Origin: a virus
DNA: 64,000 nucleotides
Direction: 5' to 3' (one strand)
Virus record (IMG/VR): IMGVR_UViG_3300037116_000299
Span: 124,001 to 188,000 of that record
Notes under the pieces: model-generated
Told to the model about the DNA's origin: nothing
Databases searched by the model: none
What the model saw: only the letters and a program-made list of their open reading frames with translations
Part shown: positions 1-64,000 of the stretch, piece by piece
Layout: the number at the start of each line of letters is the position of its first letter
Position numbering within the stretch: position 1 is the stretch's first letter
Position numbers and translations under genes: made by a program

Positions 1-2793
1 GTCCATCAGCTCGTTGAGCATCCAGTTGGGGACGCCGTCACCTACGCTGATGGTCTTGCCGTCCTCGGACACCAGGGCCTCGGACTCCATCGAGTACACC
101 TTGTTGAGCCACTCGACTGCGATCGAGCGACGCACTTCAGGCGACCAGGCGCCGCCGCTGATGGAGAGCTTGACGCCCTCCCCTTCGGAGGTGAACTGGT
201 TGAGGTAGAAGTCCCTGAGACCGAGGTGATGCAGTGTGGTGCTGCTCACGATACGGCCTTCGGCATCCTTCACATCGATCGGCTCATCCCAGCCATTGGC
301 GATGTTGTCATACGCATCCTCAGACAGCTCGCCCGTGAGGGACTTGGCTGCTTCGAACTGCGCACGCCACCAGACGCGCAACGCTTTGACGACGTCGGTG
401 ATGACATCGCTGCCGGGATAGGCCATGAGCAGCTGCAGAGGCAGCGGCTTCTTGAAGCTGTGCTCGAGCTGACGGGATTCCTCCATGATTCCCTCATAGT
501 GGTCCTTCAGCTCTTCCAGAGCAGCGCAGACCTCGGTACGGACCAGCAGGTAGTTGCCTGCTTCGATCCGGTCCTTGGGTGCACGGCCCTGGCGGACGTA
601 GGATGCCGGGAAGATGAGAGTCTTCTCCGACAGCTTGGCCTCCTGGCACAGTTCGGTCACCATCTTCTTGTTGCCCTTACCCTGCTGCAGGTAGTCGATG
701 ACCATGTCCGAGTTGCTCGCTGCGCGCTTGCACAGGAAGGGCTGGCGCACCTTCATGAACGTGATGCACAGCTGGACGAAGTCCTCCACCTCCGGCTTGT
801 AGTCCACGGGGATGAATTCCCAGAACCACTCCGGGCTGTTGATCTTGACGTCTTCCAACGACATGGCATGGAAGCCCTTCGGCACGATGTATGTGCCGTT
901 GATGAGGGAGTCCAGGATCACGACCACGTTGTCGCCCGACAGCATGTTGTCGAGCGTGAGGCGGTTGATGAAGGTACCCAAGCTCTCACGATACTGCGTG
1001 AAGTGCTTGAGGTCCCGACGGAAGCAGTTCCAGTTCCACTCGTCCCCGATACCCTCATGGGTGAGGCGGTTACGTGCGGCCCAGTGGCTGTCCTTCTTCT
1101 CTTCAACCGAGATCTTCGGCTGCTTCGGATACTCCTGGATCTTGGCTGCAACTCGGAGGACATACACCGAGTTCCAGAAGACCCAGATCGAGTCATCCAT
1201 ATCACCACCGTTGAGATAGCTCAGCTGTTCAGCGATCCGTTCGAGCAGGAAGCAACGGCCTTGGCCCTTGTACTTCTTCAGCTCTGCCGGGATGTAGTTG
1301 AGGAATACTAATGCTTCTGCACTGCAGGCATTGGGATTACGACCTGCTGTCACCAACACACCGTCTGGTGCATCCGGCATGCAGTTGACGAAGACAGGAA
1401 TGCCCAAGCGATCCGAGCACATCTGAGCACGTGCCATGATGTGATCCGGAACCTTGGACAGGGTGAGATCCACGATGCGCTCATCGTCGACGAATACGGT
1501 CGGCGGTGGTGCGACGTAGACACGACGCGCCCACTCATGAGGCATGGGCACACGGCCCCGACGTAAGTCGAGGATGTTGTCGAACAGGTGACGAGTGACG
1601 CGACGGAAGCCCACAGGCATAGCCTTGGTTCCGATCCCGTCCTCCGCCATGCGCACCAGCGCCCAGCGGTTCTCGCTCTCATCGTTGCAGGAGTTGACGA
1701 ATGCACTGATCTCATCGAGCAGCTTGCCTTCGTCGCTGCCGAACAGGATAGCCGCCGCACGGTCCATATACTTGATACCAGTGGTGGCTGCCAAGCCCTT
1801 GGCACCCAGGCCCATGTTGCCCATGGTCTGGTTGTCGAGGGTGAGGTCATGCTCCTCAGCATCCGAGAGTGCACCCAGGAAGACGCGGTCATCCACGAAG
1901 CGAACCTCCTTCTTCGAACCGAAGAGATAGAGGTCGTAGCTGCGCATGTGCGGCATCTTCCAGTAAATGCCCTTGCCTTCGCCGAACTCGCCGACGAGGG
2001 TAAGCGCCTTGTTGAAGTACCCGGGGATGTTGGAGATACCCATCCCATCGATGGTGGCGGTTTCAGCTGCGTTGAAACGGGTCATGTCCGCATCGAGAAT
2101 GCGGATAACCCGGCCGTTGTCCAGCTCGATCTCGTAGGCGGTGCCTTCGGGAACGATCGTACGGTCAATGATGTGACCCCGCATCGAGGACTGATGCGGT
2201 GCCAGGAAGCGGCGCAACCGCTTGGCTGCCTTCGCGTCACTGGATACCCAGATACCCAGATCCTTGAAGCTGCGTGCCTTGCAGTTGTCGGATACGAAGA
2301 GAGCGGTGCCCTCATCGATCACGTTGCCGTAGATGGGGACGTAGCGAATGCCCGTCTGCTTGTCGGTCCAGCCGGAGCGCACCAGCGACCAGGCCTTGTT
2401 GGCCATGTGCTTGGTGGCGTTCTTGCCGGATGCTTCGAAGCTGACGAAGCCGTAGGTGACGCCTTCTGCCAGGAGGTCATCGAGAGCCTGACGGGTCTCG
2501 CTGTCATCGATGGCAGTCTTCGAGTCGAAGGATGCGCCTTCCTTGCGGATACGGCGCGTGATCTCCTTCAGGTTGACCTCACCCTCAGCACCGTGGGATA
2601 CGGCGCTCAGCACCAGCTGGAATGCCAGCTTGCTGGTGGGTTCGGTTGGGGTAACGGCTTCTGCGACTGCGACTGCGGCCGCTCCAAAGCTCTCTGAAGT
2701 GATCGGTGACGCTGCAACCACTTCGTTGACAACGATACGGGCGATGAAGCGACCAGTCTTGGGGTCACGAGCTGCTACGGTTCTCTGAGACAT
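1..2793 (-). CDS. Candidate RdRp/QDE-1-like double-psi beta-barrel RNA polymerase (3' end outside window)
   Basis: The frame is open from ATG at 2793 to the window edge, giving 931 codons without a stop; the C-terminus is missing. The start has a strong site (AAAGGAGAA, 8 bases upstream). Residues 268-279 contain a GEGKG segment (K274) followed by Tyr-Trp-Lys, and residues 529-534 are GGDMDD followed by SIWVFWN. Just before this is a stretch VLVTAGRNPN. Eukaryotic RNA-dependent RNA polymerases and the related YonO and crAss-phage polymerases have, from family knowledge, a KG motif in one barrel. Some 240 residues later they have GGDxDGD followed by a W/F-V-x-W-D strand. The order, spacing and flanks fit. 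The odd point is that the usual D-x-D-G-D reads D-M-D-D, as if the glycine were lost. The N-terminal 130 residues are helical and possibly DNA-binding. Recognition is by eye only, so another large phage enzyme remains possible. Confidence 0.55.
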   Translation of the reverse strand, partial: MSQRTVAARDPKTGRFIARIVVNEVVAASPITSESFGAAAVAVAEAVTPTEPTSKLAFQLVLSAVSHGAEGEVNLKEITRRIRKEGASFDSKTAIDDSETRQALDDLLAEGVTYGFVSFEASGKNATKHMANKAWSLVRSGWTDKQTGIRYVPIYGNVIDEGTALFVSDNCKARSFKDLGIWVSSDAKAAKRLRRFLAPHQSSMRGHIIDRTIVPEGTAYEIELDNGRVIRILDADMTRFNAAETATIDGMGISNIPGYFNKALTLVGEFGEGKGIYWKMPHMRSYDLYLFGSKKEVRFVDDRVFLGALSDAEEHDLTLDNQTMGNMGLGAKGLAATTGIKYMDRAAAILFGSDEGKLLDEISAFVNSCNDESENRWALVRMAEDGIGTKAMPVGFRRVTRHLFDNILDLRRGRVPMPHEWARRVYVAPPPTVFVDDERIVDLTLSKVPDHIMARAQMCSDRLGIPVFVNCMPDAPDGVLVTAGRNPNACSAEALVFLNYIPAELKKYKGQGRCFLLERIAEQLSYLNGGDMDDSIWVFWNSVYVLRVAAKIQEYPKQPKISVEEKKDSHWAARNRLTHEGIGDEWNWNCFRRDLKHFTQYRESLGTFINRLTLDNMLSGDNVVVILDSLINGTYIVPKGFHAMSLEDVKINSPEWFWEFIPVDYKPEVEDFVQLCITFMKVRQPFLCKRAASNSDMVIDYLQQGKGNKKMVTELCQEAKLSEKTLIFPASYVRQGRAPKDRIEAGNYLLVRTEVCAALEELKDHYEGIMEESRQLEHSFKKPLPLQLLMAYPGSDVITDVVKALRVWWRAQFEAAKSLTGELSEDAYDNIANGWDEPIDVKDAEGRIVSSTTLHHLGLRDFYLNQFTSEGEGVKLSISGGAWSPEVRRSIAVEWLNKVYSMESEALVSEDGKTISVGDGVPNWMLNELMD

Positions 2794-2891
2794 GTGGTTC
2801 TCCTTTGTCCAGATCTCCACGATCTGAACGGCTATGCCAGTCGGGTAACTGGCGAGTTGTGGTTGTGAGTTGGGGGAGCAGGTCTATGCGC

Positions 2892-3074
2892 TTACCCCTG
2901 CCACGGGAAGTTGACATTGCTTACCCACGCCTCGTGGTCTTCCTTCTGCTTCTGAAGGCGTGCGGCGTATGCGACGTTCGACTCGACAGGCGTAGCTGGC
3001 TTATCGGCTGGGTACACATACAGAAGGAGTGCGCTAACGACGAGGAAACAAACGATGAAGAATGCGATCAACAT
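2892..3074 (-). CDS. Small single-pass membrane protein
   Basis: A 60-residue protein. An in-frame ATG at 3110 exists, but it lies inside a terminator hairpin. The ATG at 3074 is preceded by AAAGGAGAAAG at good spacing, so 3074 is chosen. Residues 2-20 (LIAFFIVCFLVVSALLLYV) are one membrane helix or uncleaved signal anchor. They are followed by a short, charged, probably cytoplasmic or periplasmic tail ending in PWQG. It lies between the 175-residue protein and the polymerase-like gene on the same strand. No family is recognised. Tiny membrane proteins in phage accessory regions often act on host envelope functions, but nothing here shows that. Confidence 0.6.
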   Translation of the reverse strand: MLIAFFIVCFLVVSALLLYVYPADKPATPVESNVAYAARLQKQKEDHEAWVSNVNFPWQG

Positions 3075-3090
3075 GGTGCTTTCTCCTTTC

Positions 3091-3124
3091 AAGAGAAAGC
3101 CCACAGTCATGAAGACCTGTGGGC
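3091..3124 (-). terminator. Rho-independent terminator, minus strand
   Basis: Read on the minus strand, an 8-bp stem (GCCCACAG with CTGTGGGC, 10-base loop) is followed by TTTCTCTT. It sits just after the 175-residue gene and just before the ribosome binding site of the small membrane protein. It may therefore attenuate rather than fully stop transcription into the downstream polymerase-like gene. Confidence 0.7.
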
Positions 3125-3161
3125 AGTTAGAGTGAGGTTGACGAACAGACTGTTGGTCAGA

Positions 3162-3689
3162 CTACTTGGCGGACTGAGCGATCAATGCGATCAGGTCAGC
3201 CTTGGACATGTCGTTGAGCTGCGCTTCGAGGTTGGTCATCTCCACACCCGGGGTGCGGGCGATGGATGCTGCGGACGTGGCCTTGCCCCACTTGCTGAGC
3301 TTGCCGCTGATGCTCTCGCCGATGGATGCGGACTTCGACAGCATGTAGCCGGTGGCGTGGAGGGTGACTGGCACAGCCAGCACTTCCACTTTGCCGACGA
3401 CCGGAGCGGTCTTCTCTGCAGCGGTCTTGATGATGCTGCCTGTCCAGTTGATGAAGCGGTTGCTGACGCTGCCGCTGATGGCCTGGTCCAGGGTCTGCTT
3501 GGTGGCGATGGGTGCCACGACTGCTACTGTGGTTGCGGCAACCTGGGTGGTTGCCTGGGCGATTGCTGCTGCGATGATGGTCTGGAGCTGCTCTGCTGTC
3601 ATGGTCACGGTGTTCTCTTTGGTTGCCTTGGTGGACTTCTTGGAAGTTGAGTTGACGGTCGCGGTTGCTGCCTTGATGGAAACTGCCAT
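3162..3689 (-). CDS. Hypothetical Ala/Thr-rich protein
   Basis: A 175-residue protein with a strong start (ACAAAGGAGAACCACC before ATG). Almost the same leader precedes the polymerase-like gene at 2793. The N-terminal 30 residues are rich in Lys, Thr and Ser. Residues 30-65 are Ala/Gln/Thr-rich and could form a helix or amphipathic segment. The C-terminal 30 residues (EAQLNDMSKADLIALIAQ) look like a short SAP- or Rho-N-like helix pair. It is the first gene of the minus-strand group, reading away from the plus-strand accessory block. No function can be assigned. Confidence 0.6.
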   Translation of the reverse strand: MAVSIKAATATVNSTSKKSTKATKENTVTMTAEQLQTIIAAAIAQATTQVAATTVAVVAPIATKQTLDQAISGSVSNRFINWTGSIIKTAAEKTAPVVGKVEVLAVPVTLHATGYMLSKSASIGESISGKLSKWGKATSAASIARTPGVEMTNLEAQLNDMSKADLIALIAQSAK

Positions 3690-3934
3690 GGTGGTTCTCC
3701 TTTGTACGGGTTGGGGTTATTGATTAGGACCGGGTGGGCTCGAACCTAAGTCGAGGGTCACTCAGTACCACTGATTACCTGGTGTCTCTATCCCCAAACC
3801 TGTCCGCCCCTCGTGATGGCTCAAGGGACCTTTCCCACTCAGCGTGCGGTGAATACCCCACGTAATCGCCGCATGCCAGCCATCGCTCAAAAGCTGTCCA
3901 GGATGCAAACAGAAAAGGCCTCGCGTGTGGGCCT

Positions 3935-3962
3935 TTGGTAGTCGGGCGCCCTCCCTGACACT
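3935..3962 (+). promoter_or_regulatory. Class 1 promoter (TTGGTA, 16 bp, GACACT)
   Basis: A CTTTGGTAGTC box is followed after 16 bases by GACACTC. The same arrangement recurs at 5523, 7698, 10281, 30220 and 33068. The next gene starts at 3969, only six bases after the -10-like box, so the transcript would begin at or very near the start codon. An inverted repeat AAGGCC / GGCCTT overlaps the upstream edge. Confidence 0.65.
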
Positions 3963-3968
3963 CGAGTT

Positions 3969-4298
3969 ATGAGCAAGGCAATCAAGCACGATCCCATCAG
4001 CACCAGCACGGCGAAGTTCAAACTGCGGGACACCTACGCACCGGGCAAGTTCGGCGTGTACCACGCCGATGGCGTCATCGTCAGCAGTCCGGTCATGCAG
4101 ATCGACGGCAAGTACGTGGCGATCTCCGATGAAATCTTCGTTGAAACCCATCGTCTGCTCTTCGACATCACCTCCCTGGGTACAGACGGACTGATGATCC
4201 AGGTCTACGAGAAGACGATGCCGGCAACCCTGTGGCAGCGCCTTCGGGCAGGCTGGCTTCGTCTCTTTGAACCGAGTGCTTGCCTGACGGGGTGCTGA
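3969..4298 (+). CDS. Hypothetical protein, probably translated from a leaderless mRNA
   Basis: A 109-residue protein, first of the plus-strand accessory genes. No ribosome binding site precedes the ATG. Instead the -10-like box of a class 1 promoter ends six bases upstream, which implies leaderless or nearly leaderless initiation. The middle (residues 25-85) is predicted beta-rich with alternating hydrophobics (KFGVYHADGVIVSSPVMQID). The C-terminus is Trp/Arg-rich (LWQRLRAGWLRLFEP), which may be amphipathic and membrane-associated. It overlaps the next gene by one base. No family is recognised. Confidence 0.6.
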   Translation: MSKAIKHDPISTSTAKFKLRDTYAPGKFGVYHADGVIVSSPVMQIDGKYVAISDEIFVETHRLLFDITSLGTDGLMIQVYEKTMPATLWQRLRAGWLRLFEPSACLTGC

Positions 4299-4456
4299 TG
4301 ACCTTCTCTGATCTCATCCGCAGTCCGAAGTTCCTGCCCACCGTCATGGTGGCGCTGTCGGTGGCAGCATCCTGCCGGTACGCCCTCCAGGCGGACTGGC
4401 GCCACGCCATCTACTGGATGGCCTCTGCAGTTTTGGTTTCAGCAGTCACGTACTAG
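4298..4456 (+). CDS. Small membrane protein
   Basis: A 52-residue reading frame whose ATG shares a base with the preceding TGA, the usual translational coupling in this block. Residues 12-24 (LPTVMVALSVAAS) and 38-51 (IYWMASAVLVSAVT) are two hydrophobic segments separated by a charged, Arg-containing turn. This suggests a two-helix membrane hairpin. The product is too short to place in a family. The gene is supported by the tight coupling and by third-position GC preference like its neighbours. Confidence 0.5.
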   Translation: MTFSDLIRSPKFLPTVMVALSVAASCRYALQADWRHAIYWMASAVLVSAVTY

Positions 4457-4472
4457 AAGGAGTTCCCTAACC

Positions 4473-4838
4473 GTGGACTATTTGAAGATCGCCGAGGATG
4501 CCATGCGTGTCTTCGACAACCACTACGATTACGAGATCGATCTGCTCAATCGGAACAAGGTCATGCCCGTCCTGATTGCAAAATCGGGGAAAGACAAAAA
4601 CGCTGCATTCGACGAGGATGACCTGGCTCACATGTTCTTTTACCTGGAGACATCCAACTCGATCCCCAAGGATGCTGTTCTGGCCATGCCTCACGGATGC
4701 CCCTTTCAGACGGAGCGCGCGAAGTGTGTCTATGACTGGGGCCTCAACACCAGCCACCACAGTGGCCACGTCGTTCTCTATGACGCCGCTCAGGTTGATG
4801 CGTTCCGCTCGGCCGCGGCATTCAACATCAAGTGGTAA
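4473..4838 (+). CDS. Hypothetical protein
   Basis: A 121-residue protein starting at GTG, chosen because AAGGAG lies nine bases upstream and no ATG fits better. The sequence is acidic in its first half, with a likely helix at residues 2-17. It ends with a His-rich segment (LNTSHHSGHVVLYD, about residues 92-105) after two cysteines near residues 77 and 86. That could bind a metal, but the spacing matches no motif I know. It is followed by a perfect AT-rich palindrome that separates it from the next gene. Confidence 0.6.
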   Translation: MDYLKIAEDAMRVFDNHYDYEIDLLNRNKVMPVLIAKSGKDKNAAFDEDDLAHMFFYLETSNSIPKDAVLAMPHGCPFQTERAKCVYDWGLNTSHHSGHVVLYDAAQVDAFRSAAAFNIKW

Positions 4839-4856
4839 AACTGCGCCACCTAACCA

Positions 4857-4880
4857 GTTTCTGATTTCCAAATCAGAAAC
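4857..4880. repeat. Perfect AT-rich palindrome, operator or hairpin
   Basis: Two 11-base arms, GTTTCTGATTT and AAATCAGAAAC, flank a two-base centre (CC). It lies 21 bases upstream of the ATG at 4902, within the leader of that gene. A two-base loop makes a DNA-binding dimer site more likely than a stable RNA hairpin. No T-run follows, so it is not an ordinary terminator. Confidence 0.6.
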
Positions 4881-4901
4881 ATCACAAATACCAGGAGACT
4901 T

Positions 4902-5417
4902 ATGACCCTCAATCACTACTTGCTGAACATCACCATCACCGACGGCATGTTGAACTCCGACAAGTCCGACGCCAACGACATCGAGGTCGCCGCGTTGGCC
5001 ACCGACCAGGAAGATGCGCAGAAGATCGTGCTCGCGTTCTACACCCAGTCCGGCCTGTCCTCGAAGGTGATCGACGGCGTGCACACCCTGTATCGCACGG
5101 CCGACCTGCAGAAGCCGGGTTCGATCCGCACGGTGCGCGTCAACACCATCGTCGATCTGCCGATCGCCACAGTGACCGAGGCCAGCTCGGCTCCCGTCGT
5201 GAAACCGGCCGTGAAGGCCCCCACTGCCAAGGAGAAGAAGGCAGCTGCTGCAGCTGAAGCCGCCGCGGGCGCGCAGGAGAAGACAGAAGATCCGATCGAG
5301 ACCCAGACCAAGGAGACACCAGGCGAAACCGGTGATGCAGGCAAGATCACCGAGGGAACTGGCTTCGGCGTAGGCACCCAGACGGACGCGCAGGAAGGCG
5401 CTACGGAACAGAAGTAA
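4902..5417 (+). CDS. Hypothetical protein with Ala/Lys/Glu-rich tail
   Basis: A 171-residue protein with a good ribosome binding site (CAGGAGA). Residues 1-95 form a compact beta/alpha region (YLLNITITDGML at the start, AQKIVLAFYT near 50). Residues 100-171 are low complexity, first AKEKKAAAAAEAAAG, then Glu/Thr/Gly-rich. The tail is probably disordered. A textbook terminator lies about 70 bases downstream, so this is the last gene of its transcription unit. No family is recognised. Confidence 0.6.
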   Translation: MTLNHYLLNITITDGMLNSDKSDANDIEVAALATDQEDAQKIVLAFYTQSGLSSKVIDGVHTLYRTADLQKPGSIRTVRVNTIVDLPIATVTEASSAPVVKPAVKAPTAKEKKAAAAAEAAAGAQEKTEDPIETQTKETPGETGDAGKITEGTGFGVGTQTDAQEGATEQK

Positions 5418-5488
5418 CGACATTGCATCTCGAACGGTTCGCCGCAAAGCGACTTCGAGGCACAACCACCCGGGTTACCGGGCTCAGG

Positions 5489-5510
5489 AAGCCACCTTCG
5501 GGTGGCTTTT
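5489..5510 (+). terminator. Rho-independent terminator
   Basis: An 8-bp stem (AAGCCACC with GGTGGCTT) is closed by a stable TTCG tetraloop and followed by TTTTCC. It ends the transcription unit that includes the gene at 4902. It is followed ten bases later by a class 1 promoter, a terminator-promoter pairing seen several times in this window. Confidence 0.85.
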
Positions 5511-5522
5511 CCTGTTGGGGCT

Positions 5523-5550
5523 TTGGTAGTCCCCTGCCCTCTTCCATACT
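5523..5550 (+). promoter_or_regulatory. Class 1 promoter (TTGGTA, 16 bp, CATACT)
   Basis: This is the best match to the class: CTTTGGTAGTC, 16 bases from the end of TTGGTA, then CATACTCAG. It follows a terminator directly and precedes the gene at 5589 by 38 bases. TTGGTA and CATACT resemble weak sigma-70 boxes at the short permitted spacing. Confidence 0.75.
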
Positions 5551-5588
5551 CAGCACATCAGCCCAAACCGGGCGAGGAGATGAGAGCA

Positions 5589-5804
5589 ATGCCAGAGAAA
5601 GAAGCCATTCAGTTTGCAGTCACCGAGACCAAGATCCGCGACAAGAAGGTCGGTCGCGTAGGCACCGTAACCCTCGAGAGCGCCAACAGCAAGGGCTGCA
5701 GCCGGATCGTGCTGGTAGGCCAGGAAACGATCATCAACGACTACCGCGTCGGCGAGTTCTATGAGTTGACACTCAACCAGGTCACGGCGCCGGTCGCAGA
5801 CTGA
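5589..5804 (+). CDS. Hypothetical small beta-rich protein
   Basis: A 71-residue protein. ATGs at 5580 and 5589 are both possible. GAGGAG sits nine bases before 5589 but touches 5580, so 5589 is preferred. Alternating polar and hydrophobic residues (VGRVGTVTLESANSKGCSRIVLVGQ) suggest a small beta barrel such as an OB or SH3-like fold. It is first in the operon 5589-7563 under the class 1 promoter at 5523. Its stop overlaps the next ATG by one base. No family is recognised. Confidence 0.6.
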   Translation: MPEKEAIQFAVTETKIRDKKVGRVGTVTLESANSKGCSRIVLVGQETIINDYRVGEFYELTLNQVTAPVAD

Positions 5805-6058
5805 TGCGCACAGCCGGCATCAAGGTCTCCGCCGCCGACATCCGCCGCCTGATCGACGGCAAGTCGCTCACCATCAACCTGCCGGCAGATGTCACTACCC
5901 TCCAGATCACGCTCTACGGCATGGAAGACGCCAAGAAGGATGCAAAGACGGAGTTTCTGGAAAGTATGCGAGAAGTCGCTGCCGGTCTTCCAGGGCTCAA
6001 CAAAGAACGCGTCGAAGCGTTCCTACAACGGGTAGCAACGATTGGCAACAGATTCTGA
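5804..6058 (+). CDS. Hypothetical protein
   Basis: An 84-residue protein, translationally coupled to the gene before it by TGATG. The N-terminal half resembles a short beta-alpha unit (IKVSAADIRRLIDGKSLTI). The C-terminal half is a long charged helix pair (residues 40-80). No recognised domain. It lies in the operon that leads to the GroES-like gene. Confidence 0.55.
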   Translation: MRTAGIKVSAADIRRLIDGKSLTINLPADVTTLQITLYGMEDAKKDAKTEFLESMREVAAGLPGLNKERVEAFLQRVATIGNRF

Positions 6059-6070
6059 AAGGACAGCACC

Positions 6071-6430
6071 ATGTGGAGTATCGCAATTGAAGCATCCATG
6101 AAGGAAGACGACGGCAGCTACGTGAAGGTCAACCTCAGCACCGAGTTCCATGGCGGCGAAGGCGCGCTGGACAAGCACCTCGCTGAAGGCGCCGATTCGG
6201 TGAACAAGTTCTTCGACCGTCTCGACGAAGAGCCGGAGCCGGAGCTTGAAGCAGTCCTGGGCGTATCCCACGCAGGGTGCGGTGGCCTCCGCGGAACACC
6301 ATTCGTCACCACGGGAAACATCACTCCTGCGGCCGGTGTCGACTTCCCCAATGGCTTCGCCACACTCGTTCAGTGCGAACCCCTGCTGCCCAACCAGCCC
6401 CGCATCATCTTCATCATCTCGGAAGACTAA
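6071..6430 (+). CDS. Hypothetical acidic protein
   Basis: A 119-residue, strongly acidic protein with AAAGGACAG before the ATG. A helical N-terminal part ends in a Glu/Pro-rich run (DEEPEPELE, about residues 51-59). A Gly-rich, beta-like C-terminal part contains two cysteines near residues 69 and 101. It lies directly upstream of the GroES-like gene in the same operon. The acidic composition could suit DNA mimicry or protein binding, but there is no direct evidence for either. Confidence 0.55.
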   Translation: MWSIAIEASMKEDDGSYVKVNLSTEFHGGEGALDKHLAEGADSVNKFFDRLDEEPEPELEAVLGVSHAGCGGLRGTPFVTTGNITPAAGVDFPNGFATLVQCEPLLPNQPRIIFIISED

Positions 6431-6466
6431 AGCCCTCACCCTCAGATCCACCCAGGAGCAGTTCAA

Positions 6467-6793
6467 ATGAAGATTCGCCCTCTCAGTCAGTACACCATCA
6501 TCAAACTCGATCCCTCGGAGAAGCAGATCGGCTCCATCCTCACGCCGGGTGGCACGTTCGAGCAGTTCAACGTGCCCAAGCGCACCGGAACCGTCATGGC
6601 CGTCGGCCGCGGTCTGGTGACCGCCGGCGGGCAGGTTCTCCCACCCCAGGTTGTCCCTGGCGATCGCGTCTACGTCCTTGAAGCCAAGGTCAAGATCGAG
6701 GTTGAGTACGACGGGGTCATGTGCCTCGCTCTTTCCGACGAGTCTCACATCGTCGGCGTCATCGTTGAAGACAACGATGGGAAGGAGGGGTAA
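6467..6793 (+). CDS. GroES-like co-chaperonin (Cpn10 family)
   Basis: A 108-residue protein close to the usual Cpn10 length. It opens MKIRPL, as bacterial GroES does. It then has a mobile-loop-like segment (GSILTPGGTFEQFNVPK, about residues 22-38), the GTVMAVGRG strand and VVPGDRVYVLE. It ends in the terminal strand SDESHIVGVIVED. Phage co-chaperonins such as T4 gp31 replace GroES on the host GroEL ring so that the phage capsid protein can be folded. That role fits a phage with large virion proteins. No phage GroEL is seen in the window, so the host GroEL would be its partner. RBS: AGGAGCAG. Confidence 0.75.
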   Translation: MKIRPLSQYTIIKLDPSEKQIGSILTPGGTFEQFNVPKRTGTVMAVGRGLVTAGGQVLPPQVVPGDRVYVLEAKVKIEVEYDGVMCLALSDESHIVGVIVEDNDGKEG

Positions 6794-6808
6794 TGCCCTC
6801 CTTATGAC

Positions 6809-6835
6809 GCACTAAAGGGCTTAGTGCCCTGTTTA
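6809..6835 (+). terminator. Stem-loop after the GroES-like gene
   Basis: A 7-bp stem, GCACTAA with TTAGTGC around AGGGC, is followed by CCTGTTTA. The T-run is weak, so it may act as a partial terminator or an RNA stabiliser between the co-chaperonin gene and the next gene. Confidence 0.4.
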
Positions 6836-6858
6836 TGAACCAAACTGGAAGGAAACAC

Positions 6859-7080
6859 ATGGCAATCAATCGCAAGAAGCCTGGCGCCGTCGTCAAGCAG
6901 AAGTTCATCGTCTACACCACCGTCAAAGCGGACCTCGGAGTCCACATCGAGGCGGATTCCTGGGAAGACGCAGTAGCCGTCGCCAAGGGCCTCAAGTTCG
7001 AGACCATCGTGAGCACCGAAGGCCTCGAGTACATGGATTCGGATCCCGTGCAGATCAACTCGATCTCCAGCGACTCCTAA
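6859..7080 (+). CDS. Hypothetical protein
   Basis: A 73-residue protein. The upstream ATG at 6835 lies in the preceding stem-loop region. ATG at 6859 has GGAAGGAA at good spacing and is chosen. The N-terminus is basic (AINRKKPGAVVKQKF). The rest alternates strands and a helix (VHIEADSWEDAVAVAKGLKFE), reminiscent of small alpha/beta phage proteins. It overlaps the next gene by one base. No family is recognised. Confidence 0.55.
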   Translation: MAINRKKPGAVVKQKFIVYTTVKADLGVHIEADSWEDAVAVAKGLKFETIVSTEGLEYMDSDPVQINSISSDS

Positions 7081-7592
7081 TGCGCCCGCCTCTCTCCGAG
7101 CCACCCAACCGGAACCAGCAGCTGGTCAACACGCTCAGCGCGCTCTGTGAGCGGCGCGGGTGGACGAGTACGCTTGACCAGGCTCGTTATCTGTTCGGCC
7201 CGCACCACTGTGAGATGTTCATGGAGTGTGGCCGGTGGGTAAAGCGCTGCCAATGCGGCGCGGAGGTCGACCCCAGTCAGGGTGGCCACCTCCTTCACCT
7301 GATCCAGATCCTGACTGTGGAGATGACCAATGAAGTTGTATCAGATTCAGTACACGGTGACCTTCGGCAAGGGCCCGAGCGCCCTCTGCTTCCCGGACAC
7401 AATGGTAGTTCCAGCGAACACGGAAGCGGAAGCGAAATCATCCTTTATCGGGACGGTGGAGAGGGTTGGCACGCTGCTGATGAAGTTCAACGACACCCGG
7501 CTGATGGCCCCGATCCGCGACCTCGGCGGTTCGCTCGCTATCATCGGATGCTCGAAGCTCTGAAGCGAACCTTCTCTAAGTGGTTCGCCTGA
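7080..7592 (+). CDS. Cys/His-containing protein with an overprinted C-terminal half
   Basis: The frame is 170 codons long, starting at an ATG that shares a base with the previous stop. Codons 1-83 have the strong third-position GC of this genome and encode a Cys/His cluster (HHCEMFMEC, then RCQCG, about residues 42-61) that could bind zinc. From 7330 on, the frame runs over another gene in a different frame, and its third-position bias disappears. The natural protein may thus be a real 83-residue domain with a non-conserved tail. Alternatively, a sequencing indel or recent frameshift removed the original stop. Confidence 0.45.
   Translation: MRPPLSEPPNRNQQLVNTLSALCERRGWTSTLDQARYLFGPHHCEMFMECGRWVKRCQCGAEVDPSQGGHLLHLIQILTVEMTNEVVSDSVHGDLRQGPERPLLPGHNGSSSEHGSGSEIILYRDGGEGWHAADEVQRHPADGPDPRPRRFARYHRMLEALKRTFSKWFA
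7330..7563 (+). CDS. Hypothetical beta-rich protein
   Basis: A 77-residue protein lying wholly inside the longer frame 7080-7592. It has GGAG seven bases upstream of ATG and a clear codon bias (third positions almost all G or C), so it is the better gene in this interval. The sequence opens with a strand pair (LYQIQYTVTFGKG) and contains a likely helix around residues 33-50. A terminator 90 bases downstream closes the operon. No family is recognised. Confidence 0.6.
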   Translation: MKLYQIQYTVTFGKGPSALCFPDTMVVPANTEAEAKSSFIGTVERVGTLLMKFNDTRLMAPIRDLGGSLAIIGCSKL

Positions 7593-7651
7593 TCGCGCCA
7601 GGGCGGCGCTGATCAGATACTCAATCTAACCAAAGCGGTGAAACGCGATTT

Positions 7652-7686
7652 GGGGTACGGCCCTAAGAAGCCGTGCCCCTCTTTTT
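7652..7686 (+). terminator. Rho-independent terminator
   Basis: A 10-bp stem, GGGGTACGGC with GCCGTGCCCC (one G-T pair), is followed by TCTTTTT. It closes the operon that began at 5589. A class 1 promoter follows eleven bases later. Confidence 0.85.
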
Positions 7687-7697
7687 GTGCCCAGGCT

Positions 7698-7725
7698 TTG
7701 GTAGTCCGGCCGCGGCGCCCATCCT
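7698..7725 (+). promoter_or_regulatory. Class 1 promoter (TTGGTA, 16 bp, CATCCT)
   Basis: CTTTGGTAGTC and CATCCT are separated by the standard 16 bases. The -10-like box ends six bases before the ATG at 7732, so the HicA-like mRNA should be leaderless, exactly as for the gene at 3969. Confidence 0.65.
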
Positions 7726-7731
7726 GGGTGC

Positions 7732-7938
7732 ATGGACGCCAAGAAAGAAGTCATGCGTCTCCTCAAGGAATCCGGAGTCGAGGAGCGCCATAACAAACAC
7801 CAGGCCTACCGGTTGAACGGTCATCTGATCGTGATCACCGGCACCAAGACTGACGACCGCGGCTGGATGAACAAGCTGTCGGAGATCCGCCGCGCCATCA
7901 AGACGCCGGCTGTAGAAGCTTTTCGGAAGGCCGCATGA
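7732..7938 (+). CDS. HicA-like small protein (orphan)
   Basis: A 68-residue protein with the layout of the HicA/YcfA double-stranded-RNA-binding fold: a first helix (residues 2-15, KKEVMRLLKESG), a strand with NKHQAYRL, then LNGHLIVIT and a C-terminal helix. HicA toxins are ribosome-independent mRNA interferases with a catalytic His in the GSHH region. Here the matching segment is NKHQA (His about 23), so the fold seems kept while the exact motif differs. No HicB antitoxin gene lies next to it. It may be a phage mRNA-degrading or RNA-binding factor. Translation appears to be leaderless. Confidence 0.4.
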   Translation: MDAKKEVMRLLKESGVEERHNKHQAYRLNGHLIVITGTKTDDRGWMNKLSEIRRAIKTPAVEAFRKAA

Positions 7939-8051
7939 TGCTCAATCGAATTCTCTGCTTCTTCGGACTGCATCGCTGGGTCCCGGCCGGTCCTTACATC
8001 GAGACTTGCCGCTGCTGTGGCGCGGTGCAAAACGTCTGGGTCCTCCTGTGA
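7935..8051 (+). CDS. Micro-protein with CxxC-like motif
   Basis: A 38-residue frame starting ATGATG and overlapping the previous stop by four bases and the next start (GTGA) by four bases. Such double coupling supports translation. The N-terminus is hydrophobic (LNRILCFFGL). Residues 25-28 are CRCC, possibly half of a zinc knuckle. Function unknown. Confidence 0.45.
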   Translation: MMLNRILCFFGLHRWVPAGPYIETCRCCGAVQNVWVLL

Positions 8052-8941
8052 AGGAATGGACCCACGCCGATCTGGTAGCCCGGGCCGCCCGCTGGCTGTG
8101 GGGTACCTACGGCTGCAAGGCCGTGCTCACGGAGATGACCACTCACTCTGGCGAGATCCCTGACGTCATCGGCTGGAAGTTCAATGGACGCTCCGTCCTG
8201 GTCGAGTGCAAGACCAGCCGCGCCGACTTCAAAGCCGACGCCGACAAGCCCTTCCGCCAGAACCTGAACATCGCACTCGGCGCCGAACGCTACTACTTCG
8301 TGCCGGCGGGGCTGATCAAGCCGGAGGAGCTGCCGGCGGACTGGGGCCTGGCGGAACTGAAGGGCAACGGGGTCCACATCACCGTCCACGCCCGGCCGCG
8401 CAAGGACCTTCGTTCTGATGTAGCCCGCAACTACGAGATGCGCATGCTGGTCGCTGCCCTGGGCCGCACTGCCGCGCGTCTCCAGCCCATCCAGCTCAAC
8501 GACTGGCTGCGCTGGGAGAACCGGGAGCAGTCGCTCAACCAGATGCACGGCTGGGTCACCAAGGAAGATCACGAGGCCCACCTCTCCGCCCTGGCTGGCT
8601 GGGAGCAGGTTACCGATCCCAAGGATCTCCCGATCGACGACGTCACAGGTGAGGCCTGGTGTCCCAAGCATGAGCAGGCCTTCGCCGACTGTTGCTGCAT
8701 CGGCCCAGGCGAGCAGCATGTCCAGTACGAGGTGAAGAACGGCGTGCTGATGGCTTTTCCCATGGCGATGCACTGCTGCAAGTTCGAGCCCATCGAGTTG
8801 CGGGTAGCCCCGAGTCTCCGCATCGATGCCTGCGTTCTCCCGACGGACCAGGAGCGCTGGAGAGGCCGCAAGGACACGGAGTCCTTCATTCCAGGTCCCT
8901 CTTTGGTAGGCCTGTCCCTACAGGGGATTATTGCGGAGTGA
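8048..8941 (+). CDS. PD-(D/E)XK nuclease, MmcB-like
   Basis: A 297-residue protein starting at GTG 8048, which overlaps the preceding stop. The nuclease signature is PDVIGW (D39) followed by the strand VLVECKTSRADF (E53, K55), giving D-x(13)-E-x-K. The run after it, with KTSRADFKAD and then YYFVPAGLI...GLAEL, resembles the MmcB family of DNA-repair-associated endonucleases. Residues 190-250 add a Cys/His-rich segment (WCPKHEQAFADCCC) that could bind metal. The likely role is DNA cleavage or repair during infection. The usual MmcB protein is about 150 residues, so this one has an extra C-terminal half of unknown function. Confidence 0.6.
   Translation: MKEWTHADLVARAARWLWGTYGCKAVLTEMTTHSGEIPDVIGWKFNGRSVLVECKTSRADFKADADKPFRQNLNIALGAERYYFVPAGLIKPEELPADWGLAELKGNGVHITVHARPRKDLRSDVARNYEMRMLVAALGRTAARLQPIQLNDWLRWENREQSLNQMHGWVTKEDHEAHLSALAGWEQVTDPKDLPIDDVTGEAWCPKHEQAFADCCCIGPGEQHVQYEVKNGVLMAFPMAMHCCKFEPIELRVAPSLRIDACVLPTDQERWRGRKDTESFIPGPSLVGLSLQGIIAE
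8903..8930 (+). promoter_or_regulatory. Weak class 1 promoter candidate
   Basis: CTTTGGTAG is present, but the -10 position reads GGATTA rather than CAYRCT. It lies inside the end of the nuclease gene, 39 bases before the ATG at 8969. The perfect -35-like box in an upstream position keeps it as a candidate only. Confidence 0.3.
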
Positions 8942-8968
8942 ATCGTAACTTTTCCGTTGGAGGGACCC

Positions 8969-9151
8969 ATGGCGACCGTCGTTTCCGTCAACCACATCGA
9001 TCTCTTTGACACCACACAGCTGGATGCGGAGTTCCGCGCCAGCAAGGAGCGTAAGAATGGCACCCAAAGCCGCACAGAAGAAGTCCCCAGCAGCTCAGAA
9101 GCTGGCCAAGCAGGGCGCACCAGTCACAGCACCGACCAAGCGGCAGGGTAA
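8969..9151 (+). CDS. Small protein overlapping the next gene
   Basis: A 60-residue frame with a good site (TTGGAGGGACCC before ATG). The first 29 residues (ATVVSVNHIDLFDTTQLDAE) lie ahead of the next start. The remaining 31 overlap the Lys/Ala-rich N-terminus of the gene at 9057 in another frame and are low complexity. The strong start signal argues for translation, perhaps mainly to couple the following gene. Confidence 0.4.
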   Translation: MATVVSVNHIDLFDTTQLDAEFRASKERKNGTQSRTEEVPSSSEAGQAGRTSHSTDQAAG

Positions 9152-9527
9152 GGCCGTCCTGGCGCCGGTGGTCCCGATCACCGTGAAGTCCCTGGTCAAG
9201 CCCCGTCCCGCTCCGATCCCACTGGCAGCCGCTCAGCCTCACCCTGATCCGTCCAGCATTGCCCGCAAGGCAATGCAGTTGCGTCAGCAGGTCGGAAAGA
9301 AGGTCGATGGCTACGGAGCACCGGCTCCAGTCATCCGCAAGGTCGCTGAGTATCTCATCCGCTTCGAAGATGGCACGGTGTTGCACGCAGTTGGACCGCA
9401 CGCCGACGTGCTCGTTCGTTTCACCGACGAGTGCAATTCGATCTGCCTCGCCGAGGGCAAGGCCTACTACGACGGCCCGGCCATGACGAAGTACACCCCC
9501 GAGGAGTGGGCGGCCCGGCAGCTGTAA
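9057..9527 (+). CDS. Hypothetical protein with basic Ala/Pro/Lys-rich N-terminus
   Basis: A 156-residue protein. Start chosen at 9057 because AAGGAG lies seven bases upstream; an earlier in-frame ATG at 9006 has no such site. Residues 1-75 are Lys/Ala/Pro-rich and disordered-looking, typical of nucleic-acid-binding tails. Residues 95-156 form a small ordered domain (AEYLIRFEDGTVLHAVGPHADVLVRFTDE). The TKYTPEEWAARQL ending is helical. A hairpin terminator follows at once. No known family. Confidence 0.55.
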   Translation: MAPKAAQKKSPAAQKLAKQGAPVTAPTKRQGKAVLAPVVPITVKSLVKPRPAPIPLAAAQPHPDPSSIARKAMQLRQQVGKKVDGYGAPAPVIRKVAEYLIRFEDGTVLHAVGPHADVLVRFTDECNSICLAEGKAYYDGPAMTKYTPEEWAARQL

Positions 9528-9545
9528 CACTCTTCCCGCACACTC

Positions 9546-9575
9546 AAGGCCCTGTCGCTCTGGCAGGGCCTTTCT
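9546..9575 (+). terminator. Rho-independent terminator
   Basis: The stem GGCCCTG with CAGGGCC (9-base loop, flanking A-T pairs) is followed by TTTCT. It lies four bases before the start of the cysteine-peptidase gene, so that gene must have its own transcript or depend on read-through. Confidence 0.75.
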
Positions 9576-9578
9576 ACT

Positions 9579-9965
9579 ATGCCAAGAGACATCACACCGC
9601 TTTATCAAGGCGCCTACGAGAAGACCTGTGGGCAGACCTGCGTCGCAATGGCCGCCGGCGTGTCCAGGGAGGCCGCGATCGCCGCCGTGGGCATGCCGGC
9701 AGGCACCTGGGGCGCCGACCTCAAGCGCGGGCTTGCCAAGCTCGGCATTCGTACCGGCAAGACGCGCACGCTGCGCCACAACGCGGGCGCACCCCAGTTC
9801 GGCATCGTCAACATCAACTACCGGGTCAACGGCCGCAAGGTGCGCCGCCCTGGCCACTGGCTGCTGGTGTGGGATGGGCTGATCTATGACCCGTTGCCCC
9901 CGGACCACGAGTGGCGCCCTCCGGGTGAGTTCATCTCCGGCTTCGACATCCTCGACATCGACTAG
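9579..9965 (+). CDS. C39-like papain-fold cysteine peptidase
   Basis: A 128-residue single-domain protein. YQGAYEKTCGQTCVAMAAG gives the Q-x(6)-C-G pattern of C39-type peptidases (Q10, C17). RPGHWLLVWDGLIYDPLP supplies the His (H93) and an Asp (D104) at suitable spacing, so a Cys-His-Asp triad is complete. C39 domains usually cut after double glycine in bacteriocin leaders as part of ABC transporters. A free-standing, phage-encoded one is unusual and might cut host proteins or a phage precursor. The ATG follows a terminator by four bases, leaving no normal ribosome binding site. Confidence 0.55.
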   Translation: MPRDITPLYQGAYEKTCGQTCVAMAAGVSREAAIAAVGMPAGTWGADLKRGLAKLGIRTGKTRTLRHNAGAPQFGIVNINYRVNGRKVRRPGHWLLVWDGLIYDPLPPDHEWRPPGEFISGFDILDID

Positions 9966-10150
9966 TTGGCGGAGGGAAGGGGGCCGCGCAACGGGGTTAG
10001 GAGGTTCGAGTGCCTACTGACTGTCAGTGGGTTCTCAATGATTGACCCGAGTACGTGGAACCTCTTAGATTCATGCCTATTCTGACTTAGTTGTGCCGTG
10101 AGTCTTTGACGGGTGTCCGGTAGGGTGTCATGCTCTTTCTACCTTCTTAC

Positions 10151-10255
10151 ATTGAGTAGTGCTTAAAGACTTTAAGTAAGTCTTAACTATTGAGTACCTC
10201 TTAATCAGTCAGTACATCTCTACGTGATGTACTGCTTTTATTAAGTACCTCTAAA
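10151..10255 (+). repeat. Four iteron-like 16-base repeats
   Basis: Copies start at 10151, 10171, 10189 and 10240. They share WTTRAGTA, three variable bases, then CTTAA (the last copy ends CTAAA). Spacing between starts is 20, 18 and 51 bases. Each copy is itself weakly dyad-symmetric (TTAAG with CTTAA), as expected for a protein-binding site. Confidence 0.55.
10210..10242 (+). terminator. Hairpin terminator inside the intergenic region
   Basis: A perfect 9-bp stem, CAGTACATC with GATGTACTG around a 7-base loop, is followed by CTTTTATT. It would stop transcripts arriving from the peptidase gene before the next promoter at 10281. Confidence 0.65.
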
Positions 10256-10280
10256 GAGCGGGGTCCTCCCGCTCGATCCT

Positions 10281-10308
10281 TTGGTAGATCCAGACCATCC
10301 CGCATGCT
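10281..10308 (+). promoter_or_regulatory. Class 1 promoter (TTGGTA, 16 bp, CATGCT)
   Basis: CTTTGGTAG and CATGCTCAG are separated by the standard 16 bases. It lies just after the AT-rich repeat region and 40 bases before the TTG start at 10349. Confidence 0.7.
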
Positions 10309-10348
10309 CAGTCATGTGGCCGGTCACCGGCTCCAGAGGAGAACTATC

Positions 10349-10675
10349 TTGACCACCCCAAACGATCTTTCCCGGCTGCTCGACGAGGACACCAAGTCCG
10401 AACCGCGCAACCACACCTGGCTGGTGAGCTTCACGGCGAAACTGCCCTCCGACCTGCTCCCTGCCGAAGAAGGCATCTGTCCGAACTGTGGCGAAGAGCA
10501 TGACCCCGAAGAGATGCGCATCGTCAACGATGAGGTCACCATTCTGGGCACCCTCGACGGCCAGGTCATCATCGACCGCGTGCGCGCCCGGGTCCTCGAT
10601 CCGGAGAACATTCCCGTCCTGACGGATTTCTGTTTGACCGGCTTGAAGCACCTGGCCATGGCGGAGGTGTACTAG
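10349..10675 (+). CDS. Zinc-knuckle-containing hypothetical protein
   Basis: A 108-residue protein. The start is TTG at 10349, chosen for the GAGGAG seven bases upstream; the ATG at 10304 overlaps the promoter -10 box and has no site. ICPNCGEEHDPEE (about residues 47-59) is a CxxCGxxH motif, probably zinc-binding. The C-terminal half looks like a small alpha/beta domain. It is coupled to the next gene by TAGTG overlap. It heads an operon under the promoter at 10281. Confidence 0.55.
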   Translation: MTTPNDLSRLLDEDTKSEPRNHTWLVSFTAKLPSDLLPAEEGICPNCGEEHDPEEMRIVNDEVTILGTLDGQVIIDRVRARVLDPENIPVLTDFCLTGLKHLAMAEVY

Positions 10676-11055
10676 TGTCGACCGACCGTATCCTCGACCC
10701 CTCCCGCGAGCAGTTTGCCATCCGCGTGCCTGAAGGCGAGACCCGCATCGTCCTGGTCACGCCGGATGTGCCCTTGTTCTGCAACCACTGTCACGACACC
10801 GAAGCTCCTGAGTACCGCCTGCGGCGCGCCGCCGGCAAGTACATCGCCCTCTGCTTCAAGAACGGCGAGGGCTGCTGGGAGCGCACCACCGTTCCCCAGT
10901 GCGAGTACACCGACAACCAGGGTGTGCAGTGCCTGTTCGAGTCGGAATGGGAAGTTCGCTTCGGTAGTGACCAGCTGATGCGCACCAACCGCTGCGTTGC
11001 GCACGTGGGTCCCGCGCTGTGTGATGTCGGCGAGCACCGGGTCTTTCCGATCTAA
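10675..11055 (+). CDS. Cysteine-rich hypothetical protein
   Basis: A 126-residue protein with GTG start overlapping the previous stop by one base. Cysteines and histidines occur in pairs (FCNHCH near 36-41, ALCFKNGEGCW near 59-69, QCEY near 76, RCVAH near 106-110). This suggests two zinc-binding sites, perhaps a treble-clef or ribbon fold. No enzyme motif is seen. It precedes a long structured leader and the phosphatase gene. Confidence 0.55.
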   Translation: MSTDRILDPSREQFAIRVPEGETRIVLVTPDVPLFCNHCHDTEAPEYRLRRAAGKYIALCFKNGEGCWERTTVPQCEYTDNQGVQCLFESEWEVRFGSDQLMRTNRCVAHVGPALCDVGEHRVFPI

Positions 11056-11207
11056 GGGTTGGGCTCCTCCCGGACGTTCTGAGAGGCATCTCTCCCCAAT
11101 TTCCCCTTTGTCTTTCCCCCTGTTATTTGTACCTGCCTTTCAAGTACCGGGCGGGAGGAATAGCGCACCAGCGCTGACCTCCCGCTCCCAACCCCTAAGG
11201 AAAACCC
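11056..11207 (+). promoter_or_regulatory. Structured leader before the phosphatase gene
   Basis: The 152-base gap holds a two-step hairpin: an outer stem GCGGGAGG with CCTCCCGC (11151-11158 and 11178-11185) and an inner stem AGCGC with GCGCT. A longer-range pairing links GGGTTGGG at 11056 and CCCAACCC at 11187. Between them is a pyrimidine-rich stretch. The ribosome binding site (AAGGAAAA) follows directly. It may control translation of the phosphatase, but no known riboswitch is recognised. Confidence 0.4.
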
Positions 11208-11672
11208 GTGTCCCAAGATACGAACCTCGGCTATCGCTCCAACTTCCCACTCACCAAGATCCTCGATCGCCTCTATCTCGGCGGCTTTCAGGACGCTCTT
11301 AACCTGCGCGGCCAGAACCCGCTCGGCATCACCCACATCTGCAACTGCACCAGCGAGAAGCTGGATCTGCCTCGTGCCAAGTTCAACATCATCCAGATGG
11401 ACCAGCTGGACGGTCACGAGTGGCACACCCAGAAGCTCTACGGCGCGGTCGACTGGATCCACCAGGCCCTGCGGGGCGGCGGTAAGGTCCTGGTCCACTG
11501 TCATGCGGGTGCGAGCCGCTCCCCTACCCTGGTCGCCTGCTACCTCTACACCTGTGGCTTCGGCTTCTACGAGTCCCTCGATGAGCTGCGCAAACAACGG
11601 CCCATCATCAACCCGGCGCCGGCAATTGTGATCAGCGCCAAGCGGGCCTTTGGTATCACCCCTGTCGCATAG
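11208..11672 (+). CDS. Dual-specificity protein phosphatase
   Basis: A 154-residue protein of the usual size for a minimal dual-specificity phosphatase domain; GTG start. The signature VHCHAGASRSPTLVACYL contains HC-x5-R with C98 as nucleophile and R104. The general-acid Asp may be in QMDQLDGHEW near residues 62-71. Opening residues (ILDRLYLGGFQDA) match the family's first strand. The enzyme would remove phosphate from Tyr/Ser/Thr or possibly from RNA 5' ends or phosphoinositides. In a phage it might reverse host kinase signalling or a kinase-based defence, which is inference. Confidence 0.75.
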   Translation: MSQDTNLGYRSNFPLTKILDRLYLGGFQDALNLRGQNPLGITHICNCTSEKLDLPRAKFNIIQMDQLDGHEWHTQKLYGAVDWIHQALRGGGKVLVHCHAGASRSPTLVACYLYTCGFGFYESLDELRKQRPIINPAPAIVISAKRAFGITPVA

Positions 11673-11694
11673 CACTCTGGCTCTGGAGGCACGA

Positions 11695-11979
11695 ATGAGT
11701 CAAGTAATTAGCAAGGGTACGATCGCCATCTGTTCCCGTGGCCGCAAGGGCCTCGTCACATCGGACGGCCAAGTTGAAGTCAGCTACGAGGATGGCACGA
11801 AAGGCATGGCCTGGACCGGCGTGCATCTTGGCCCGGCAGTCCTCGGGCAGCCCTGGTCGAGCCGCAAACCCACCGCGTTGCAGCAGACAACGTCGCGTCA
11901 GTATCGCGCCATGATGGCGTTGCTTGACCGGCACACCCGCAACCTGCAGCCGCTGAAGAGTGTGGCATGCCAGAAGTAG
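11695..11979 (+). CDS. Small SH3-like hypothetical protein
   Basis: A 94-residue protein; start at 11695 after GGAGGCACGA. Residues 4-45 form a short beta barrel-like run (KGTIAICSRGRKGLVTSDGQVEV...GTKGMAW). The rest is basic and helical (SRQYRAMMALLDRHTRNLQ). A TTTGGTA box with a poor -10 lies at 11646 at the end of the phosphatase gene. It overlaps the next gene by 13 bases. The function is unknown. Confidence 0.55.
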   Translation: MSQVISKGTIAICSRGRKGLVTSDGQVEVSYEDGTKGMAWTGVHLGPAVLGQPWSSRKPTALQQTTSRQYRAMMALLDRHTRNLQPLKSVACQK

Positions 11980-12299
11980 GCCATCGCGAGATCGTTCACA
12001 CCATGCGCGATTGGCGGCGGATCGAGGTCTTCGAAGGCGATGAATGGTTCGCCGACAAGATCGTCCACCGCTACCGCGACATCCAGGAGAAACGGGTCAA
12101 CGGTGAGTGGGTTCTCGACAGCTCGAAGCTGTTGAAGCGGGTCACCGGCAGGTTCCTATGTGTCGGTGGTCCTCGCAATGGCGAGCGCCTGACCTTTGAG
12201 GAGTCCCGCAACACCAAGTACGTCTCCTTCAACTGCGCTGGCGATTACGGCCGGCGCGAAGGAATTCCCAAGTCTGTCTTTGCCTGGATCGAAAGGTAA
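11967..12299 (+). CDS. Hypothetical protein
   Basis: A 110-residue protein overlapping its upstream neighbour by 13 bases. It is rich in Arg, Trp and Glu (TMRDWRRIEVFEGDEWFADKIVHRYRDIQ). A later beta-like part contains FLCVGGPRNGERLTF. That GGPRNG turn is common in small phage proteins of unknown role. It lies two bases before the dCMP deaminase gene, in the same operon. Confidence 0.55.
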   Translation: MPEVGHREIVHTMRDWRRIEVFEGDEWFADKIVHRYRDIQEKRVNGEWVLDSSKLLKRVTGRFLCVGGPRNGERLTFEESRNTKYVSFNCAGDYGRREGIPKSVFAWIER

Positions 12300-12301
12300 T
12301 C

Positions 12302-12883
12302 ATGAGCGCCACCAAGATTGTGCCACTGGTCAAGAAGATGGACCGCTGGGAGAGCCACTTCATGCAGACGGCCATGCTGGCCGCGACTATGTCGGACGAC
12401 CGTTCCACCAAGGTGGGCTGCGTCATCGTGAAGGAAAACGCCATCCTGGCAAGCGGCTGCAACACCTTTCCCCGCGGCTGCTACGTGAACGGTGAGGACC
12501 TGGAACCTCATCTGCAGATGAGGGAGTACATGGTCTCGGGAATCATCAATCCGGAGTCTCGTGCCAGGATACTGGCCCCTATCGAGGCCCGCCACGACAA
12601 GCCCGCCAAGTACCTCTGGACCGAGCACGCCGAGCGCAACGCCATCTACGGTGTTGCCCGCCGCGGTGGACCGGCCTTGCAGGGCTCTGCCATCTATGTG
12701 CCCTGGTTCCCCTGCGCTGACTGTGCCCGGGCCATCATCCAGTCCGGCATCTCCCAGGTAGTTGCCTACATGCCCGGCTTCGATCACCCCAAGTACGGCC
12801 CGGATTTCAAGGTAGCCGTCCAGATGTTCCGGGAGAGCGGGGTTGATGTTCGCTATGTGGAACGTCTGGAAGCGGCCAAGTAA
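12302..12883 (+). CDS. Deoxycytidylate (dCMP) deaminase family
   Basis: A 193-residue protein with the zinc-dependent cytidine/deoxycytidylate deaminase motifs: EHAERN (H109, proton-shuttling E111) and PWFPCADCARAI (C138, C141). The N-terminal MATMSDDRSTKVGCVIV region and the length match phage dCMP deaminases, which make dUMP for dTTP synthesis. The HxE to PCxxC distance is normal. No thymidylate synthase is in the window. The last 38 bases overlap the next gene in another frame. Confidence 0.85.
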   Translation: MSATKIVPLVKKMDRWESHFMQTAMLAATMSDDRSTKVGCVIVKENAILASGCNTFPRGCYVNGEDLEPHLQMREYMVSGIINPESRARILAPIEARHDKPAKYLWTEHAERNAIYGVARRGGPALQGSAIYVPWFPCADCARAIIQSGISQVVAYMPGFDHPKYGPDFKVAVQMFRESGVDVRYVERLEAAK

Positions 12884-13145
12884 GGCCGACACCCGCGACT
12901 TCTTCCTGCTGATGGGCTGCCAGTTCCTGAGCTACTTCATCTACAGTGTCAACGCCCGCGCCCTGGCGCAGGGCCGGATGGCGTGGACCTTCTTCACCGA
13001 CCTGATCTTCGCCGCCGCCAACTACACCATCATCAAGCAGGTCAGCGAGAACAAATCTGCCATGGGCCGCCTGGGTTACGTCCTGGGCGGGTCTTTCGGC
13101 TCAGTTCTGGCCATCCTGCTGACAAAGAAGCTGTTCGGCCAGTGA
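12846..13145 (+). CDS. Small membrane protein, two or three helices
   Basis: About 99 residues. TTG 12843, ATG 12846 and ATG 12855 are all possible starts, all inside the end of the deaminase gene; ATG 12846 is taken. Hydrophobic segments are FFLLMGCQFLSYFIYSV, WTFFTDLIFAAANYTII and YVLGGSFGSVLAILL. They are separated by charged turns, and the protein ends in KKLFGQ. Such a topology occurs among holins and other phage inner-membrane proteins, but its position in the accessory block gives no strong hint. Confidence 0.55.
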   Translation: MFAMWNVWKRPSKADTRDFFLLMGCQFLSYFIYSVNARALAQGRMAWTFFTDLIFAAANYTIIKQVSENKSAMGRLGYVLGGSFGSVLAILLTKKLFGQ

Positions 13146-13156
13146 GCCGCAAAATC

Positions 13157-13165
13157 CTATACTAG
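13157..13165 (+). promoter_or_regulatory. Class 2 promoter box CTATACTAG
   Basis: ATCCTATACTAGG precedes the gene at 13176 by ten bases. The nine-base core CTATACTAG recurs at 16192, 24765, 39996 and 42259, always close to late-type genes. No shared -35 element is seen upstream. Confidence 0.65.
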
Positions 13166-13175
13166 GAAGGGTCGT

Positions 13176-13910
13176 ATGAGCACACCAGGGTTGATCCCCT
13201 CACCCGAAGACCTTTCTCCCTCCTGCACACCGGCACTTCCCGCCCCCAAAGTGAACATCAACAGCCTCATGGCTCGTGATGAGGACCTGGGGCTGACCAC
13301 GGAAGAGCAACAGGAGCTGGAAACCTACCAATCTGCCCTCATCATCCTCGGCCCCGCCGCCGGCGCCGTCCTCGTGTGTCCCGGCAACCAGGACAACGTG
13401 GCGGACGAGGACAAGTGTCCCTACTCGTCCAAGTGCCCCCTCCTGCGCGCCCGCAAGGCGCCCGCGGATCGACTCTGCCCGATCGAACGCAAGATCGTCG
13501 AAGAGCGCTTCGGGGCCTGGTGCCGGGAGATGGAAACCGAGCCCGATACCCTCAACGAGTCCAACCGCGTCGCCATCTCTGATCTCTGCTGGCTCGACCT
13601 GCAGGAGCAGCGCTGCCTGCACATCGTCGACAAGGGCGAGCAGGCCCGGCTCACCGTTACCAACCCGAAGGATGTGCACCCCGAGACCCTGTTGCCTATC
13701 TCGTGGGAGAAAGTCATCCATCCGAACGTCGAGCTTTTGGTACAGCTGCAGACGCAGCGCAGGATGATCTTGAAGGATTGGATGCTCACTCCGGAACAAC
13801 GCTGGAAGAAGGCGAAGGCGGAGAACAAGGGAACCGGGAAGGACCTGAGCAGCAAACAGTCCGCACGAGCGGACCTGCTGCGCAAGGGAACGGTTTCACC
13901 ACAAGTTTAG
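13176..13910 (+). CDS. Cys-rich virion- or packaging-associated protein of unknown function
   Basis: A 244-residue protein. Residues 67-110 hold a cysteine cluster: CPGNQDN, then KCPYSSKCPLLR, then RLCPIERKI. Further cysteines lie near 113, 138 and 147. The spacing suggests a bound metal or Fe-S site. The C-terminal 50 residues are strongly basic (RWKKAKAENKGTGKDLSSKQ). The protein is just ahead of the HTH/phosphoesterase gene and about 4.6 kb before terL, under a class 2 promoter. A small-terminase or packaging role is possible by position and basic tail, but the sequence shows no known terminase domain. Confidence 0.55.
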   Translation: MSTPGLIPSPEDLSPSCTPALPAPKVNINSLMARDEDLGLTTEEQQELETYQSALIILGPAAGAVLVCPGNQDNVADEDKCPYSSKCPLLRARKAPADRLCPIERKIVEERFGAWCREMETEPDTLNESNRVAISDLCWLDLQEQRCLHIVDKGEQARLTVTNPKDVHPETLLPISWEKVIHPNVELLVQLQTQRRMILKDWMLTPEQRWKKAKAENKGTGKDLSSKQSARADLLRKGTVSPQV

Positions 13911-13948
13911 CGATACCCCACACGGAGAGAAGGTTGCTCCGAATACGG

Positions 13949-13980
13949 GCCGGGAGGGTTCACTCTCCCGGCTTAGTTCT
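13949..13980 (+). terminator. Hairpin, possible terminator
   Basis: An 8-bp GC-rich stem, GCCGGGAG with CTCCCGGC, is followed by TTAGTTCT. The T-tract is interrupted, so termination may be partial. It separates the Cys-rich gene from the phosphoesterase gene. Confidence 0.5.
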
Positions 13981-13994
13981 CTTACGAGGTAGCA

Positions 13995-15374
13995 ATGTCG
14001 AAGCGCGAACGCGGCAGGCCAAGAGCAGGCGTCACCTACGAGCAGATTGCAGCGGAAGTGGCTGCAGGGCAGGATTTCAACCAGATCGCCATCAAGTTCA
14101 GCGTATCGCGCGACACTGTTGACCGGCGGATCAAAGAGCACACCGGAGGCAAGAAGGGCGTCAAGAGTGCCGCCCGCAAGGCTGCCACCAAGCGTGCCGC
14201 GGACAAGAAGGCCAAGGCCGCTCCGGTCAAGAGCCTCCATGCCCGCGCCATCCTGTCCGAGCGTTCGAAGAAGGCCGACTGGAGCGCGACGCCTGAAGAT
14301 TGCATCGCCGATCTCCGCTTGGTCCAGGAAAACCACTCCGACTCGTTCATCTCACGCAACTACTACCGCGTGCACGGCAAGTACAGCGACAGTACCTGGA
14401 ACTGTCATTTCGGCACGTTCGAGGAGTTCAAGCGGCGCGCTGGCCTGCAGCTCTCCCGCGGCCAGCATCACCTGGAGAAGAAGACCGCCCGCCACGCCGC
14501 CCTCGACGTCTATCGCCAGTTCTTCCTCGAAGAAGTGAAGCCCTGGGTCGGCAAGTACGAACTCAAGCAGACCGATGGCCGCATCAAGACCATGCTGATC
14601 GGCAGCGATCTGCATGATGTCGAGGCCGACCCGTTCGTCCTGTCTGTCTTCCTGGACACCGCCAAGCGCGTGCAGCCGGATGTGATCGTCCTCAATGGCG
14701 ACATGTACGACGAGTACGAGTTCTCCCGCTTCGACCAGGATCCGCGGCAGGTGAACATCCGGGCACGTTACGACTTCGTGCGCGAGCAGTTCTTCAAGCC
14801 CTTGCGCAGGATCTGCCCGAATACGCAGATCGATTTCATCATCGGTAACCACGAACAGCGCATTCTGAAGCTGCTCGCCGATCGCTCTCCCGCCATGAAG
14901 GTCCTCGTCGACCTGATGGGCGTCACCTTCTCGCAGCTGCTCGGGCTGGACGACTTCAGGATCAACCTGATCTGCAAGAGCGACTTCGCGGCGTACAACG
15001 CCAAGGAGATGCACGAAGAGGTCAAGCGCAACTACAAGAAGTATTACGAGACCGTGATCGTGAACCACTTCGGCGACGAAGGGTTCGCCATGTGCTCAGT
15101 CGGAGGCCACACCCACAAGCCCAAGCTCAGTTCGACGGTCAATGAAGTGATGGGCCCCATCTGGGCGCTCACCACCGGCGCGATGGCCAAGGTAGATGCG
15201 GAGTACGTCCCCGGCAAGACCAACTATCAGCAGTCGTTTGCCCTCGTTCACGTCGACACCTGGAGCCGCCAGGCGCTGCCCGAACACATCATGTTCACGT
15301 CACGCATGGCAGTTGTCGGCGGGAAGTTCTACTTCCGGCCCGAGCCGGAAGAAGAAGCGCAGCTCGCTGCGTAG
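13995..15374 (+). CDS. HTH, homing-endonuclease-like repeat and metallophosphoesterase fusion
   Basis: A 459-residue protein with three parts. Residues 8-48 form a resolvase-like helix-turn-helix (YEQIAAEVAAGQDF, then FSVSRDTVDRRI). Residues 95-155 resemble the repeat found with homing endonucleases (FGTFEEFKRRAGL at its end). Residues 198-420 are a calcineurin-type phosphoesterase with all metal ligands visible: D205 and H207 (GSDLHD), D236 (NGDMYD), N285-H286-E287 (GNHE), H358, and H372/H374 (GGHTH). Phage enzymes of this class act as nucleases or phosphatases. The DNA-binding parts favour a DNA substrate. It is also possible that it began as a mobile homing element. Confidence 0.75.
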   Translation: MSKRERGRPRAGVTYEQIAAEVAAGQDFNQIAIKFSVSRDTVDRRIKEHTGGKKGVKSAARKAATKRAADKKAKAAPVKSLHARAILSERSKKADWSATPEDCIADLRLVQENHSDSFISRNYYRVHGKYSDSTWNCHFGTFEEFKRRAGLQLSRGQHHLEKKTARHAALDVYRQFFLEEVKPWVGKYELKQTDGRIKTMLIGSDLHDVEADPFVLSVFLDTAKRVQPDVIVLNGDMYDEYEFSRFDQDPRQVNIRARYDFVREQFFKPLRRICPNTQIDFIIGNHEQRILKLLADRSPAMKVLVDLMGVTFSQLLGLDDFRINLICKSDFAAYNAKEMHEEVKRNYKKYYETVIVNHFGDEGFAMCSVGGHTHKPKLSSTVNEVMGPIWALTTGAMAKVDAEYVPGKTNYQQSFALVHVDTWSRQALPEHIMFTSRMAVVGGKFYFRPEPEEEAQLAA

Positions 15375-15384
15375 GAGCCGTCCC

Positions 15385-15573
15385 ATGAACTCGTTCCGCG
15401 TCATCGAGGGTCAGATCGTCGAAGACATCTCCCCCTCCCAGGTACCACTCTTCCACCGCGCTGCATGGGAGATTGCTGAGAAACTCTGTACGAACGGAAA
15501 GGCCGACGTCACCAAGGTCTTCGACATCCTCGATTCGTACTTCCACATCCCGCCCGGCCAGCCTTCCCGTTAG
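15385..15573 (+). CDS. Small hypothetical protein
   Basis: A 62-residue protein. ATG at 15385 follows TAGGAGCCG at good spacing, ten bases after the phosphoesterase stop. The sequence (FRVIEGQIVEDISPSQVPLFHRAAWEIAEKL) suggests a short strand pair followed by two helices. No family is recognised. It lies between the phosphoesterase and the JAMM protease in the same direction. Confidence 0.5.
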   Translation: MNSFRVIEGQIVEDISPSQVPLFHRAAWEIAEKLCTNGKADVTKVFDILDSYFHIPPGQPSR

Positions 15574-15588
15574 CAGAAAGACAATCTG

Positions 15589-16023
15589 ATGCAGGCCATG
15601 AATATCTTCGTGGACGCAACCCAACAGCGCACCTTCAAAAGGCGCGCTGTTGCTGCGTTCCATAAGGACAAAGAGTATATGGAGGCTATCTTCGTCCGCC
15701 GGGGCGTTGGTGAGTTCCACGTCGTCAAGTTCATCAAGCTCAAGCTGCTCAAGCAGGGTCCCGAGATCGTCGACTCCGACGACGTCGAGTACCAGGCGCT
15801 GAAGAACGAGGCCAAGAACCTGGGGCTCGAGTTTGGCACCGTCCACACCCATCTCTACAACGACTCGGCTCCCTCGGAATGGGACCACAAAGAGAGCGTT
15901 GGCGAAGCCCTGGTTGGAGTCTGCTCCGTCTGGACCGACGAGAAGACGCAGAAGACCCACAGCCGTATCGACTTCTGGCAGCCTCAACTGCCCTGCAAGC
16001 TGAATGTTGTTCCCTCGAAATAG
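15589..16023 (+). CDS. Stand-alone JAMM/MPN+ metalloprotease
   Basis: A 144-residue single-domain protein. HTHLYNDSAPSEWD (H86, H88, S96, D99) is an exact JAMM motif, H-x-H-x7-S-x2-D. A Glu upstream (E29 or E32) can serve as the catalytic base. JAMM enzymes cleave isopeptide bonds of ubiquitin-like modifiers. In lambda-type phages a JAMM domain is joined to NlpC/P60 in a tail-tip protein. Here it stands alone, far from the tail genes. It could thus mature a virion protein or remove ubiquitin-like tags placed by host defence; both are inference. The start has no strong ribosome binding site; ATG at 15598 is an alternative. Confidence 0.65.
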   Translation: MQAMNIFVDATQQRTFKRRAVAAFHKDKEYMEAIFVRRGVGEFHVVKFIKLKLLKQGPEIVDSDDVEYQALKNEAKNLGLEFGTVHTHLYNDSAPSEWDHKESVGEALVGVCSVWTDEKTQKTHSRIDFWQPQLPCKLNVVPSK

Positions 16024-16029
16024 GTGACC

Positions 16030-16188
16030 ATGACCACATCCCCTCTGCGGACCTCTACCCAGGTCCGCCCCTCCCCTCTTGTCCGCGTCCCGACCAAGGT
16101 CATGAAGACCGGCGTCAGCAACTTTACCCCCGGGACGGCGACCTTCAGTCCCCGCGCCAGTGGCTCTCGCAAGCTCCGAGGGGTCTGA
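16030..16188 (+). CDS. Short basic Ser/Thr/Pro-rich protein
   Basis: A 52-residue frame beginning six bases after the JAMM gene, preceded by AGGTGA. Its composition (MTTSPLRTSTQVRPSPLVR, ending SRKLRGV) is disordered, basic and free of acidic residues, as in DNA-binding or capsid-internal peptides. It ends three bases before a class 2 promoter. Support is positional and by codon bias only. Confidence 0.4.
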   Translation: MTTSPLRTSTQVRPSPLVRVPTKVMKTGVSNFTPGTATFSPRASGSRKLRGV

Positions 16189-16190
16189 TC

Positions 16191-16200
16191 CCTATACTAG
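16191..16200 (+). promoter_or_regulatory. Class 2 promoter box CCTATACTAG
   Basis: CTATACTAGATAG begins directly after the stop of the short basic gene. It lies 22 bases before the ATG at 16222, which has its own AGGAG. It shares CTATACTAG with four other sites. Confidence 0.7.
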
Positions 16201-16221
16201 ATAGCTTTTAGGAGATCAATA

Positions 16222-16737
16222 ATGGTATCGATTCCAGCTAACAGAGCACTCAATATCCTCGACAGTGGGATGACGAAAGCCGCCTCCATGTGGAATTCGG
16301 CAGGCGCATCAAGGGCTGCAGGCATCGCCCGACAAGTTTCCAGTGGCATGCACCTGAAGAGTTCCGGGTTCGCTCTTGCAGCGGGCGCGGGCGCCGCGGC
16401 AGGTGGCGCGGCCGGTTACGCAGCCAGCGATGGCGATATGAGCGGAGCAGCCAAGGGCGCGGCCCTGGGTGTACTGGGCGTCGCCGGTTTCCGCGGCATC
16501 CAGTCTGCCCGTTCCAGCTATAACGGCGGCCTTCTTCGCGATGGCGTAAGTTCAGCCAAGAGCTGGGCTTCCGGAAAGTGGCAGAACGGCATGCTGCAGG
16601 CTCGTCTGGGCGCAATGGAATTGGAGCAGCGCAGCACCAGCGCCGCTGTGACGGCGGGGTCCGTAGGCAAACGGATGAGCAGCCGCGGTGCGGCAGAAGC
16701 CGATCGCGCGTTCTGGCGTGCCAATCCGAACGGGTAA
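16222..16737 (+). CDS. Glycine/alanine-rich putative virion membrane protein 1
   Basis: A 171-residue protein, first of three related genes. Residues 49-95 are a run of Ala and Gly (FALAAGAGAAAGGAAGYAA, later ALGVLGVAGF). These form glycine-zipper-like hydrophobic segments that could span a membrane or pack as helices. The flanks are polar and Ser-rich. The C-terminus is basic. Similar Ala/Gly segments occur in both giant virion proteins later in the window. It may be an ejected or internal virion protein. Confidence 0.5.
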   Translation: MVSIPANRALNILDSGMTKAASMWNSAGASRAAGIARQVSSGMHLKSSGFALAAGAGAAAGGAAGYAASDGDMSGAAKGAALGVLGVAGFRGIQSARSSYNGGLLRDGVSSAKSWASGKWQNGMLQARLGAMELEQRSTSAAVTAGSVGKRMSSRGAAEADRAFWRANPNG

Positions 16738-16740
16738 ACC

Positions 16741-17466
16741 ATGACCGATCCCGTCTTTGCCGGCACCAAGGCAGCGCAGTTCCTGAAATCCAAGGGCATC
16801 TTCGTCGCCGCCGCGGCCGCCGGCGCCGGCGGCATCGCCATTGGAGCGGCACGCGGCAGCAGTCAGCATCAGGACGCTTCACCCACCACTCGCGCAGGCC
16901 TGGCGGCTCATCATGCGGTTGGCGCTGGCCTGATTCTGGCCGGAGTCGGAGCTGGAGTCTACGCCGCCAAGGGAACGCTTTGGAAGGGCGGCTACAAGGC
17001 CGCGACCGGTGCTGTCGAAGCGGGAGGCAAGTCCTTTACCGCAGCGACCCGGGAAACGGGGATAGCCAATACCTTTCTGAAACACCCCATCGTTCCTACC
17101 GCGATCGGTATGGGACTCGGCGGGCTCGTCGGGGCCCAGATGGACAAAGACAATCCCGCCGCGGGCGCCGCGATGGGGATGGTCGCAGGCGGAGCTGCAG
17201 GTCTGGCACTGCGTAGCGGCCGGAACATGGCCAAGAGCTGGAGCAAGACACCTCGGGTTGGCAAAGCAGCCTTGATTGCCGGCGCAGCGATCGGCGTTAC
17301 TGCAGCAGCGCACGCTTTCACCCACGAACAGTCTTATGCCGCTGATGACACCGCCGTAAGCGATGGCCGCGGCAGCTACGAGGCAACCGCGGGACCTCGA
17401 GAGCGGATGCAGTCGATGAATGCGACAGGATATCTGGTCTTCGGTCTCAACGCGCGTAGGCACTAA
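16741..17466 (+). CDS. Glycine/alanine-rich putative virion membrane protein 2
   Basis: A 241-residue protein with about four glycine-zipper segments (GIFVAAAAAGAGGIAIGAARG, AVGAGLILAGVGAGVYAA, IGMGLGGLVGA, ALIAGAAIGVTAAAHAF), each 15-20 residues. They suggest a membrane-inserting or pore-forming protein. The last residues (MQSMNATGYLVFGLNARRH) look like an accessory tail. It starts three bases after its upstream neighbour and shares a base with the next gene. No known family is named. Confidence 0.5.
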   Translation: MTDPVFAGTKAAQFLKSKGIFVAAAAAGAGGIAIGAARGSSQHQDASPTTRAGLAAHHAVGAGLILAGVGAGVYAAKGTLWKGGYKAATGAVEAGGKSFTAATRETGIANTFLKHPIVPTAIGMGLGGLVGAQMDKDNPAAGAAMGMVAGGAAGLALRSGRNMAKSWSKTPRVGKAALIAGAAIGVTAAAHAFTHEQSYAADDTAVSDGRGSYEATAGPRERMQSMNATGYLVFGLNARRH

Positions 17467-17990
17467 TGCTCCTGAACCAGGCATCCCGGGATGGACTCAA
17501 CGGAGCAGCGCAGTCGATGCGCATGGCTCCGTCGCGTGCGTTCTGGTCAGGCATGAAGCTGAGCGGTATCGGAATCGCCGCGGGCGTCCCGATGATCGCG
17601 TATGAAGCAGGGCATGCCCAGAGGGGCGAGGTTTTGCCCACCGCCCTGGGCCGCACCGTAGGCCTGATGACCTTCCCCGCGCTCAGCGGCGCGCTCGCCG
17701 CCGGCGGCGCGATGGCGGCCACCGCGCTAGGTCTCTCGGTCCCGGGCATTGGAGCCTTTGCCGTGTTGGCTTCGATCTACCCCGACGTGATGATCGGCAA
17801 TTCGATCAATCGCAGCATCCGGTCTCTCACCGCGGCCGGGCGCCAGGTTCACCACCTCGAGTTCGGTGGCAGCTTCCAGGACACCGACACCGCGCGCCAG
17901 ATGCGCAACTACGCCCTTTACGAGATGAGCGGAGCCACCTCCGCCTCCCGTCGTTACCTGGGACAGGAAGCTGCCCTGATGCACCGATAA
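17466..17990 (+). CDS. Glycine/alanine-rich putative virion membrane protein 3
   Basis: A 174-residue protein with ATG overlapping the previous stop by one base. Hydrophobic segments lie near residues 30-48 and 66-107 (FPALSGALAAGGAMAATALGL and FAVLASIYPDVMIG). The C-terminal segment, TARQMRNYALYEMSG then RRYLGQEAALMH, matches a pattern I know from large phage virion proteins: A-x-x-M-R-x-x-A-x, later LG-x-EA-x-x-MH. This supports a virion role for the whole trio. Confidence 0.5.
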   Translation: MLLNQASRDGLNGAAQSMRMAPSRAFWSGMKLSGIGIAAGVPMIAYEAGHAQRGEVLPTALGRTVGLMTFPALSGALAAGGAMAATALGLSVPGIGAFAVLASIYPDVMIGNSINRSIRSLTAAGRQVHHLEFGGSFQDTDTARQMRNYALYEMSGATSASRRYLGQEAALMHR

Positions 17991-18052
17991 CAGTCTTCGA
18001 CTCGAAGAGCGGATTCATAGCGGTTTTCGACCGCCGATAACGCTTTTCGACC
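17987..18052 (+). repeat. Three direct 16-base repeats in the intergenic gap before terL
   Basis: Copies begin at 17987, 18017 and 18037 and read ATARCRSTYTTCGACY. The first overlaps the stop codon of the upstream gene. The regular core TTCGAC and the position 30-90 bases before the ATG at 18080 suggest a protein-binding or packaging-related site. Confidence 0.5.
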
Positions 18053-18079
18053 AAACCCTTCAAATTGGAGTTCCTACTC

Positions 18080-18496
18080 ATGGGCGACTACCTGGATTTC
18101 AAGCGCAACGTGCTCAATACCCCTCACCCGATGTTCGGGGCGATGCCTCCTGGCTTTGGCGTAGGCGACCTGCCTGCGCGGTATGACGACGGCTTCCTCG
18201 TGTTCAACGCTGTCACTGGCGACCAGACATCCGCAGCCATCCCTGTCGATGCCAACGCGATCGAGCTGGTGGCCACCTTCAGCGACCTGCACACCGGTTG
18301 CACGATCACGGTGTTGGCGGCCGACGGCGTGACTCCGCTGGCAGTCTTCCCCGGGGTAAGCACGCTCAAGAGCAGCAACCTCTATGCCGGCTTTGCCGAG
18401 AACAACCAGCTGCTCGGCGGAGGTTCGTTTCTCTTCGCCGTATCCGCATGGTCTGGCACGGGAACCCTGACGTTGAAGGTTCGCCGCACCGGCTAA
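18080..18496 (+). CDS. Hypothetical beta-sandwich protein
   Basis: A 138-residue protein. ATG 18080 follows TTGGAG at proper spacing; the longer frame from 18065 lacks a site. After a Pro-rich start, residues 45-138 consist of alternating strands and Gly/Ser/Thr turns ending GTGTLTLKVRRTG. This is like a single Ig-like or jelly-roll domain as found in phage decoration or fibre proteins. It lies just before terL. No family is recognised. Confidence 0.55.
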   Translation: MGDYLDFKRNVLNTPHPMFGAMPPGFGVGDLPARYDDGFLVFNAVTGDQTSAAIPVDANAIELVATFSDLHTGCTITVLAADGVTPLAVFPGVSTLKSSNLYAGFAENNQLLGGGSFLFAVSAWSGTGTLTLKVRRTG

Positions 18497-18509
18497 TACA
18501 GGACAACTT

Positions 18510-20636
18510 GTGAGCACTGGATTCGTTCCGTTGGCCGATCTTGTGGCCGGTCTTCCTGAGGAAGATCGGTCCTTTCTCGCCAACGCCATCAAACGCGATC
18601 AGAAAGAACACGCCGAGGGCAGCGACAAAGCTGGCATCATTCGGCGGATGCAGTGCGCCCAGTGCCAGAACTGCCAGGAGCACTACCGCACCAAGCATCC
18701 AGGCAAGCCCTTCGTCATCAAGTGCTTTGGCGTCTACGACACCCCTGACTATGAGGCGGCGAAGGTGCGCATGCACGCCGACGGCGAGGAGATGTCGATC
18801 GACGAGATCCGGGAGATCTATGACCCCGCGTTCTGGGGCTCACGCCACATCGTCGTCAAGAATGACGACGGCGACATCGTCTCTTTCATCCCCCGTTTCT
18901 ACCAGGAAGAAGCTCTGCGCTGCACCTCGCCACGCAAGATCGACCGTTGGGGCCGCGGCCTGGGCAAGACCATGAGCGGCGTGGTGGAGGAGATGCACTT
19001 CCTCTGCAACAACAAGAACACCCAGACCCTGGTGCTCTGTCCATCGGCCGCGCAAGCTCAGTTGTGGTGGGATGAGATCAACTTCCAGGTCGAGAACTCG
19101 CCGACCCGTGAGTTCGAGATCTTGCAGAAGAAACAGCAGCCGTACGCCATGATCCGCTTCGGCAATGGCTCGGTCCTGACCATCTTCACCGCCGGATCGA
19201 AGTCCGGTAAGGGCGCTGACTCCATTCGATCGCAATCCCCGCGCCGCATCCGGCTCGAGGAGCAGGACTTTCTCGCCGACAAGGATTACCAGGCGATCAT
19301 GCCGCTGTTGCGGCGCTTCAAGAACGTCACCTTCCACGGTTCCTCGACGCCGACCGGCAAGCGCGAGATGTACTGGCAGATGTGCAACAAGCTGGCCGAG
19401 TACCAGGAGTTCTTCCACCCGGTCATGGATCACCCGGACTGGGGCAGTGAAACTCTCAATGAAGAGGCCTGCTTGGCCGAAGCCAAGACCATGGACCGCT
19501 ATCGCCATGAGTGGCTGGCCGAGTTCGGCGATCCCGAGGCCGGGCTCTTCAAGAGCGCCTTCGTCGACGCGGCGATGATGCCGTTCACCATGCGGTCTTC
19601 GATGTACTCCCCGGACAAGAACCATGTGATGGGCATCGACTGGAACGGCAAAGGCACCGGCACCCGCATCGTGGTCACCCAGTACGATCCTTCGACCCGC
19701 AAGCGGAGAGTGGTGCATCACGAGACCATCGACGACCCCAAGTCGACGACCCGCAAGTCCATGGCCCGCATCGTCGAGATCAACAAGATGTGGCACTGCG
19801 ACTACGTGTACGTGGACGCGGGGTTCGGCTTTGTCCAGGACGAGTTGATCAAGGAGATCGGCGTCGCCGCCGGCACCTTCGACCCTGACACCGCCAAGCT
19901 GAAGTACATCAAGGTCATCGACTTCGGCGCCAAGCTCGAAACCAACGCCATCGTCCCCAACCGGGACCCCAATTCCAAGTACCTGGCCGATCCGAAGGAC
20001 GACATTCTGAAGCGCCGCACCAAACCCTTCATGGTTGAAGGCATGGTCATGGCCTTCGAAGCCGGCCTGGTCGAGATCTCGCGCGAGTACAACACCCTCG
20101 AAGAGCAGCTCCGCGGCTACCGGGTCAAGACCTGGACCAAGGGCGGCGCAGCCGACACCTACATCACCGACTCCGAATCTGGCGACCATGACCTCGACGC
20201 CTGCATGCTGTCGATGCTGGGGATCGAGCTGAACTACGGCCTCTGGCACACCAAAGAATCCATCCGGCGTTTGGTACAGATCGCGCACGTGTCAGGCTGG
20301 GGACTGCCGGCAACTGTGGTCAATACCCAGCCGGCGGCAGCGGACGATCCAGAACAGAGTCCAGCCGCGCGGATTGAGCAAAACCGGCAACTCCGCCGTC
20401 AGGCGTCCGGGGTTCCTTCCCGCGTTACTGCTGCCCAGACGGGAACATCGCTGCAGGAGAAATACCGGCTGATGTACCTCTCCAAGGGCAGCTACATTGC
20501 CGCCCCCACCGGAGGCGGCGCTGCCAGTTCCAACGGACGCGTACCCTCCCGGACCGGAGTCTTCCAGGGAGCCTCGCGGGGAGGTTCGCAGTACGGCAAC
20601 CCGCAGACTTCCCGGACTCGATTCAGGAGCTACTAA
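18510..20636 (+). CDS. terL: Terminase large subunit
   Basis: A 708-residue packaging motor. The ATPase part has a Walker A variant GRGLGKT (G148-T154), then the adenine-binding and motor segment LVLCPSAAQAQLWWDE and an acidic Walker B-like IRLEEQD. The RNase H-like nuclease part shows its three acidic sites: MGIDWNG (D377), VDAGFG (D436) and DHDLDA (D559 to D563). The N-terminus has a small Cys cluster (QCAQCQNC, residues 48-55). The C-terminal 110 residues are low complexity. The start is GTG with AGGA upstream. The protein cuts and packages DNA through the portal encoded 2 kb downstream. Confidence 0.92.
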   Translation: MSTGFVPLADLVAGLPEEDRSFLANAIKRDQKEHAEGSDKAGIIRRMQCAQCQNCQEHYRTKHPGKPFVIKCFGVYDTPDYEAAKVRMHADGEEMSIDEIREIYDPAFWGSRHIVVKNDDGDIVSFIPRFYQEEALRCTSPRKIDRWGRGLGKTMSGVVEEMHFLCNNKNTQTLVLCPSAAQAQLWWDEINFQVENSPTREFEILQKKQQPYAMIRFGNGSVLTIFTAGSKSGKGADSIRSQSPRRIRLEEQDFLADKDYQAIMPLLRRFKNVTFHGSSTPTGKREMYWQMCNKLAEYQEFFHPVMDHPDWGSETLNEEACLAEAKTMDRYRHEWLAEFGDPEAGLFKSAFVDAAMMPFTMRSSMYSPDKNHVMGIDWNGKGTGTRIVVTQYDPSTRKRRVVHHETIDDPKSTTRKSMARIVEINKMWHCDYVYVDAGFGFVQDELIKEIGVAAGTFDPDTAKLKYIKVIDFGAKLETNAIVPNRDPNSKYLADPKDDILKRRTKPFMVEGMVMAFEAGLVEISREYNTLEEQLRGYRVKTWTKGGAADTYITDSESGDHDLDACMLSMLGIELNYGLWHTKESIRRLVQIAHVSGWGLPATVVNTQPAAADDPEQSPAARIEQNRQLRRQASGVPSRVTAAQTGTSLQEKYRLMYLSKGSYIAAPTGGGAASSNGRVPSRTGVFQGASRGGSQYGNPQTSRTRFRSY

Positions 20637-21056
20637 ATGGCGAACGGCGATACCCAGAACAACATTGCCGCGGACACCGCAGCGAGTTACGACAAGCCGA
20701 TCGCCGTGTCGGTCATCAACAAGCTGGAGAAGTTCCCGTTCATGCAGGAGCTGGCCTACAACGGCATCCTGGAATTCCTGAAGCAGGGCTTCCTCGGCCT
20801 GCAGGACTTCTTTGAGGAGATGACGGTGTACTCGAGCGTCAGCACCCTGCTCAAGGCCGCCTGGAGTCTGATCGTGCATCGCGCGCCTCTCAACCTCGAT
20901 GTGGAGCGGAATCTCTACACCACTGAATCCCTGGGAACGGTCGGTCTGGCCTTCCAGAGGATGATCGGCTACGACCAGGTCTTCGCCGTGGATCCTGACG
21001 ACCTGCAGGACGCGACCGGGTCTTCAGTCGTTTCCGCCAACCTCCCGAGCGCCTAA
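20637..21056 (+). CDS. Hypothetical protein between terL and portal
   Basis: A 139-residue protein whose ATG follows the terL stop directly, with AGGAG inside the end of terL. It is mainly helical (INKLEKFPFMQELAYNGILEFLKQGFLGLQDFFEEM). It lacks Cys and ends in a short acidic stretch. Its place suggests a packaging or head-completion role, but no homologue is recognised. It overlaps the next gene by one base. Confidence 0.55.
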   Translation: MANGDTQNNIAADTAASYDKPIAVSVINKLEKFPFMQELAYNGILEFLKQGFLGLQDFFEEMTVYSSVSTLLKAAWSLIVHRAPLNLDVERNLYTTESLGTVGLAFQRMIGYDQVFAVDPDDLQDATGSSVVSANLPSA

Positions 21057-22672
21057 TGTCCTTCGATTCGATCAAGTTCGCGTACACCCCGCCGCCTACC
21101 GTTCCCGCGACGATCCCAGTCAATTCTGTTCAGCAACCCGGTCTGTTCATGAACCCCGGACAGACGAATTCGCTGAACACGTCAGTGGCAGGACAGTTGA
21201 TCGCCAGAGCCAAGGAGCTGCTCAATGCCAATCGGTACCTTCAGGATGTGATCCTGGCGCGCAGCCAGGGATTGGGCGTGGAGTTCGATCCCGCCGTCGA
21301 CCCCAGCACGGCGCAGTCGCTGGAGATTCTCTACCCGAACCAGATCGTCCCGACTTCGCTGACCGTCAACATGTACGGCCGGATGCTGGACGCAGAACTG
21401 GCCGCGCTGCAGATCGACACCGCGCTTGGCACCAACAGCGCCTGTGAAGTCAACGCCTTCCAGGCGGCGGCTGTGAGCCAGGTGGCTCAGGCAATTGAGA
21501 ACGGCTTGCTCAACAGCGGCAAGTTCCAGTACCAGCTGCCCCTGCTGCTCCGTCAACTCAAGGGAGATACCGCCCTCTTCAACACCGTAGCGACCGAACT
21601 GGCCAGGTACCCCGTGCTGGCGGCGCCGGCGGCGTCGCTCACGAGCGGCAAGCCGAGCTTGATCTCGGTGCGCGGCCAGGACGTGTCGCCTGCCCTGTCG
21701 TCCATCATGAACGACGCGTTTGACTCATTCCAGAGTTCCTACGCTTCGGTCTATCAGCTGGCGGCAACGACGGGTGTCATCGACCAGGACGTCAACAACG
21801 TCCTGAACCAATACTTCATCGAGCCGGCCGCGAACCTGATTCGTATGACGGCTCTGTTCGACTCGCTGATCGGGTTTGCCCATCTCCCGCGGTTGAAGTC
21901 AGTGGTCAACGGGCTCACCGGCTACGCCTTCATGATGCTGATCGCCGAGGCCTCCACGATGGAGTTCATGGCCGATCGGTTCATTCAGACCGCAATCATG
22001 CCGCTCCGCCAGATCACCAGCAACATAGGCGACATGGTCAAGCAGGTACAACTTGCAACTGCCCTGGTGGGTCAGGCTGCCGGCGGCGTCAAGCAGGCCT
22101 ACAACCACACCACCGGCGGTCTGAAGGGAATGTCCTTCGGCTACAGTTGCGGACTCCCGCACAACGCGGCGGCTCAGAAGCCGGCCGTTCCGGAAAGCGT
22201 TTGGTCCGTTCCTGGCGTTGGCAAGATGTCCCAGGGCCTGACCGCCCTGGCCACCCATCTCGACTGGGCACAACACGAAGGCATGAAGAAAGCCAGCCTG
22301 GTCCAGGAGTCGTTTCAGAAGCTCCTGCAGCGCCGTGTTGGCGACATGAACACCCAGCTGGACCTGATGTGTAGTACCCAGGCTTTGAACACGCTCACCC
22401 AGCTCGCGCGATCCGTCCTCTCTTTCACCGGATCCGCGGCGCCCGTGGGCGGCACCCAGACCATCAGTCAGATGCAGGCCGTCACCCAGATCATGAACGG
22501 CATGCAGTCCGCCACCGGATCCTCTTATGTTGTCGTGAACAGCCAGATGCAGGCCGTTCCTCCTTCCGTTCCCGCGCCACCGAGCAGCGTCCAGACCACT
22601 CTGGTCAACGGAGGCCTGACCCTCGTCGCCACTTCGGCGGCCGTCAAGGCACCCACCCTTGGAGCAAGCTAA
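21056..22672 (+). CDS. Virion structural protein of unknown function
   Basis: A 538-residue protein in the packaging cluster, coupled by one-base overlaps on both sides. The N-terminus is Pro-rich. Residues 40-400 are predicted largely helical with many Ala, Gln and Leu (VSQVAQAIENGLLNSGK, later MPLRQITSNIGDMVKQVQLATA). The last 70 residues are Ser/Thr/Pro-rich. No catalytic motif is seen. Together with the portal it may form part of the head-vertex machinery. Confidence 0.6.
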   Translation: MSFDSIKFAYTPPPTVPATIPVNSVQQPGLFMNPGQTNSLNTSVAGQLIARAKELLNANRYLQDVILARSQGLGVEFDPAVDPSTAQSLEILYPNQIVPTSLTVNMYGRMLDAELAALQIDTALGTNSACEVNAFQAAAVSQVAQAIENGLLNSGKFQYQLPLLLRQLKGDTALFNTVATELARYPVLAAPAASLTSGKPSLISVRGQDVSPALSSIMNDAFDSFQSSYASVYQLAATTGVIDQDVNNVLNQYFIEPAANLIRMTALFDSLIGFAHLPRLKSVVNGLTGYAFMMLIAEASTMEFMADRFIQTAIMPLRQITSNIGDMVKQVQLATALVGQAAGGVKQAYNHTTGGLKGMSFGYSCGLPHNAAAQKPAVPESVWSVPGVGKMSQGLTALATHLDWAQHEGMKKASLVQESFQKLLQRRVGDMNTQLDLMCSTQALNTLTQLARSVLSFTGSAAPVGGTQTISQMQAVTQIMNGMQSATGSSYVVVNSQMQAVPPSVPAPPSSVQTTLVNGGLTLVATSAAVKAPTLGAS

Positions 22673-24915
22673 TGCCCAGCAAGACCGCTAACCAGATGAA
22701 AGCAGACCGTCTTCAGATCCAGGAAACGTATCGGCTCACCCGCCTCATGGCATTCACGGACGGCACGCTGAAGAGCGCGTCGAAGCCGATCGCGATGCGG
22801 AGGACGGTTGCCGGCAAGCAGATGGAGCCCAACATCAAAGGGCTCGGCGATCGTACCGCTTCGTACACCGGCGGAACCTTCCAGCCGCGGGAGATCCCGA
22901 CCGGAGCACGCCACGTCACCGATGCCCAGATGCGCGCCTGGAAGACGACCGTCGACAGCGGGATGAAGATCGCCGATGCCGGGAAGATCATCAACCCGGA
23001 CATCACCCGGATCAAGCAGGCCAAGGCGGCCGACTACATCGGCACCTATTACATGTGGAATGGGGTCCTGCAGCCGGAATACGACATGCGCGAACCGCAT
23101 GCCATCGTGGACACCGAAGTCTATGTAAAGCAGATGGTCCACCGGAAGCTGGCGCTCGCCGCCCGCGCCGGCTACGAGATCATGAGCGACCGGGATGAGG
23201 ACGCTGAGTACATCCAGCACCGCATCGACGTCATGGAGTTTGTCTCGGAGCGCAGTTTCCCCAGCCTGCTCAAGGGCATTCTGTACAACCTCTTCACCTG
23301 CTCCAACTGCTTTGTTCACAAGCTGCGCAAGGAAGATGCGTCCCCGGTTCCCCGCAAGAAGGGGATGCCGGCGCCGGTCGCCGCCTATTCGATCATCCCG
23401 GCCCACACCATCCAGCCCTACCTCGAGCATGGCCGGATCGTGAAGTGGCGTCGCTTCTTCGACTCCGCCGTTCCGTGGCAGGACATCCCGGTCGAAGACA
23501 TCATCCACTTCAAGTGGTCCTCCGATCTCAAGGCTGGCCACATCTATGCCACCCCGCGCACGATCGCCGTCCGCGACGACATCTTTGCGCTCCGCCGCTT
23601 GGAAGAGAACGTCGAACTGCTGTTCATCAACCACTTGTTCCCGTTGTTCCACGTTCAAGTGGGCACCGCGGAAGCGCCTTGCACCTACGGCGACAACGGC
23701 GAGTCTGAGATCGACCTGGTCCGCTGGCAGATCGAGAACATGCCGAAGGAAGGCGTCTATGTCTCGGACGAGCGCGTCAAGATCAGCGCCGTCGGCGCCG
23801 AAGGCAAGTCCCTCGACTTCTCCCCACTGGTAACGCACTACAAGAGCCGCGTCTATGTCGGGCTGGGCATGAGCGCCATCGACATGGGCGAAGGCGCGGA
23901 CGCAACGCGCGCCACCGCCGACAACATCTCGCAGAACCTCAAGGATTCGATCAAGGCCGATCTCGATGACCTGGCCGATCAGATCCGGATGTTCATGTTC
24001 CGCGACTGGTTCATGGAGGCGAACTACTCGACCTCCGTGCAGAAGGGCGTGGCCCGCACCTTCATCCGGTTCCACGAACTGGATCTCGACAACCGGATCA
24101 AGGAAGAGACCCACGTCCTGGCTCTCTTCAACTCCCACCTCATCACCGAGGATGAAGCCCGCAAGCGCCTGAAGTACAAGGCGATGACTCCGAAGGATCG
24201 GGGCAACACCCACTTCAGCCTGCATGTGGTGAAGCTTGAGAAGGAGATTACCAAGTTCAAGACTGCCTCGACCCTCGAAATCAACGCCGCCAATGTCGAC
24301 AACGAAAAGAAGATGGCAGGCACCCAGATCAAGCTGATGGAGGCGCAGGCCAAACTCTCCGAGACCAAGACCGGTCACGAGGAGCAGAGTCTCGCCGCCC
24401 AGGCCAAGCATCTGCCTGTCATCGCCAAGGCCAAGGTAGCGGTGGCGAATGCTACCGCGCGCAAGGGCGCCGCCGGCGCGCCGCGCCGCTCAACCGCCAA
24501 GAAGACGACGCAGACCGCGGCCGCCGTCTCGAATAAGATGCGCCCGACCAACCAGCACGGCAGCGGCCTGGGGCCGACCAAGGCTAAGTCCAGCCGTGAA
24601 TCCTTCATGGGCGAGTTGTACGAAGGCTTGCTGCTGGCGCGCGAGGACATGATCAGCGATGGACAGTCCGCGCCGAAACAGTGGCAGTCGGTCAGTTCGG
24701 AAGTGGTAGATCAGGTCCTGGACCGTATGGAGAAAGCTGAAATCACCGGTTCGGGTGGTGATTCCTATACTAGACAGGTGAGAGATGGACTTAGCCGATT
24801 GAAGGCCATGATCGCTGAGACCTCTGACCCTGAACTTCTCTCTGTCCTCCTTCGGGAAGGCATCGAGGAAGAGGTAGTAGACGATGTCGAACTTCACGAC
24901 GCACTTGCCAGTTAG
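22672..24915 (+). CDS. Portal protein
   Basis: A 747-residue protein in the classical terL-portal-protease order. Features of large phage portals are visible. One is a long N-terminal wing before YMWNGVLQPEYD. Others are FKWSSDLKAGHIYATPRTIAVRDDIFALRRLEENVE (clip/stem-like part, near 283-318), and GLGMSAIDMGEGADATRATADNISQNLKDSIKADLDDLADQIRMF (crown-entry helix, near 398-442). The C-terminal 200 residues are a Lys/Ala-rich coiled-coil-like tail. A class 2 promoter box lies inside its last codons. Assignment rests on order, length and these sequence patterns. Confidence 0.8.
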   Translation: MPSKTANQMKADRLQIQETYRLTRLMAFTDGTLKSASKPIAMRRTVAGKQMEPNIKGLGDRTASYTGGTFQPREIPTGARHVTDAQMRAWKTTVDSGMKIADAGKIINPDITRIKQAKAADYIGTYYMWNGVLQPEYDMREPHAIVDTEVYVKQMVHRKLALAARAGYEIMSDRDEDAEYIQHRIDVMEFVSERSFPSLLKGILYNLFTCSNCFVHKLRKEDASPVPRKKGMPAPVAAYSIIPAHTIQPYLEHGRIVKWRRFFDSAVPWQDIPVEDIIHFKWSSDLKAGHIYATPRTIAVRDDIFALRRLEENVELLFINHLFPLFHVQVGTAEAPCTYGDNGESEIDLVRWQIENMPKEGVYVSDERVKISAVGAEGKSLDFSPLVTHYKSRVYVGLGMSAIDMGEGADATRATADNISQNLKDSIKADLDDLADQIRMFMFRDWFMEANYSTSVQKGVARTFIRFHELDLDNRIKEETHVLALFNSHLITEDEARKRLKYKAMTPKDRGNTHFSLHVVKLEKEITKFKTASTLEINAANVDNEKKMAGTQIKLMEAQAKLSETKTGHEEQSLAAQAKHLPVIAKAKVAVANATARKGAAGAPRRSTAKKTTQTAAAVSNKMRPTNQHGSGLGPTKAKSSRESFMGELYEGLLLAREDMISDGQSAPKQWQSVSSEVVDQVLDRMEKAEITGSGGDSYTRQVRDGLSRLKAMIAETSDPELLSVLLREGIEEEVVDDVELHDALAS
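24765..24773 (+). promoter_or_regulatory. Class 2 promoter box CTATACTAG
   Basis: ATTCCTATACTAGACAGG lies inside the portal gene, about 150 bases before its stop. It would start a transcript for the genes from 24884 on, including protease and capsid. It shares ATCACCGG 24 to 17 bases upstream with the site at 42259. Confidence 0.6.
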
Positions 24916-25066
24916 GGAGATCAACCCCACCGGCATTGTATCCGCACCGCTGGAGACCGCGCTTGCAATGGGCGCCGGGGCAATGTTCCAGAGTCCGGTA
25001 CAGGTATCCCAGATCCCCGCAGGCGGTTCTTTCCTGCTCGAGATCCCCCTCAACGTACAGAACTAA
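24884..25066 (+). CDS. Small hypothetical protein
   Basis: A 60-residue protein beginning inside the end of the portal gene (32-base overlap), with GAGGAAGAG upstream. It is neutral and rich in Pro, Ala and Val (EINPTGIVSAPLETALAMGAGAMF, later FLLEIPLNVQN). Its size and place between portal and protease would suit a small head or decoration component. No family is recognised. Confidence 0.5.
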   Translation: MSNFTTHLPVREINPTGIVSAPLETALAMGAGAMFQSPVQVSQIPAGGSFLLEIPLNVQN

Positions 25067-25136
25067 CTGCAGTCGACGCCGGACAAGAACTACGTTACCC
25101 GGGTGACTGACAGTTCGTCAGGAAGAACAAGCCGAC

Positions 25137-27248
25137 ATGTCCAACGAGCGACGCTGGCTCAAGGTCCGCGACTTTCTGACATTCCGTCCGAAAGAGGTCC
25201 TTGAGGATAAGAAACACTTCTTCGAGTGCAAGGACTCTACCTCCGAGACAGGCAGTAGCCTGCTCGTGCGCGTCAACGCGACGCACGCCGGTCTGGTCAC
25301 CGGCAACCGCAAGTTTTACCGTCCTGATTTCATGCAGGACTCAGTCCACACCTGGCTGCCGAAGCACAAGCCGGCGCTTCCAGTGTTGCGTGGACACAGT
25401 GAGGATGGCGAGGTTCTGGGCCGCGTTCGCGAGGCCAAGTACATCGATGACTCCTGGCAGTATGCGAAGGACTATCCGATCCTCAAGGATTCGGTCTTCT
25501 ACAACCGGGATGCCCGGTCCAAGAAGGTAGGTCTCTTCAAAGCTGTCGACTGGATCACCGACAATCTAGTCCCCCTGTCCGACTACCGTGGTCTGGGCCA
25601 CATCGAACTCGGCCTGACCATCACCAATCCGGAAGCGATCAAGAAGATCCTCCGCGACGAATACCTTTGCGTTTCGGCCGGTGCCATCACCGACGAGGCA
25701 ATCTGCTCAATCTGCCACACCGATTGGGCTTCGAACGATAAGTGCGAGCATCGCCCTGGGCAGCTCGTTGATGGCCGCCGGATGTTCATTATCTCCGGTC
25801 GCTTCCGCTACGAGGAACTCTCCTTCGTCAACTTCGGCGCCGATCCATTCGCCGCCGTGAAGACCAAGGAATTGAAGGACTCCCTCGAGAAGATGTTCTT
25901 TCTCGGCTTGCCGATCGGAGACCAGGATCACATGGTCGAGGCGGGCCTCAAACTGACCGACAGTCTGTATGAGTCGGACATCCAGATTCATTACGAGGAA
26001 CCCGAGATGACGATCGATTTGGCTGCCCTTGAGCAGACCATCAAAAGTGCCGAACTGACCGCGACCGATGCCTTTGCGGTGCGCGACCAGCTCCTGGCCT
26101 GGACCCCGGAATCGGAAGACGACAAGAGCGCCAAGCGCAGCTTGCAGTCGACCCTGACCGCCAAGATTCGTAAGAACAGCTGGAAGCAGGACACTCCTGT
26201 TACAGTGACCGACGCCGTCGCAGCTCCTTCCGCGGAAGAACTCGCCACCGTCGATAAGGTCAAGGATGCAGTTGATGCTGCCGCCGTCGCCGCCGCCGTC
26301 ACCGAGTCCGAGACTCCGGCAACGGAAGTCAAGGACAAGGTCGAATGCTTTGCCTGCAAGGCGAAGTTCACCAAGGACAAGATGGGCGTCACTTCCGACG
26401 GTGAGAATGTCTGCGAAGAGTGCAGCGAGAACATCAAGGACGCCAAGAAGGCAACCGACGGTGTTGTCAAGATCAGCGATGAGCTGAAGGCCCTCGCAGT
26501 CGGCGTCAAGTTGCTCGATGCCGAAGAGAAGGCCGAGCCCACCGAAGAAGCCAAGTCGATTCTCGGTTGCTACGAGACGCTGGACAAGTTGCACGGCAAT
26601 GCGAGCCAGGAACTGCGCTGGAAGATGGAAGACCTTCACGGCTCCATCGGCGAGCGTTGGGGCAAGGATCGCTGGGTCGAGTACGCGAAGTCCACGCTGG
26701 CCAACCACGTCAAGGACTCCAAGCTCGTCTCCAACGACGAGCTGGCGCTCAAGGATGAGGCTGTCGTCACCCAGGAAGCCGAGATCACCAAGCTCCAGGG
26801 CACGATCACGATCAAGGATCAGTCGATCGCCAAGTTCTTCAACGACTCGAAGCTGAGCATGGCCACCACCATCGTCATGGCCAGTGTCCTGCGCCAGAAG
26901 GACGGTTTCACCGGCCTGGATGGAGCCAAGATCCAGGACAAGATCAGCGAGTACGCGAAGCGGCATATCACCAGCCTGCGCGACTCCGTCGCCGACATCC
27001 TGAATGAGCTGCAGTGGGCCAAGCCCGTTGTAGCCGCACCGGAGGCAGCGGGCAAGGACCCGGCCACCACGGTAACCGACAACGCGCATGTAAGCGAGTC
27101 CGAAGGGTTCCACCCTGAAGCGCAAATTCCGGAACTGAAGGCGCAAGACGCCCAGAAGCTGAACCGGATGCTCTCTTACATCACCGACGAACCTGCACGT
27201 ACCCGGCTGATTGCGGATGTGCGGTGGGGTCGGACGAAGCTCAGCTAA
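25137..27248 (+). CDS. Prohead protease with zinc-site insertion, fused to a scaffold-like region
   Basis: A 703-residue protein. The protease part (residues 30-250) has LRGHSEDGEVLGRV with H87 and YLCVSAGAIT with S180, as in S78/U9-type prohead proteases. Right after the serine comes CSICHTDW...KCEH, a probable zinc site. Residues 285-660 are helical and acidic, with another CxxC pair (CFACKAKF...CEECSE, about 402-425). This part looks like scaffold. Fusion of protease and scaffold in one frame fits the lack of a separate scaffold gene before the capsid gene. Confidence 0.75.
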   Translation: MSNERRWLKVRDFLTFRPKEVLEDKKHFFECKDSTSETGSSLLVRVNATHAGLVTGNRKFYRPDFMQDSVHTWLPKHKPALPVLRGHSEDGEVLGRVREAKYIDDSWQYAKDYPILKDSVFYNRDARSKKVGLFKAVDWITDNLVPLSDYRGLGHIELGLTITNPEAIKKILRDEYLCVSAGAITDEAICSICHTDWASNDKCEHRPGQLVDGRRMFIISGRFRYEELSFVNFGADPFAAVKTKELKDSLEKMFFLGLPIGDQDHMVEAGLKLTDSLYESDIQIHYEEPEMTIDLAALEQTIKSAELTATDAFAVRDQLLAWTPESEDDKSAKRSLQSTLTAKIRKNSWKQDTPVTVTDAVAAPSAEELATVDKVKDAVDAAAVAAAVTESETPATEVKDKVECFACKAKFTKDKMGVTSDGENVCEECSENIKDAKKATDGVVKISDELKALAVGVKLLDAEEKAEPTEEAKSILGCYETLDKLHGNASQELRWKMEDLHGSIGERWGKDRWVEYAKSTLANHVKDSKLVSNDELALKDEAVVTQEAEITKLQGTITIKDQSIAKFFNDSKLSMATTIVMASVLRQKDGFTGLDGAKIQDKISEYAKRHITSLRDSVADILNELQWAKPVVAAPEAAGKDPATTVTDNAHVSESEGFHPEAQIPELKAQDAQKLNRMLSYITDEPARTRLIADVRWGRTKLS

Positions 27249-27275
27249 CTCAGCGTTAGCACAAGGAGATTCACC

Positions 27276-28478
27276 ATGGCTTTTGACGTCAATAACCAGT
27301 ACACCGGCAAGATGTTCGGCAACGACCGGTGGCCCGGTCACACCACCCCCGATCTCGAGGCTTCCGAGCCCATTCGGCCGTGGCTGCCCGTTCCCTACCC
27401 GGCGCCCTACCTCCCGGCTCTGCGCCAGGATGCGGGTCATCCCAAGTTGGCTTCCGTTGTCCTCAGCTCGCAGCATCTCGTGGGCCAGGACAAGAGCGGC
27501 GCATTGGTTCCCGCGGGCCTGTTCTGCGGCGTCACCCCCGGCGCGTCGAACAAGTATTGCATCCTGCAGTACAGCTCCGGCCTGGCCGATGAGTTCACCG
27601 TTGACCCGCGCACCGGCGGACCGGTAACTCCTGGCGACCACGTGTTGCTCGCAGCGCCGTCCGATGCAGCTCCAGGGAACATCACGCTGCCCAACGGCAC
27701 CGTGGTTGTGATCTCGCAGCCCGACATCGACTTCGCCCATGCCTGTAACCTCTTCCCGGCTGTGCAGTCCGGCACGACCCCCACGGGCGTGGCTGGCGCG
27801 CCGGTTGCCTACTCCTTCGGAGTAGCCCGTCCCATCGGCGTCGCAGTGCGCAACGTGCTCCAGTACATCGGCGGCGTGAAGGTGCTCGACACGACTCTGG
27901 TCGGCGGCATCCTGTATCGCCTCGAAGGCATGGTTCCCACCGGCTTCCAGGTCAACAACTACATGCACGAGATGGGCACGGCCATCCAGACCCAGTACGT
28001 GCTGCGCGTGCCATGGATCGGCGCAACCCCCGGCACTCTGCAGGGCTTTGCGACGACCGACAACATCCGCGGCTATGTCCAGGGTTACGGACGCAGCTTC
28101 GCCCACTACACCGGCGCACCCCAGGTCGGCAACGGCGTCACCTTCTCCCAGCAGACCGGCGATTGCGGCAACTACTCCGACTTCGACGCGACCAAGAACA
28201 CCCCGGTCGATCTCATCGGACGCATCATCGGCGTGCTGAACATGATCCAGAAGGTCGGGTACTCGAACCGCATCAAGACCCTGTGGGATCCGTCCCGCAT
28301 GGTTGGTCCGACCAACAACCCGAACCCCGCGTCGATCATGATGGGCGGTTCCGCCACCGGCGGTATCCCGTACGACCTGTCTCTGACCACGGACGGCATC
28401 TACAAGGCCTCCCTGATCCAGAAGACGGCCGCTCGCCCGGAGTACGGCACCTACGTCCTCGTTCGCGTCAACCTGTAA
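27276..28478 (+). CDS. Head decoration-like structural protein
   Basis: A 400-residue protein with AAGGAG before ATG, located between protease and capsid genes, a usual place for decoration proteins. It is beta-rich, with many Gly, Pro, Thr and Val, two Cys and a Tyr/Asn-rich middle (FQVNNYMHEMG). The AVRNVLQYIGGVKV segment and NNPNPASIMMGG resemble parts of capsid-associated proteins. No signal peptide. It might also be a second capsid-type protein (minor capsomer), but the major capsid assignment fits the gene at 28804 better. Confidence 0.55.
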   Translation: MAFDVNNQYTGKMFGNDRWPGHTTPDLEASEPIRPWLPVPYPAPYLPALRQDAGHPKLASVVLSSQHLVGQDKSGALVPAGLFCGVTPGASNKYCILQYSSGLADEFTVDPRTGGPVTPGDHVLLAAPSDAAPGNITLPNGTVVVISQPDIDFAHACNLFPAVQSGTTPTGVAGAPVAYSFGVARPIGVAVRNVLQYIGGVKVLDTTLVGGILYRLEGMVPTGFQVNNYMHEMGTAIQTQYVLRVPWIGATPGTLQGFATTDNIRGYVQGYGRSFAHYTGAPQVGNGVTFSQQTGDCGNYSDFDATKNTPVDLIGRIIGVLNMIQKVGYSNRIKTLWDPSRMVGPTNNPNPASIMMGGSATGGIPYDLSLTTDGIYKASLIQKTAARPEYGTYVLVRVNL

Positions 28479-28517
28479 GCCGACCGAACCAACAGTTTGT
28501 TCGTGTGGAGATTGCCC

Positions 28518-28718
28518 GTGCCGCAGATCGTGATTACCCAGGGTCAGGCGTACCTGAAGGGAAACGGTCTGCGGTGCATGGCTCCCCGCTATGACGACGC
28601 CACCTGCAAGTGCAACACGCTGGTGGTGAAGAAGAACTCGGCCGGTGAACTATCCGGGGCCTTCCAATGCCCCGAACGCCGCTGCCGCCAACACATCGAG
28701 GTTGAGGTTCGGCCCTAA
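28518..28718 (+). CDS. Small zinc-ribbon protein, Com-like
   Basis: About 66 residues from GTG at 28518, after GGAG. The protein has cysteines in the order LRC, CKC and QCPERRCRQH (residues about 23-60), a pattern for a zinc ribbon. Mu Com proteins, which bind RNA and control translation, have a comparable C-x2-C...CP-x2-C arrangement. Its gene lies just ahead of the capsid gene. It could be an RNA-binding regulator or a small structural component. An upstream TTG at 28497 is an alternative start. Confidence 0.45.
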   Translation: MPQIVITQGQAYLKGNGLRCMAPRYDDATCKCNTLVVKKNSAGELSGAFQCPERRCRQHIEVEVRP

Positions 28719-28803
28719 ACCGAACCCCTTCGTGAATCCAGCTCCACAAGAACACCCGCACGGTCCCGCGCGGACCAGCTCGCCCCAGGAGGGTATTTTC
28801 ACC

Positions 28804-30132
28804 ATGGCAAAGAATAAGCAGACACCGGAAGAGTTCCAGGCCGAGCTGAAGCTTCAGGACCGGTTCGCGACCATTTTCCGCAGCAATGGGTACGATCCCG
28901 AGACCGGCGACCCGATGGATATCAAGGACGCTCTGGATGTTCAGAACGCGGCCTTCATGATCCCCCGCGCGCTGACTCAGATCGTGCAGGAAGGCATCGA
29001 GCCGATGCTCATCGGCACGAACCTGCTCCAGAAGGTCCAGTACAAGCCTGGAATGACGACCGTATTCCCCGCCATCGAGCCGCTTCGCGCGGACGAAGCC
29101 GGCGACGGAATGGATCTGCCGATCTACAACATCAACATCGGTGGAGCACAGTCGTTCGGTGTGACGGTCAAGCGGCACGGTCTGCGTCTCAAGATCGCCA
29201 AGCGCTTCGTCGACGAGTCCAGCTACCCCTGGATCAACTTCTGGCTGCGCCTGGCCGGCAACGCTCTCGCCCGCCACAAGGAAGAGTACATCTTCGACTT
29301 CATCACGCGCCTCGGCACGGTTGTCTTCGACAACGACGTCAACGCACGTATGACGTCCAACACCGTCGGCCAGCCCATCAAGGGCGTCACCACGGGTCGC
29401 GACTACAAGGGCAAGCTGAACGGCTCCATGACGGTCGACGACATCTTCGATATGTACGCGGCTGTTCTCTTGAACGGTTTCGTGCCCGACACGATGCTGG
29501 TCCATCCAATGGCGTGGCTCATGTGGGTAAAGGATCCCGTGATCCGCGAGTTCGCGATCCAGGCGGGCGGCGGAAGCTTCTTCGCTCAGTGGACCGGAAA
29601 CCCGGCTGTCCAGGGCAACAAGTTCTACAACAACGGCGGCCTCGGCCTCGGTACCGGCCAGACCGGCCAGTACACCAACGGTCAGCTGACCGGTGGGGAA
29701 GTCTCCAACGCCACGTCCGGCAACTACCAGAACATGAGTTCGGCACCGCAGCTCCCCGGTTACCTCGGCCTGCCCTTCCGCATCCTGGTCTCGCCGTTCG
29801 TCAAGTTCGACCCCGAGGATCGCACGACCGACATCCTGATGTTCAACAGCCGCAACCTCGGCGCCTTGATCGTGGCTGAAGAGCCCCATGTCAAGAGCTG
29901 GGAAGATGGCCAGTTCAACATCCAGAACATGTCGATCGAAGAGACCTACGGCTTCGGCATCCTCAACGAAGGCCAGGCGATCGCGGTTGCCCGCAACATC
30001 AAGGTCCGCCCGAACGAGTTCACCATGCCGGCGCGCACCGTGTTCAACCTGTCGGAGGCGAACAACACCTTCACCGATCTGGCAACGGCAGCGATCTTCG
30101 ATGCGGCGAACCCGCTCAACGTCAACGCCTAA
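28804..30132 (+). CDS. Major capsid protein
   Basis: A 442-residue protein with a strong site (GGAGGGT) before ATG 28804; an earlier in-frame start at 28645 would overlap the zinc-ribbon gene and lacks a site. Its position after protease and decoration genes, its length and its HK97-like composition fit a capsid protein. The N-terminal 60 residues are helical (delta-domain-like, removable). Then follow E-loop-like strands, FITRLGTVVFDN (spine helix region) and RILVSPFVKFD in the A-domain. A strong hairpin after the stop suggests high, separately ended expression. Confidence 0.75.
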   Translation: MAKNKQTPEEFQAELKLQDRFATIFRSNGYDPETGDPMDIKDALDVQNAAFMIPRALTQIVQEGIEPMLIGTNLLQKVQYKPGMTTVFPAIEPLRADEAGDGMDLPIYNINIGGAQSFGVTVKRHGLRLKIAKRFVDESSYPWINFWLRLAGNALARHKEEYIFDFITRLGTVVFDNDVNARMTSNTVGQPIKGVTTGRDYKGKLNGSMTVDDIFDMYAAVLLNGFVPDTMLVHPMAWLMWVKDPVIREFAIQAGGGSFFAQWTGNPAVQGNKFYNNGGLGLGTGQTGQYTNGQLTGGEVSNATSGNYQNMSSAPQLPGYLGLPFRILVSPFVKFDPEDRTTDILMFNSRNLGALIVAEEPHVKSWEDGQFNIQNMSIEETYGFGILNEGQAIAVARNIKVRPNEFTMPARTVFNLSEANNTFTDLATAAIFDAANPLNVNA

Positions 30133-30153
30133 CCTCAACGCAACATCTTCCCG

Positions 30154-30185
30154 GAGGCGGACGGTCAACACTGATCGTCCGCCTC
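30154..30185 (+). terminator. Terminator hairpin after the capsid gene
   Basis: A perfect 10-bp stem, GAGGCGGACG with CGTCCGCCTC and a 12-base loop, is followed by GTGTGGTTT. A class 1 promoter follows 35 bases later. The T-run is poor, so it may need a factor or act as a 3' stabiliser of the capsid mRNA. Confidence 0.65.
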
Positions 30186-30219
30186 GTGTGGTTTCGAGGC
30201 CCTCCATGTTATCCAGCCT

Positions 30220-30247
30220 TTGGTAGTCCGCTCCGCCCTTCCACAAT
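30220..30247 (+). promoter_or_regulatory. Class 1 promoter (TTGGTA, 16 bp, CACAAT)
   Basis: CTTTGGTAGTC with CACAATCAG after 16 bases lies between the capsid terminator and the ATG at 30268. This is a member of class 1 within the structural block. Confidence 0.7.
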
Positions 30248-30267
30248 CAGGGGTGGAGGCATACTTC

Positions 30268-30921
30268 ATGTCCAATTTGATCGTGATGCCTGGTTCGAAA
30301 GAGTTCAACGAGACTCTCGCCACCAAGACATCTCCCGCCAAACGCCGCACCGCCCCGAAGATGCCCGAGGACCTGACTGGCAAGACGCTGATGTTGAACA
30401 CAGCGGTGATCCAGCAGTTCCAATGCGGTGGCTTCCACCTGGGCTCCCGCCATCCCTTTGCCATCGTGGGCCCGCAGGCCCAGCAGGCGCCGCTGCACAT
30501 CGCCCTGGCTGCCGGCAACCTCATCGACATGACCGGCAAGGACATGACCAAGGGCTACAAGGGCAAGGGCGGCGAGACTTCCGCGATCGCCGAGGAAGAT
30601 ACCGGCAAGCAGGTCTTCATCGCCACCGACGGCCGCGGCAACCTTTACATCGCCGCGCCCAAGTCGAAGGCGGAAGGCAAGCGCTTTGAGAAGGAGATCC
30701 GCAGGACCGGGACCCTCAAGAGCGTGAACTTCGACGAGCATGTCACTGGCTTCGCTGGTGGCATCACCGAGGAAGTCGTCGAGAGCAGCCTGCCCGCCAA
30801 GAAGCCCACCAGGAAGCCCACCAAGAAACCGGCGCAGAAGAAGCCAGCCACCAAGCCGAGCAAGACGAAGGCAAAGAAGAATGTCAGCTCCAGTAGTCGT
30901 AAGCGTAGACCCGGGAAATAG
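30268..30921 (+). CDS. Hypothetical protein with Lys/Pro-rich basic tail
   Basis: A 217-residue protein. ATG 30268 has GGAGG at suitable spacing; the frame is open upstream but has no site there. Residues 25-160 appear folded, with alternating strands (VIQQFQCGGFHLGSRHPFAIVG). The last 45 residues repeat Lys-Pro-Thr and Lys-Lys (KKPTRKPTKKPAQKK), like histone-H1 or polycation tails that bind DNA. It has its own class 1 promoter. Its end overlaps the next gene by 41 bases. Confidence 0.55.
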   Translation: MSNLIVMPGSKEFNETLATKTSPAKRRTAPKMPEDLTGKTLMLNTAVIQQFQCGGFHLGSRHPFAIVGPQAQQAPLHIALAAGNLIDMTGKDMTKGYKGKGGETSAIAEEDTGKQVFIATDGRGNLYIAAPKSKAEGKRFEKEIRRTGTLKSVNFDEHVTGFAGGITEEVVESSLPAKKPTRKPTKKPAQKKPATKPSKTKAKKNVSSSSRKRRPGK

Positions 30922-31582
30922 CGAGACCGACGTCGTTCTGGGTCAGGCCCTCATCGTCACCTTTGACCAGGTGATCGATCCGACCACTCTGAACGACAGC
31001 ACCTTTTCGCTGACCTACCCCGCATCGATCCAGGTGGTCAATGCGTCGCAGCTCATCTCAGGCAAGCCGGAGTCCTCGACGGTTGCCGTCGACGGCACCT
31101 GGTCCCTCGCCACGGTGGCGGGCGCTACCGTCGCCACCTTCCAGCCCACCCGCGGGTTCCAGCAGAACACCCCGTATACCGCGATGCTGTTGGGCGCCGA
31201 CGCTTCCCTCTCCACTGAGGATCTCAAGAACCTCGCGGGCGAGTCGATGGCGGTCAGCTACCAGTGGACCTTCACGACGGGCGTGCTCGATCTGCTGATC
31301 CCACCGTCCACTTCTCCCCTGGTCGACGACAACCGCGCGATCCAGTTGGACCAGATCCGCATCGTTCCCCGCATTCGCCTGAACCAGGATCTCACCCAGG
31401 AGTTCGATGTCATCTTCCCAGGTGATATCGATCCGACATCCTTCGACGTCAGCGATATCTATCTGAGCGTCGAGGCCATCCTGGGCAATCCCCTCATCCC
31501 CGGGCCGCCGCCGAATCTCGAGTACAGCGCGACGGTCGACGGCAACAAGCTGCGCATCCGGGTCACCGGCTGGCCAGCCTAA
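30881..31582 (+). CDS. SbsA Ig-like domain protein
   Basis: A 233-residue protein beginning inside the basic tail of the previous gene (AAGAAGA before ATG). Residues 1-105 match the SbsA-type Ig-like fold (PF13205): VVSVDPGNSETDV, then ALIVTFDQVIDPTTL. That domain is common in surface-layer and phage adhesion proteins. Residues 110-233 hold a second domain of beta character, perhaps also Ig-like. It may be a head-fibre or baseplate-linked decoration protein. Assignment of the domain is by pattern. Confidence 0.65.
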   Translation: MSAPVVVSVDPGNSETDVVLGQALIVTFDQVIDPTTLNDSTFSLTYPASIQVVNASQLISGKPESSTVAVDGTWSLATVAGATVATFQPTRGFQQNTPYTAMLLGADASLSTEDLKNLAGESMAVSYQWTFTTGVLDLLIPPSTSPLVDDNRAIQLDQIRIVPRIRLNQDLTQEFDVIFPGDIDPTSFDVSDIYLSVEAILGNPLIPGPPPNLEYSATVDGNKLRIRVTGWPA

Positions 31583-31590
31583 GGAGCTTC

Positions 31591-32034
31591 ATGCAACTGA
31601 CAGAACACTTCGCCGATCGTGAACTTGGAGTTGCCGGCGAGATCGATCCTCGGATCTATGCCAATGCGGTCTTCCTGTGCAAGGAAGTCCTCGAACCCAT
31701 CCACGCCAAGTTCGGCGCCGTCCGGATCCATGACGGTTACCGCGATCCAGGCCACAACGCCCGGGTAGGCGGCAAGACAGCATCCTTCCATCTCTTCGTC
31801 GGCGGCGACGCCGCAGCCGACGTGGATGCGCAGGGCACCACGATCCAGATCCTCTTCGATTGGCTGCGCCTGGAGTCAGACCTGCCCTTCGACAAGGTCA
31901 TCCTCGAGAAGAACGCAGCCGAAGTCCCCGCCTGCGTTCACATCCAGATCGACCGCCTCAACAAACCCCGCCGCCAGGCCTTCATCGGCCACACCGGCAA
32001 CTCTCTCCGCTATGACCAGGTAGAGGTTCGCTAA
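31591..32034 (+). CDS. Peptidase M15-type D-Ala-D-Ala carboxypeptidase-like endolysin candidate
   Basis: A 147-residue single-domain protein. It opens LTEHFADREL. The RIHDGYRDPGHNARVGG part (about residues 46-62) and SFHLFVGGDAAADV (about 66-79) match M15 zinc ligands SxH...D. VHIQID (about 116-121) carries the last His. In most M15 members the H and D are closer. Here three extra residues (LFV) seem inserted. The protein would cleave peptide cross-links in peptidoglycan. It is followed by two membrane protein genes, as in a lysis cassette. Confidence 0.65.
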   Translation: MQLTEHFADRELGVAGEIDPRIYANAVFLCKEVLEPIHAKFGAVRIHDGYRDPGHNARVGGKTASFHLFVGGDAAADVDAQGTTIQILFDWLRLESDLPFDKVILEKNAAEVPACVHIQIDRLNKPRRQAFIGHTGNSLRYDQVEVR

Positions 32035-32043
32035 GGAGCTGCC

Positions 32044-32289
32044 ATGTCCTTTCTTCCCAGCATCAAGATCACGTTTCCCGACCTGACCAGTAAGACCGCG
32101 ACCATCGTGATCCTGCTCGGCCTCGACCTGTTGTTCTTTCACTCGGCCATCTCCGGAGCACACGACACCATCACCACCAACCGGCTCTGGGAGTTGTTCG
32201 TCGGATCCAACGCAGGTCTGTTGCTGGCGCTCAATGCAGGCAGCAGCCACATGCCTCCTCCGCCCGCGGTCCCCACAGGAATTCTGTAA
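32044..32289 (+). CDS. Putative holin-like small membrane protein
   Basis: An 81-residue protein with hydrophobic stretches at about residues 19-33 (ATIVILLGLDLLFFH) and 56-66 (AGLLLALNAGS) and a Pro-rich end. It begins nine bases after the endolysin candidate. The two hydrophobic stretches and position fit a class II holin, but no family can be named. The stop overlaps the next start by one base. Confidence 0.45.
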   Translation: MSFLPSIKITFPDLTSKTATIVILLGLDLLFFHSAISGAHDTITTNRLWELFVGSNAGLLLALNAGSSHMPPPPAVPTGIL

Positions 32290-33065
32290 TGTCGGTTCTT
32301 CAAACAGCTTGCTTCCTCCGCAACCGGCGCCGCCGGGCGCGCGTCGCTTCAGTATTCACCTTCAGAAACGCTGTCCTCACTGCGGCCGCTTTCGCGCTGG
32401 TGTGTCTTGGACTTGCATTCCTATCGGTGCGCAAGGCCGCGACTGGGATGGTCGTAACGGAGCAAGCGCTGAACACGTTTGCCGCGACGGCGACGCGGGA
32501 AGTCACCAACAACGGCGATGAAGCCCACCGGGTTCTGCTCGAGGCTGGTCTGACAGCAACTGAGGCGCGCAAGGCCGCGGTGACCCAGCGCAAGTATTGG
32601 GAAACCGAAGTCCCCGTCCTCACCGCCAAGTCGGAGTTGACCCTCGATCGGACCAATGAACTTCTGGCGTCGCTCAAGAAGACGTCGGACGGCTTCAACG
32701 GTGATGGCACGGACATCACCAAGGAAGTGCTCAACGTCCTCGGCGATCTGCGGCCCGCGCTGCAGAAGAGCACCGAGACTCTCCAGGCGACCGCCGATAC
32801 GGCCCGCGCCGCCACCAAGGTGATCGGGGATCCTGCGATTCCCTCAGCTTTGAAGCACGTCGACACTGCGACGGGCCACATTGCTGAAGCGTCCGATCAC
32901 TTTGCCAAGGCTACTGACCACGTTGAGAAAACTATGGTCGATATCCAGGGCGGCGTGCACACCATCGTCCACCCCACCAAGGTCCAGCAGGTTAAGAACT
33001 GGATCACATTCAGCCTCGACGTGGCTCAGAAGTTCACCGAGACCCACTTCTACTGGCCCTTCTAG
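32289..33065 (+). CDS. Membrane-anchored coiled-coil protein, possible lysis accessory
   Basis: A 258-residue protein with an Arg-rich N-terminus (LRNRRRRARVASV), one membrane helix (AVLTAAAFALVCLGLAFLSV, about residues 28-47) and a long outer part. That part is helical and coiled-coil-like (heptads in TEQALNTFAATATREV, and later STETLQATADTARAATKV). It resembles the topology of an inner-membrane spanin or of MlaD-like proteins. Given the neighbours (M15 peptidase, small membrane protein), a lysis or envelope function is plausible but not shown. Confidence 0.45.
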   Translation: MSVLQTACFLRNRRRRARVASVFTFRNAVLTAAAFALVCLGLAFLSVRKAATGMVVTEQALNTFAATATREVTNNGDEAHRVLLEAGLTATEARKAAVTQRKYWETEVPVLTAKSELTLDRTNELLASLKKTSDGFNGDGTDITKEVLNVLGDLRPALQKSTETLQATADTARAATKVIGDPAIPSALKHVDTATGHIAEASDHFAKATDHVEKTMVDIQGGVHTIVHPTKVQQVKNWITFSLDVAQKFTETHFYWPF

Positions 33066-33067
33066 CT

Positions 33068-33095
33068 TTGGTACTTCGTTTCTCCCATCCACACT
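33068..33095 (+). promoter_or_regulatory. Class 1 promoter (TTGGTA, 16 bp, CACACT)
   Basis: CTTTGGTAC and CACACTCAC with 16-base spacing lie directly behind the preceding stop codon, 20 bases before the ATG at 33115. Confidence 0.65.
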
Positions 33096-33114
33096 CACAT
33101 CAAGGAGCACACTC

Positions 33115-33477
33115 ATGACTTTCTCTCTGAAACCGTTCAAGTCCATTGGCCATTTCTTCGCAACCGCGATCAAGGCCCTCGCCCAAAAGGGTCCTGCCGA
33201 AATCGACAAGCTCGAAGCGACCAAGACCGTTGTCGAAAAGGTCACAACCGCCGCCTCCGCAGTCCTCGGGATCGGCACTGTTGCTACGAGCATCGAAGAT
33301 CTGGGCTATGCCCTGCTCGGCGAGTTCGCCAAGGTCCTCACCCTGGGTGATGCGGCTGCTCAGGCCAAGTTGGCTGATGCAGGCGTCGACATCGCTGTGA
33401 TCAACGAAGTGAAGACCTTCGTGAACCAGTCCCAGGCGCTCAGCTCCGCGCTGCCGGCCCTCATCGCAGGCAAGTAA
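33115..33477 (+). CDS. Small helical protein of unknown function
   Basis: A 120-residue protein with CAAGGAG before ATG 33115; the reading frame is open much further upstream but without a start site. It is predicted all-helical, with amphipathic parts (IGHFFATAIKALAQKG) and a Val/Ala/Gly part (TTAASAVLGIGTVATSI) that could insert into a membrane. It has its own class 1 promoter and its own terminator, so it is a one-gene unit expressed separately from the lysis and fibre genes. Confidence 0.55.
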   Translation: MTFSLKPFKSIGHFFATAIKALAQKGPAEIDKLEATKTVVEKVTTAASAVLGIGTVATSIEDLGYALLGEFAKVLTLGDAAAQAKLADAGVDIAVINEVKTFVNQSQALSSALPALIAGK

Positions 33478-33496
33478 GCACACGTTCCAACCGGAG

Positions 33497-33523
33497 GGGC
33501 GGCCGCACTGGCCGCCCTTTCTT
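33497..33523 (+). terminator. Rho-independent terminator
   Basis: An 8-bp stem, GGGCGGCC with GGCCGCCC, and a 5-base loop are followed by TTTCTT. It ends the single-gene unit and separates it from the fibre genes. Confidence 0.85.
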
Positions 33524-33543
33524 CCGTGACACTCGGAGACCTC

Positions 33544-34188
33544 ATGCTTTATCCCGGCGACATCCGCACCTTCCTGCTTTCCCTTTCGCATACCGACGGA
33601 TCCGCCCCTACCGTCACCACTGCCCCGCTGATCACGGTGATTCGTCTCATCGACGGCGTGTCGGTGACGACTGCTCAGGCAATGGTGCTGGTGACCGGAA
33701 CCTCGCTCGTCTATGCCTATCCCTGGAACACCGCCGGGTTGGCAAATGGTGATTACCTGGCCGTGGTCTCCTACGCCGCTGACGGCGCGACCATCAATGG
33801 CAGGTTCCTCGAGAACGTGCGCCTAGGCGATACCCGCGTCACCGGACTGGTTGCGCTGGACTCAACCGTCGCTCACGACGCCACGGTGGCTAAGGACGCA
33901 ACCGTTGCGCACCTGGCGGACCTGGCGACGATCAATCCCAGCACTTCGGCAGCGGTCCTCGCCATCAAGGCCAAGACCGACACATTGCCCACCAACCCCG
34001 CCAGTCAGGACTCTCTCCTGGCTCTGACGCAGCTGATCACCGACGTTCACGACGTCTCGCTGGGCACATGGGTGGTGGATAAAACGCAGAACCCGAAGGT
34101 CCTGACCTTCCGCCGCCTGGATGGTTCCGTCCTGGCCAACTTCCAGATTACTGAAGACACCAACTCAGCCACCCGCACTGTCCGCTAA
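33544..34188 (+). CDS. Tail-fibre or baseplate-associated protein
   Basis: A 214-residue protein; ATG 33544 follows CGGAGA, while a GTG at 33526 lies in the terminator tail. Residues 1-100 are a beta-sandwich-like region. Next comes a repetitive stretch, [24 protein letters not shown] (about residues 106-129), with a period of about six residues, as in phage fibre stalks. It ends with a strand-rich domain ([19 protein letters not shown]). It begins the fibre block and overlaps the collagen-like gene by one base. Confidence 0.55.
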
Positions 34189-34790
34189 TGAGTCAGAGCA
34201 CAGACCTTACGCGTTACTACACCCGCCCTCAGGTCGACGCAAAGCTTGCTGGCCTAATCGGTGGAACCGGCCCTACCGGACCTACCGGTACGGCCGGCGT
34301 TACTGGTGCTGCCAGCACAGTTCCTGGACCAACTGGTCCCACCGGATCTGCCAGCACAGTTCCTGGACCCACCGGAGCAACTGGGGCCAACAGCACGGTA
34401 GCAGGTCCTACTGGGCCGACGGGTTTGACCGGATCTACTGGAGCAGCCGGCGCCGCGGCGCCGCTCTCCATCGGATTCATCATCAATATCGGCACTGCTG
34501 GAACGAATGTGGGGCCAATGCTGCCCGCCACTCGCGTGGCAGGTTTTACTAAATGTGTCGTCACTGTGAAGTTCTCGGATACGGTTACTGCTCTTTCCTT
34601 CCGAATCAAGCAGAACGGAACGAGTGTCTTCACAACTAACCCGACCATAGCAGCTGGCACCTCTTCAGGCACTGTGTCCACATTTACAGCGCTCACCTCG
34701 AGTCCACTGACCGTTGCTGCGAACGATCTGTTCACCATCGACATCCTGACTGGCACCGCCAACTGGCAATTCACCGCAGTGATGGAGTAA
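34188..34790 (+). CDS. Collagen-like tail-fibre protein
   Basis: A 200-residue protein. Residues 24-88 consist of Gly-x-Thr/Gly-x-x triplets ([13 protein letters not shown], later [13 protein letters not shown]). This is a trimeric collagen-like stalk as in many phage fibres. Residues 92-200 form a C-terminal globular domain with a C1q/TNF-like strand pattern. The triplet region has internal DNA repeats that invite length change by recombination. It is likely to be a trimeric adhesin for host attachment. Confidence 0.75.
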
Positions 34791-34797
34791 TCCGCAA

Positions 34798-35961
34798 ATG
34801 GCAGCATCCCTCAGCTATCTCCTCAATGACAGCTCTACCTTCGCTAACTACTTCGCGTGGGCGAGTTCTTTCGCCACAGCATTTATCGCGGCAGGTTCTT
34901 GGGTGCAATCACCCGATACTGGCCAGGTGATGTGGTCCGGGTTGAGCATCACAGCCGTGAGCATGTCCGGCACAACGATGACCTGCACCTATTCTTCTCA
35001 GACAGGTCTCGCCCTGGCTGTTGGCCGTGCTTTGACCGTCACCGGATGGACGTCCGGCAACGTCGGCAACAACGGCACCTTCGTCATCACCGGCGGAACT
35101 CTTACCGCGGGCAGCGGAACCTTCACTGCGACCAATGCTGCAGGAGTCACCGTGGCTTCGGGAGGTACTGGGGTAGTCACCGCCCAGGCGACCGCTCCTG
35201 GCACGAACGTGTACTTCTATGAAATCTGGCAGCCAAACGATGGTCTGACGAACTTCTACCTGAAGATGGAGTACGGGAGCTATTCCTCCGGTACCAATGC
35301 ACCTACCATAGCGGCCACCATCGGGGGAGCCACAAATGGAGCTGGAATCATTGTTGGTCTTGCCACAGGTCGATTCGTTGGTTCAGTGGTCACGAACACC
35401 GCTGCTTCTTCCACCATCCCCTATGAGTGCCGATTCTCAGGCGGAGCTGGGTACTTCGGAGCCATGCTATGGAGAGGCATCAACAATGGTCAGTTGGTGT
35501 ATGTGGAGCGTTCGGTCAACTCTTCGGGTGCCTACACTAGCTCCCATGTGACTCTGGTAGTCATTGGTGCAGCCGCAGGGACTCAAGCATGTTCGGCCAA
35601 TCAGCAGACGTACACGCTTGGCGGTCTTGGCCCTGCTCCACAGGTGTGTTCATCTTCGAACACGAACAACATCAACTATATTGGCCTGTCCATCCGCAAT
35701 GCTAACCCCCGAACCTCTCTTGTGTTCAACAACAGCGTGCCATTCGATACATTGGCCCCCGTTGTTGGCTACTACGACTATCCGCTACTTGGACTCGGGG
35801 GTACTAACTACCTCAACGTCACTGAAGGCCAAATCCTAGTGACCCCTGTGTATGGAACGAACCACACCTACATCTGCACTCAGGCGTACCCCTTTTCTTT
35901 TGCGTTTGTAGGCGCGGGTTCAAGCAGTGCCGGTCAGTCTCTTGCTATGAGGTACGAATAA
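34798..35961 (+). CDS. Putative receptor-binding/fibre protein, paralogue A
   Basis: A 387-residue protein, very Gly/Ser/Thr-rich and beta-predicted. It is clearly related along its whole length to the next gene: both begin with YLLND-S/A-STFAN, share TGQVMW-S/T-GL, YEIWQPND, CRFSGG, TLVVIG, and end LAMRYE or LLMRYE. The gene is noticeably lower in GC than the head genes. This suggests diversifying selection or acquisition. It is probably a baseplate or fibre-tip adhesin. Confidence 0.6.
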   Translation: MAASLSYLLNDSSTFANYFAWASSFATAFIAAGSWVQSPDTGQVMWSGLSITAVSMSGTTMTCTYSSQTGLALAVGRALTVTGWTSGNVGNNGTFVITGGTLTAGSGTFTATNAAGVTVASGGTGVVTAQATAPGTNVYFYEIWQPNDGLTNFYLKMEYGSYSSGTNAPTIAATIGGATNGAGIIVGLATGRFVGSVVTNTAASSTIPYECRFSGGAGYFGAMLWRGINNGQLVYVERSVNSSGAYTSSHVTLVVIGAAAGTQACSANQQTYTLGGLGPAPQVCSSSNTNNINYIGLSIRNANPRTSLVFNNSVPFDTLAPVVGYYDYPLLGLGGTNYLNVTEGQILVTPVYGTNHTYICTQAYPFSFAFVGAGSSSAGQSLAMRYE

Positions 35962-37110
35962 ATGACCGCTAACCTTGTGTACCTCTTGAACGACGCTTCC
36001 ACGTTCGCCAACTTCTCCCAGTGGGCATCGCAGATTAGCGTCCAGCTTCAGCTCGCCGGATGGATTCAAAGCAACGACACAGGACAAGTCATGTGGACGG
36101 GCTTGACCATCAGTGCTGTGACCTGCACCGGAACCACATCAGTCTATACATACGCCTCGCTCACAGGTCTGCCGCTTGCGAATGGTCGTGCCTTGAACAT
36201 CACAGGCATGGGCAATTCGGTCAACAACGGAACGTTTGTCATCACGTCGTTCACCGGCACGACCTCGGGCACCTTCACCGTGACCAACTCAGCCAGTGGC
36301 ACTACGGCTTCCGGTCAGTCGGGTGTGGTCACAGCGAACACCGTTGTTCCTGCCACCAACGCCACGGTTTATGAAATCTGGCAACCCAATGACTCGTTGA
36401 CCAACTTCTTCCTCAAGATACAGTATGGGAACAGTCAGGCCGCGAATGCCCCGGTTCTAGTTGCTCAACTCAGCACCACCACCAATGGGGCTGGGGTACC
36501 CACAGGCTACGTTACCTCCCAATTTGTAGCGTGTGTGGGCGCACCCACCGCCCAGAGTGCCACGGTGCCCTGGGAGTGCCGCTTCTCTGGAGGACCCAGC
36601 TACTTCGGGGCTCTGATGTGGAGAGGAGTAAACACCGGTCAGTTGGTGTACATCGAACGCAGCGTGAACTCCAGCGGTGTCTACACCAACACGCACGTCA
36701 CCTTGGTGGTCATCGGGGACACTAACGGAGGCGGAGTCGTCACGGTTGCTAACCAGCAGACTCTGTACCTACAGAGCGGACTCGGGGCTTGCCCTGTAGT
36801 GTGCTCATCCACGAACTCAAACGCTTACGGCGGTTTGACTATCTCTGTGCCTAACCCTACCTCCAGAGGCAACCAAGCCTTCAACGGCACCGTGCCTGTG
36901 GACTTCATCTCTCCAGTGGTTGGGCTCCTCGATTACCCCCTTTATGGATTGGCGGGGACGAACTATCTGGCGGTGTCAGAAGGTCAGATTCTAACGGTAT
37001 CGGTGTACGGCTCTAACCACACCTACTTCGCCACTCAGGCTACACCTTTCTCTCAAGCGTTTCAGGGTTCAAGTGCCGCAGGTAACGCCCTCCTCATGAG
37101 GTACGAATAA
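35962..37110 (+). CDS. Putative receptor-binding/fibre protein, paralogue B
   Basis: A 382-residue protein starting right after its paralogue. It shares the N-terminal YLLNDASTFANF, the middle EIWQPNDSLTNFFLKI, YIERSVNSSGVYT, and the last LLMRYE, with differing loops between. Tandem adhesin genes of this kind arise by duplication and then diverge to change the receptor range. Composition matches paralogue A. Overlaps the next gene by one base. Confidence 0.6.
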   Translation: MTANLVYLLNDASTFANFSQWASQISVQLQLAGWIQSNDTGQVMWTGLTISAVTCTGTTSVYTYASLTGLPLANGRALNITGMGNSVNNGTFVITSFTGTTSGTFTVTNSASGTTASGQSGVVTANTVVPATNATVYEIWQPNDSLTNFFLKIQYGNSQAANAPVLVAQLSTTTNGAGVPTGYVTSQFVACVGAPTAQSATVPWECRFSGGPSYFGALMWRGVNTGQLVYIERSVNSSGVYTNTHVTLVVIGDTNGGGVVTVANQQTLYLQSGLGACPVVCSSTNSNAYGGLTISVPNPTSRGNQAFNGTVPVDFISPVVGLLDYPLYGLAGTNYLAVSEGQILTVSVYGSNHTYFATQATPFSQAFQGSSAAGNALLMRYE

Positions 37111-38870
37111 TGCCCCTGATGGCGCCCACGCCCATTGCGATGGCGAATCGTGGTAACACGGTCACCAACAGCAACACCGTTGCGGCTACGACACTCACCA
37201 TGTCTATCGCCAACAACAGTGTGGGTGTGAACGGGGGCAACTCCGTGGGCGGAAATGTATTGATGGTAGCGGCTATCGCTATCTACACGGCCAGTGTGAC
37301 GGTCTCCTCCATCACCCCCGGAGCGAACCTCTTCACCGGATGGACATTTCAAGGAGCAAGCACCGAACCCGGCTCAGGCGTCCGCATTGAACTGTGGACG
37401 ACGCCTTGTGTCCTCGGGGCTGGAACAGCCAACTCGACCATCAACTTCAGTTCAGCCGCTCTGGCCTCTGTGTCCGTGACCAGCTACACGGAACCTTACG
37501 ACTACCCCTCGTCGCCTCTGGTGAACAGCGGTTTGTACAACAACACCAACGGCATCACCACCGGTGTTCACGTTGAGACCATCTCTCCCGCAGCCTTCAC
37601 AGCGGGAAACCTGATTATCATGAGTATGCAAGCGACTCCGACCCCCACCAGCGTCACGGACAGTGTAGGTACCACATACACTTTGGTCAACACCGGTTCC
37701 TACAATGCCTATGGTGCTAACCTCTACGTCGCCGTGTTCGCCGGTATCGCCGCAGGTTCCTCCGCGTCTCCCACGGTGACGATGCACTTCGGGGCCAGCA
37801 GTGGTGTCTATCGCTACTACGTGAGCCAGTGGGCCGGGGTCACCGCAACGGTGGACACAACGAACGCTGTAGGAGTCCCGTCTCTTGGCGGGGCTGCGAT
37901 GAACACTATCAACGTCACCACGACCAATGCCAATGACCTCATTCACACCGTGCTTGCCATGTATGGTGGGAACCCGACCGTGTTGAGTCAATATCCGGGC
38001 AACGGCGTCATTGGTAGTTTTGAAGGCGCCAGAATTGTAAACAGTACGGGAACCTACCCGACCTACTGGACAAACAACAACTCAAGTATGGCGGTCACCA
38101 CCGCGTTCAAGGTATCTCCGACGTACACTCCGACCGCCGCGCCAACACCGCGTGTCGTAACGGCTCACAGTGCTGCAAGCACTGGTTTTTATGCTGAACT
38201 GGACAACACCCCCCAGTACGGGGGAAACATGATGGTCACCGCGTATGCGGTGGCTACCAACTCAGGAGATACATTCGCGGGTGCGGTTGGTACGCTTCGA
38301 ACTTCGGTGACACCTACGGTGACATCCGCTGCTGCTGTCCTCATGGAGAATGGGCCAACTAGCACCATCGCCAGTATGCGTACTCAGTTGAGGATGTCGT
38401 CCCAACGGGCATGGGCTGCTATCAGCTTTGAACTGGTGGCCGCTAACGGCACCTACACGCTGAATGCCAACCCGCTCGTTCAGTCCAACCACATAGGTCA
38501 ATCTGAAACGGCCAAGTACCAAGTGAAGTCCACCGACATAATCGAGAAGTACATGGTTCCGTCTCAGAATGGAAGTAGCTCCGGACTCTATCTGTTTGCT
38601 CAGGCTCTCGCCAGCGCTACCCTTGGCATTGCGTACTCAGAAACGATCTTTGCTACCGGAGGTTCCAGCCCCTATGCACTCACGGTTCTGTCCGGGACTC
38701 TGCCTCCTGGTCTGTCCTTGAACTCAGGCACTGGTGTGATTTCCGGTACACCTACAACGGCAGGTACGTACGGTTTCACGCTCAAGGCAATTGACTCGCT
38801 GCGCAACACTACGACTTGCACGTTCCAGATCCTGACGATTGCATCGACCAACAGCGGATTCGTGAACTAA
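37110..38870 (+). CDS. Tail fibre-like protein with C-terminal putative Ig (He_PIG-type) domain
   Basis: A 586-residue protein, very rich in Thr, Ser, Asn and Gly, with few charged residues. Residues 1-490 are a series of beta repeats. Residues 500-580 match the He_PIG pattern of bacterial adhesins: GGSSPYALTVLSGTLPPGL, then SGTPTTAGTYGFTLKA. That domain often binds carbohydrate on cell surfaces. The gene has the same lowered GC as its two upstream neighbours. Its stop codon overlaps the end of the antisense glycosyltransferase by four bases. Confidence 0.65.
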   Translation: MPLMAPTPIAMANRGNTVTNSNTVAATTLTMSIANNSVGVNGGNSVGGNVLMVAAIAIYTASVTVSSITPGANLFTGWTFQGASTEPGSGVRIELWTTPCVLGAGTANSTINFSSAALASVSVTSYTEPYDYPSSPLVNSGLYNNTNGITTGVHVETISPAAFTAGNLIIMSMQATPTPTSVTDSVGTTYTLVNTGSYNAYGANLYVAVFAGIAAGSSASPTVTMHFGASSGVYRYYVSQWAGVTATVDTTNAVGVPSLGGAAMNTINVTTTNANDLIHTVLAMYGGNPTVLSQYPGNGVIGSFEGARIVNSTGTYPTYWTNNNSSMAVTTAFKVSPTYTPTAAPTPRVVTAHSAASTGFYAELDNTPQYGGNMMVTAYAVATNSGDTFAGAVGTLRTSVTPTVTSAAAVLMENGPTSTIASMRTQLRMSSQRAWAAISFELVAANGTYTLNANPLVQSNHIGQSETAKYQVKSTDIIEKYMVPSQNGSSSGLYLFAQALASATLGIAYSETIFATGGSSPYALTVLSGTLPPGLSLNSGTGVISGTPTTAGTYGFTLKAIDSLRNTTTCTFQILTIASTNSGFVN

Positions 38871-39940
38871 GCCACTTGGATCTTGGTCTTGAGGACCGCG
38901 ATCCAAGGCTGCATCCATCCCGTATCGCGCGAGTTCCGTTCGATCGCGGCCAGCGTCCTGTCCGCGAGTCCGATCCTTCCGGTTTGAATCGCAGCAAAGG
39001 CAAACTCGTACGGCATTAGGTGCTGGTAGATGGTGGCATCGATGAACAACCGATCTTCCTTCGGATAGGGGAAGTCGTGGCCCCAGACCGAAGCATAGAA
39101 GAATGCCATCCGCGGCTCATCGATCGCCCGGTAATGCTGGACGATTTCATAGATCGGCTCAATGCGCGTCGGCCGATATTGGTAAGCCTTGAGGAATAGG
39201 GGCAGCACGGTCGCCTCCCAATCCTCTCCCAGGCGCATGGCCATCCGGCCCTTCTGATACATGGCGTACCAGCGTTCCTCGTCGAAGCCTTCAAGCAGCA
39301 CGCGTCGCCCATACCAGTATTCGGCGGGCCCATAGTGGCCGAAGTCCTTGTAGGACTGGGCCAGATAGAAGAGGCTCCGCGGATTGGTCGGATCTTCGAT
39401 CACAGCCTTGGTCAACAGGCAGATGTCGCGTTCGAACTTGTCCGTACGCATTGCTCCATCCGCCAGGTGAGTCAGGCTGATGTCGTGGATCTGCTCAAAG
39501 CGCAGCGCCGTCGGCGACGTGATGTATTCGTGGGTGACCCCGACATAGTTCCACTCGTGGCGCGACGACACCAGCATGGTCTGGGTGTAGTCGAGCGACC
39601 CTTCGTAGCGCAACTCATACGCATCCGCGGTCAGCTTTTCCTTGAATGGAGCCCGAACATTCAACACCATGTCCGCATCCATGATCAGCATGTAATCAGT
39701 CTTCGCCCGAGCGAGCCGTACGAGTTGCGTGCGATTGGCCCCGAAATTCACCCATGGGACTTCAATCAGATCCCCCGGCAGGCTCCCCAGTACGTCGAGC
39801 ACGATCGCCTGGGTGCCATCTGTCGACCCTGTGTCGCAAACGATCCAGGAATCGATCCATGGCTTCGCGGACTCTAGGGCGCGCCGAACGACTGCGCTCT
39901 CATTCTTCACCATCATGGCCAGGCAAACAGTTGGTTTCAT
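38867..39940 (-). CDS. Family 2 glycosyltransferase, antisense to the tail genes
   Basis: A 357-residue protein. The GT-A core has CLAMMVKNES at residues 5-14, WIVCDTGSTDGT (about 32-43) for UDP-sugar binding, and IMDADM (about 86-91) as the DxD motif. Residues 165-340 contain helix pairs (ALFYLAQSYKDFGHYGPAEYWYGRR) like TPR repeats, a combination known for the SunS/WaaE-like group. A TTTGGTA box on the minus strand (39970-39976) could drive it, though its -10 is poor. The enzyme might glycosylate virion proteins (nearby fibres) or host envelope glycans to block superinfection. This is the only minus-strand gene in the structural block. Confidence 0.8.
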   Translation of the reverse strand: MKPTVCLAMMVKNESAVVRRALESAKPWIDSWIVCDTGSTDGTQAIVLDVLGSLPGDLIEVPWVNFGANRTQLVRLARAKTDYMLIMDADMVLNVRAPFKEKLTADAYELRYEGSLDYTQTMLVSSRHEWNYVGVTHEYITSPTALRFEQIHDISLTHLADGAMRTDKFERDICLLTKAVIEDPTNPRSLFYLAQSYKDFGHYGPAEYWYGRRVLLEGFDEERWYAMYQKGRMAMRLGEDWEATVLPLFLKAYQYRPTRIEPIYEIVQHYRAIDEPRMAFFYASVWGHDFPYPKEDRLFIDATIYQHLMPYEFAFAAIQTGRIGLADRTLAAIERNSRDTGWMQPWIAVLKTKIQVA

Positions 39941-39995
39941 ATCGCCATCATTCCATTGGCGAAAGTAGGTACCAAAGACTAGACCCGCCGTCTTC

Positions 39996-40004
39996 CTATA
40001 CTAG
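39996..40004 (+). promoter_or_regulatory. Class 2 promoter box CTATACTAG
   Basis: TCTTCCTATACTAGATAG lies between the divergent glycosyltransferase and the gene at 40059. It would restart late transcription on the plus strand after the fibre block. Confidence 0.7.
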
Positions 40005-40058
40005 ATAGCTCCAGGAGCCTTTTATTGCGGCTCTACTCCGACAACAGGATGTCCAACC

Positions 40059-40343
40059 ATGAGTCTTTCGTCCTCAGATGAGAAGGAAATGCTTCTCAAA
40101 GTACGAGACATCCATGCCGTATTCATCGGCATCGAGGGTCAACCAGGGCGCTTTGCCACCCTTTCCAACACCGTAGAAGGACACGGCCGCCAGCTCGGCA
40201 GGCTTCAGAAGTTCCAGTGGGCGTTGACCGGTATGGGCGTCGTCATTGGCTATCTCTTCTATCATCTGGCCGGAGTTCTCGGCGCGGTTGACGCGCTGAA
40301 GAAGATCTCCTTCGTTCACACCGTCTTCCTTTCCAGGACCTAA
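40059..40343 (+). CDS. Small membrane-anchored protein, XhlA-like topology
   Basis: A 94-residue protein with a charged helical N-terminal part (EKEMLLKVRDIHAVFIG, then RQLGRLQKFQW) and one membrane helix near the C-terminus (ALTGMGVVIGYLFYHLAGVLGAV, about residues 56-78). This arrangement, coiled-coil first and membrane helix last, is that of XhlA/holin-associated proteins. A role in lysis or in the tail-membrane contact is possible. It starts the tail gene set under a class 2 promoter. Confidence 0.5.
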   Translation: MSLSSSDEKEMLLKVRDIHAVFIGIEGQPGRFATLSNTVEGHGRQLGRLQKFQWALTGMGVVIGYLFYHLAGVLGAVDALKKISFVHTVFLSRT

Positions 40344-40889
40344 ATGGCGACTGTTGGCCAATCCCGGTTGATTCAGTTCTGGATCGCCGATGTTGCCAGT
40401 GTTCCGATCACCACCTGCACGCTGTCCAGTTTCGCCATCTCCTTTACGCGGGATGGCGCAGCCTGTGCTGATGGTCTGAGCCTTGTAAACAATGGTGCCG
40501 GCAGTTACTGCCTGCAGTACACCCCAACGGCCGCCGGTCGCGATGCGGTGACGATCGATGATACTGTCAACGATCTCTACTACTGCGACATCGAGCCCAT
40601 TGTGTTGGTTGGGTCAGATGGTCTGGACCTCGTGACCGTGACCCAGGACTACGGCGGAGTGGGCGCGCTCCTGCCAAGCGCTCCGCAGCTTGCGACGTTT
40701 ACCCTCTACGCCTACTTCTATTCCGACTGGTCGGTGGGCAACAACGACCCGTCCTACGCCCTGGCTTCTTATCAACTCGATAGTTCCGGTGCCTGGAGCC
40801 TGACGCTTGTTCCCGGCACCTACACTCTGGTGCTCACGAACAACATCGGAACCACGATCGTCTTTCAGCCAAGTCTGGTGGTCGCCTAA
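40344..40889 (+). CDS. Virion structural protein, beta-rich
   Basis: A 181-residue protein starting at the base after the previous stop. It is made of strands with Thr, Val, Tyr and Asp turns and little helix (QFWIADVASVPITT; later TFTLYAYFYSDWSVG and TLVLTNNIGTTI). This is in line with a neck or tail-fibre connector. Residues 70-85 hold YYCDIEPIVLVGSDG. No known family can be named; the place in the tail operon is the only functional hint. Confidence 0.5.
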   Translation: MATVGQSRLIQFWIADVASVPITTCTLSSFAISFTRDGAACADGLSLVNNGAGSYCLQYTPTAAGRDAVTIDDTVNDLYYCDIEPIVLVGSDGLDLVTVTQDYGGVGALLPSAPQLATFTLYAYFYSDWSVGNNDPSYALASYQLDSSGAWSLTLVPGTYTLVLTNNIGTTIVFQPSLVVA

Positions 40890-40892
40890 GTC

Positions 40893-41630
40893 ATGCAGAG
40901 CAATCTCGTATTCCACATCGCGATCCCGCGCGGGCTCAAACTGAAGAACGGCGCGACACTGATGAAGGACGTCACCTTCGACCTCATCAGTCAGCTCACT
41001 CCGTTTTACTCGAGTGTGGACCTGGTGCGCCTGGGCGGCGGACCTGCGATCGCCAAGCTCTCCGACATCACCCTGGCTTGCCAGATCTTCCAGGCCAGTC
41101 TGAAAGCAGACCTGATCTCACCCAACCATCATCCCTGGTTCGGGCCGCAGTTCAAACGTTTCCTTGGCGCCCGGATGCAGTGGACCACAGCAGTCGCCAC
41201 CCGCGACCTGATGCTGAACATCGTTTCCCTGCTGGGCCCGAGCGCGCACGTGTTGGCCAACTTCTCCGCCGATCGCAAGACCGACCTCAAACAGCCCCTG
41301 TCCCAGATCGCCGGCGACATCAAGAGCTACGAGGTTGCGGTCCGCAGCGGCGGCCGTACAGTTCCGGGCGGCCGGCCCACCTTCCACTTTGCTGCCAAGG
41401 GAGTCATGGACTGGGGCGAACGCACCCCCGGGCGATCCTGGAGCGGGAACGGTATGGGTGCAAACGCCACCTCGATTGATCCCGGGTCCGCCACCGGCGG
41501 CCGCGGCAAGCCGGTCAAGTTCTTCGCATCCCCCATCTGCTCGCCGCCCTTCTCCGCGATGCGGTCTGGCATCTACCAGCCGGGCTATCCTCTGGCTCCA
41601 ACGTCGATGTCCTCGTCGGGGTACTACTAA
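40893..41630 (+). CDS. Tail or neck protein of unknown function
   Basis: A 245-residue protein three bases after its neighbour. The N-terminal two thirds are helical and folded (DVTFDLISQLTPFYSSVDLV). The C-terminal third is Gly/Ser/Pro-rich and flexible (RTPGRSWSGNGMG, ends SSSGYY). Head-tail joining proteins in this position often have such a structure, but no motif proves it. A short spacing and the shared direction place it in one operon with the next gene. Confidence 0.5.
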   Translation: MQSNLVFHIAIPRGLKLKNGATLMKDVTFDLISQLTPFYSSVDLVRLGGGPAIAKLSDITLACQIFQASLKADLISPNHHPWFGPQFKRFLGARMQWTTAVATRDLMLNIVSLLGPSAHVLANFSADRKTDLKQPLSQIAGDIKSYEVAVRSGGRTVPGGRPTFHFAAKGVMDWGERTPGRSWSGNGMGANATSIDPGSATGGRGKPVKFFASPICSPPFSAMRSGIYQPGYPLAPTSMSSSGYY

Positions 41631-41632
41631 GC

Positions 41633-42214
41633 ATGGATTTCTACGGCAACATGAGCATGGTCCCGGACATCCGGGAAGAGCTGCACGCAGTCATTCACGG
41701 CCGGGCGGATGTTACACCCCAGGGCCGCGGAGTTGTCCTGCGCCGGCTCAGCAATACACCGTGCGCCTGCTGGGACCCGGTCACAGGCGGCAGCAAGCGC
41801 CCCAACTGCCCGTACTGCAAGGGTGAGGGTTGGCAGTTCATCGAGACCCAGGAAACGATGGCGATCTACCGCGGCGTCGCCCCGGTCTATAAGCCGGGTG
41901 TGCTGGCCACCGGCCAGTATCCCCAGGCGGGTATGGGCTATACCGATACCAACCGCGCAACCGCCTACGTCGAGTTCTTCCGCACAGACGGCAGCGAGGT
42001 CTATCCGAACTACGAACGCTACACGCTGCAGGAGGCCAAGGCCTACGACAAGCTCTACGAGCTGAAGGTCGACCACGAAGGCGAGCTGGTCATCGATCTC
42101 ACCGGACACTTCGTCCGGACGGTCAAATGGAAGGTCCTGTCGGTGGTTCCCACGCACGGAGATCACGGTCGAATCGAGTTCTTCGAGCTTGGCCTCGAGA
42201 AGGAGAACGCCTAA
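41633..42214 (+). CDS. Zinc-binding neck/connector-like protein
   Basis: A 193-residue protein. CACW (about residues 43-46) and CPYCKGEG (about 57-64) form a four-cysteine zinc site like the DnaJ cysteine-rich motif; it is also seen in some head-tail connector proteins. The rest is mixed alpha/beta (YERYTLQEAKAYDKLYELKVD, then HFVRTVKWKVLSVVP). Its place before the tail completion and sheath genes supports a head-tail interface role. The family match is not certain. Confidence 0.55.
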   Translation: MDFYGNMSMVPDIREELHAVIHGRADVTPQGRGVVLRRLSNTPCACWDPVTGGSKRPNCPYCKGEGWQFIETQETMAIYRGVAPVYKPGVLATGQYPQAGMGYTDTNRATAYVEFFRTDGSEVYPNYERYTLQEAKAYDKLYELKVDHEGELVIDLTGHFVRTVKWKVLSVVPTHGDHGRIEFFELGLEKENA

Positions 42215-42258
42215 ATGCGCGTGATCAAGTGGTGAATCACCGGTAGAGGTGTGTCTTC

Positions 42259-42267
42259 CTATACTAG
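42259..42267 (+). promoter_or_regulatory. Class 2 promoter box CTATACTAG
   Basis: TCTTCCTATACTAGACAG stands 41 bases before the ATG at 42308. ATCACCGG occurs 23 bases upstream of the box, as it does for the site at 24765. That may be a second element shared by this pair. Confidence 0.7.
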
Positions 42268-42307
42268 ACAGAGGTGGCCGGGTAAACCTCCCGCGAGAGG
42301 ACCGCAC

Positions 42308-42973
42308 ATGTCTGCAATCGTGCACCCCTCGATGATCCCTCCGCCACTGCGTTCCAGCAAGCCTGCTGTGGACATCAATGGTTTCTTCCAGATCGTCGGG
42401 CAGGCGCTGACCAATTACGTCACCACCGAGGGACTTCCCCAGGGAGTCACTCCCTTCTACGTTGAGGATTTCCCTAAGGAGCGCCTCTCCCAGCCGGATA
42501 CCCCGTTCGACGGATTCACCTTCCACGTCGTGGATGGTGAGATGGCAACCACTTCGAACCTGGGCAACGCCCCACGCCAACCCGCTCTGCGCGAGACGCG
42601 CGTGATGAACGAGCTGACCGGTTACAACGAGGTCACGCTGGGCTGGTGGGAGAACTACACGGTCATCTTTGAGACCTGGTCGAAGTCCAATGGGACCGCC
42701 AACGATTTGTGCATGTGGTTTCACCGTTTCCTGATTCGGTATGCCTATTTCTACAAGGTCTTCGAAGCCTACGGGGTCAAGCAACTCCGATTCCTGAAGC
42801 GGCTCGAAGACACCGTGGAACTCAAGGAAAACCAGGAGTTGTACAAGCGTCAGTACGCCTACACCTTCCGGCTTGAATATCTCGACACCTTTGTCGAACG
42901 CCAACTCACCGACCTGACGGTCAATGTAAGCATCGGGCGGAACATTCAGACGATCGAAGTTCCTGCCACCTAA
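42308..42973 (+). CDS. Tail completion/terminator-like protein
   Basis: A 221-residue protein. ATG 42308 has GAGAGGA upstream. It is alpha/beta with a dense aromatic core (WWENYTVIFETWSKSNG, CMWFHRFLIRYAYFYKVFE). It sits directly before the sheath gene, where myoviruses encode tail-terminator or neck proteins. It ends with an extended strand (TDLTVNVSIGRNIQTIEV). The function is given by position and general fold only. Confidence 0.5.
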   Translation: MSAIVHPSMIPPPLRSSKPAVDINGFFQIVGQALTNYVTTEGLPQGVTPFYVEDFPKERLSQPDTPFDGFTFHVVDGEMATTSNLGNAPRQPALRETRVMNELTGYNEVTLGWWENYTVIFETWSKSNGTANDLCMWFHRFLIRYAYFYKVFEAYGVKQLRFLKRLEDTVELKENQELYKRQYAYTFRLEYLDTFVERQLTDLTVNVSIGRNIQTIEVPAT

Positions 42974-43030
42974 GCCCCGCACCTGTAGCGAACAGACTGT
43001 CAGTTCGCCCGATCCACGAGGAGAAATCGA

Positions 43031-44878
43031 ATGTACAACAATCTGCCTGGGATTCTGGTCAACACCGTTGATGGCGGCCTCGCCGTTCAGCGGCAGCCGG
43101 TGGCCGACTCCACTCTTGTCATCAGCACGTCCGGCCAGGGCGTCGCCAACCAGCCTTACCAGGTTGTCGATCGCACCAAAGCGGCTCTCGAATTCGGACT
43201 GCAGGGCAACCTGATCCGGGGCATGGAAGAGGCTGCATCGAATTCCGACAACCTGATCCTGTTCCGCATGGGTACCGCTCCGATGACCCTCACTGGCATC
43301 GGCGCAGATTCCACCCCGGGCGCTTTGACTGCAGGCTTCGGTTTGGAGTTCGGCCAGGTTCAGGCCACCGCCGCGACCGACTACAAGGTCTGGTACAAGG
43401 CCGGTGTGCTCGCCGTTTACTTCGGCGAGGCTCTGATCTATTCCAACGACCCGCTGCAGACGACCGACAACGGCGACCTCACCATCGACGGCTTGATCGC
43501 CGGCAATGCAGGTCTGCAGATCGGTACCGGAGCCAGCGCGACCCTCGCCAATGCCATCACGGTTCAGGCCGCAGCGGCTCTGGCAGGCGTAGCCCATCAG
43601 GCGGCTCCGACGCTGACCGCGTGCGTAACCGGCCTCGGCCTCACCGGCCGCCAGCAGTTCGTCGCCTTGCTCAAGGCGCTCGACTTGCTCCAGGGCTTCC
43701 AGGTCAAACAGATTGTGGTTCCGGAGGCGCTCTTCAATGCGCCGAACGTGGCCTTCTATGTCGCAGGCGACGCTACCACGTCCCTCAACAACCCGGTCAC
43801 CAACCCGAGTGCGCTCGACTGGCTCAAAACCTCAGCCGATGCGTATGGCAACCTCACGTTCCAGTGGGCGTCCGAGACAACGGACTCGAACGGAACAGCG
43901 GTTGCTGCCTTCGCCGGTGTGACCCTTGCGTCGCGCAAGGCCGCGGGCTTCTCCGAAGTCAACTGGGGCTACACCCTCGCCAACTTCTGCGCGTCGGTGA
44001 GCATGCTCGGCAACGAGTGCATTGGCTTCATCGGCACGACTGGCCCTGCTTCCTACAAGCTGGTCGATGTGCGCAAGTGGGTGGGTTACCTGCCCAAGTA
44101 CGACGCCAACGGAGTTGTGACCACGGCCGGTGCAGGCCTGCTCGGCATCGCCTACACGGCGGGCACGGACACCGCGCATCTGAATCCCCTGTGTGTCGAC
44201 TTTGCTTCCGGTTCGCGCAAGCCTGGCTTCTTCCAGACGGCGAGCGGACAGTACGATGATGCCGCGGAACAGGACATCAACCAGAATCCGATCGACATCG
44301 GCGCCTACCTGCATGTGGTTGCAGACCAGGCCATTCTTTCGAATGGCTTTGCCACCAACTATGTCAGCAACATCGCGACGTTCGTTGCCGGTATCTGCGG
44401 CATGCTCGACGAGAAGCGCGCACTGACCAACCTGTCGGTCTCCGGCATTCAGCAGCTGCCGGGCCTGACCTACACACCCGGCCAGCTCGATGCGCTCACC
44501 CAGGTCAACATCAACGTGCTCAAGACCAAGACCACCGGTCCGGCGCTGTTGCATGACAAGACCTGCGCCACCGATGCCAGCGACTACACCCAGGTGCTGC
44601 GCGTCCGCATCAAGGGCCTGGTGGTTGCCACCATGCTTGCGATCGGCGACCCCTTCGTGGGAGCCAGCTCGCTCGACGGTCTCCAGCTCACCTCGCTGAA
44701 GACGGCGTTGGACACCGGACTCTCCGAACTGTCCAAGCGTGGCTACATCAACAGCCCCAGCGTGGTCATCAAGACCACAGCGGCTGAACAGCGCATCGGT
44801 CACGCCGACCTGTTCCTGAAGTTCCACCCGGCCGACCAGATGGTGCAGCTCAACGCCTATGTGGGCCTGACCCGCTAA
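43031..44878 (+). CDS. Contractile tail sheath protein
   Basis: A 615-residue protein with GAGGAGA before ATG. It begins with LPGILVNTVDGGLA, typical of sheath N-terminal arms that enter neighbouring subunits. The C-terminal part has LRVRIKGLVVATMLAIGDPFVG and ends LNAYVGLTR, like the conserved sheath C-terminal domain. The middle 100-500 holds variable surface domains. Its position before a tail tube gene and the matched length of both point to the sheath. This is the main evidence for a contractile tail. Confidence 0.75.
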   Translation: MYNNLPGILVNTVDGGLAVQRQPVADSTLVISTSGQGVANQPYQVVDRTKAALEFGLQGNLIRGMEEAASNSDNLILFRMGTAPMTLTGIGADSTPGALTAGFGLEFGQVQATAATDYKVWYKAGVLAVYFGEALIYSNDPLQTTDNGDLTIDGLIAGNAGLQIGTGASATLANAITVQAAAALAGVAHQAAPTLTACVTGLGLTGRQQFVALLKALDLLQGFQVKQIVVPEALFNAPNVAFYVAGDATTSLNNPVTNPSALDWLKTSADAYGNLTFQWASETTDSNGTAVAAFAGVTLASRKAAGFSEVNWGYTLANFCASVSMLGNECIGFIGTTGPASYKLVDVRKWVGYLPKYDANGVVTTAGAGLLGIAYTAGTDTAHLNPLCVDFASGSRKPGFFQTASGQYDDAAEQDINQNPIDIGAYLHVVADQAILSNGFATNYVSNIATFVAGICGMLDEKRALTNLSVSGIQQLPGLTYTPGQLDALTQVNINVLKTKTTGPALLHDKTCATDASDYTQVLRVRIKGLVVATMLAIGDPFVGASSLDGLQLTSLKTALDTGLSELSKRGYINSPSVVIKTTAAEQRIGHADLFLKFHPADQMVQLNAYVGLTR

Positions 44879-44914
44879 GTAGTCCCTCCCTCCGCCGGCA
44901 AACCTGCCGCGGCT

Positions 44915-44949
44915 CAGCTCCCGTGAGGTCGCCCGATCTCCGGGAGCTG
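44915..44949 (+). terminator. Stem-loop between sheath and tube genes
   Basis: A 9-bp stem, CAGCTCCCG with CGGGAGCTG, has a loop of 17 bases. No T-run follows, so this is probably an mRNA-stabilising or partial termination element adjusting sheath and tube levels. Confidence 0.45.
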
Positions 44950-44987
44950 CGAATCCCTTCTGACTTCATCCTTCCAAGGAGTTCTCC

Positions 44988-45686
44988 ATGTCCAGTGCTC
45001 TCGGCGGTGTACTCGCCAGCGAAATCAGCCGTTCCTACAATTCGTTCGCAGGTTCGGACATCAAGGCGGTAATTGGCCAGTTCCAGTTCGCCGAGCTGCA
45101 GGCGATCAGCTACTCCATCACCCGCGAGAAGGCCCCGGTCTACACCCTGGGCAGCGCCGATGTGCGCGCCTACTCGCGCAACAAGCGCGGCATTGCCGGC
45201 TCCCTCATCTGGATCAACTTCGATCGCCACGCTCTGTTGAATCTCATTCAGCAGGCCGCCGGCACCTTCGTCGCCGATGCAGACGAGATTCGCCCGCAGT
45301 ACACCGACGTGTCCAACGGCTCCGCGGTCTTCCAGTCCTCGGTCATTCGTGACATGGGCCCCTCGATCAGTTCCACGATCAATGCTCTCGATCAGCAGAC
45401 CATCAACACGGTCGGCGCGACCAATGAGCTGGCGACCCCGTGGTATTCGGATCAGATTCTGCCGTTCGATGTAACGCTCGCTGGCGCAAATGAGTACGGC
45501 GCCATGTGTGCGGCCAAGATCTTCGGCCTCGAAATCCTCAACGAGGGTTCCGGGATCTCGATCGACGATGCGGTTACCGAGATGCAGGCGACCTTCGTTG
45601 CCCGTGTGGTCGAACCGATGGCCGCCGTGTCCAGTCCGTTCCAGCCGTCCACCGGCATTGGCGGTTCGGCTCTGACGCGCGCGTAA
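44988..45686 (+). CDS. Tail tube protein
   Basis: A 232-residue protein with AAGGAG before ATG. The segment AISYSITREKAPVYTLGSADVRAYSRNKRGIAGSLIW (about residues 38-73) is the usual tube-protein pattern, in which a beta-hairpin with G-x-A-x-R-x-x is followed by GI-x-GS. It forms hexameric rings inside the sheath. The position after the sheath gene agrees. A 15-bp terminator hairpin follows. Confidence 0.75.
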   Translation: MSSALGGVLASEISRSYNSFAGSDIKAVIGQFQFAELQAISYSITREKAPVYTLGSADVRAYSRNKRGIAGSLIWINFDRHALLNLIQQAAGTFVADADEIRPQYTDVSNGSAVFQSSVIRDMGPSISSTINALDQQTINTVGATNELATPWYSDQILPFDVTLAGANEYGAMCAAKIFGLEILNEGSGISIDDAVTEMQATFVARVVEPMAAVSSPFQPSTGIGGSALTRA

Positions 45687-45707
45687 TCGTTTCTCCTCAA
45701 TCTCCAT

Positions 45708-45773
45708 ACGGGCAGTTTCAGCCTTTGGCTCTTTGTTCCTTTCTGCCATGCTGAAGCTGCCCGTTTCTTTATT
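45708..45773 (+). terminator. Long-stem terminator with embedded promoter-like sequence
   Basis: Two 15-base arms at 45708-45722 and 45750-45764 pair with one G-T. A tail TTTCTTTATT follows. The 27-base loop contains CTTTGGCT, and CATGCT stands 16 bases after TTGGCT, bridging the loop and second arm. It thus unites a terminator and a class 1-like promoter. Confidence 0.8.
45725..45752 (+). promoter_or_regulatory. Class 1-like promoter inside the terminator loop
   Basis: TTGGCT, 16 bases and CATGCT fit the class 1 pattern with two changes in the -35-like box. If used, it would initiate transcription just before the ATG at 45776, so that gene would have a very short leader. Confidence 0.4.
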
Positions 45774-45775
45774 CC

Positions 45776-46702
45776 ATGTCCATCTCCTTCCCTACCGTAT
45801 CTCCCGACCAATGCCTGCTTACCTGTGGACTTGAGACGACTTCGTCTCAGGTCACTTCGTTCGTGGCGATGGGTCTGCCTGCGGACGCCGGTCCTACTCC
45901 GGCAGCCAGTGCGCCGGTGCTCGCCCCGCCAACAGCGCAGGACGCCGCGGCGCTCGCGGCTTACACCCCGTCGAAGACCAATACCCTCGACGGAAAGGGA
46001 ACGGTTGTAACGCCGCAGTGGAACCCCGGCGCCGCCGGCGCCTTCGACTATCCCACCGATGCGATCAATCACACTCCGAACCCAGGGCTGACCACGTCAG
46101 GGTCGAACTACGATGACATGACCTACACCGGGTCCGACCTGAAGGTCATGCTCGAGGTTGCAGGCAGCGGAAGCACTCCGGGATCGGTACGGCTGTCCAA
46201 GCGCCTGGCGGAGTTGACCACAATCACCGTCTCGGTCCATCGGGTCAAGTCCCCGGTACCTGCCTGCGGGTACATCAACACCAAGGGCTGGGCGCGCGGG
46301 CGGCGCACGATCGCCGGCACCATGGTCTTCACCAAGTTCCTGCAGGATGTGCTGGCCGAGTTTCTCACCTCCGCCGCCTTCACCTCCGATCTCTCCAAGG
46401 ATTCCCAGTACGTCAAGGTCGATCAGCTCCCGCCCTTCAATCTGACCTTCCTGTTCTCGAACGAGTACGGTCACCAGAGTTACCAGCGCCTGATCGGTGT
46501 TGAGTTCGTCACTTCGGGTGACGTCTACTCCATCCAGGACATGCTGAGCGAACAGACGGTCTCCTACGTCTGTGCCGACTTCACTCCTCTCCTCCCCATC
46601 TCCCAAAACAGTCAGCATGTAGCGGCAGCGTCCAACCCGATCACCGCTGCTCAGCGGACCGTGGCGGACGTGCTCAACGCCGCCGCAACACGGCAGGTCT
46701 AG
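45776..46702 (+). CDS. Second tail tube-like structural protein
   Basis: A 308-residue protein. After a Pro/Ala-rich N-terminal part, residues 115-230 contain MTYTGSDLKVMLEV, ITVSVHRVKSPVPACGYINTKGWARGRRTIAGTMVF. The order of strand, RG-x-R-x-IAG and strand is the same as in the tube protein at 44988 (RNKRGIAGSLIW). A paralogue or a tube-cap/initiator is likely. The start has no strong ribosome binding site and lies two bases after the terminator tail. Confidence 0.6.
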   Translation: MSISFPTVSPDQCLLTCGLETTSSQVTSFVAMGLPADAGPTPAASAPVLAPPTAQDAAALAAYTPSKTNTLDGKGTVVTPQWNPGAAGAFDYPTDAINHTPNPGLTTSGSNYDDMTYTGSDLKVMLEVAGSGSTPGSVRLSKRLAELTTITVSVHRVKSPVPACGYINTKGWARGRRTIAGTMVFTKFLQDVLAEFLTSAAFTSDLSKDSQYVKVDQLPPFNLTFLFSNEYGHQSYQRLIGVEFVTSGDVYSIQDMLSEQTVSYVCADFTPLLPISQNSQHVAAASNPITAAQRTVADVLNAAATRQV

Positions 46703-46704
46703 CC

Positions 46705-48222
46705 ATGGCCATTGCAACGATCCGATTCAAAGTCGTCAATCACGGCAACTTCCTTCCCGTTCAGGGAGCAACCGTGTCCAGTGGCGGCGCGTCCGCATCC
46801 ACGGCGAGCGACGGCACGACAACCCTGAAGGTGACCATCGGCTTGACCAACCAGTTCACGGTGGCGGCCCCTACCTATCTGACCAAGTCCGACTGGATCA
46901 CCTTTTCCGAGACCGACGTCAACACCCTCTATCTGGACCGCGATCCGAAGTATTTCGCCAACTGGACCAAGCTGGTTGACTCGAAGACCAACCAGCCGAT
47001 CGCCGGGGCGACGATCTACATCAACTCCAGCCGGGCCGGCACCTCGGATTCGACCGGCGCCGTGTGGGTCACCGGGCCTGTCGGCGCGGTATCCGTGCGC
47101 GTAACCGGCACCGGCTACGATTCCACCTTTCCTCAGACTGCGACCGGCCCCCAGGGATTCCCCGCACAACTCAGTGTGACGGCGACGCCGCCGTCGCCTC
47201 AGCACCTGACTCTGACGGCGGGCGCGGCTACTGCCGCAACCGCAGGCTGTACCCTGTTCTTCGCCACGGCAGCTGCCGGCGGCCCCGCTGCAGAACAGTT
47301 GACCTGCGCCAACGGGCAGGCCACGACAGCCAACACGTATCTCCCAGGTCAATACCTCGTCACTGCTTCCCAGACGGGTTATACCAGTTCGGACACGCCT
47401 CTCACCGTCACCGCGGGCGTCACCCAGTACGCGGTCCAGCCTCCAATCCTGGATGCGGCAGCTTCGAATGTAAAGGCAGGCGACGCTCAGAAGGTCCCCG
47501 CGAACGGAGGATCCGTCTCCGCCGGGCCGACAACCGCGTCAAGCGGGATTGCGACTCTGACCTCGACCCCTCCGGACTACGAGTGGATCTACCCGAACTC
47601 CCAGGATGGGAAGTATTTCACCGCCACCCAGGCGCGCATCTACGTGGGCAACCTCTTTATGGACGAGCTGGTGCAGATCCAGTTCACCTACCAGGGCAAC
47701 CGGATCCCCATCTACGGCTACAGTTCTGAACTGGCCGACGGCTTTGGAACCGGCAGGCGTTTGGTACAAGGCCAGCTCGCGCTTAACTTTGTCACTGAAG
47801 GCTACCTGTACACCGTCTTGAAAGAGTTCGCCAAGATGGCAAGCAACCGACCCGCGTCGGTGCAGGATGCCAACATCGCCGATCTGACAACCACCGTCCA
47901 GCAGTACCAGACCCTGGCTGCACAGAAGGACGATCAGACCGACCAGCTGCAGGCACTTTCCATCAAGATCCAGTCGCTGGCCGATTCACTTGGGCCCAGC
48001 GGACTCGATCTTTACACTGCGGGCCGGACCGTCTCGACGCAGAGTAAGTCGCCCCTCGCACTGTCCATCCCGTTCGACATCCGGTTTGAATTGACCGGCG
48101 CTGGTCGTACGGTAACGAAGATCATCCGGAATTGTCTGCTGACCGCGAACGATCAGGTCTATGACCAATCCGGCTCAACCTTGCTTGACGCCTATGGCTT
48201 CGTTGCACGAAGCCTGGACTAA
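46705..48222 (+). CDS. Tail protein with carboxypeptidase-regulatory/Ig-like repeats
   Basis: A 505-residue protein. Residues 10-290 contain at least three repeats of the carboxypeptidase-regulatory or PEGA type. Each has a pattern like PIAGATIYINSSRAGTSDSTGAV (near 93-115) and LPVQGATVSSGGASASTASDG (near 17-37). Residues 300-370 resemble the tube-like domain (ARIYVGNLFMDELVQIQF, later LNFVTEGYLYTVL). So surface Ig-like decoration is fused to a tail-core domain. The rest forms a helical segment and a final strand domain. Confidence 0.6.
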   Translation: MAIATIRFKVVNHGNFLPVQGATVSSGGASASTASDGTTTLKVTIGLTNQFTVAAPTYLTKSDWITFSETDVNTLYLDRDPKYFANWTKLVDSKTNQPIAGATIYINSSRAGTSDSTGAVWVTGPVGAVSVRVTGTGYDSTFPQTATGPQGFPAQLSVTATPPSPQHLTLTAGAATAATAGCTLFFATAAAGGPAAEQLTCANGQATTANTYLPGQYLVTASQTGYTSSDTPLTVTAGVTQYAVQPPILDAAASNVKAGDAQKVPANGGSVSAGPTTASSGIATLTSTPPDYEWIYPNSQDGKYFTATQARIYVGNLFMDELVQIQFTYQGNRIPIYGYSSELADGFGTGRRLVQGQLALNFVTEGYLYTVLKEFAKMASNRPASVQDANIADLTTTVQQYQTLAAQKDDQTDQLQALSIKIQSLADSLGPSGLDLYTAGRTVSTQSKSPLALSIPFDIRFELTGAGRTVTKIIRNCLLTANDQVYDQSGSTLLDAYGFVARSLD

Positions 48223-48233
48223 CAGGAGTTTCT

Positions 48234-48677
48234 ATGGCAGAACAGACCGCAGACCAGACCGCAGACCAGGGAGCCCCGATCACCCCTTTCGAGTTCCTCC
48301 AGGGTTTCGCCGGCGCGCCCAACCAAGCCGACATTGACAGTCTGAAGGCGCAAGCCCCAGGGGGACGCATCCGCCTCTTCCATTCCACCGACGCCAAGCG
48401 CGTGTACCTGATGCGCGGGATCTCCGCGATCGAACTGGTGCAGGTGCAGAACCTCATCCCCGCAGGCATCCACCCGGACAAACTGTCCGGAGTGATGCAG
48501 ACCACGGTTGCCATCAAATGTTGCGCGTGGACCAGCGAAACCGCCGACCACAAGCTCAGCGATCTGGCATTGCAGGCCGCCGGCGCGGGTCTCACCGGGA
48601 CGCTTCACGAGATCGTCTGCCAGCTCTCCGACTACATGGATCCGGCGACCATCGACCGCTGCAGCGCGGACCTGTAA
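48234..48677 (+). CDS. Putative tail assembly chaperone 1
   Basis: A 147-residue protein with CAGGAG before ATG. It lies, together with the next gene, between the tube genes and the giant tail gene, where phages encode tail assembly chaperones (lambda G/GT, T4-like 24/26). It is helical in its second half with three cysteines. A repeat (TADQTADQ) opens it. No slippery sequence was found at its end; the next gene has its own GTG. A -1 shift is thus not evident. Confidence 0.45.
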   Translation: MAEQTADQTADQGAPITPFEFLQGFAGAPNQADIDSLKAQAPGGRIRLFHSTDAKRVYLMRGISAIELVQVQNLIPAGIHPDKLSGVMQTTVAIKCCAWTSETADHKLSDLALQAAGAGLTGTLHEIVCQLSDYMDPATIDRCSADL

Positions 48678-48689
48678 GAGGAGGTCCTT

Positions 48690-49367
48690 GTGCAGGTATT
48701 TAGCGCTCAGTGGGCAAGCGGCCGCTACGCCAAGTGGCGGTCGCTGACCTGGGCAGAGTTCCGGCGGTTCGAAGATCGACTCCGTTACGAAAGCCCGATG
48801 CAGGTGTACGTCGACCTGTACCGGGCTGTCGTGATTCAGGGTCCTCCCTTGGAAGGCGATCCCATCTTCCAGGCCCCCGCGGGTCTGGTCGAGTTCGTCG
48901 CCCATTCGATGCTGGACTCCAATCCGTTCGGCGGCGAGTACACCTCCGTCAAGAACGCGATGGAGCAGAAGCGCACCGAGCTGAAGCAGAACTTCCTCTC
49001 CGCCAGCAAAGCCATCATCGCCGGGATCTTCCGCTACACCTTCGAGGAGATCGAGCAGTGGGATGCCGAGATGTTCTTTGAGCGCCTGGCTGCCGCCGAG
49101 TTTGTCTCCGGCCGCAAGGTAGAACCCGGCAATCCCAATCGCAAGGGCCGCCGCGGCCCCCAGAAGAAAGACTTGACCGCAGCACAGGAGCAAGTTGTCC
49201 AGCGTGTCGCGCAACGCGATCCGCGCATGCCGATGCCGGCCGAGGAATCCAGCTACGACCCCACCGCAAACTCAGAGGACGATCAGCCTCGTATGACCAA
49301 GCGACCCCTGACCCCTGCACAGGAGCAAGTCGCCGATCGGGTCCGCAAACAACGCATGGGAAGGTAG
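48690..49367 (+). CDS. Putative tail assembly chaperone 2
   Basis: A 225-residue protein with GTG start after AGGAGG. The first 130 residues are helical and rich in Phe, Trp and Tyr (YAKWRSLTWAEFRRFEDRLRYE). The C-terminal part has two near-repeats, LTAAQEQVVQRVAQRDPR and LTPAQEQVADRVRKQR, that may be short docking helices. It ends three bases before the giant tail gene. The role follows from position only. Confidence 0.45.
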   Translation: MQVFSAQWASGRYAKWRSLTWAEFRRFEDRLRYESPMQVYVDLYRAVVIQGPPLEGDPIFQAPAGLVEFVAHSMLDSNPFGGEYTSVKNAMEQKRTELKQNFLSASKAIIAGIFRYTFEEIEQWDAEMFFERLAAAEFVSGRKVEPGNPNRKGRRGPQKKDLTAAQEQVVQRVAQRDPRMPMPAEESSYDPTANSEDDQPRMTKRPLTPAQEQVADRVRKQRMGR

Positions 49368-49370
49368 TCC

Positions 49371-52300
49371 GTGCCCAATCCATTCATCGTATTCGATCTC
49401 GAGGCCAGCTCCTTCAACACGGGGCTGGCCAATTCGTTTCTGAATGGAGACGGCCGCGGCGCTGACTTGATTCAGGAGTTCGTCCGCACTAGTTCCGACC
49501 CTTCCCGTCTGCAACAGCATCCCCTCTTCCAAGCTCACCAGCGTTCCCAGATTCTGCAGGTCTACGCAACCGGCGGCGCCTTTCAAGGCGGCGACGAAGG
49601 ATGGGTACGTCCGTTCGACGAGATGCGCCGGTTCAACCGGCCGATCGGGAATTCACTCTACGATGAGAGCGACTTTGCCCTCCGTCATTCCCTGCTCTCG
49701 AAGGCACAGGGAGGCCGCAACTATGAAGCCCAGCGCGTCGAGCAACTGTACCAGGGAATCTCGGACTCGATCCGGTCCCATGGCAAGGCAGTCCTCGGTG
49801 GGCACAACATCGGGTCTTATGACTTGTGGAGGCTCGAGTACGCCACCTATCAGCACGACTCCCTGCGGAATCGCCGCGGGTGGCTGGCGGACCAGGTGCG
49901 CACGGGCCGTCTCATGTTGCGGGACAGCGACGCCGAACTGCTCGGAGCTGCCTCGGCGTTTGCCCGCCAGGATGCAGACTTTGCCGCCCATCACTTGAAG
50001 GGTGCGACCGACGTGGCTTCGGCCAAGTGGGTCTCCGGTCACAACCTGACCAACATCACCGAGGCAATGGGCTATCGCAACACCAATGCCCACAATGCCC
50101 TGGATGACACCCTCGGGAATGTGGCGTTCTTCGGGGACATCGATTCGGGGAAGGCCTTCACGCCGGAATCACTGCGTTCGATCTTCCCCCGCCAGGCTGC
50201 CGCTGCCACGCGCGAAGCCGCGCCGCTCCGGGCTACCGTGGCTGAAGCTGCAACGGAAGCGCGTTCTCTCTTCACCGGCGGAGAGAAGAAGTTCCTCATC
50301 GGCGCCGCCGTCGCCGCCGCCGCCGCCGCCGTAGGCTCTCTGATTGCGCACTCTACCCGCCGCGATCGCCAGACCCAAATCACAGGTCTTGGCGAGACCG
50401 GCATGGGCGCGCAGGGCCGCCACAGACTCACGGACTTCGGCTCTGGCTACCAGGGCCTCTCCACCTCCCCCAATCCCTTCCAGCTCGAGTCTGAGGCCGC
50501 CTACAACCCCCTGGTGCGCGCACTGGGTGTAGGCGTCACCGGCTCTGCGCTCTACGGCGCCCATCGCTACATGCTGGCGACGAGCCCGAACTATGCCAAG
50601 CGCCTCCACGGTGCTGCGCTCAAGTTCGAGCAGTATTCCCCCATGCACCTGGGGCGCACCTTCGCTGCCAGCGAACGGTTCTCGTCCTACCTGCCCAGCA
50701 AGCTGGTATTCACCCGCGGGATGCTGACCAATGACGACGGCACCCTCAATGAGGTGGGCCAGACCTTCGATCGTCAGTTCTCAGCAGCCGGACACAAGTT
50801 TGATTTCCTGAATGAGGTCACCGAAGACAATCCCCTGGTCTTCGAAGGCCGCCGCCGGGCGGGCTCCGGATCCCTGCAACTCCAGGGGCGCGGCATCGAC
50901 ATCGAGACCCGGTTCGTCCCCTCCGAGGGACGTCTGGCGGGAACCGCCGCGCGGCTTGACCAGGCGTTGGTCAACCATCCGATTCGCAGGTCGCAGGCTC
51001 AGAGTTCAGTCAAGCAGGCCTGGGGTGATTTCCAGGCAGTCCGCCGATCCCAGCGAATCTCGAATGCATCTCCCTGGTCTGAAGTCGCTAGTGCTGAAAA
51101 GCTGTATCGGCCTTTCTATACCCAGGGGCATGTCGCCGATCCTGCCGACGAGCTGTTCTCCCAGGCCCGCAATGCATGGACCCGTCTTCGGGTAGAGGGG
51201 CTCGAGGCGACCGAGCGTACCCAGAGACTCTTCGCGGAAGCAGGGTTCGGACTGAAGGCAGGTACCTGGAACAAAGCAGCTCATCTCCCCTTTGTCGGGG
51301 AAGGCGGCATGCTCAACCAGATGCTCACCAAGCGCGTCGCGCCTCTGGTGCTTGCAGCCACTGCGCTGGGCTGGCTGGACTATAAGCTGGGGCATCCAAG
51401 CAACAAGATCGTCGATCTTGGCCTGAAGGCCAATGTCCTGCGCGCCGACCTGACCGATATGGTCCCCGGCGCCCGCGGCGTCACTGACTTCTACGACAAG
51501 GTCACCCCGGGATCGCAGTACGGCCCGTTGGCGTTGCCCCTGGCCGGCGCTTTCTTTGGAGGTGTCTACCACTACGGCAAACTCCTCGGCGGCAAGTACG
51601 CCGATGAGGCAGCCAGGACCCTCGGGGCTCGTATCCTCCCTGAGATGAAGGGCCTGCGCAACTTCACCGCTAAGGGTGGCAAGTTGGTTTCCGTCGAAGG
51701 AGCTTCCGCTATCTGGAAGTCTCTCGGCGCGCCGGGCAAGGGCGCTGCCATCGGCCTGGCTGCCATGGCTCTGTTCGTGCCCGGCATGCTTGGGTCCCGT
51801 AAGAGCGGCGCCGATCTGCGCGACATCTACTCCGGCAGCGAACCGATTCCAATCAGGTCCGGCCGCTGGTGGGAAGTCGGCTCAACACCCTACGAAGGCG
51901 GACGCATCAAGGAGTGGCGTCCCCACTGGAGCGTGCTGCGCAAGAGTCATGCAGAAGACATCTCGCTCTACGGATCCGAGAAGGATAAGTGGAAGCACAA
52001 TCCCATCCTGCATCCGCTGAAGTATGCCCGCGATCCCTACTGGCTTGAGAAGCAGCATTACTACGATCGACCGTACCCGGTTGCGTCCCCGGCGTTCTCC
52101 AATGTTCCCTTGATCGGCCCGCTGCTCGCCGCGACCGTCGGCAAGTTGGTCAAACCGCCTGTGCGCATGCATGAAGAGAACTGGAATGGAGAGGATTACA
52201 CCCTCTACTCAACCCGTCTGGAACCGAAGGGCCCAGGCGCGGTCGCGCCGCCCCGTCCGGAAGACGAGTTCACCCTCAGACATGCCCTCAAGCAGGAAGT

Positions 52301-54401
52301 AGGTATCCTGGCCGAGTACACCGGACTCTACGGATTCATCGCCAGCAGCGCCTACCAGGCCATCTTCCCAGGTGTGAACCAGGGCAAGGACGTCTACTTC
52401 CAGGGCTCCCGTCAGATGGACAATTTCTCCCGCCGCTACTACGAGCGGGAGCTGGGCGCCGGCATCGCGCCGTCTCCCTCGATGAAGGAACACTTCGGAT
52501 ACACCGAGCCCTTCCGCCGATTTGTCCAGCGGGAAGACTTCTCTCCCCAGGCCAACCCACTGCGCAACCAGATGCCTGGCTGGCTGCCCGGAGCCGACTA
52601 CCTCACCAACTTCCAAATCGGCGATCCCTTCACCAAGGTCGACGAGGGCTATGCCCGCCTGCCTGGCGCCGGCTACGAGGCCCTGCATCCAGAGTTGAAG
52701 GGACTCAAGCCCGAAGACTACCCCGACATCAACAAGCTGGCCATCCTGGGTGACGTAGCCCCGTACTCGCGCGAGTACAACATCTTCCGTTCGAAGGTAG
52801 GCGCCGACTCCGCCGACAACACCGAGCTGCGCATCGAGTACGAGAAGATCCTCGACCGCGTCCGGCAGACCAGGGAGTCCGTCATCCGGATGGACGCTCG
52901 TCGCTTCACCGAGCCTGTCGCTGAGCTTGAAGGCACCGTCGAAACGGCGACGCCCGGCGGAGTCACCCTCAAGGAACACCCCGGACAACTCTTCCAGTTC
53001 TCGTCCGTGAGCATGAGTGCCGCCAGCATGTCGGCGAGCATTCTCGGCGAGCACAACAATCTGACCCGCGCGGAAGTTGCCGGACAGGTTGACGAGCGCC
53101 ATCAGAAACTGCAGGACTACCTGGCTGGGATGGTTGGATCCAAAGCCCACCTGACAGTCCCCGATGGAACACTCGGCCGGGCGGAGCGCGCACGAGCCGT
53201 CATCGAAGTCGATGGCAAGAACCTCAACCGGGAACTGATCGACCAGGGTTACGGCCAGTATCAAGAACGCCTGGGCGGAGCTGAAGCGCAGGAGATGTTC
53301 GGCGCCGCCGGCAAGACCATGGGCTCGATCGCTGAGGCCCTCGCCTTCCAGGGCGACTCCGGCCGGCTCAACCCGATGCGCTACATCCCCACACCAGGCC
53401 ACACCAAGGCCTGGCAGGAGCGCACGCCACTCGCCCAGTACATGACCAACGAGGTTGTTGGCACCCGCATGCGGCGGTGGGAACGGCCCATCCATGACTT
53501 CCTCATGCCTTACGCACGAGGCGCCTGGCAGCGGATGAGCGGTAAAGCTCTCATTCCTGAGGATGTACAGGTTCGGCGGGATCTGAACACCCTGGGCGAC
53601 ACCATGCAATATCTCCGCGGACTCAATGCGGAGACCTCGGGGACCTATACTAATAAGAAGCAGAGGACTTCTGTCGGGGCCAACCTGTTTGCCGCGTCGA
53701 CGTTTGTAGCTTCTACCCTTCCCGCCCGCGAATCCCATTACTTCCGCCAGTTCCTCAACGAGACGGATCCCGAGAAGCGGGCCTCGATTCTCGAAGTGGC
53801 TTCGACCGAGATGCAGCGCGCCCTTTCCGCGCAGTGGGTCGCTCAGGAAGCTCGCATTCAGGTAGCCAACGGCGAAGACCCTGGCCCGATCGGCGAAGGC
53901 GGCCGGCTCTACACCCAGGCCAACGTCGAGGACTACAAGAAAACCGACACCAGTCTGGACTACGGCAATTGGTTGCGATCCAAGGAGATCGCCGACTTCT
54001 TCTCCCGCACCGGGTTTGCTCTTCCCGAACAAGGATCAGCTGCATACGACGAAGCTTTGGATTATGAGGACGTCAAGCTGAAACTGATTCAACAGGAAGG
54101 GTACGACTCCCATGACTTCAACATCTTCGATGACCGGGCAGCCATGCTGTGGCGCAAGCCGTATGTGGATGGCGCTGTCCGCGAACTCACCAGTGGTGAC
54201 GATCGTTCCCCAGAACAGTTGCGGCGGGCGGTCGAACAGCTGATGACAGCCTCACACGACGCAAGATCGGATGTTCGAACTGCGGTACACGCAAGCCACA
54301 CGAATCGCGCGAGCATTCGAGTGGATGTATCTGTCGACGAGAGCGACGCACTGGTGAGAGACATTCGCCGCAACCCCGACAAGTATGCGCAGGAGACGTA
54401 A
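49371..54401 (+). CDS. Giant virion protein with N-terminal DnaQ-like exonuclease and C-terminal SNase-like segment
   Basis: A 1,676-residue protein. Residues 5-250 hold all DEDDh exonuclease sites: FDLEASS (D9, E11), GGHNIGSYD (D151) and AHNALDDTLGN (H241, D246). Residues 304-326 form a Gly/Ala membrane-like helix. Further hydrophobic stretches lie near 710-745 and 790-805. Residues about 1180-1310 look like a staphylococcal-nuclease fold: GTVETATPGGVTL, then RAERARAVIEVDGKNLNREL and IDQGYGQYQERLGG. The gene's place, directly after assembly chaperones, is that of the tape measure. The membrane segments and enzymes suggest a protein ejected into the host. Start GTG, AGGTAG upstream. Confidence 0.7.
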   Translation: MPNPFIVFDLEASSFNTGLANSFLNGDGRGADLIQEFVRTSSDPSRLQQHPLFQAHQRSQILQVYATGGAFQGGDEGWVRPFDEMRRFNRPIGNSLYDESDFALRHSLLSKAQGGRNYEAQRVEQLYQGISDSIRSHGKAVLGGHNIGSYDLWRLEYATYQHDSLRNRRGWLADQVRTGRLMLRDSDAELLGAASAFARQDADFAAHHLKGATDVASAKWVSGHNLTNITEAMGYRNTNAHNALDDTLGNVAFFGDIDSGKAFTPESLRSIFPRQAAAATREAAPLRATVAEAATEARSLFTGGEKKFLIGAAVAAAAAAVGSLIAHSTRRDRQTQITGLGETGMGAQGRHRLTDFGSGYQGLSTSPNPFQLESEAAYNPLVRALGVGVTGSALYGAHRYMLATSPNYAKRLHGAALKFEQYSPMHLGRTFAASERFSSYLPSKLVFTRGMLTNDDGTLNEVGQTFDRQFSAAGHKFDFLNEVTEDNPLVFEGRRRAGSGSLQLQGRGIDIETRFVPSEGRLAGTAARLDQALVNHPIRRSQAQSSVKQAWGDFQAVRRSQRISNASPWSEVASAEKLYRPFYTQGHVADPADELFSQARNAWTRLRVEGLEATERTQRLFAEAGFGLKAGTWNKAAHLPFVGEGGMLNQMLTKRVAPLVLAATALGWLDYKLGHPSNKIVDLGLKANVLRADLTDMVPGARGVTDFYDKVTPGSQYGPLALPLAGAFFGGVYHYGKLLGGKYADEAARTLGARILPEMKGLRNFTAKGGKLVSVEGASAIWKSLGAPGKGAAIGLAAMALFVPGMLGSRKSGADLRDIYSGSEPIPIRSGRWWEVGSTPYEGGRIKEWRPHWSVLRKSHAEDISLYGSEKDKWKHNPILHPLKYARDPYWLEKQHYYDRPYPVASPAFSNVPLIGPLLAATVGKLVKPPVRMHEENWNGEDYTLYSTRLEPKGPGAVAPPRPEDEFTLRHALKQEVGILAEYTGLYGFIASSAYQAIFPGVNQGKDVYFQGSRQMDNFSRRYYERELGAGIAPSPSMKEHFGYTEPFRRFVQREDFSPQANPLRNQMPGWLPGADYLTNFQIGDPFTKVDEGYARLPGAGYEALHPELKGLKPEDYPDINKLAILGDVAPYSREYNIFRSKVGADSADNTELRIEYEKILDRVRQTRESVIRMDARRFTEPVAELEGTVETATPGGVTLKEHPGQLFQFSSVSMSAASMSASILGEHNNLTRAEVAGQVDERHQKLQDYLAGMVGSKAHLTVPDGTLGRAERARAVIEVDGKNLNRELIDQGYGQYQERLGGAEAQEMFGAAGKTMGSIAEALAFQGDSGRLNPMRYIPTPGHTKAWQERTPLAQYMTNEVVGTRMRRWERPIHDFLMPYARGAWQRMSGKALIPEDVQVRRDLNTLGDTMQYLRGLNAETSGTYTNKKQRTSVGANLFAASTFVASTLPARESHYFRQFLNETDPEKRASILEVASTEMQRALSAQWVAQEARIQVANGEDPGPIGEGGRLYTQANVEDYKKTDTSLDYGNWLRSKEIADFFSRTGFALPEQGSAAYDEALDYEDVKLKLIQQEGYDSHDFNIFDDRAAMLWRKPYVDGAVRELTSGDDRSPEQLRRAVEQLMTASHDARSDVRTAVHASHTNRASIRVDVSVDESDALVRDIRRNPDKYAQET

Positions 54402-55471
54402 TGCAACCGCACAGCATCACCCTTGACCCCGAGCTGCACAGCGTTGATATCCGCGAGATTGAACGTCGCCTGAAAGAAAGGGTGGCTGGTCAAGATCCGG
54501 CCATTTCACAGTTGGTGGGCTTGCTCGAAACCTACTTTGCCGGCTACAACGACCCTAATGCTCCTGTGGGCGTGGTGCTTGCCCTGGGCCCGTCCGGGAC
54601 CGGCAAGACCAGTCTGATCGAAGCTCTGTGCGAGATACTCTACGACAACCCCAAGGCGCATGTTCGGATGAACTGCGCGGACTTCAAGGAGTCCCAACAG
54701 ACCCAGCGGATTGTCGGAGCGCCTCCGGGCTACATCGGTTTCAAGGACAAGTCGATCGAGACGTATTTGACCCAGGAGAATCTGGACCGCCATCACACGG
54801 CGAAGATGAAGCTCAGCGTCGTCCTGCTGGACGAGATCGAGGAAGCTCATAGCGCCCTCTATGACTACCTGCTGGCCGTATTCAATGACGGCGAAGGCAT
54901 GGTCAGCGGCAAGCTGGTCAACTTCCGCAACACCCTGTTTGTCATGACCTCGAACCTGGGGACCTCCACGAAGTCCAGCCTGCTTGGCTTTACGGCCGAC
55001 CAGGTCGCCGCCCATAACCACCAGAACGAAGCATCGATCCGCAAGGCAGTGCAGGAGCATTTCAAGTTCAAGTTCCTGAACCGCATCGACGAAACCATGA
55101 TCTTCGAGGCGCTGTCCAAAGAGACCATCGACCTGATCTTCGACATGCAGGTGTGCCAGATCCGCCGCAGGCTTCTGATCTCGAAGCAACCCGGTCCGCA
55201 GTACGTGTTCAAGATCCAGGACGATGCCCGCCAGGAGCTGGTCCGCCGCGGCTTTGACATCAAGTTTGGAGCCCGTCCCCTGAAGCGTGTCCTCCGCCGG
55301 GTCATTACCGACAAGCTGGCGGCTCTGATGCGCAGCGGCCAGGTGGAACACGGCGACCTGGTGGTGATCGATTACACCGGCATTCGCTTCATCTACGAGA
55401 AATACAACGGTGACGAAATCGGCCAGCTCTCGGACCCGCAATGGGCCGAGTTCAGCAGGATCATCGACTAG
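54401..55471 (+). CDS. Single-ring ClpB/ClpA-type AAA+ ATPase
   Basis: A 356-residue protein. It corresponds to a Clp second ATPase ring (D2) plus its C-terminal domain. Walker A is GPSGTGKT (G63-T70). Pore loop is GAPPGYIGF. Walker B is VVLLDEIEEAH. Sensor 1 is MTSN. The arginine finger lies in FKFLNRIDE. Sensor 2 is FGARPLKR. There is no N-domain and no D1 ring, and no clear IGL/F loop for ClpP docking, so it would unfold or remodel proteins without degrading them. The gene lies exactly between two giant virion genes (one-base overlap with the first). Assembly or remodelling of those proteins is the natural hypothesis. Confidence 0.8.
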   Translation: MQPHSITLDPELHSVDIREIERRLKERVAGQDPAISQLVGLLETYFAGYNDPNAPVGVVLALGPSGTGKTSLIEALCEILYDNPKAHVRMNCADFKESQQTQRIVGAPPGYIGFKDKSIETYLTQENLDRHHTAKMKLSVVLLDEIEEAHSALYDYLLAVFNDGEGMVSGKLVNFRNTLFVMTSNLGTSTKSSLLGFTADQVAAHNHQNEASIRKAVQEHFKFKFLNRIDETMIFEALSKETIDLIFDMQVCQIRRRLLISKQPGPQYVFKIQDDARQELVRRGFDIKFGARPLKRVLRRVITDKLAALMRSGQVEHGDLVVIDYTGIRFIYEKYNGDEIGQLSDPQWAEFSRIID

Positions 55472-55475
55472 ACCT

Positions 55476-55503
55476 TTGATAGATGCGGCGGAACAGCGAT
55501 GCT
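55476..55503 (+). promoter_or_regulatory. Class 1-like promoter (TTGATA, 16 bp, GATGCT)
   Basis: CTTTGATAG, with one change from CTTTGGTAG, precedes GATGCT by the standard 16 bases. GATGCT lies in a 7-bp hairpin GAACAGC with GCTGTTC. It would drive the giant gene at 55630 with a 127-base pyrimidine-rich leader. Confidence 0.5.
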
Positions 55504-55629
55504 GTTCTAGCCACCAAGGCTCCCACCGGGCGGACGAGTAACTCACCTGGACTTCCGCGATAGCACCCTGCCGTCCTCACCTGTGCTCCCCACCTCGCTC
55601 GGAAGCGTCCGCCCACCCCTCTCCCTCCC

Positions 55630-58600
55630 ATGCCAAATCCCCTCCCATCGATGACCCGAACCGCCCTCAACTCCCTCAATGAGGGTGTTGACGGCGTGCG
55701 TGCATGGGCGAATCTCAGCCTGCTGCACTCCAGGGTGGGTATGGGAGCGGGCATTGCCATGCTGGCAGCTCCGTTGTTCCTGAAGAATGACGAGCGCGGT
55801 TACTTCCAGACGGCTGCGATGACCACTCCCTTGATCGCCGCCGGCGCCATGGTAGCGCCGCGGCTGTTCCCGACGCTGCAGCGCGAAGGTAAACGCCTCA
55901 TCGACGTGGTCAAGCAGGTTCCTACCGACTACGGCTTTCAGAGCGGGGTCTACAACGCCGAGAGCGGCGCAATGAACCTATCCGAACTGCGCCAGGCCTT
56001 CGAAGGCGGACGCATCTCCTCCGCGGATTACAACCGAGGTTTGCTGCGCTATCACGGTGACATTGCCGCCAGCGTGATCAGTCCCGACGAGATCGACCGG
56101 CAGTTCCTGTCGGCATCCCGCACCTTCTCCGAACTGTACAAAGATCCCACCAAGCACCGCATGCTCGAGAACGCGCTGTACCGCGCGACGCTGAGCCAGG
56201 AAAGCGCCGGCGAGAAAGCTGCCTGGAACGACCTGACGGCGGTTGCACCAAAGATGTCGCTCAATGAGATCGACGACCTGTTCGACGCCTACTCCAAGAA
56301 CCCGGACTGGCTGAAACAGGTCAACTACCGAATGCAGGAAGCCCGCAAGGCAACTACATCCGGCGCCACCATTCCCTCAATCGACACCCTGGTCGATGCG
56401 AATGCCGAGTACGTGCACTCTTACAGCCTGGATACAGATCAGGGCATGGCGATGCTCAAGAACTCGCCGTTCCAGGATGAGATGAGCGAGATCGAGACCC
56501 TGCTCGGCACTCAGGGTGCGGGCTGGAAACGATCTGACTTCGAACTGCAGGTTCTGCCTGATCGCAACCAGGCAGTCAACCGCATCCAGGGCCTGATGGT
56601 TCGGGGCGAGCTGTCGATTCCTTTTGCTGATGCGGACGGCGGCGTGCGCCTGGGCAGCCGGTTCGACCGGCACGGGGCCTCCCGCTTCTTCATCACCCAC
56701 AACGACCGGCTCTCCTCCCAGGTCTATGCCCTGCGCGGGCTGCAGAGCGGCCCCGCCGCCATGCCGAGTGTGGCCGAGGAGCTGGCGCGCGCTCAGTTCA
56801 ACATTCAGGGCGATGCAGGTGCATTGCGCAACCAGAAGTTCTTCTTTGGCAAGCAGGGTGTCATGGGCAATCTGCCGAACTCATTTCCCACCGAACGAGG
56901 CGCAAAGGGATTTGCCGATCTTCGTCCGGAAGAGATGATGGCCGCGATCAAACATCAGACCGAGGGGCCGGATGGCCTGGTCCGGATGTCAGGCGGTACG
57001 GGTCTGGACATCTATGAAGATCGCTCACTGCGGTTGATCGAGCCCCAGGGCGTGCACTCGCGTGAGGCGGAGAGTCTGCGCGGCAAGGCCGTCAACAAGG
57101 GCGTCTCCGCCTGGGTAGCTCCCGGCCATGAAGGCTTCTCCGCCACCAACGCCGTGGATCTTCCTGAGTTTGCGATGCGGACCTACCAGGTGTCGGGCAG
57201 CCAGCATGCCTTCTTCAGCGAGATGCCGGAATGGAAGGCGATCGAGAACGACGTCAACCAGCAGTTCGGTTATATGGAAGCTGCCGGTTTCGGAGGCAGC
57301 TCCGCCCTGGAAGAAGAGGCACGACAACTGTCTGTCGATGTCGCCTTGAGCAAGATTGGCGCTCGGGAACGCATGATCACCTTCATGGCAGGAGATGCGG
57401 GTGTTGGTATGGAAGCAGCCGAGGCCATGTACACCAAGTTCCTGCCATTCCTGGCCAATCCCAAGAACTACGAGGCCATGCGATCGCTCTCCTATCTGGG
57501 AGATGGATCCAGAATCATGGGCAACAGCATCGGCGCTGGCTTCACCCAGACCCGCTCGGTGCGCCTGCACGAGAGCCTGCTCACCGAAGGCATGCTGAAC
57601 GGGGAGACCATTCCCGAAGGCACGCCACTGGGCTTCGAGTACGGCAACGCCGTGTTCCCCAACGGGGAGCGCAACAAGATCGTCTCGCACTCGAGCACCT
57701 TCAACGAAGACGGGTCAATGACCTTCCAGATCGAAGAGAACCTGGGCAGCCAAGGCCTGAAGACGCACGGCTACACCAAGCAGACGACTGTGCTCGGGCT
57801 CAACGACCTGACCCTGGACCGCGTGCGCCGCGGTACGAATGCGTGGCATCAGGCGACCGGCAGCGGTGGTGTGGTCGATGAGCGAGTAGCCGCCTTCACC
57901 CTGGAGGGTTCCAACTCGGCCAAGGCCAAGAACCCCCTCTCCATCATGGAGAACATGCTGGGCGCCACGCTGGGCGATGTCCAGCAGGCAAACGGTGAGC
58001 TGCCCGACTTTCTCAATGCCGGCCTCAAGCAGCTGTCGCCCTACGGCTATTCGTTTGAGAACGGCGGACTGCTCAGCGACTCGTCGAAGTTCCTGAGCAT
58101 GGAGCATGCTCCTGCGAACTACACCGCTGTGGCCGAGATTATGCACGGCTTGATGGAACAGACCGGCGCGGCCATCAAGGCCGAGCAAATCAAGCTGGAC
58201 GCATCCATGCGCGGCTACATTGACTGGTCCATGAAGAACTCCAACGGGTCTTATACCGACTACAAGACCCGCTTCGGCATGCCCGAATCTCTCAGCGTAT
58301 CCGATCACATGGCCCTGAACCACGCCGGTGAGGTTCGGATCACGCGCGACGCACTGCAGCAGTTGAACATTATGGGCTACCACGAGGTTGCCAAAGAGAT
58401 CAACGACCGCCTGCAGACCGACGGACTCCCGAGTATGACCCAGGACTTCCTCAAGCACATCGAGAAGGACGGCCAGGACTTCTCCGGTCAGTTTGGTGAT
58501 ACCACCGTTTCGCTCGCTGATGCAATGGGAGGTTCCGACCTGCGCCTGGGCACCGCCGCTGGGCGCTCGGGTACGATCTTCGACCCAAAGAATCCGCTTG

Positions 58601-60579
58601 CCCAGAAGAACTACTCCGTCCTGGCCAATGTGGAAGGCAAGGACTATTACATCCCTGCCCTGGGGCGAGAAGCCTTTGGAGGCGGAGCAAACGCATACGG
58701 CACCGACGGTTACTCGGCCAACACGTGGGAGGGCCAGTTCAAAGATGTGCTGCAGGCTGCCGGCGGCGACAAGGAACCCTTCGAAGCGAAACTCAAGACT
58801 TACACCGACACCGTGAAACAGAAGGTGGGGATGGGCAAGGAGAGTGTGTGGCGCCCGTCGTCCGTTGACCCTCTGGGCATGGAAGGGCGCGCCGCCTCGC
58901 GCGCTTCGTCTCTGCGCTACGCGGATGGTTCCGTAAACCCCTACGAGATCGGAGTGGGCAACCGTTATCTGGATCTGATGGCCGCCGACGATGCAGCCGC
59001 TCTGCGCCGCGGTGGTAGCCGAGCATCTCTGCTCTTGCGTCACCCGATCAACGCTCCGGCCATCACCGTGATGAAGTACGACCCGCGGCTGGACAACACC
59101 TGGGACATTGGAGTGGATCCTCTGCTGCAGTTGATCGATAAGGGCGACACCGACGGCGATCGTATGTCAGCCCATCTGATCAACGGGGACCACTTCACCA
59201 AAGAAGGTTTCGCCAACTTCATGAAGAATGAAGTTCACGGATCTCAGAGCCTGCAAAGCAGTCAGGTCAAGTTCAACCGAATCTTCAATGGTGATGAGGG
59301 GCCCGTTCCCTTCAAGGACTGGTTCGCCGAAGCAGGTGAAGGCGCCCGGCGGCGCAACGGGTTTGCCACCTTCGCAGGAGTTGATGTCCGCCGCGCCCTG
59401 ATGGCTCGCACCGCCGGCGCCGACGTCGGCATGCTGTCGAACACCTTTGAGCTGATGGAGACCACGATCGCGCACAGCAATTCGATCCGCATGCCTGCCG
59501 AGCGTCTACTTGCCCACCAGACCCTGTTCGATATCGTCAAGCAATCCTCGATTGCCGCCCAGAAGTTGAAGAAGGGGGACGCGGTCGGGGACTACACCCA
59601 GCTTATGGCCTGGAACAACAAGCTGCGTGGTTCCCTTGCAGATCGGTCTGCCAATGGCCAACAGGGCTTTATGAAGGCCCTCATGGAAGGCGCTGAGAAG
59701 TTCGGCAAGGATGTCGACATCAACGATGAACACGTTGGAATGGGCATTGCCACCCAGGCAGAGCTGGAAGCTGGCAGTCAAATCAATCCCTACGCGCGCT
59801 TGCTCGAGCACAAGGCTGATCTCTTCGGACGGGTCCACTCTAGCTTCGACCCGCGACAGGCAGATGCCCATAAGCTATGGACCATGTCCGCCGCTGATGC
59901 CGAGAAGTTCTACGGCAACGTCACCGGCCGGATGACCGACGATATGCTTCCCCTGATCCAGGCGGCAGCCAACCGAGGCAGCGCAAGCAATTTGAGTGCT
60001 GCGGTTCTGGGAGCTGAGAACGAAGCCAACAAGGTGGCGCAGTTTGCCGGGAAGGCACGGCGGGCGGCCGCCGGGTTGGTCGATGCGGCCGGGCAGTCTG
60101 CGGAAGAAGTCATGCGGACCGCTCGGGGAGCTGGCGTCAGTAAGGTCCTGGGCATCGGCATGGCAGCCGCGGCTGCAGGAGGCCTGCTGTTGGGGTCTCT
60201 GCACAGCCCGCGCGAGGGACAGGCTTTGGCTCCTCCATCGGGTAATGCCCAGCGTCCGGAAGAACGGATCGGAGTCGAAGATCGCATTCCAGGAGAACCT
60301 GAGCCTGGGGCGATGGCACCTGCCAACCCACCGCGTATGGTGAGGTCAGCTCGGCAGGGTGTACGCACTTCCGTCGTTGCCCCCATGGGTCGTGCGACCC
60401 AGCTCGAAGTCCACATGAAGGCCGACGACCGTAGTCGAGCGGCCGAAGCTGCCCGTCTTGCCGCAAGACTTGCCTCCGGCGATGGGAACTCCAGCACCAC
60501 GATCAATTACCGCGACACCACTCGACTGGACAGTCTCCGCACCCGGGACAAGGTCCGCGAGGCGATGAACGAAAGCTAA
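55630..60579 (+). CDS. Giant virion protein with a D-x-D-G-D polymerase motif: candidate virion RNA polymerase
   Basis: A 1,649-residue protein in the tail operon. Near residues 1136-1182 it reads SLLLRHPINAPAITVMKYD, then DPLLQLIDKGDTDGDRMSAHLI. The aspartates D1173, D1175 and D1177 form the D-x-D-G-D active site that chelates Mg in all double-psi beta-barrel RNA polymerases. The preceding LLLRHP and the following M-x-x-H also match the beta-prime/RdRp context. Weak hydrophobic segments lie near 37-51 and 1503-1525. The last 120 residues are Pro/Arg-rich. crAss-like phages carry a comparable giant polymerase in the virion. No other polymerase landmark can be placed safely, so a structural protein with a chance motif is the alternative. 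Confidence 0.6.
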   Translation: MPNPLPSMTRTALNSLNEGVDGVRAWANLSLLHSRVGMGAGIAMLAAPLFLKNDERGYFQTAAMTTPLIAAGAMVAPRLFPTLQREGKRLIDVVKQVPTDYGFQSGVYNAESGAMNLSELRQAFEGGRISSADYNRGLLRYHGDIAASVISPDEIDRQFLSASRTFSELYKDPTKHRMLENALYRATLSQESAGEKAAWNDLTAVAPKMSLNEIDDLFDAYSKNPDWLKQVNYRMQEARKATTSGATIPSIDTLVDANAEYVHSYSLDTDQGMAMLKNSPFQDEMSEIETLLGTQGAGWKRSDFELQVLPDRNQAVNRIQGLMVRGELSIPFADADGGVRLGSRFDRHGASRFFITHNDRLSSQVYALRGLQSGPAAMPSVAEELARAQFNIQGDAGALRNQKFFFGKQGVMGNLPNSFPTERGAKGFADLRPEEMMAAIKHQTEGPDGLVRMSGGTGLDIYEDRSLRLIEPQGVHSREAESLRGKAVNKGVSAWVAPGHEGFSATNAVDLPEFAMRTYQVSGSQHAFFSEMPEWKAIENDVNQQFGYMEAAGFGGSSALEEEARQLSVDVALSKIGARERMITFMAGDAGVGMEAAEAMYTKFLPFLANPKNYEAMRSLSYLGDGSRIMGNSIGAGFTQTRSVRLHESLLTEGMLNGETIPEGTPLGFEYGNAVFPNGERNKIVSHSSTFNEDGSMTFQIEENLGSQGLKTHGYTKQTTVLGLNDLTLDRVRRGTNAWHQATGSGGVVDERVAAFTLEGSNSAKAKNPLSIMENMLGATLGDVQQANGELPDFLNAGLKQLSPYGYSFENGGLLSDSSKFLSMEHAPANYTAVAEIMHGLMEQTGAAIKAEQIKLDASMRGYIDWSMKNSNGSYTDYKTRFGMPESLSVSDHMALNHAGEVRITRDALQQLNIMGYHEVAKEINDRLQTDGLPSMTQDFLKHIEKDGQDFSGQFGDTTVSLADAMGGSDLRLGTAAGRSGTIFDPKNPLAQKNYSVLANVEGKDYYIPALGREAFGGGANAYGTDGYSANTWEGQFKDVLQAAGGDKEPFEAKLKTYTDTVKQKVGMGKESVWRPSSVDPLGMEGRAASRASSLRYADGSVNPYEIGVGNRYLDLMAADDAAALRRGGSRASLLLRHPINAPAITVMKYDPRLDNTWDIGVDPLLQLIDKGDTDGDRMSAHLINGDHFTKEGFANFMKNEVHGSQSLQSSQVKFNRIFNGDEGPVPFKDWFAEAGEGARRRNGFATFAGVDVRRALMARTAGADVGMLSNTFELMETTIAHSNSIRMPAERLLAHQTLFDIVKQSSIAAQKLKKGDAVGDYTQLMAWNNKLRGSLADRSANGQQGFMKALMEGAEKFGKDVDINDEHVGMGIATQAELEAGSQINPYARLLEHKADLFGRVHSSFDPRQADAHKLWTMSAADAEKFYGNVTGRMTDDMLPLIQAAANRGSASNLSAAVLGAENEANKVAQFAGKARRAAAGLVDAAGQSAEEVMRTARGAGVSKVLGIGMAAAAAGGLLLGSLHSPREGQALAPPSGNAQRPEERIGVEDRIPGEPEPGAMAPANPPRMVRSARQGVRTSVVAPMGRATQLEVHMKADDRSRAAEAARLAARLASGDGNSSTTINYRDTTRLDSLRTRDKVREAMNES

Positions 60580-60582
60580 ACC

Positions 60583-63500
60583 ATGAGTGTTACCTTCTCC
60601 ACCAGCAACTCGGGCCCTTCGTCTGCCGGCTACTTCCGGATCGGCTTTGTCACGCTGCAGATCCCGCCTCAGAACATCGTGACCTCGCGCGTCGTCAACA
60701 ACGACAAGCTGGCCACTCTGCGCGGCATGAACGAGATGTTCCGCAAGACCGGTCAGGCTCGCTGGGACGTAACCGTGAGCTGGGCCGCCATGATGGGCGG
60801 CGCCACACCCGAAGCCAAGTACCAGCAGTGGAATGATCTGCAGAACGTCGCCGCCATGTTCAAGGCAGCTCCCTTTGTCGAAGTCGAGTCACCTCACCTG
60901 CGCCAGGTCCTGGCCCCTCACGATCCGCTGATGGCTTATCCCCACCGGCTGGGGATGGCGTTGCGGCAGCTACGCGTTGATTCCCATCCCGATATCGTGG
61001 ACACCCTTCTGGTCACGTTGACGATGACCTACTTCAACTTCGGTCCCTACTCTGTGGCCTTCGACTATGTGGGCGACGAAGGACAGCCAGTCAGCGCCGA
61101 TCAATGCACCAAGTTCAAGAACTACATCGCCATGTGGCGCGCGAACAATATGGACCACGTCTCCGCGCGGGACGGCGACCCGATCGCACCGCTGTGGATG
61201 GCACAGGATCCAGGCGAGATGGCCCTGAAGTACCGGATCTACAACCCGGTTCCAACCGGTCAACTGCCGGACTTTGGAACCATGGTCATGCCTGGCGGCG
61301 CCCAGGTGGGCACGACAGTGCTGCCCAGCACCTACACTCCAGCGTCAGCGACATCTGCCGCGGCCGGCAAAGCGAGCAAGGGAACTCTGCCTCCGGATAT
61401 CGAAGCTCTGATTCGGAAGACGGCACTTACGGTCAAAGGGTACTGTGATCCGGCTATTGCCTGTGCAGTCTGTCTCACCGAAAGCGCTGGAAACCCAACT
61501 GCTCACAATGCAGGATCGACAGCACAGGGTCTCTTTCAGTTGCTGGCAGGCACGCGCCAGTCCCTCAACGTGGCGGACGGCTTCAATGCACAGCAGAGCG
61601 CCCAAGGTGGCTGCCAGTACCTGGCCGATCTGTTCAAGAAACTGGGCACCTGGGAGCTTGCCGTTGCTGGTTTCAACCAGGGATCCGGCACCATCGTTGC
61701 TTATCGGGACGGCAAGGCCTTGACCGACAAGAGCAACGGGCACGTGATCAATCCGAACAAGCTGGTGACCGGTGGAATTCCTCCGGATCCTGCTGTGCAG
61801 CGGTACGTTTCAACCATCCTGCGCAATGCACAGATGAAGTTCGGATTCACCGGGCAGACAGCACCTCAGCCAGGCTCCCAGCGGCCACAGACCGCACAAG
61901 TGGCACCGGCCGCTGCGACCAACAGCGCCACATCGCCCGCCACTTCCACCAGCAATCCAATGACAGCGACGGACTCCGCGACCGAACAGGCGTTCCAGGC
62001 CCAGGCTACCGAGATGGCGGCCGACGGTTGGAGTCTTGATCATCGGTCGGACACCGCGGGCGTCGGGATCTGCTTCTTCTACAAGGAAGCCGAAGTGAGG
62101 ATGGCTCCGCTCGATTCGTCTACGGCGGATGTCACCGGCGGCATCTGGCCCACCCAGTTCTCGGTTCTGCTGGTGAACAATCTGGCGCAGATCCCTCTGT
62201 CCGGTTATCAGTATCCGACCTATCAGCATCTTGGCCCCTGCAGTTCGCTGGTGCAGATCTCGTTCATGTCCAAGGGCGAGCGCGCCGACGAAACCCAGGA
62301 ACCTGTGCACGAAGGCCTCAGGTCGCTATCCTCCATGGCTCACTTCATGGAACAACAGCACCTGCGTCTGCGCACGCAACTGCGCACGCCCAATTCCCTG
62401 CATCGGATGCAGGCAGTCTACGTTGAGAACCAGGTCCTGAACATGCTCGGCATCTACGGCCTCATGCTTGACCAGGTCACTACCGAGACATTGCCCGAGT
62501 CCTCGGACCTGGTCACGGCGCAGCTGACGGCCAGCCAGTACGAGAACCGCTTCGAAGAGATCGAGCCCTACAAGTTGAACGGCATCTCCCAGGCCTACAA
62601 CCAGGGGTTGAAGGACCTGGTGCTGACCGACAATACCATTCAGCAGGCACCTTCCGATGTCCAGGGACCGTTGAAGCCCATCTTGAACTACCGCACCCAG
62701 GCAGATAACGCAGATGAAAATGCGATGATCGCGCGCCTGATGGAAGTCGCGGCTCAGCCGTCGTCGACTCTGTTCACGTACATGGCAGGTGCACCCACTT
62801 TCACCATCAGCCAGGTCGACGCCGCCCAGATCACCTACCAGACGGGAGTGGACTGGTCGAAGTATCCGGTCGCACTCGCCCGGGTGAAGCAACTCCAGCA
62901 GACTGGCGATGCTCAGACCTGGACGATGGCCGACTACCTGATGATCAAGAGCGTGGCCTGGAAGGTCTACAAGCCGGTTAATCTGGGCGGCAGTATTCAA
63001 CACGTCGACTCAACCTTCCAGGGCAACACCCGCCGGACGATGGTCCAGGATGCGTATCAGCGGCTGTTCGCGTACTTTGCCGCGAGCGACACCGGACTGC
63101 GCACCGCTCTCAACCAGGTGATGAACAGCCCAGCCCTGGCCGCCAAGGTCAAGGGCGCAGTGCCCTCCGGGGACCCGTCGCTGGCGTCACCAGGATCCAA
63201 CGACCACGGCGCCTACCGGGATATGGGTTTGAACACCATCCTGTTGAACGGCGAAGACTTCAACCCCGGCATGTACTTTGTCAACAACAACGAACAGTAC
63301 AAGACACTTGCGAAAGGCGCCCTGCTGGATGTGATGAGGTCGACGGCATCGGCGGCGGCGCAGACCAACAGCAATGACAACAGCCAGCAGCTGCCGAATT
63401 CAGTGGCCCCAATCTCCTCGACGACATCTCTGACTCCGACAAACCTCCCCGTAGATCAGGCAGGACAGATCAACCTGCCGGCAGGCCTCAAGTCGATCCC

Positions 63501-64000
63501 CGGCAATGCGGATACGGTCATGCGGATGTGCAACATCCCCGGCTACAACATGGCCGAGGCGTTCCCGACCTTCAAGCTGATGTTCCTGGAGGACGAGAAC
63601 AACAACGTCTATTACGCATTCGACGACTTCTTCAGCTATGCCTCGGTGCTCGACTTCGAGATGCAGCGGCCGTGGAATCGCCCGGCTACACTGCAGATCA
63701 AGATCACCAACCTGGCCTACCTGCTCAACCACAAGATCTACGATGCTTCGACCGCTGGCAAGTGGGCGTCCTACCGCGACCGCTTTGCCACCGAGGTCTC
63801 CGGATCCGCAGCAGTCGCTGTTCCTAGCGACACCAACACCAAGATCACTGCCGGAAAGGAAGGCATCGGAGGCACGCCCTATCAGCTGATGGGCCCGGAC
63901 ATGACCGAAGGCCCGCGCGGCGGCAACATGAAGAACCGTCGCATTCCGCTGCAGTATTTCCCACTGCAGACCGGCACCAAGATCCAACTGCGGGTTGGCT
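60583..64000 (+). CDS. Tail protein with lytic transglycosylase domain (3' end outside window)
   Basis: The frame is open from ATG 60583 to the window edge, 1,139 codons. Residues 1-240 form a virion domain without known relatives. Residues 275-385 are an SLT-type lytic transglycosylase: AIACAVCLTESAGNP with catalytic E300, AQGLFQLL, and ELAVAGFNQGSGTI. The remaining residues alternate beta domains and Ser/Thr/Ala-rich linkers (near 430-460 and 925-960). Later parts (NVYYAFDDFFSYASVLDFEMQRPWNRP) look like baseplate hub proteins. The enzyme would cut peptidoglycan locally as the tail passes. The gene follows the giant polymerase-like gene by three bases. Confidence 0.75.
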   Translation, partial: MSVTFSTSNSGPSSAGYFRIGFVTLQIPPQNIVTSRVVNNDKLATLRGMNEMFRKTGQARWDVTVSWAAMMGGATPEAKYQQWNDLQNVAAMFKAAPFVEVESPHLRQVLAPHDPLMAYPHRLGMALRQLRVDSHPDIVDTLLVTLTMTYFNFGPYSVAFDYVGDEGQPVSADQCTKFKNYIAMWRANNMDHVSARDGDPIAPLWMAQDPGEMALKYRIYNPVPTGQLPDFGTMVMPGGAQVGTTVLPSTYTPASATSAAAGKASKGTLPPDIEALIRKTALTVKGYCDPAIACAVCLTESAGNPTAHNAGSTAQGLFQLLAGTRQSLNVADGFNAQQSAQGGCQYLADLFKKLGTWELAVAGFNQGSGTIVAYRDGKALTDKSNGHVINPNKLVTGGIPPDPAVQRYVSTILRNAQMKFGFTGQTAPQPGSQRPQTAQVAPAAATNSATSPATSTSNPMTATDSATEQAFQAQATEMAADGWSLDHRSDTAGVGICFFYKEAEVRMAPLDSSTADVTGGIWPTQFSVLLVNNLAQIPLSGYQYPTYQHLGPCSSLVQISFMSKGERADETQEPVHEGLRSLSSMAHFMEQQHLRLRTQLRTPNSLHRMQAVYVENQVLNMLGIYGLMLDQVTTETLPESSDLVTAQLTASQYENRFEEIEPYKLNGISQAYNQGLKDLVLTDNTIQQAPSDVQGPLKPILNYRTQADNADENAMIARLMEVAAQPSSTLFTYMAGAPTFTISQVDAAQITYQTGVDWSKYPVALARVKQLQQTGDAQTWTMADYLMIKSVAWKVYKPVNLGGSIQHVDSTFQGNTRRTMVQDAYQRLFAYFAASDTGLRTALNQVMNSPALAAKVKGAVPSGDPSLASPGSNDHGAYRDMGLNTILLNGEDFNPGMYFVNNNEQYKTLAKGALLDVMRSTASAAAQTNSNDNSQQLPNSVAPISSTTSLTPTNLPVDQAGQINLPAGLKSIPGNADTVMRMCNIPGYNMAEAFPTFKLMFLEDENNNVYYAFDDFFSYASVLDFEMQRPWNRPATLQIKITNLAYLLNHKIYDASTAGKWASYRDRFATEVSGSAAVAVPSDTNTKITAGKEGIGGTPYQLMGPDMTEGPRGGNMKNRRIPLQYFPLQTGTKIQLRVG

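Follow-up and report, generated by a model that had tools for sequence, protein, structure and literature searches.

JAMM zinc proteases are the kind of enzyme that removes ubiquitin in human cells, and they usually act on isopeptide bonds or on the tails of ubiquitin-like proteins (Ubl). The Prok-JAB/JAMM-MPN+ enzymes PfJAMM1, AfJAMM, Rpn11, and BRCC36 share their fold and the E/HxHx7SxxD active site with P0001, the protein described here. Unlike these enzymes, P0001 scores below the Pfam cut-off, is encoded by a phage, and has no E1 or Ubl partner that we could find. Cap3 of type II CBASS, in which the catalytic glutamate is E38 (PMC10097602), and the Bil-type deubiquitinases are likewise small JAMM isopeptidases, of bacterial origin, with a catalytic Glu. 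They are encoded in operons together with E1/E2 and their target, whereas neither was found for P0001 in its phage.

JAB domains are also known from phages. The lambda-type tail protein K (JAB-NlpC) differs from P0001 in its fusion to NlpC/P60, its location in the tail operon, and its different PHROG. A JAMM-type protein of a jumbo phage is found in the PRTRC_A/ThiF pair (gp194, gp195) of Bacillus phage KLEB27-3, which shares TerL and portal ancestry with the phage analyzed here. This protein has 356 amino acids and is paired with an E1-like ThiF gene, in contrast to our phage, in which no E1 was detected. In KLEB27-3 (L035, 2148-4398), the ThiF-like E1 gene directly adjoins the PRTRC_A-type JAMM gene, and the two possibly form a phage-encoded conjugation/deconjugation pair. 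The closest counterpart of P0001 in an annotated phage is gp271 of Tunturiibacter phage Tunturi_5 (XOB77714.1), a stand-alone JAMM protein with the same active site and an adjoining phosphoesterase gene. It differs from P0001 in its length (161 amino acids), a wider gap from the second His to the Ser of the motif, its polyvalent-protein neighbors, and its annotation as 'minor tail protein'. A survey of jumbo phages does not mention JAB/JAMM proteins in its main text (PMC7824862).

Active site, family, and predicted fold of P0001

The gene for P0001 lies in a stretch of 64,000 nucleotides from a virus genome, referred to as the window (Table 1). The exact JAMM motif in a single-domain protein of 144 residues, described in an earlier sequence-only reading, was found as stated. 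The catalytic glutamate, which that reading had left unnamed, is E29. In all family rows covering them, E29, H86, H88, and D99 never vary, and position S96 is occupied by Ser except for Gly in two rows. We assigned E29 and not E32 as the catalytic residue, since E29 is invariant and E32 is not conserved (Ser in two relatives). P0001 therefore contains both the glutamate and the HxHx7SxxD zinc motif of JAMM/MPN+ proteins. The window contains the bare pattern a second time, as a chance match in a frame without a gene (position 6406), so the motif alone is weak evidence and no proof. Unlike the bare motif, homology is decisive for the JAMM identity of P0001.

This homology was not easily seen. 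Pfam Prok-JAB (PF14464) aligned with P0001 over the motif at 12.6 bits, below its curated cut-off of 25 bits, and relatives of P0001 reached 30-43 bits. Searches against PHROGs, NCBIfam, and PADLOC gave no matches, no relative turned up by direct tblastn among 50,697 phage records, and phmmer with P0001 alone against the PDB gave only chance matches. A single weak tblastn match to p405 of Ochrobactrum phage OC (E=0.5) was dropped, as it has no JAMM motif. Simple searches and the first alignment-based scans retrieved only identical copies (three at 100% identity). Tunturi_5 gp271 came up through phages sharing the neighboring phosphoesterase and is 28% identical to P0001 over 134 amino acids (pairwise E=1e-11). 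The wider family was collected with a hand-made degenerate DNA pattern derived from P0001 and gp271, followed by an alignment scan, which yielded stand-alone JAMM proteins in IMG/VR contigs, with many large ones of up to 456 kb among these, as well as family members in Terriglobia MAGs. Leave-one-out HMMs picked out P0001 from the 1,898 ORFs of this virus with E=2e-23 to 5e-21 (runner-up 0.008-0.07). When its closest relative, L082, was left out as well, P0001 was still found among these ORFs with E=5e-21 (runner-up 0.04). The 214-kb record contains only this one JAMM protein; a weak second match from the same virus (L015, 505-702) lacks the motif and was rejected. The free-standing phage JAMM proteins collected here are an overlooked family, whose members curated models miss or barely see. 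A further stand-alone phage protein (L083, reverse complement, 1357-1788) carries HTHx7SExD without the FxRRA N-terminus typical of the P0001 family and possibly represents a second phage JAMM lineage.

An AF2 model of P0001, calculated with the family alignment as input, reached a mean pLDDT of 92.1 and a pTM of 0.85. Its top Foldseek matches in the PDB were MPN/JAMM enzymes (E down to 5e-8), among them BRCC36 of BRISC (TM 0.76), Rpn11-ubiquitin, an archaeal Rpn11 homologue, PfJAMM1, AMSH, and two bacterial Ubl systems (BubCD and 8tyx). P0001 is hence predicted to adopt the MPN fold, and a search of PDB sequences with the family profile matched JAMM/MPN proteins, too. In the Foldseek comparison, bacterial Ubl-deubiquitinases were no closer to the model than JAMM proteins from eukaryotes or archaea. 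The viral Foldseek library contained other phage JABs, including a stand-alone one of 123 amino acids in Brevibacterium phage Cantare. Because of this protein, stand-alone phage JAMMs are not new as such, and together with gp271 it softens the earlier statement that phage JAMM domains are mostly fused to NlpC/P60. Judged by family, active site, and predicted fold, P0001 is a catalytically complete JAMM zinc metallopeptidase, which we would expect to be active.

A phylogenetic tree grouped P0001 with the fragment L082 (92/87), next to the main clade of phage sequences; support is modest, and the P0001 branch is long. The L082 gene is located upstream of a terminase gene, like the one in the window. 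Near the JAMM gene and upstream of the terminase, both loci also carry a gene for a dual-specificity phosphatase-like protein (window 11208-11672; L082 1158-1682).

Virus genome and gene neighborhood

The source record is a 214,300-bp IMG/VR virus, a jumbo-sized myovirus belonging to the large soil-type bacterial viruses. It encodes TerL, portal, major head protein, and tail sheath; TerL and portal are distantly related to those of Acinetobacter phage ME3, Bacillus phage KLEB27-3, and Moorella phage MTATph1. Two consecutive genes behind the tail sheath gene (45776-46702 and 46705-48222) match PHROG 9206 (major head protein), an odd place for it. An AAA-type ATP-dependent protease-like gene (54401-55471; PHROG 4871, E=6e-73) is flanked by two genes for proteins of ~1,650 amino acids without Pfam match. 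In addition, ARAGORN predicted several tRNAs in the genome and a tmRNA whose tag peptide is unusually long (L014 15102-15521, corresponding to G000 75102-75521).

No ThiF/E1 protein was detected in 13 JAMM-encoding phages, that is, this genome and 12 relatives, several of which are fragments, so that this absence is not absolute. The JAMM protein serves no phage-encoded conjugation system visible to these models, and the lack of a detected E1 argues for an enzyme acting in trans.

Table 1. Features at the P0001 locus (window coordinates)
Feature	Coordinates	Strand	Evidence
dCMP deaminase	12302..12883	+	PHROG 174 E=2e-38
Possible small terminase, weak	13176..13910	+	PHROG 9231 E=0.13
Calcineurin-like metallophosphoesterase, 459 aa	13995..15374	+	PHROG 20266 E=4e-65; Metallophos 20.8 bits
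62-aa ORF between phosphoesterase and JAMM	15385..15573	+	no Pfam match
P0001, stand-alone JAMM (MPN+) metallopeptidase, 144 aa	15589..16023	+	sequence, profile, predicted fold
Catalytic glutamate E29 codon	15673..15675	+	invariant in covering family members; aligned to Glu of JAMM structure 2kcq
JAMM zinc-binding motif H86-T-H88-x7-S96-E-W-D99	15844..15885	+	sequence, family alignment
Three consecutive Ala/Gly-rich proteins, probably membrane-active	16222..17990	+	sequence; second: weak Gly-zipper match
Terminase large subunit	18510..20636	+	PHROG 675 E=6e-7; tblastn to ME3, MTATph1, KLEB27-3 terminases

The genes follow each other in the order given in Table 1, with one further ORF between the Ala/Gly-rich proteins and TerL. 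The sequence-only reading had correctly placed the JAMM gene about 25 kb away from the tail genes (25-27 kb, with the sheath at 43031), but it had missed both TerL, 2.5 kb downstream, and the metallophosphoesterase, 0.2 kb upstream. The latter is the sole PF00149 match in the 214-kb record and contains HTH- and HNH-repeat-like segments at its N-terminus (HTH_7 and HNH_repeat, both sub-threshold). The 62-aa ORF does not end in Gly-Gly and hence shows no sign of being a ubiquitin-like protein.

In four of five clades of the family, a calcineurin-like phosphoesterase gene is found within ~3 kb of the JAMM gene (window, Tunturi_5, L066-L071, L074, L072/L073, and L075/L076). Profiles support it in Tunturi_5 (PHROG 704), L074 (PHROG 1745, T5 A1-like DNA transfer protein, E=2.5e-167), and L075 (PHROG 284 exonuclease, E=5e-42). 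In L066-L071, L072/L073, and L076, it was called by metal-binding motifs and by pairwise similarity among these proteins; in L072/L073 the motifs were read by eye, and profile matches were restricted to HTH or weak HNH. Under random placement, a phosphoesterase in four of five clades has P ~1.7e-4, a post hoc value that treats the clades as independent; moreover, Tunturi_5 itself was reached through a phosphoesterase match. No adjacent phosphoesterase is present in L079. The reverse test did not generalize: among 49 loci with one phosphoesterase type, a JAMM gene was nearby only in the six already known, and the annotated phages with a window-type phosphoesterase have no adjacent JAMM gene. 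Therefore, the phosphoesterases do not need the JAMM protein, though the JAMM genes tend to adjoin phosphoesterase genes, and our confidence in an obligate pair is lowered. Among the papers of the library searched, none united phage, JAB domain, and metallophosphoesterase.

The remaining neighbors mostly belong to DNA metabolism. They include dCMP deaminase in the window, primase and DNA polymerase A in L075, thymidine kinase, clamp loader, and PhoH in L079 (the latter two labels read from the sequence), and, in Tunturi_5, genes for helicase, RNR, and replication initiation. In Tunturi_5, L066-L071, and L074, the JAMM gene is flanked on one side by the gene for an InPase protein, which in most cases also has RelA/SpoT, and on the other by the gene for a giant protein; ART-PolyVal, GNAT, and NUDIX domains are present in gp273 of Tunturi_5. 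The polyvalent-protein neighborhood of one clade includes a weak match to the anti-CBASS protein Acb1. Two contigs, L114 and L115, share the phosphoesterase, the InPase-RelA protein, and the giant protein with this Tunturi_5/L066-L074 clade, and no JAMM gene was found in them. Its slot is filled by a SprT-like HExxH zincin of 132-134 amino acids with the sequence HEMIH (L114 4799-5197 and L115 4825-5229, both on the minus strand), which matches the SprT-like profile above the cut-off in L115 (28.1 bits) and below it in L114 (22.5 bits). SprT-like zincins are not known to act as Ubl deconjugases. An unrelated zinc protease in the same slot suggests that proteolysis, and not ubiquitin chemistry in particular, is needed there. 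The window phage and the remaining clades gave no match to InPase or ART-PolyVal, the marks of this polyvalent-protein module, so that the argument from slot exchange carries over only so far.

Some Terriglobia chromosomes carry solo genes of the family. Six clear matches (E<1e-20) were obtained in 150 sampled genomes of one Terriglobia order, two of which had already been found. By eye, a phosphoesterase gene lies next to the Terriglobia JAMM gene of L105, which we treated as chance; the other three loci checked do not have one. Prok-E2_B gave no match in five JAMM-bearing Terriglobia genomes, and the control was silent, too. In one Terriglobia MAG contig (L085, 3117-4477), a terminase small subunit gene is located directly upstream of a family JAMM gene, and this contig is probably a prophage remnant.

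Possible functions

We tentatively propose that the JAMM protein is an accessory peptidase of a phage module for DNA handling and host takeover, typically encoded beside a calcineurin-like phosphoesterase. Zinc would be held by H86, H88, and D99, with E29 as the general base, and the enzyme would hydrolyze a peptide or isopeptide bond in trans, on a protein not conjugated by the phage itself. Most likely, a host or DNA-associated protein would be stripped or cleaved or an injected phage protein processed, so that substrates may include host conjugates, DNA-bound proteins, and injected phage proteins. Meanwhile, the cooperating phosphoesterase, a nuclease-type protein often with a DNA-binding N-terminus, would act on nucleic acid. 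The proposal builds on the family with its intact active site and fold, the failure to detect an E1, the recurrent phosphoesterase neighbor, the DNA-metabolism context, and the slot exchange in relatives. Since a SprT-like zincin takes the slot there, the job seems to need a zinc protease, not specificity for ubiquitin. Against it stand the one-sided linkage, L079 without a phosphoesterase, the by-eye assignment in L072/L073, and the solo copies in Terriglobia without the module.

The sequence-only reading had suggested that P0001 could reverse Bil- or CBASS-type conjugation. A counter-defense deconjugase would block antiviral conjugation by removing the ubiquitin-like modifiers of the host (Bil-type) or, in type II CBASS, conjugated CD-NTase, a function we consider possible but not probable. 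It would agree with an intact, free-standing JAMM protein whose nearest folds are BRCC36, Rpn11, and PfJAMM1, encoded away from the tail genes, outside the tail JAMM PHROGs, and by phages without detectable E1. The patchy occurrence of the family fits as well, since for jumbo-phage peptidases with such a distribution a host-directed role has been argued (PMC7824862), and so does the location of one clade amid polyvalent-protein genes with the weak Acb1 match. The specific link to Bil or CBASS found no support: no likeness to Cap3 or Bil deubiquitinases was seen beyond the fold, the fold itself is no closer to bacterial Ubl-deubiquitinases than to other JAMM proteins, PADLOC remained blank, and no operon with E1/E2 and a Ubl or CD-NTase was found (no ThiF in this genome or the 12 relatives). 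The neighbors are mostly DNA-metabolism genes, with injected polyvalent proteins in one clade, and a SprT-like zincin can exchange into the slot. Moreover, in one type II CBASS system Cap3 increased immunity (PMC11153139); as Cap3 can support rather than block CBASS, a phage JAMM protein is not automatically a counter-defense factor. Reversal of either conjugation is possible, but our findings point to neither in particular.

Rather unlikely is a processing protease that would cleave proteins of the virion, or polyvalent proteins that are injected, into functional fragments, although zincins have been proposed to process polyvalent proteins (PMC5512222). The flanking InPase and giant-protein genes in Tunturi_5, L066-L071, and L074, the domains of gp273, the SprT-like protease in the same slot, and the co-direction of the window gene with packaging and head genes all speak for this function. 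But the window phage and the other clades have no detectable InPase or ART-PolyVal, and general polypeptides are not the usual targets of JAMM enzymes. Very unlikely is a RadC-like JAB domain acting on nucleic acid instead of protein. A role in DNA metabolism has been assumed for RadC-type JABs (PMC5512222), and the phosphoesterase/replication context would suit them, but the Pfam matches are Prok-JAB and JAB, the JAB_RadC profile gave no match to P0001 at E<=10, and the PDB fold list consists of JAMM/MPN proteins, with phage RadC models only at 0.009-0.05. We regard as extremely unlikely a tail-tip assembly protein resembling the JAB portion of lambda K, which the label of gp271 would imply. 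Siphophage tail tips do contain JAMM-NlpC proteins (PMC1779556; ANB28 protein K), but the window virus is a myovirus with its sheath gene 27 kb away, P0001 has no NlpC/P60 fusion, and neither P0001 nor gp271 matches a tail PHROG. The gene for gp271 lies in the replication module of Tunturi_5, more than 11 kb from the tail genes and on the opposite strand, which disfavors a tail role despite the label.

The phosphoesterase neighborhood together with the SprT-like exchange suggests a class of substrates other than those of the tail or of Bil/CBASS. A further reading, in our view unlikely, is a protease-phosphoesterase pair in which the JAMM protein would remove conjugated or DNA-bound proteins while an Mre11/T5-A1-like partner works on the DNA, with JAMM and SprT-like proteins being interchangeable. 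If true, such a pair would be the viral equivalent of a system for DNA-protein adduct repair or for the removal of antiviral tags from phage DNA or proteins. One member of the family comes from an isolated phage, Tunturi_5, which can be cultivated with its host Tunturiibacter, and the use of a deubiquitinase-type enzyme by a phage without its own E1 therefore becomes testable.
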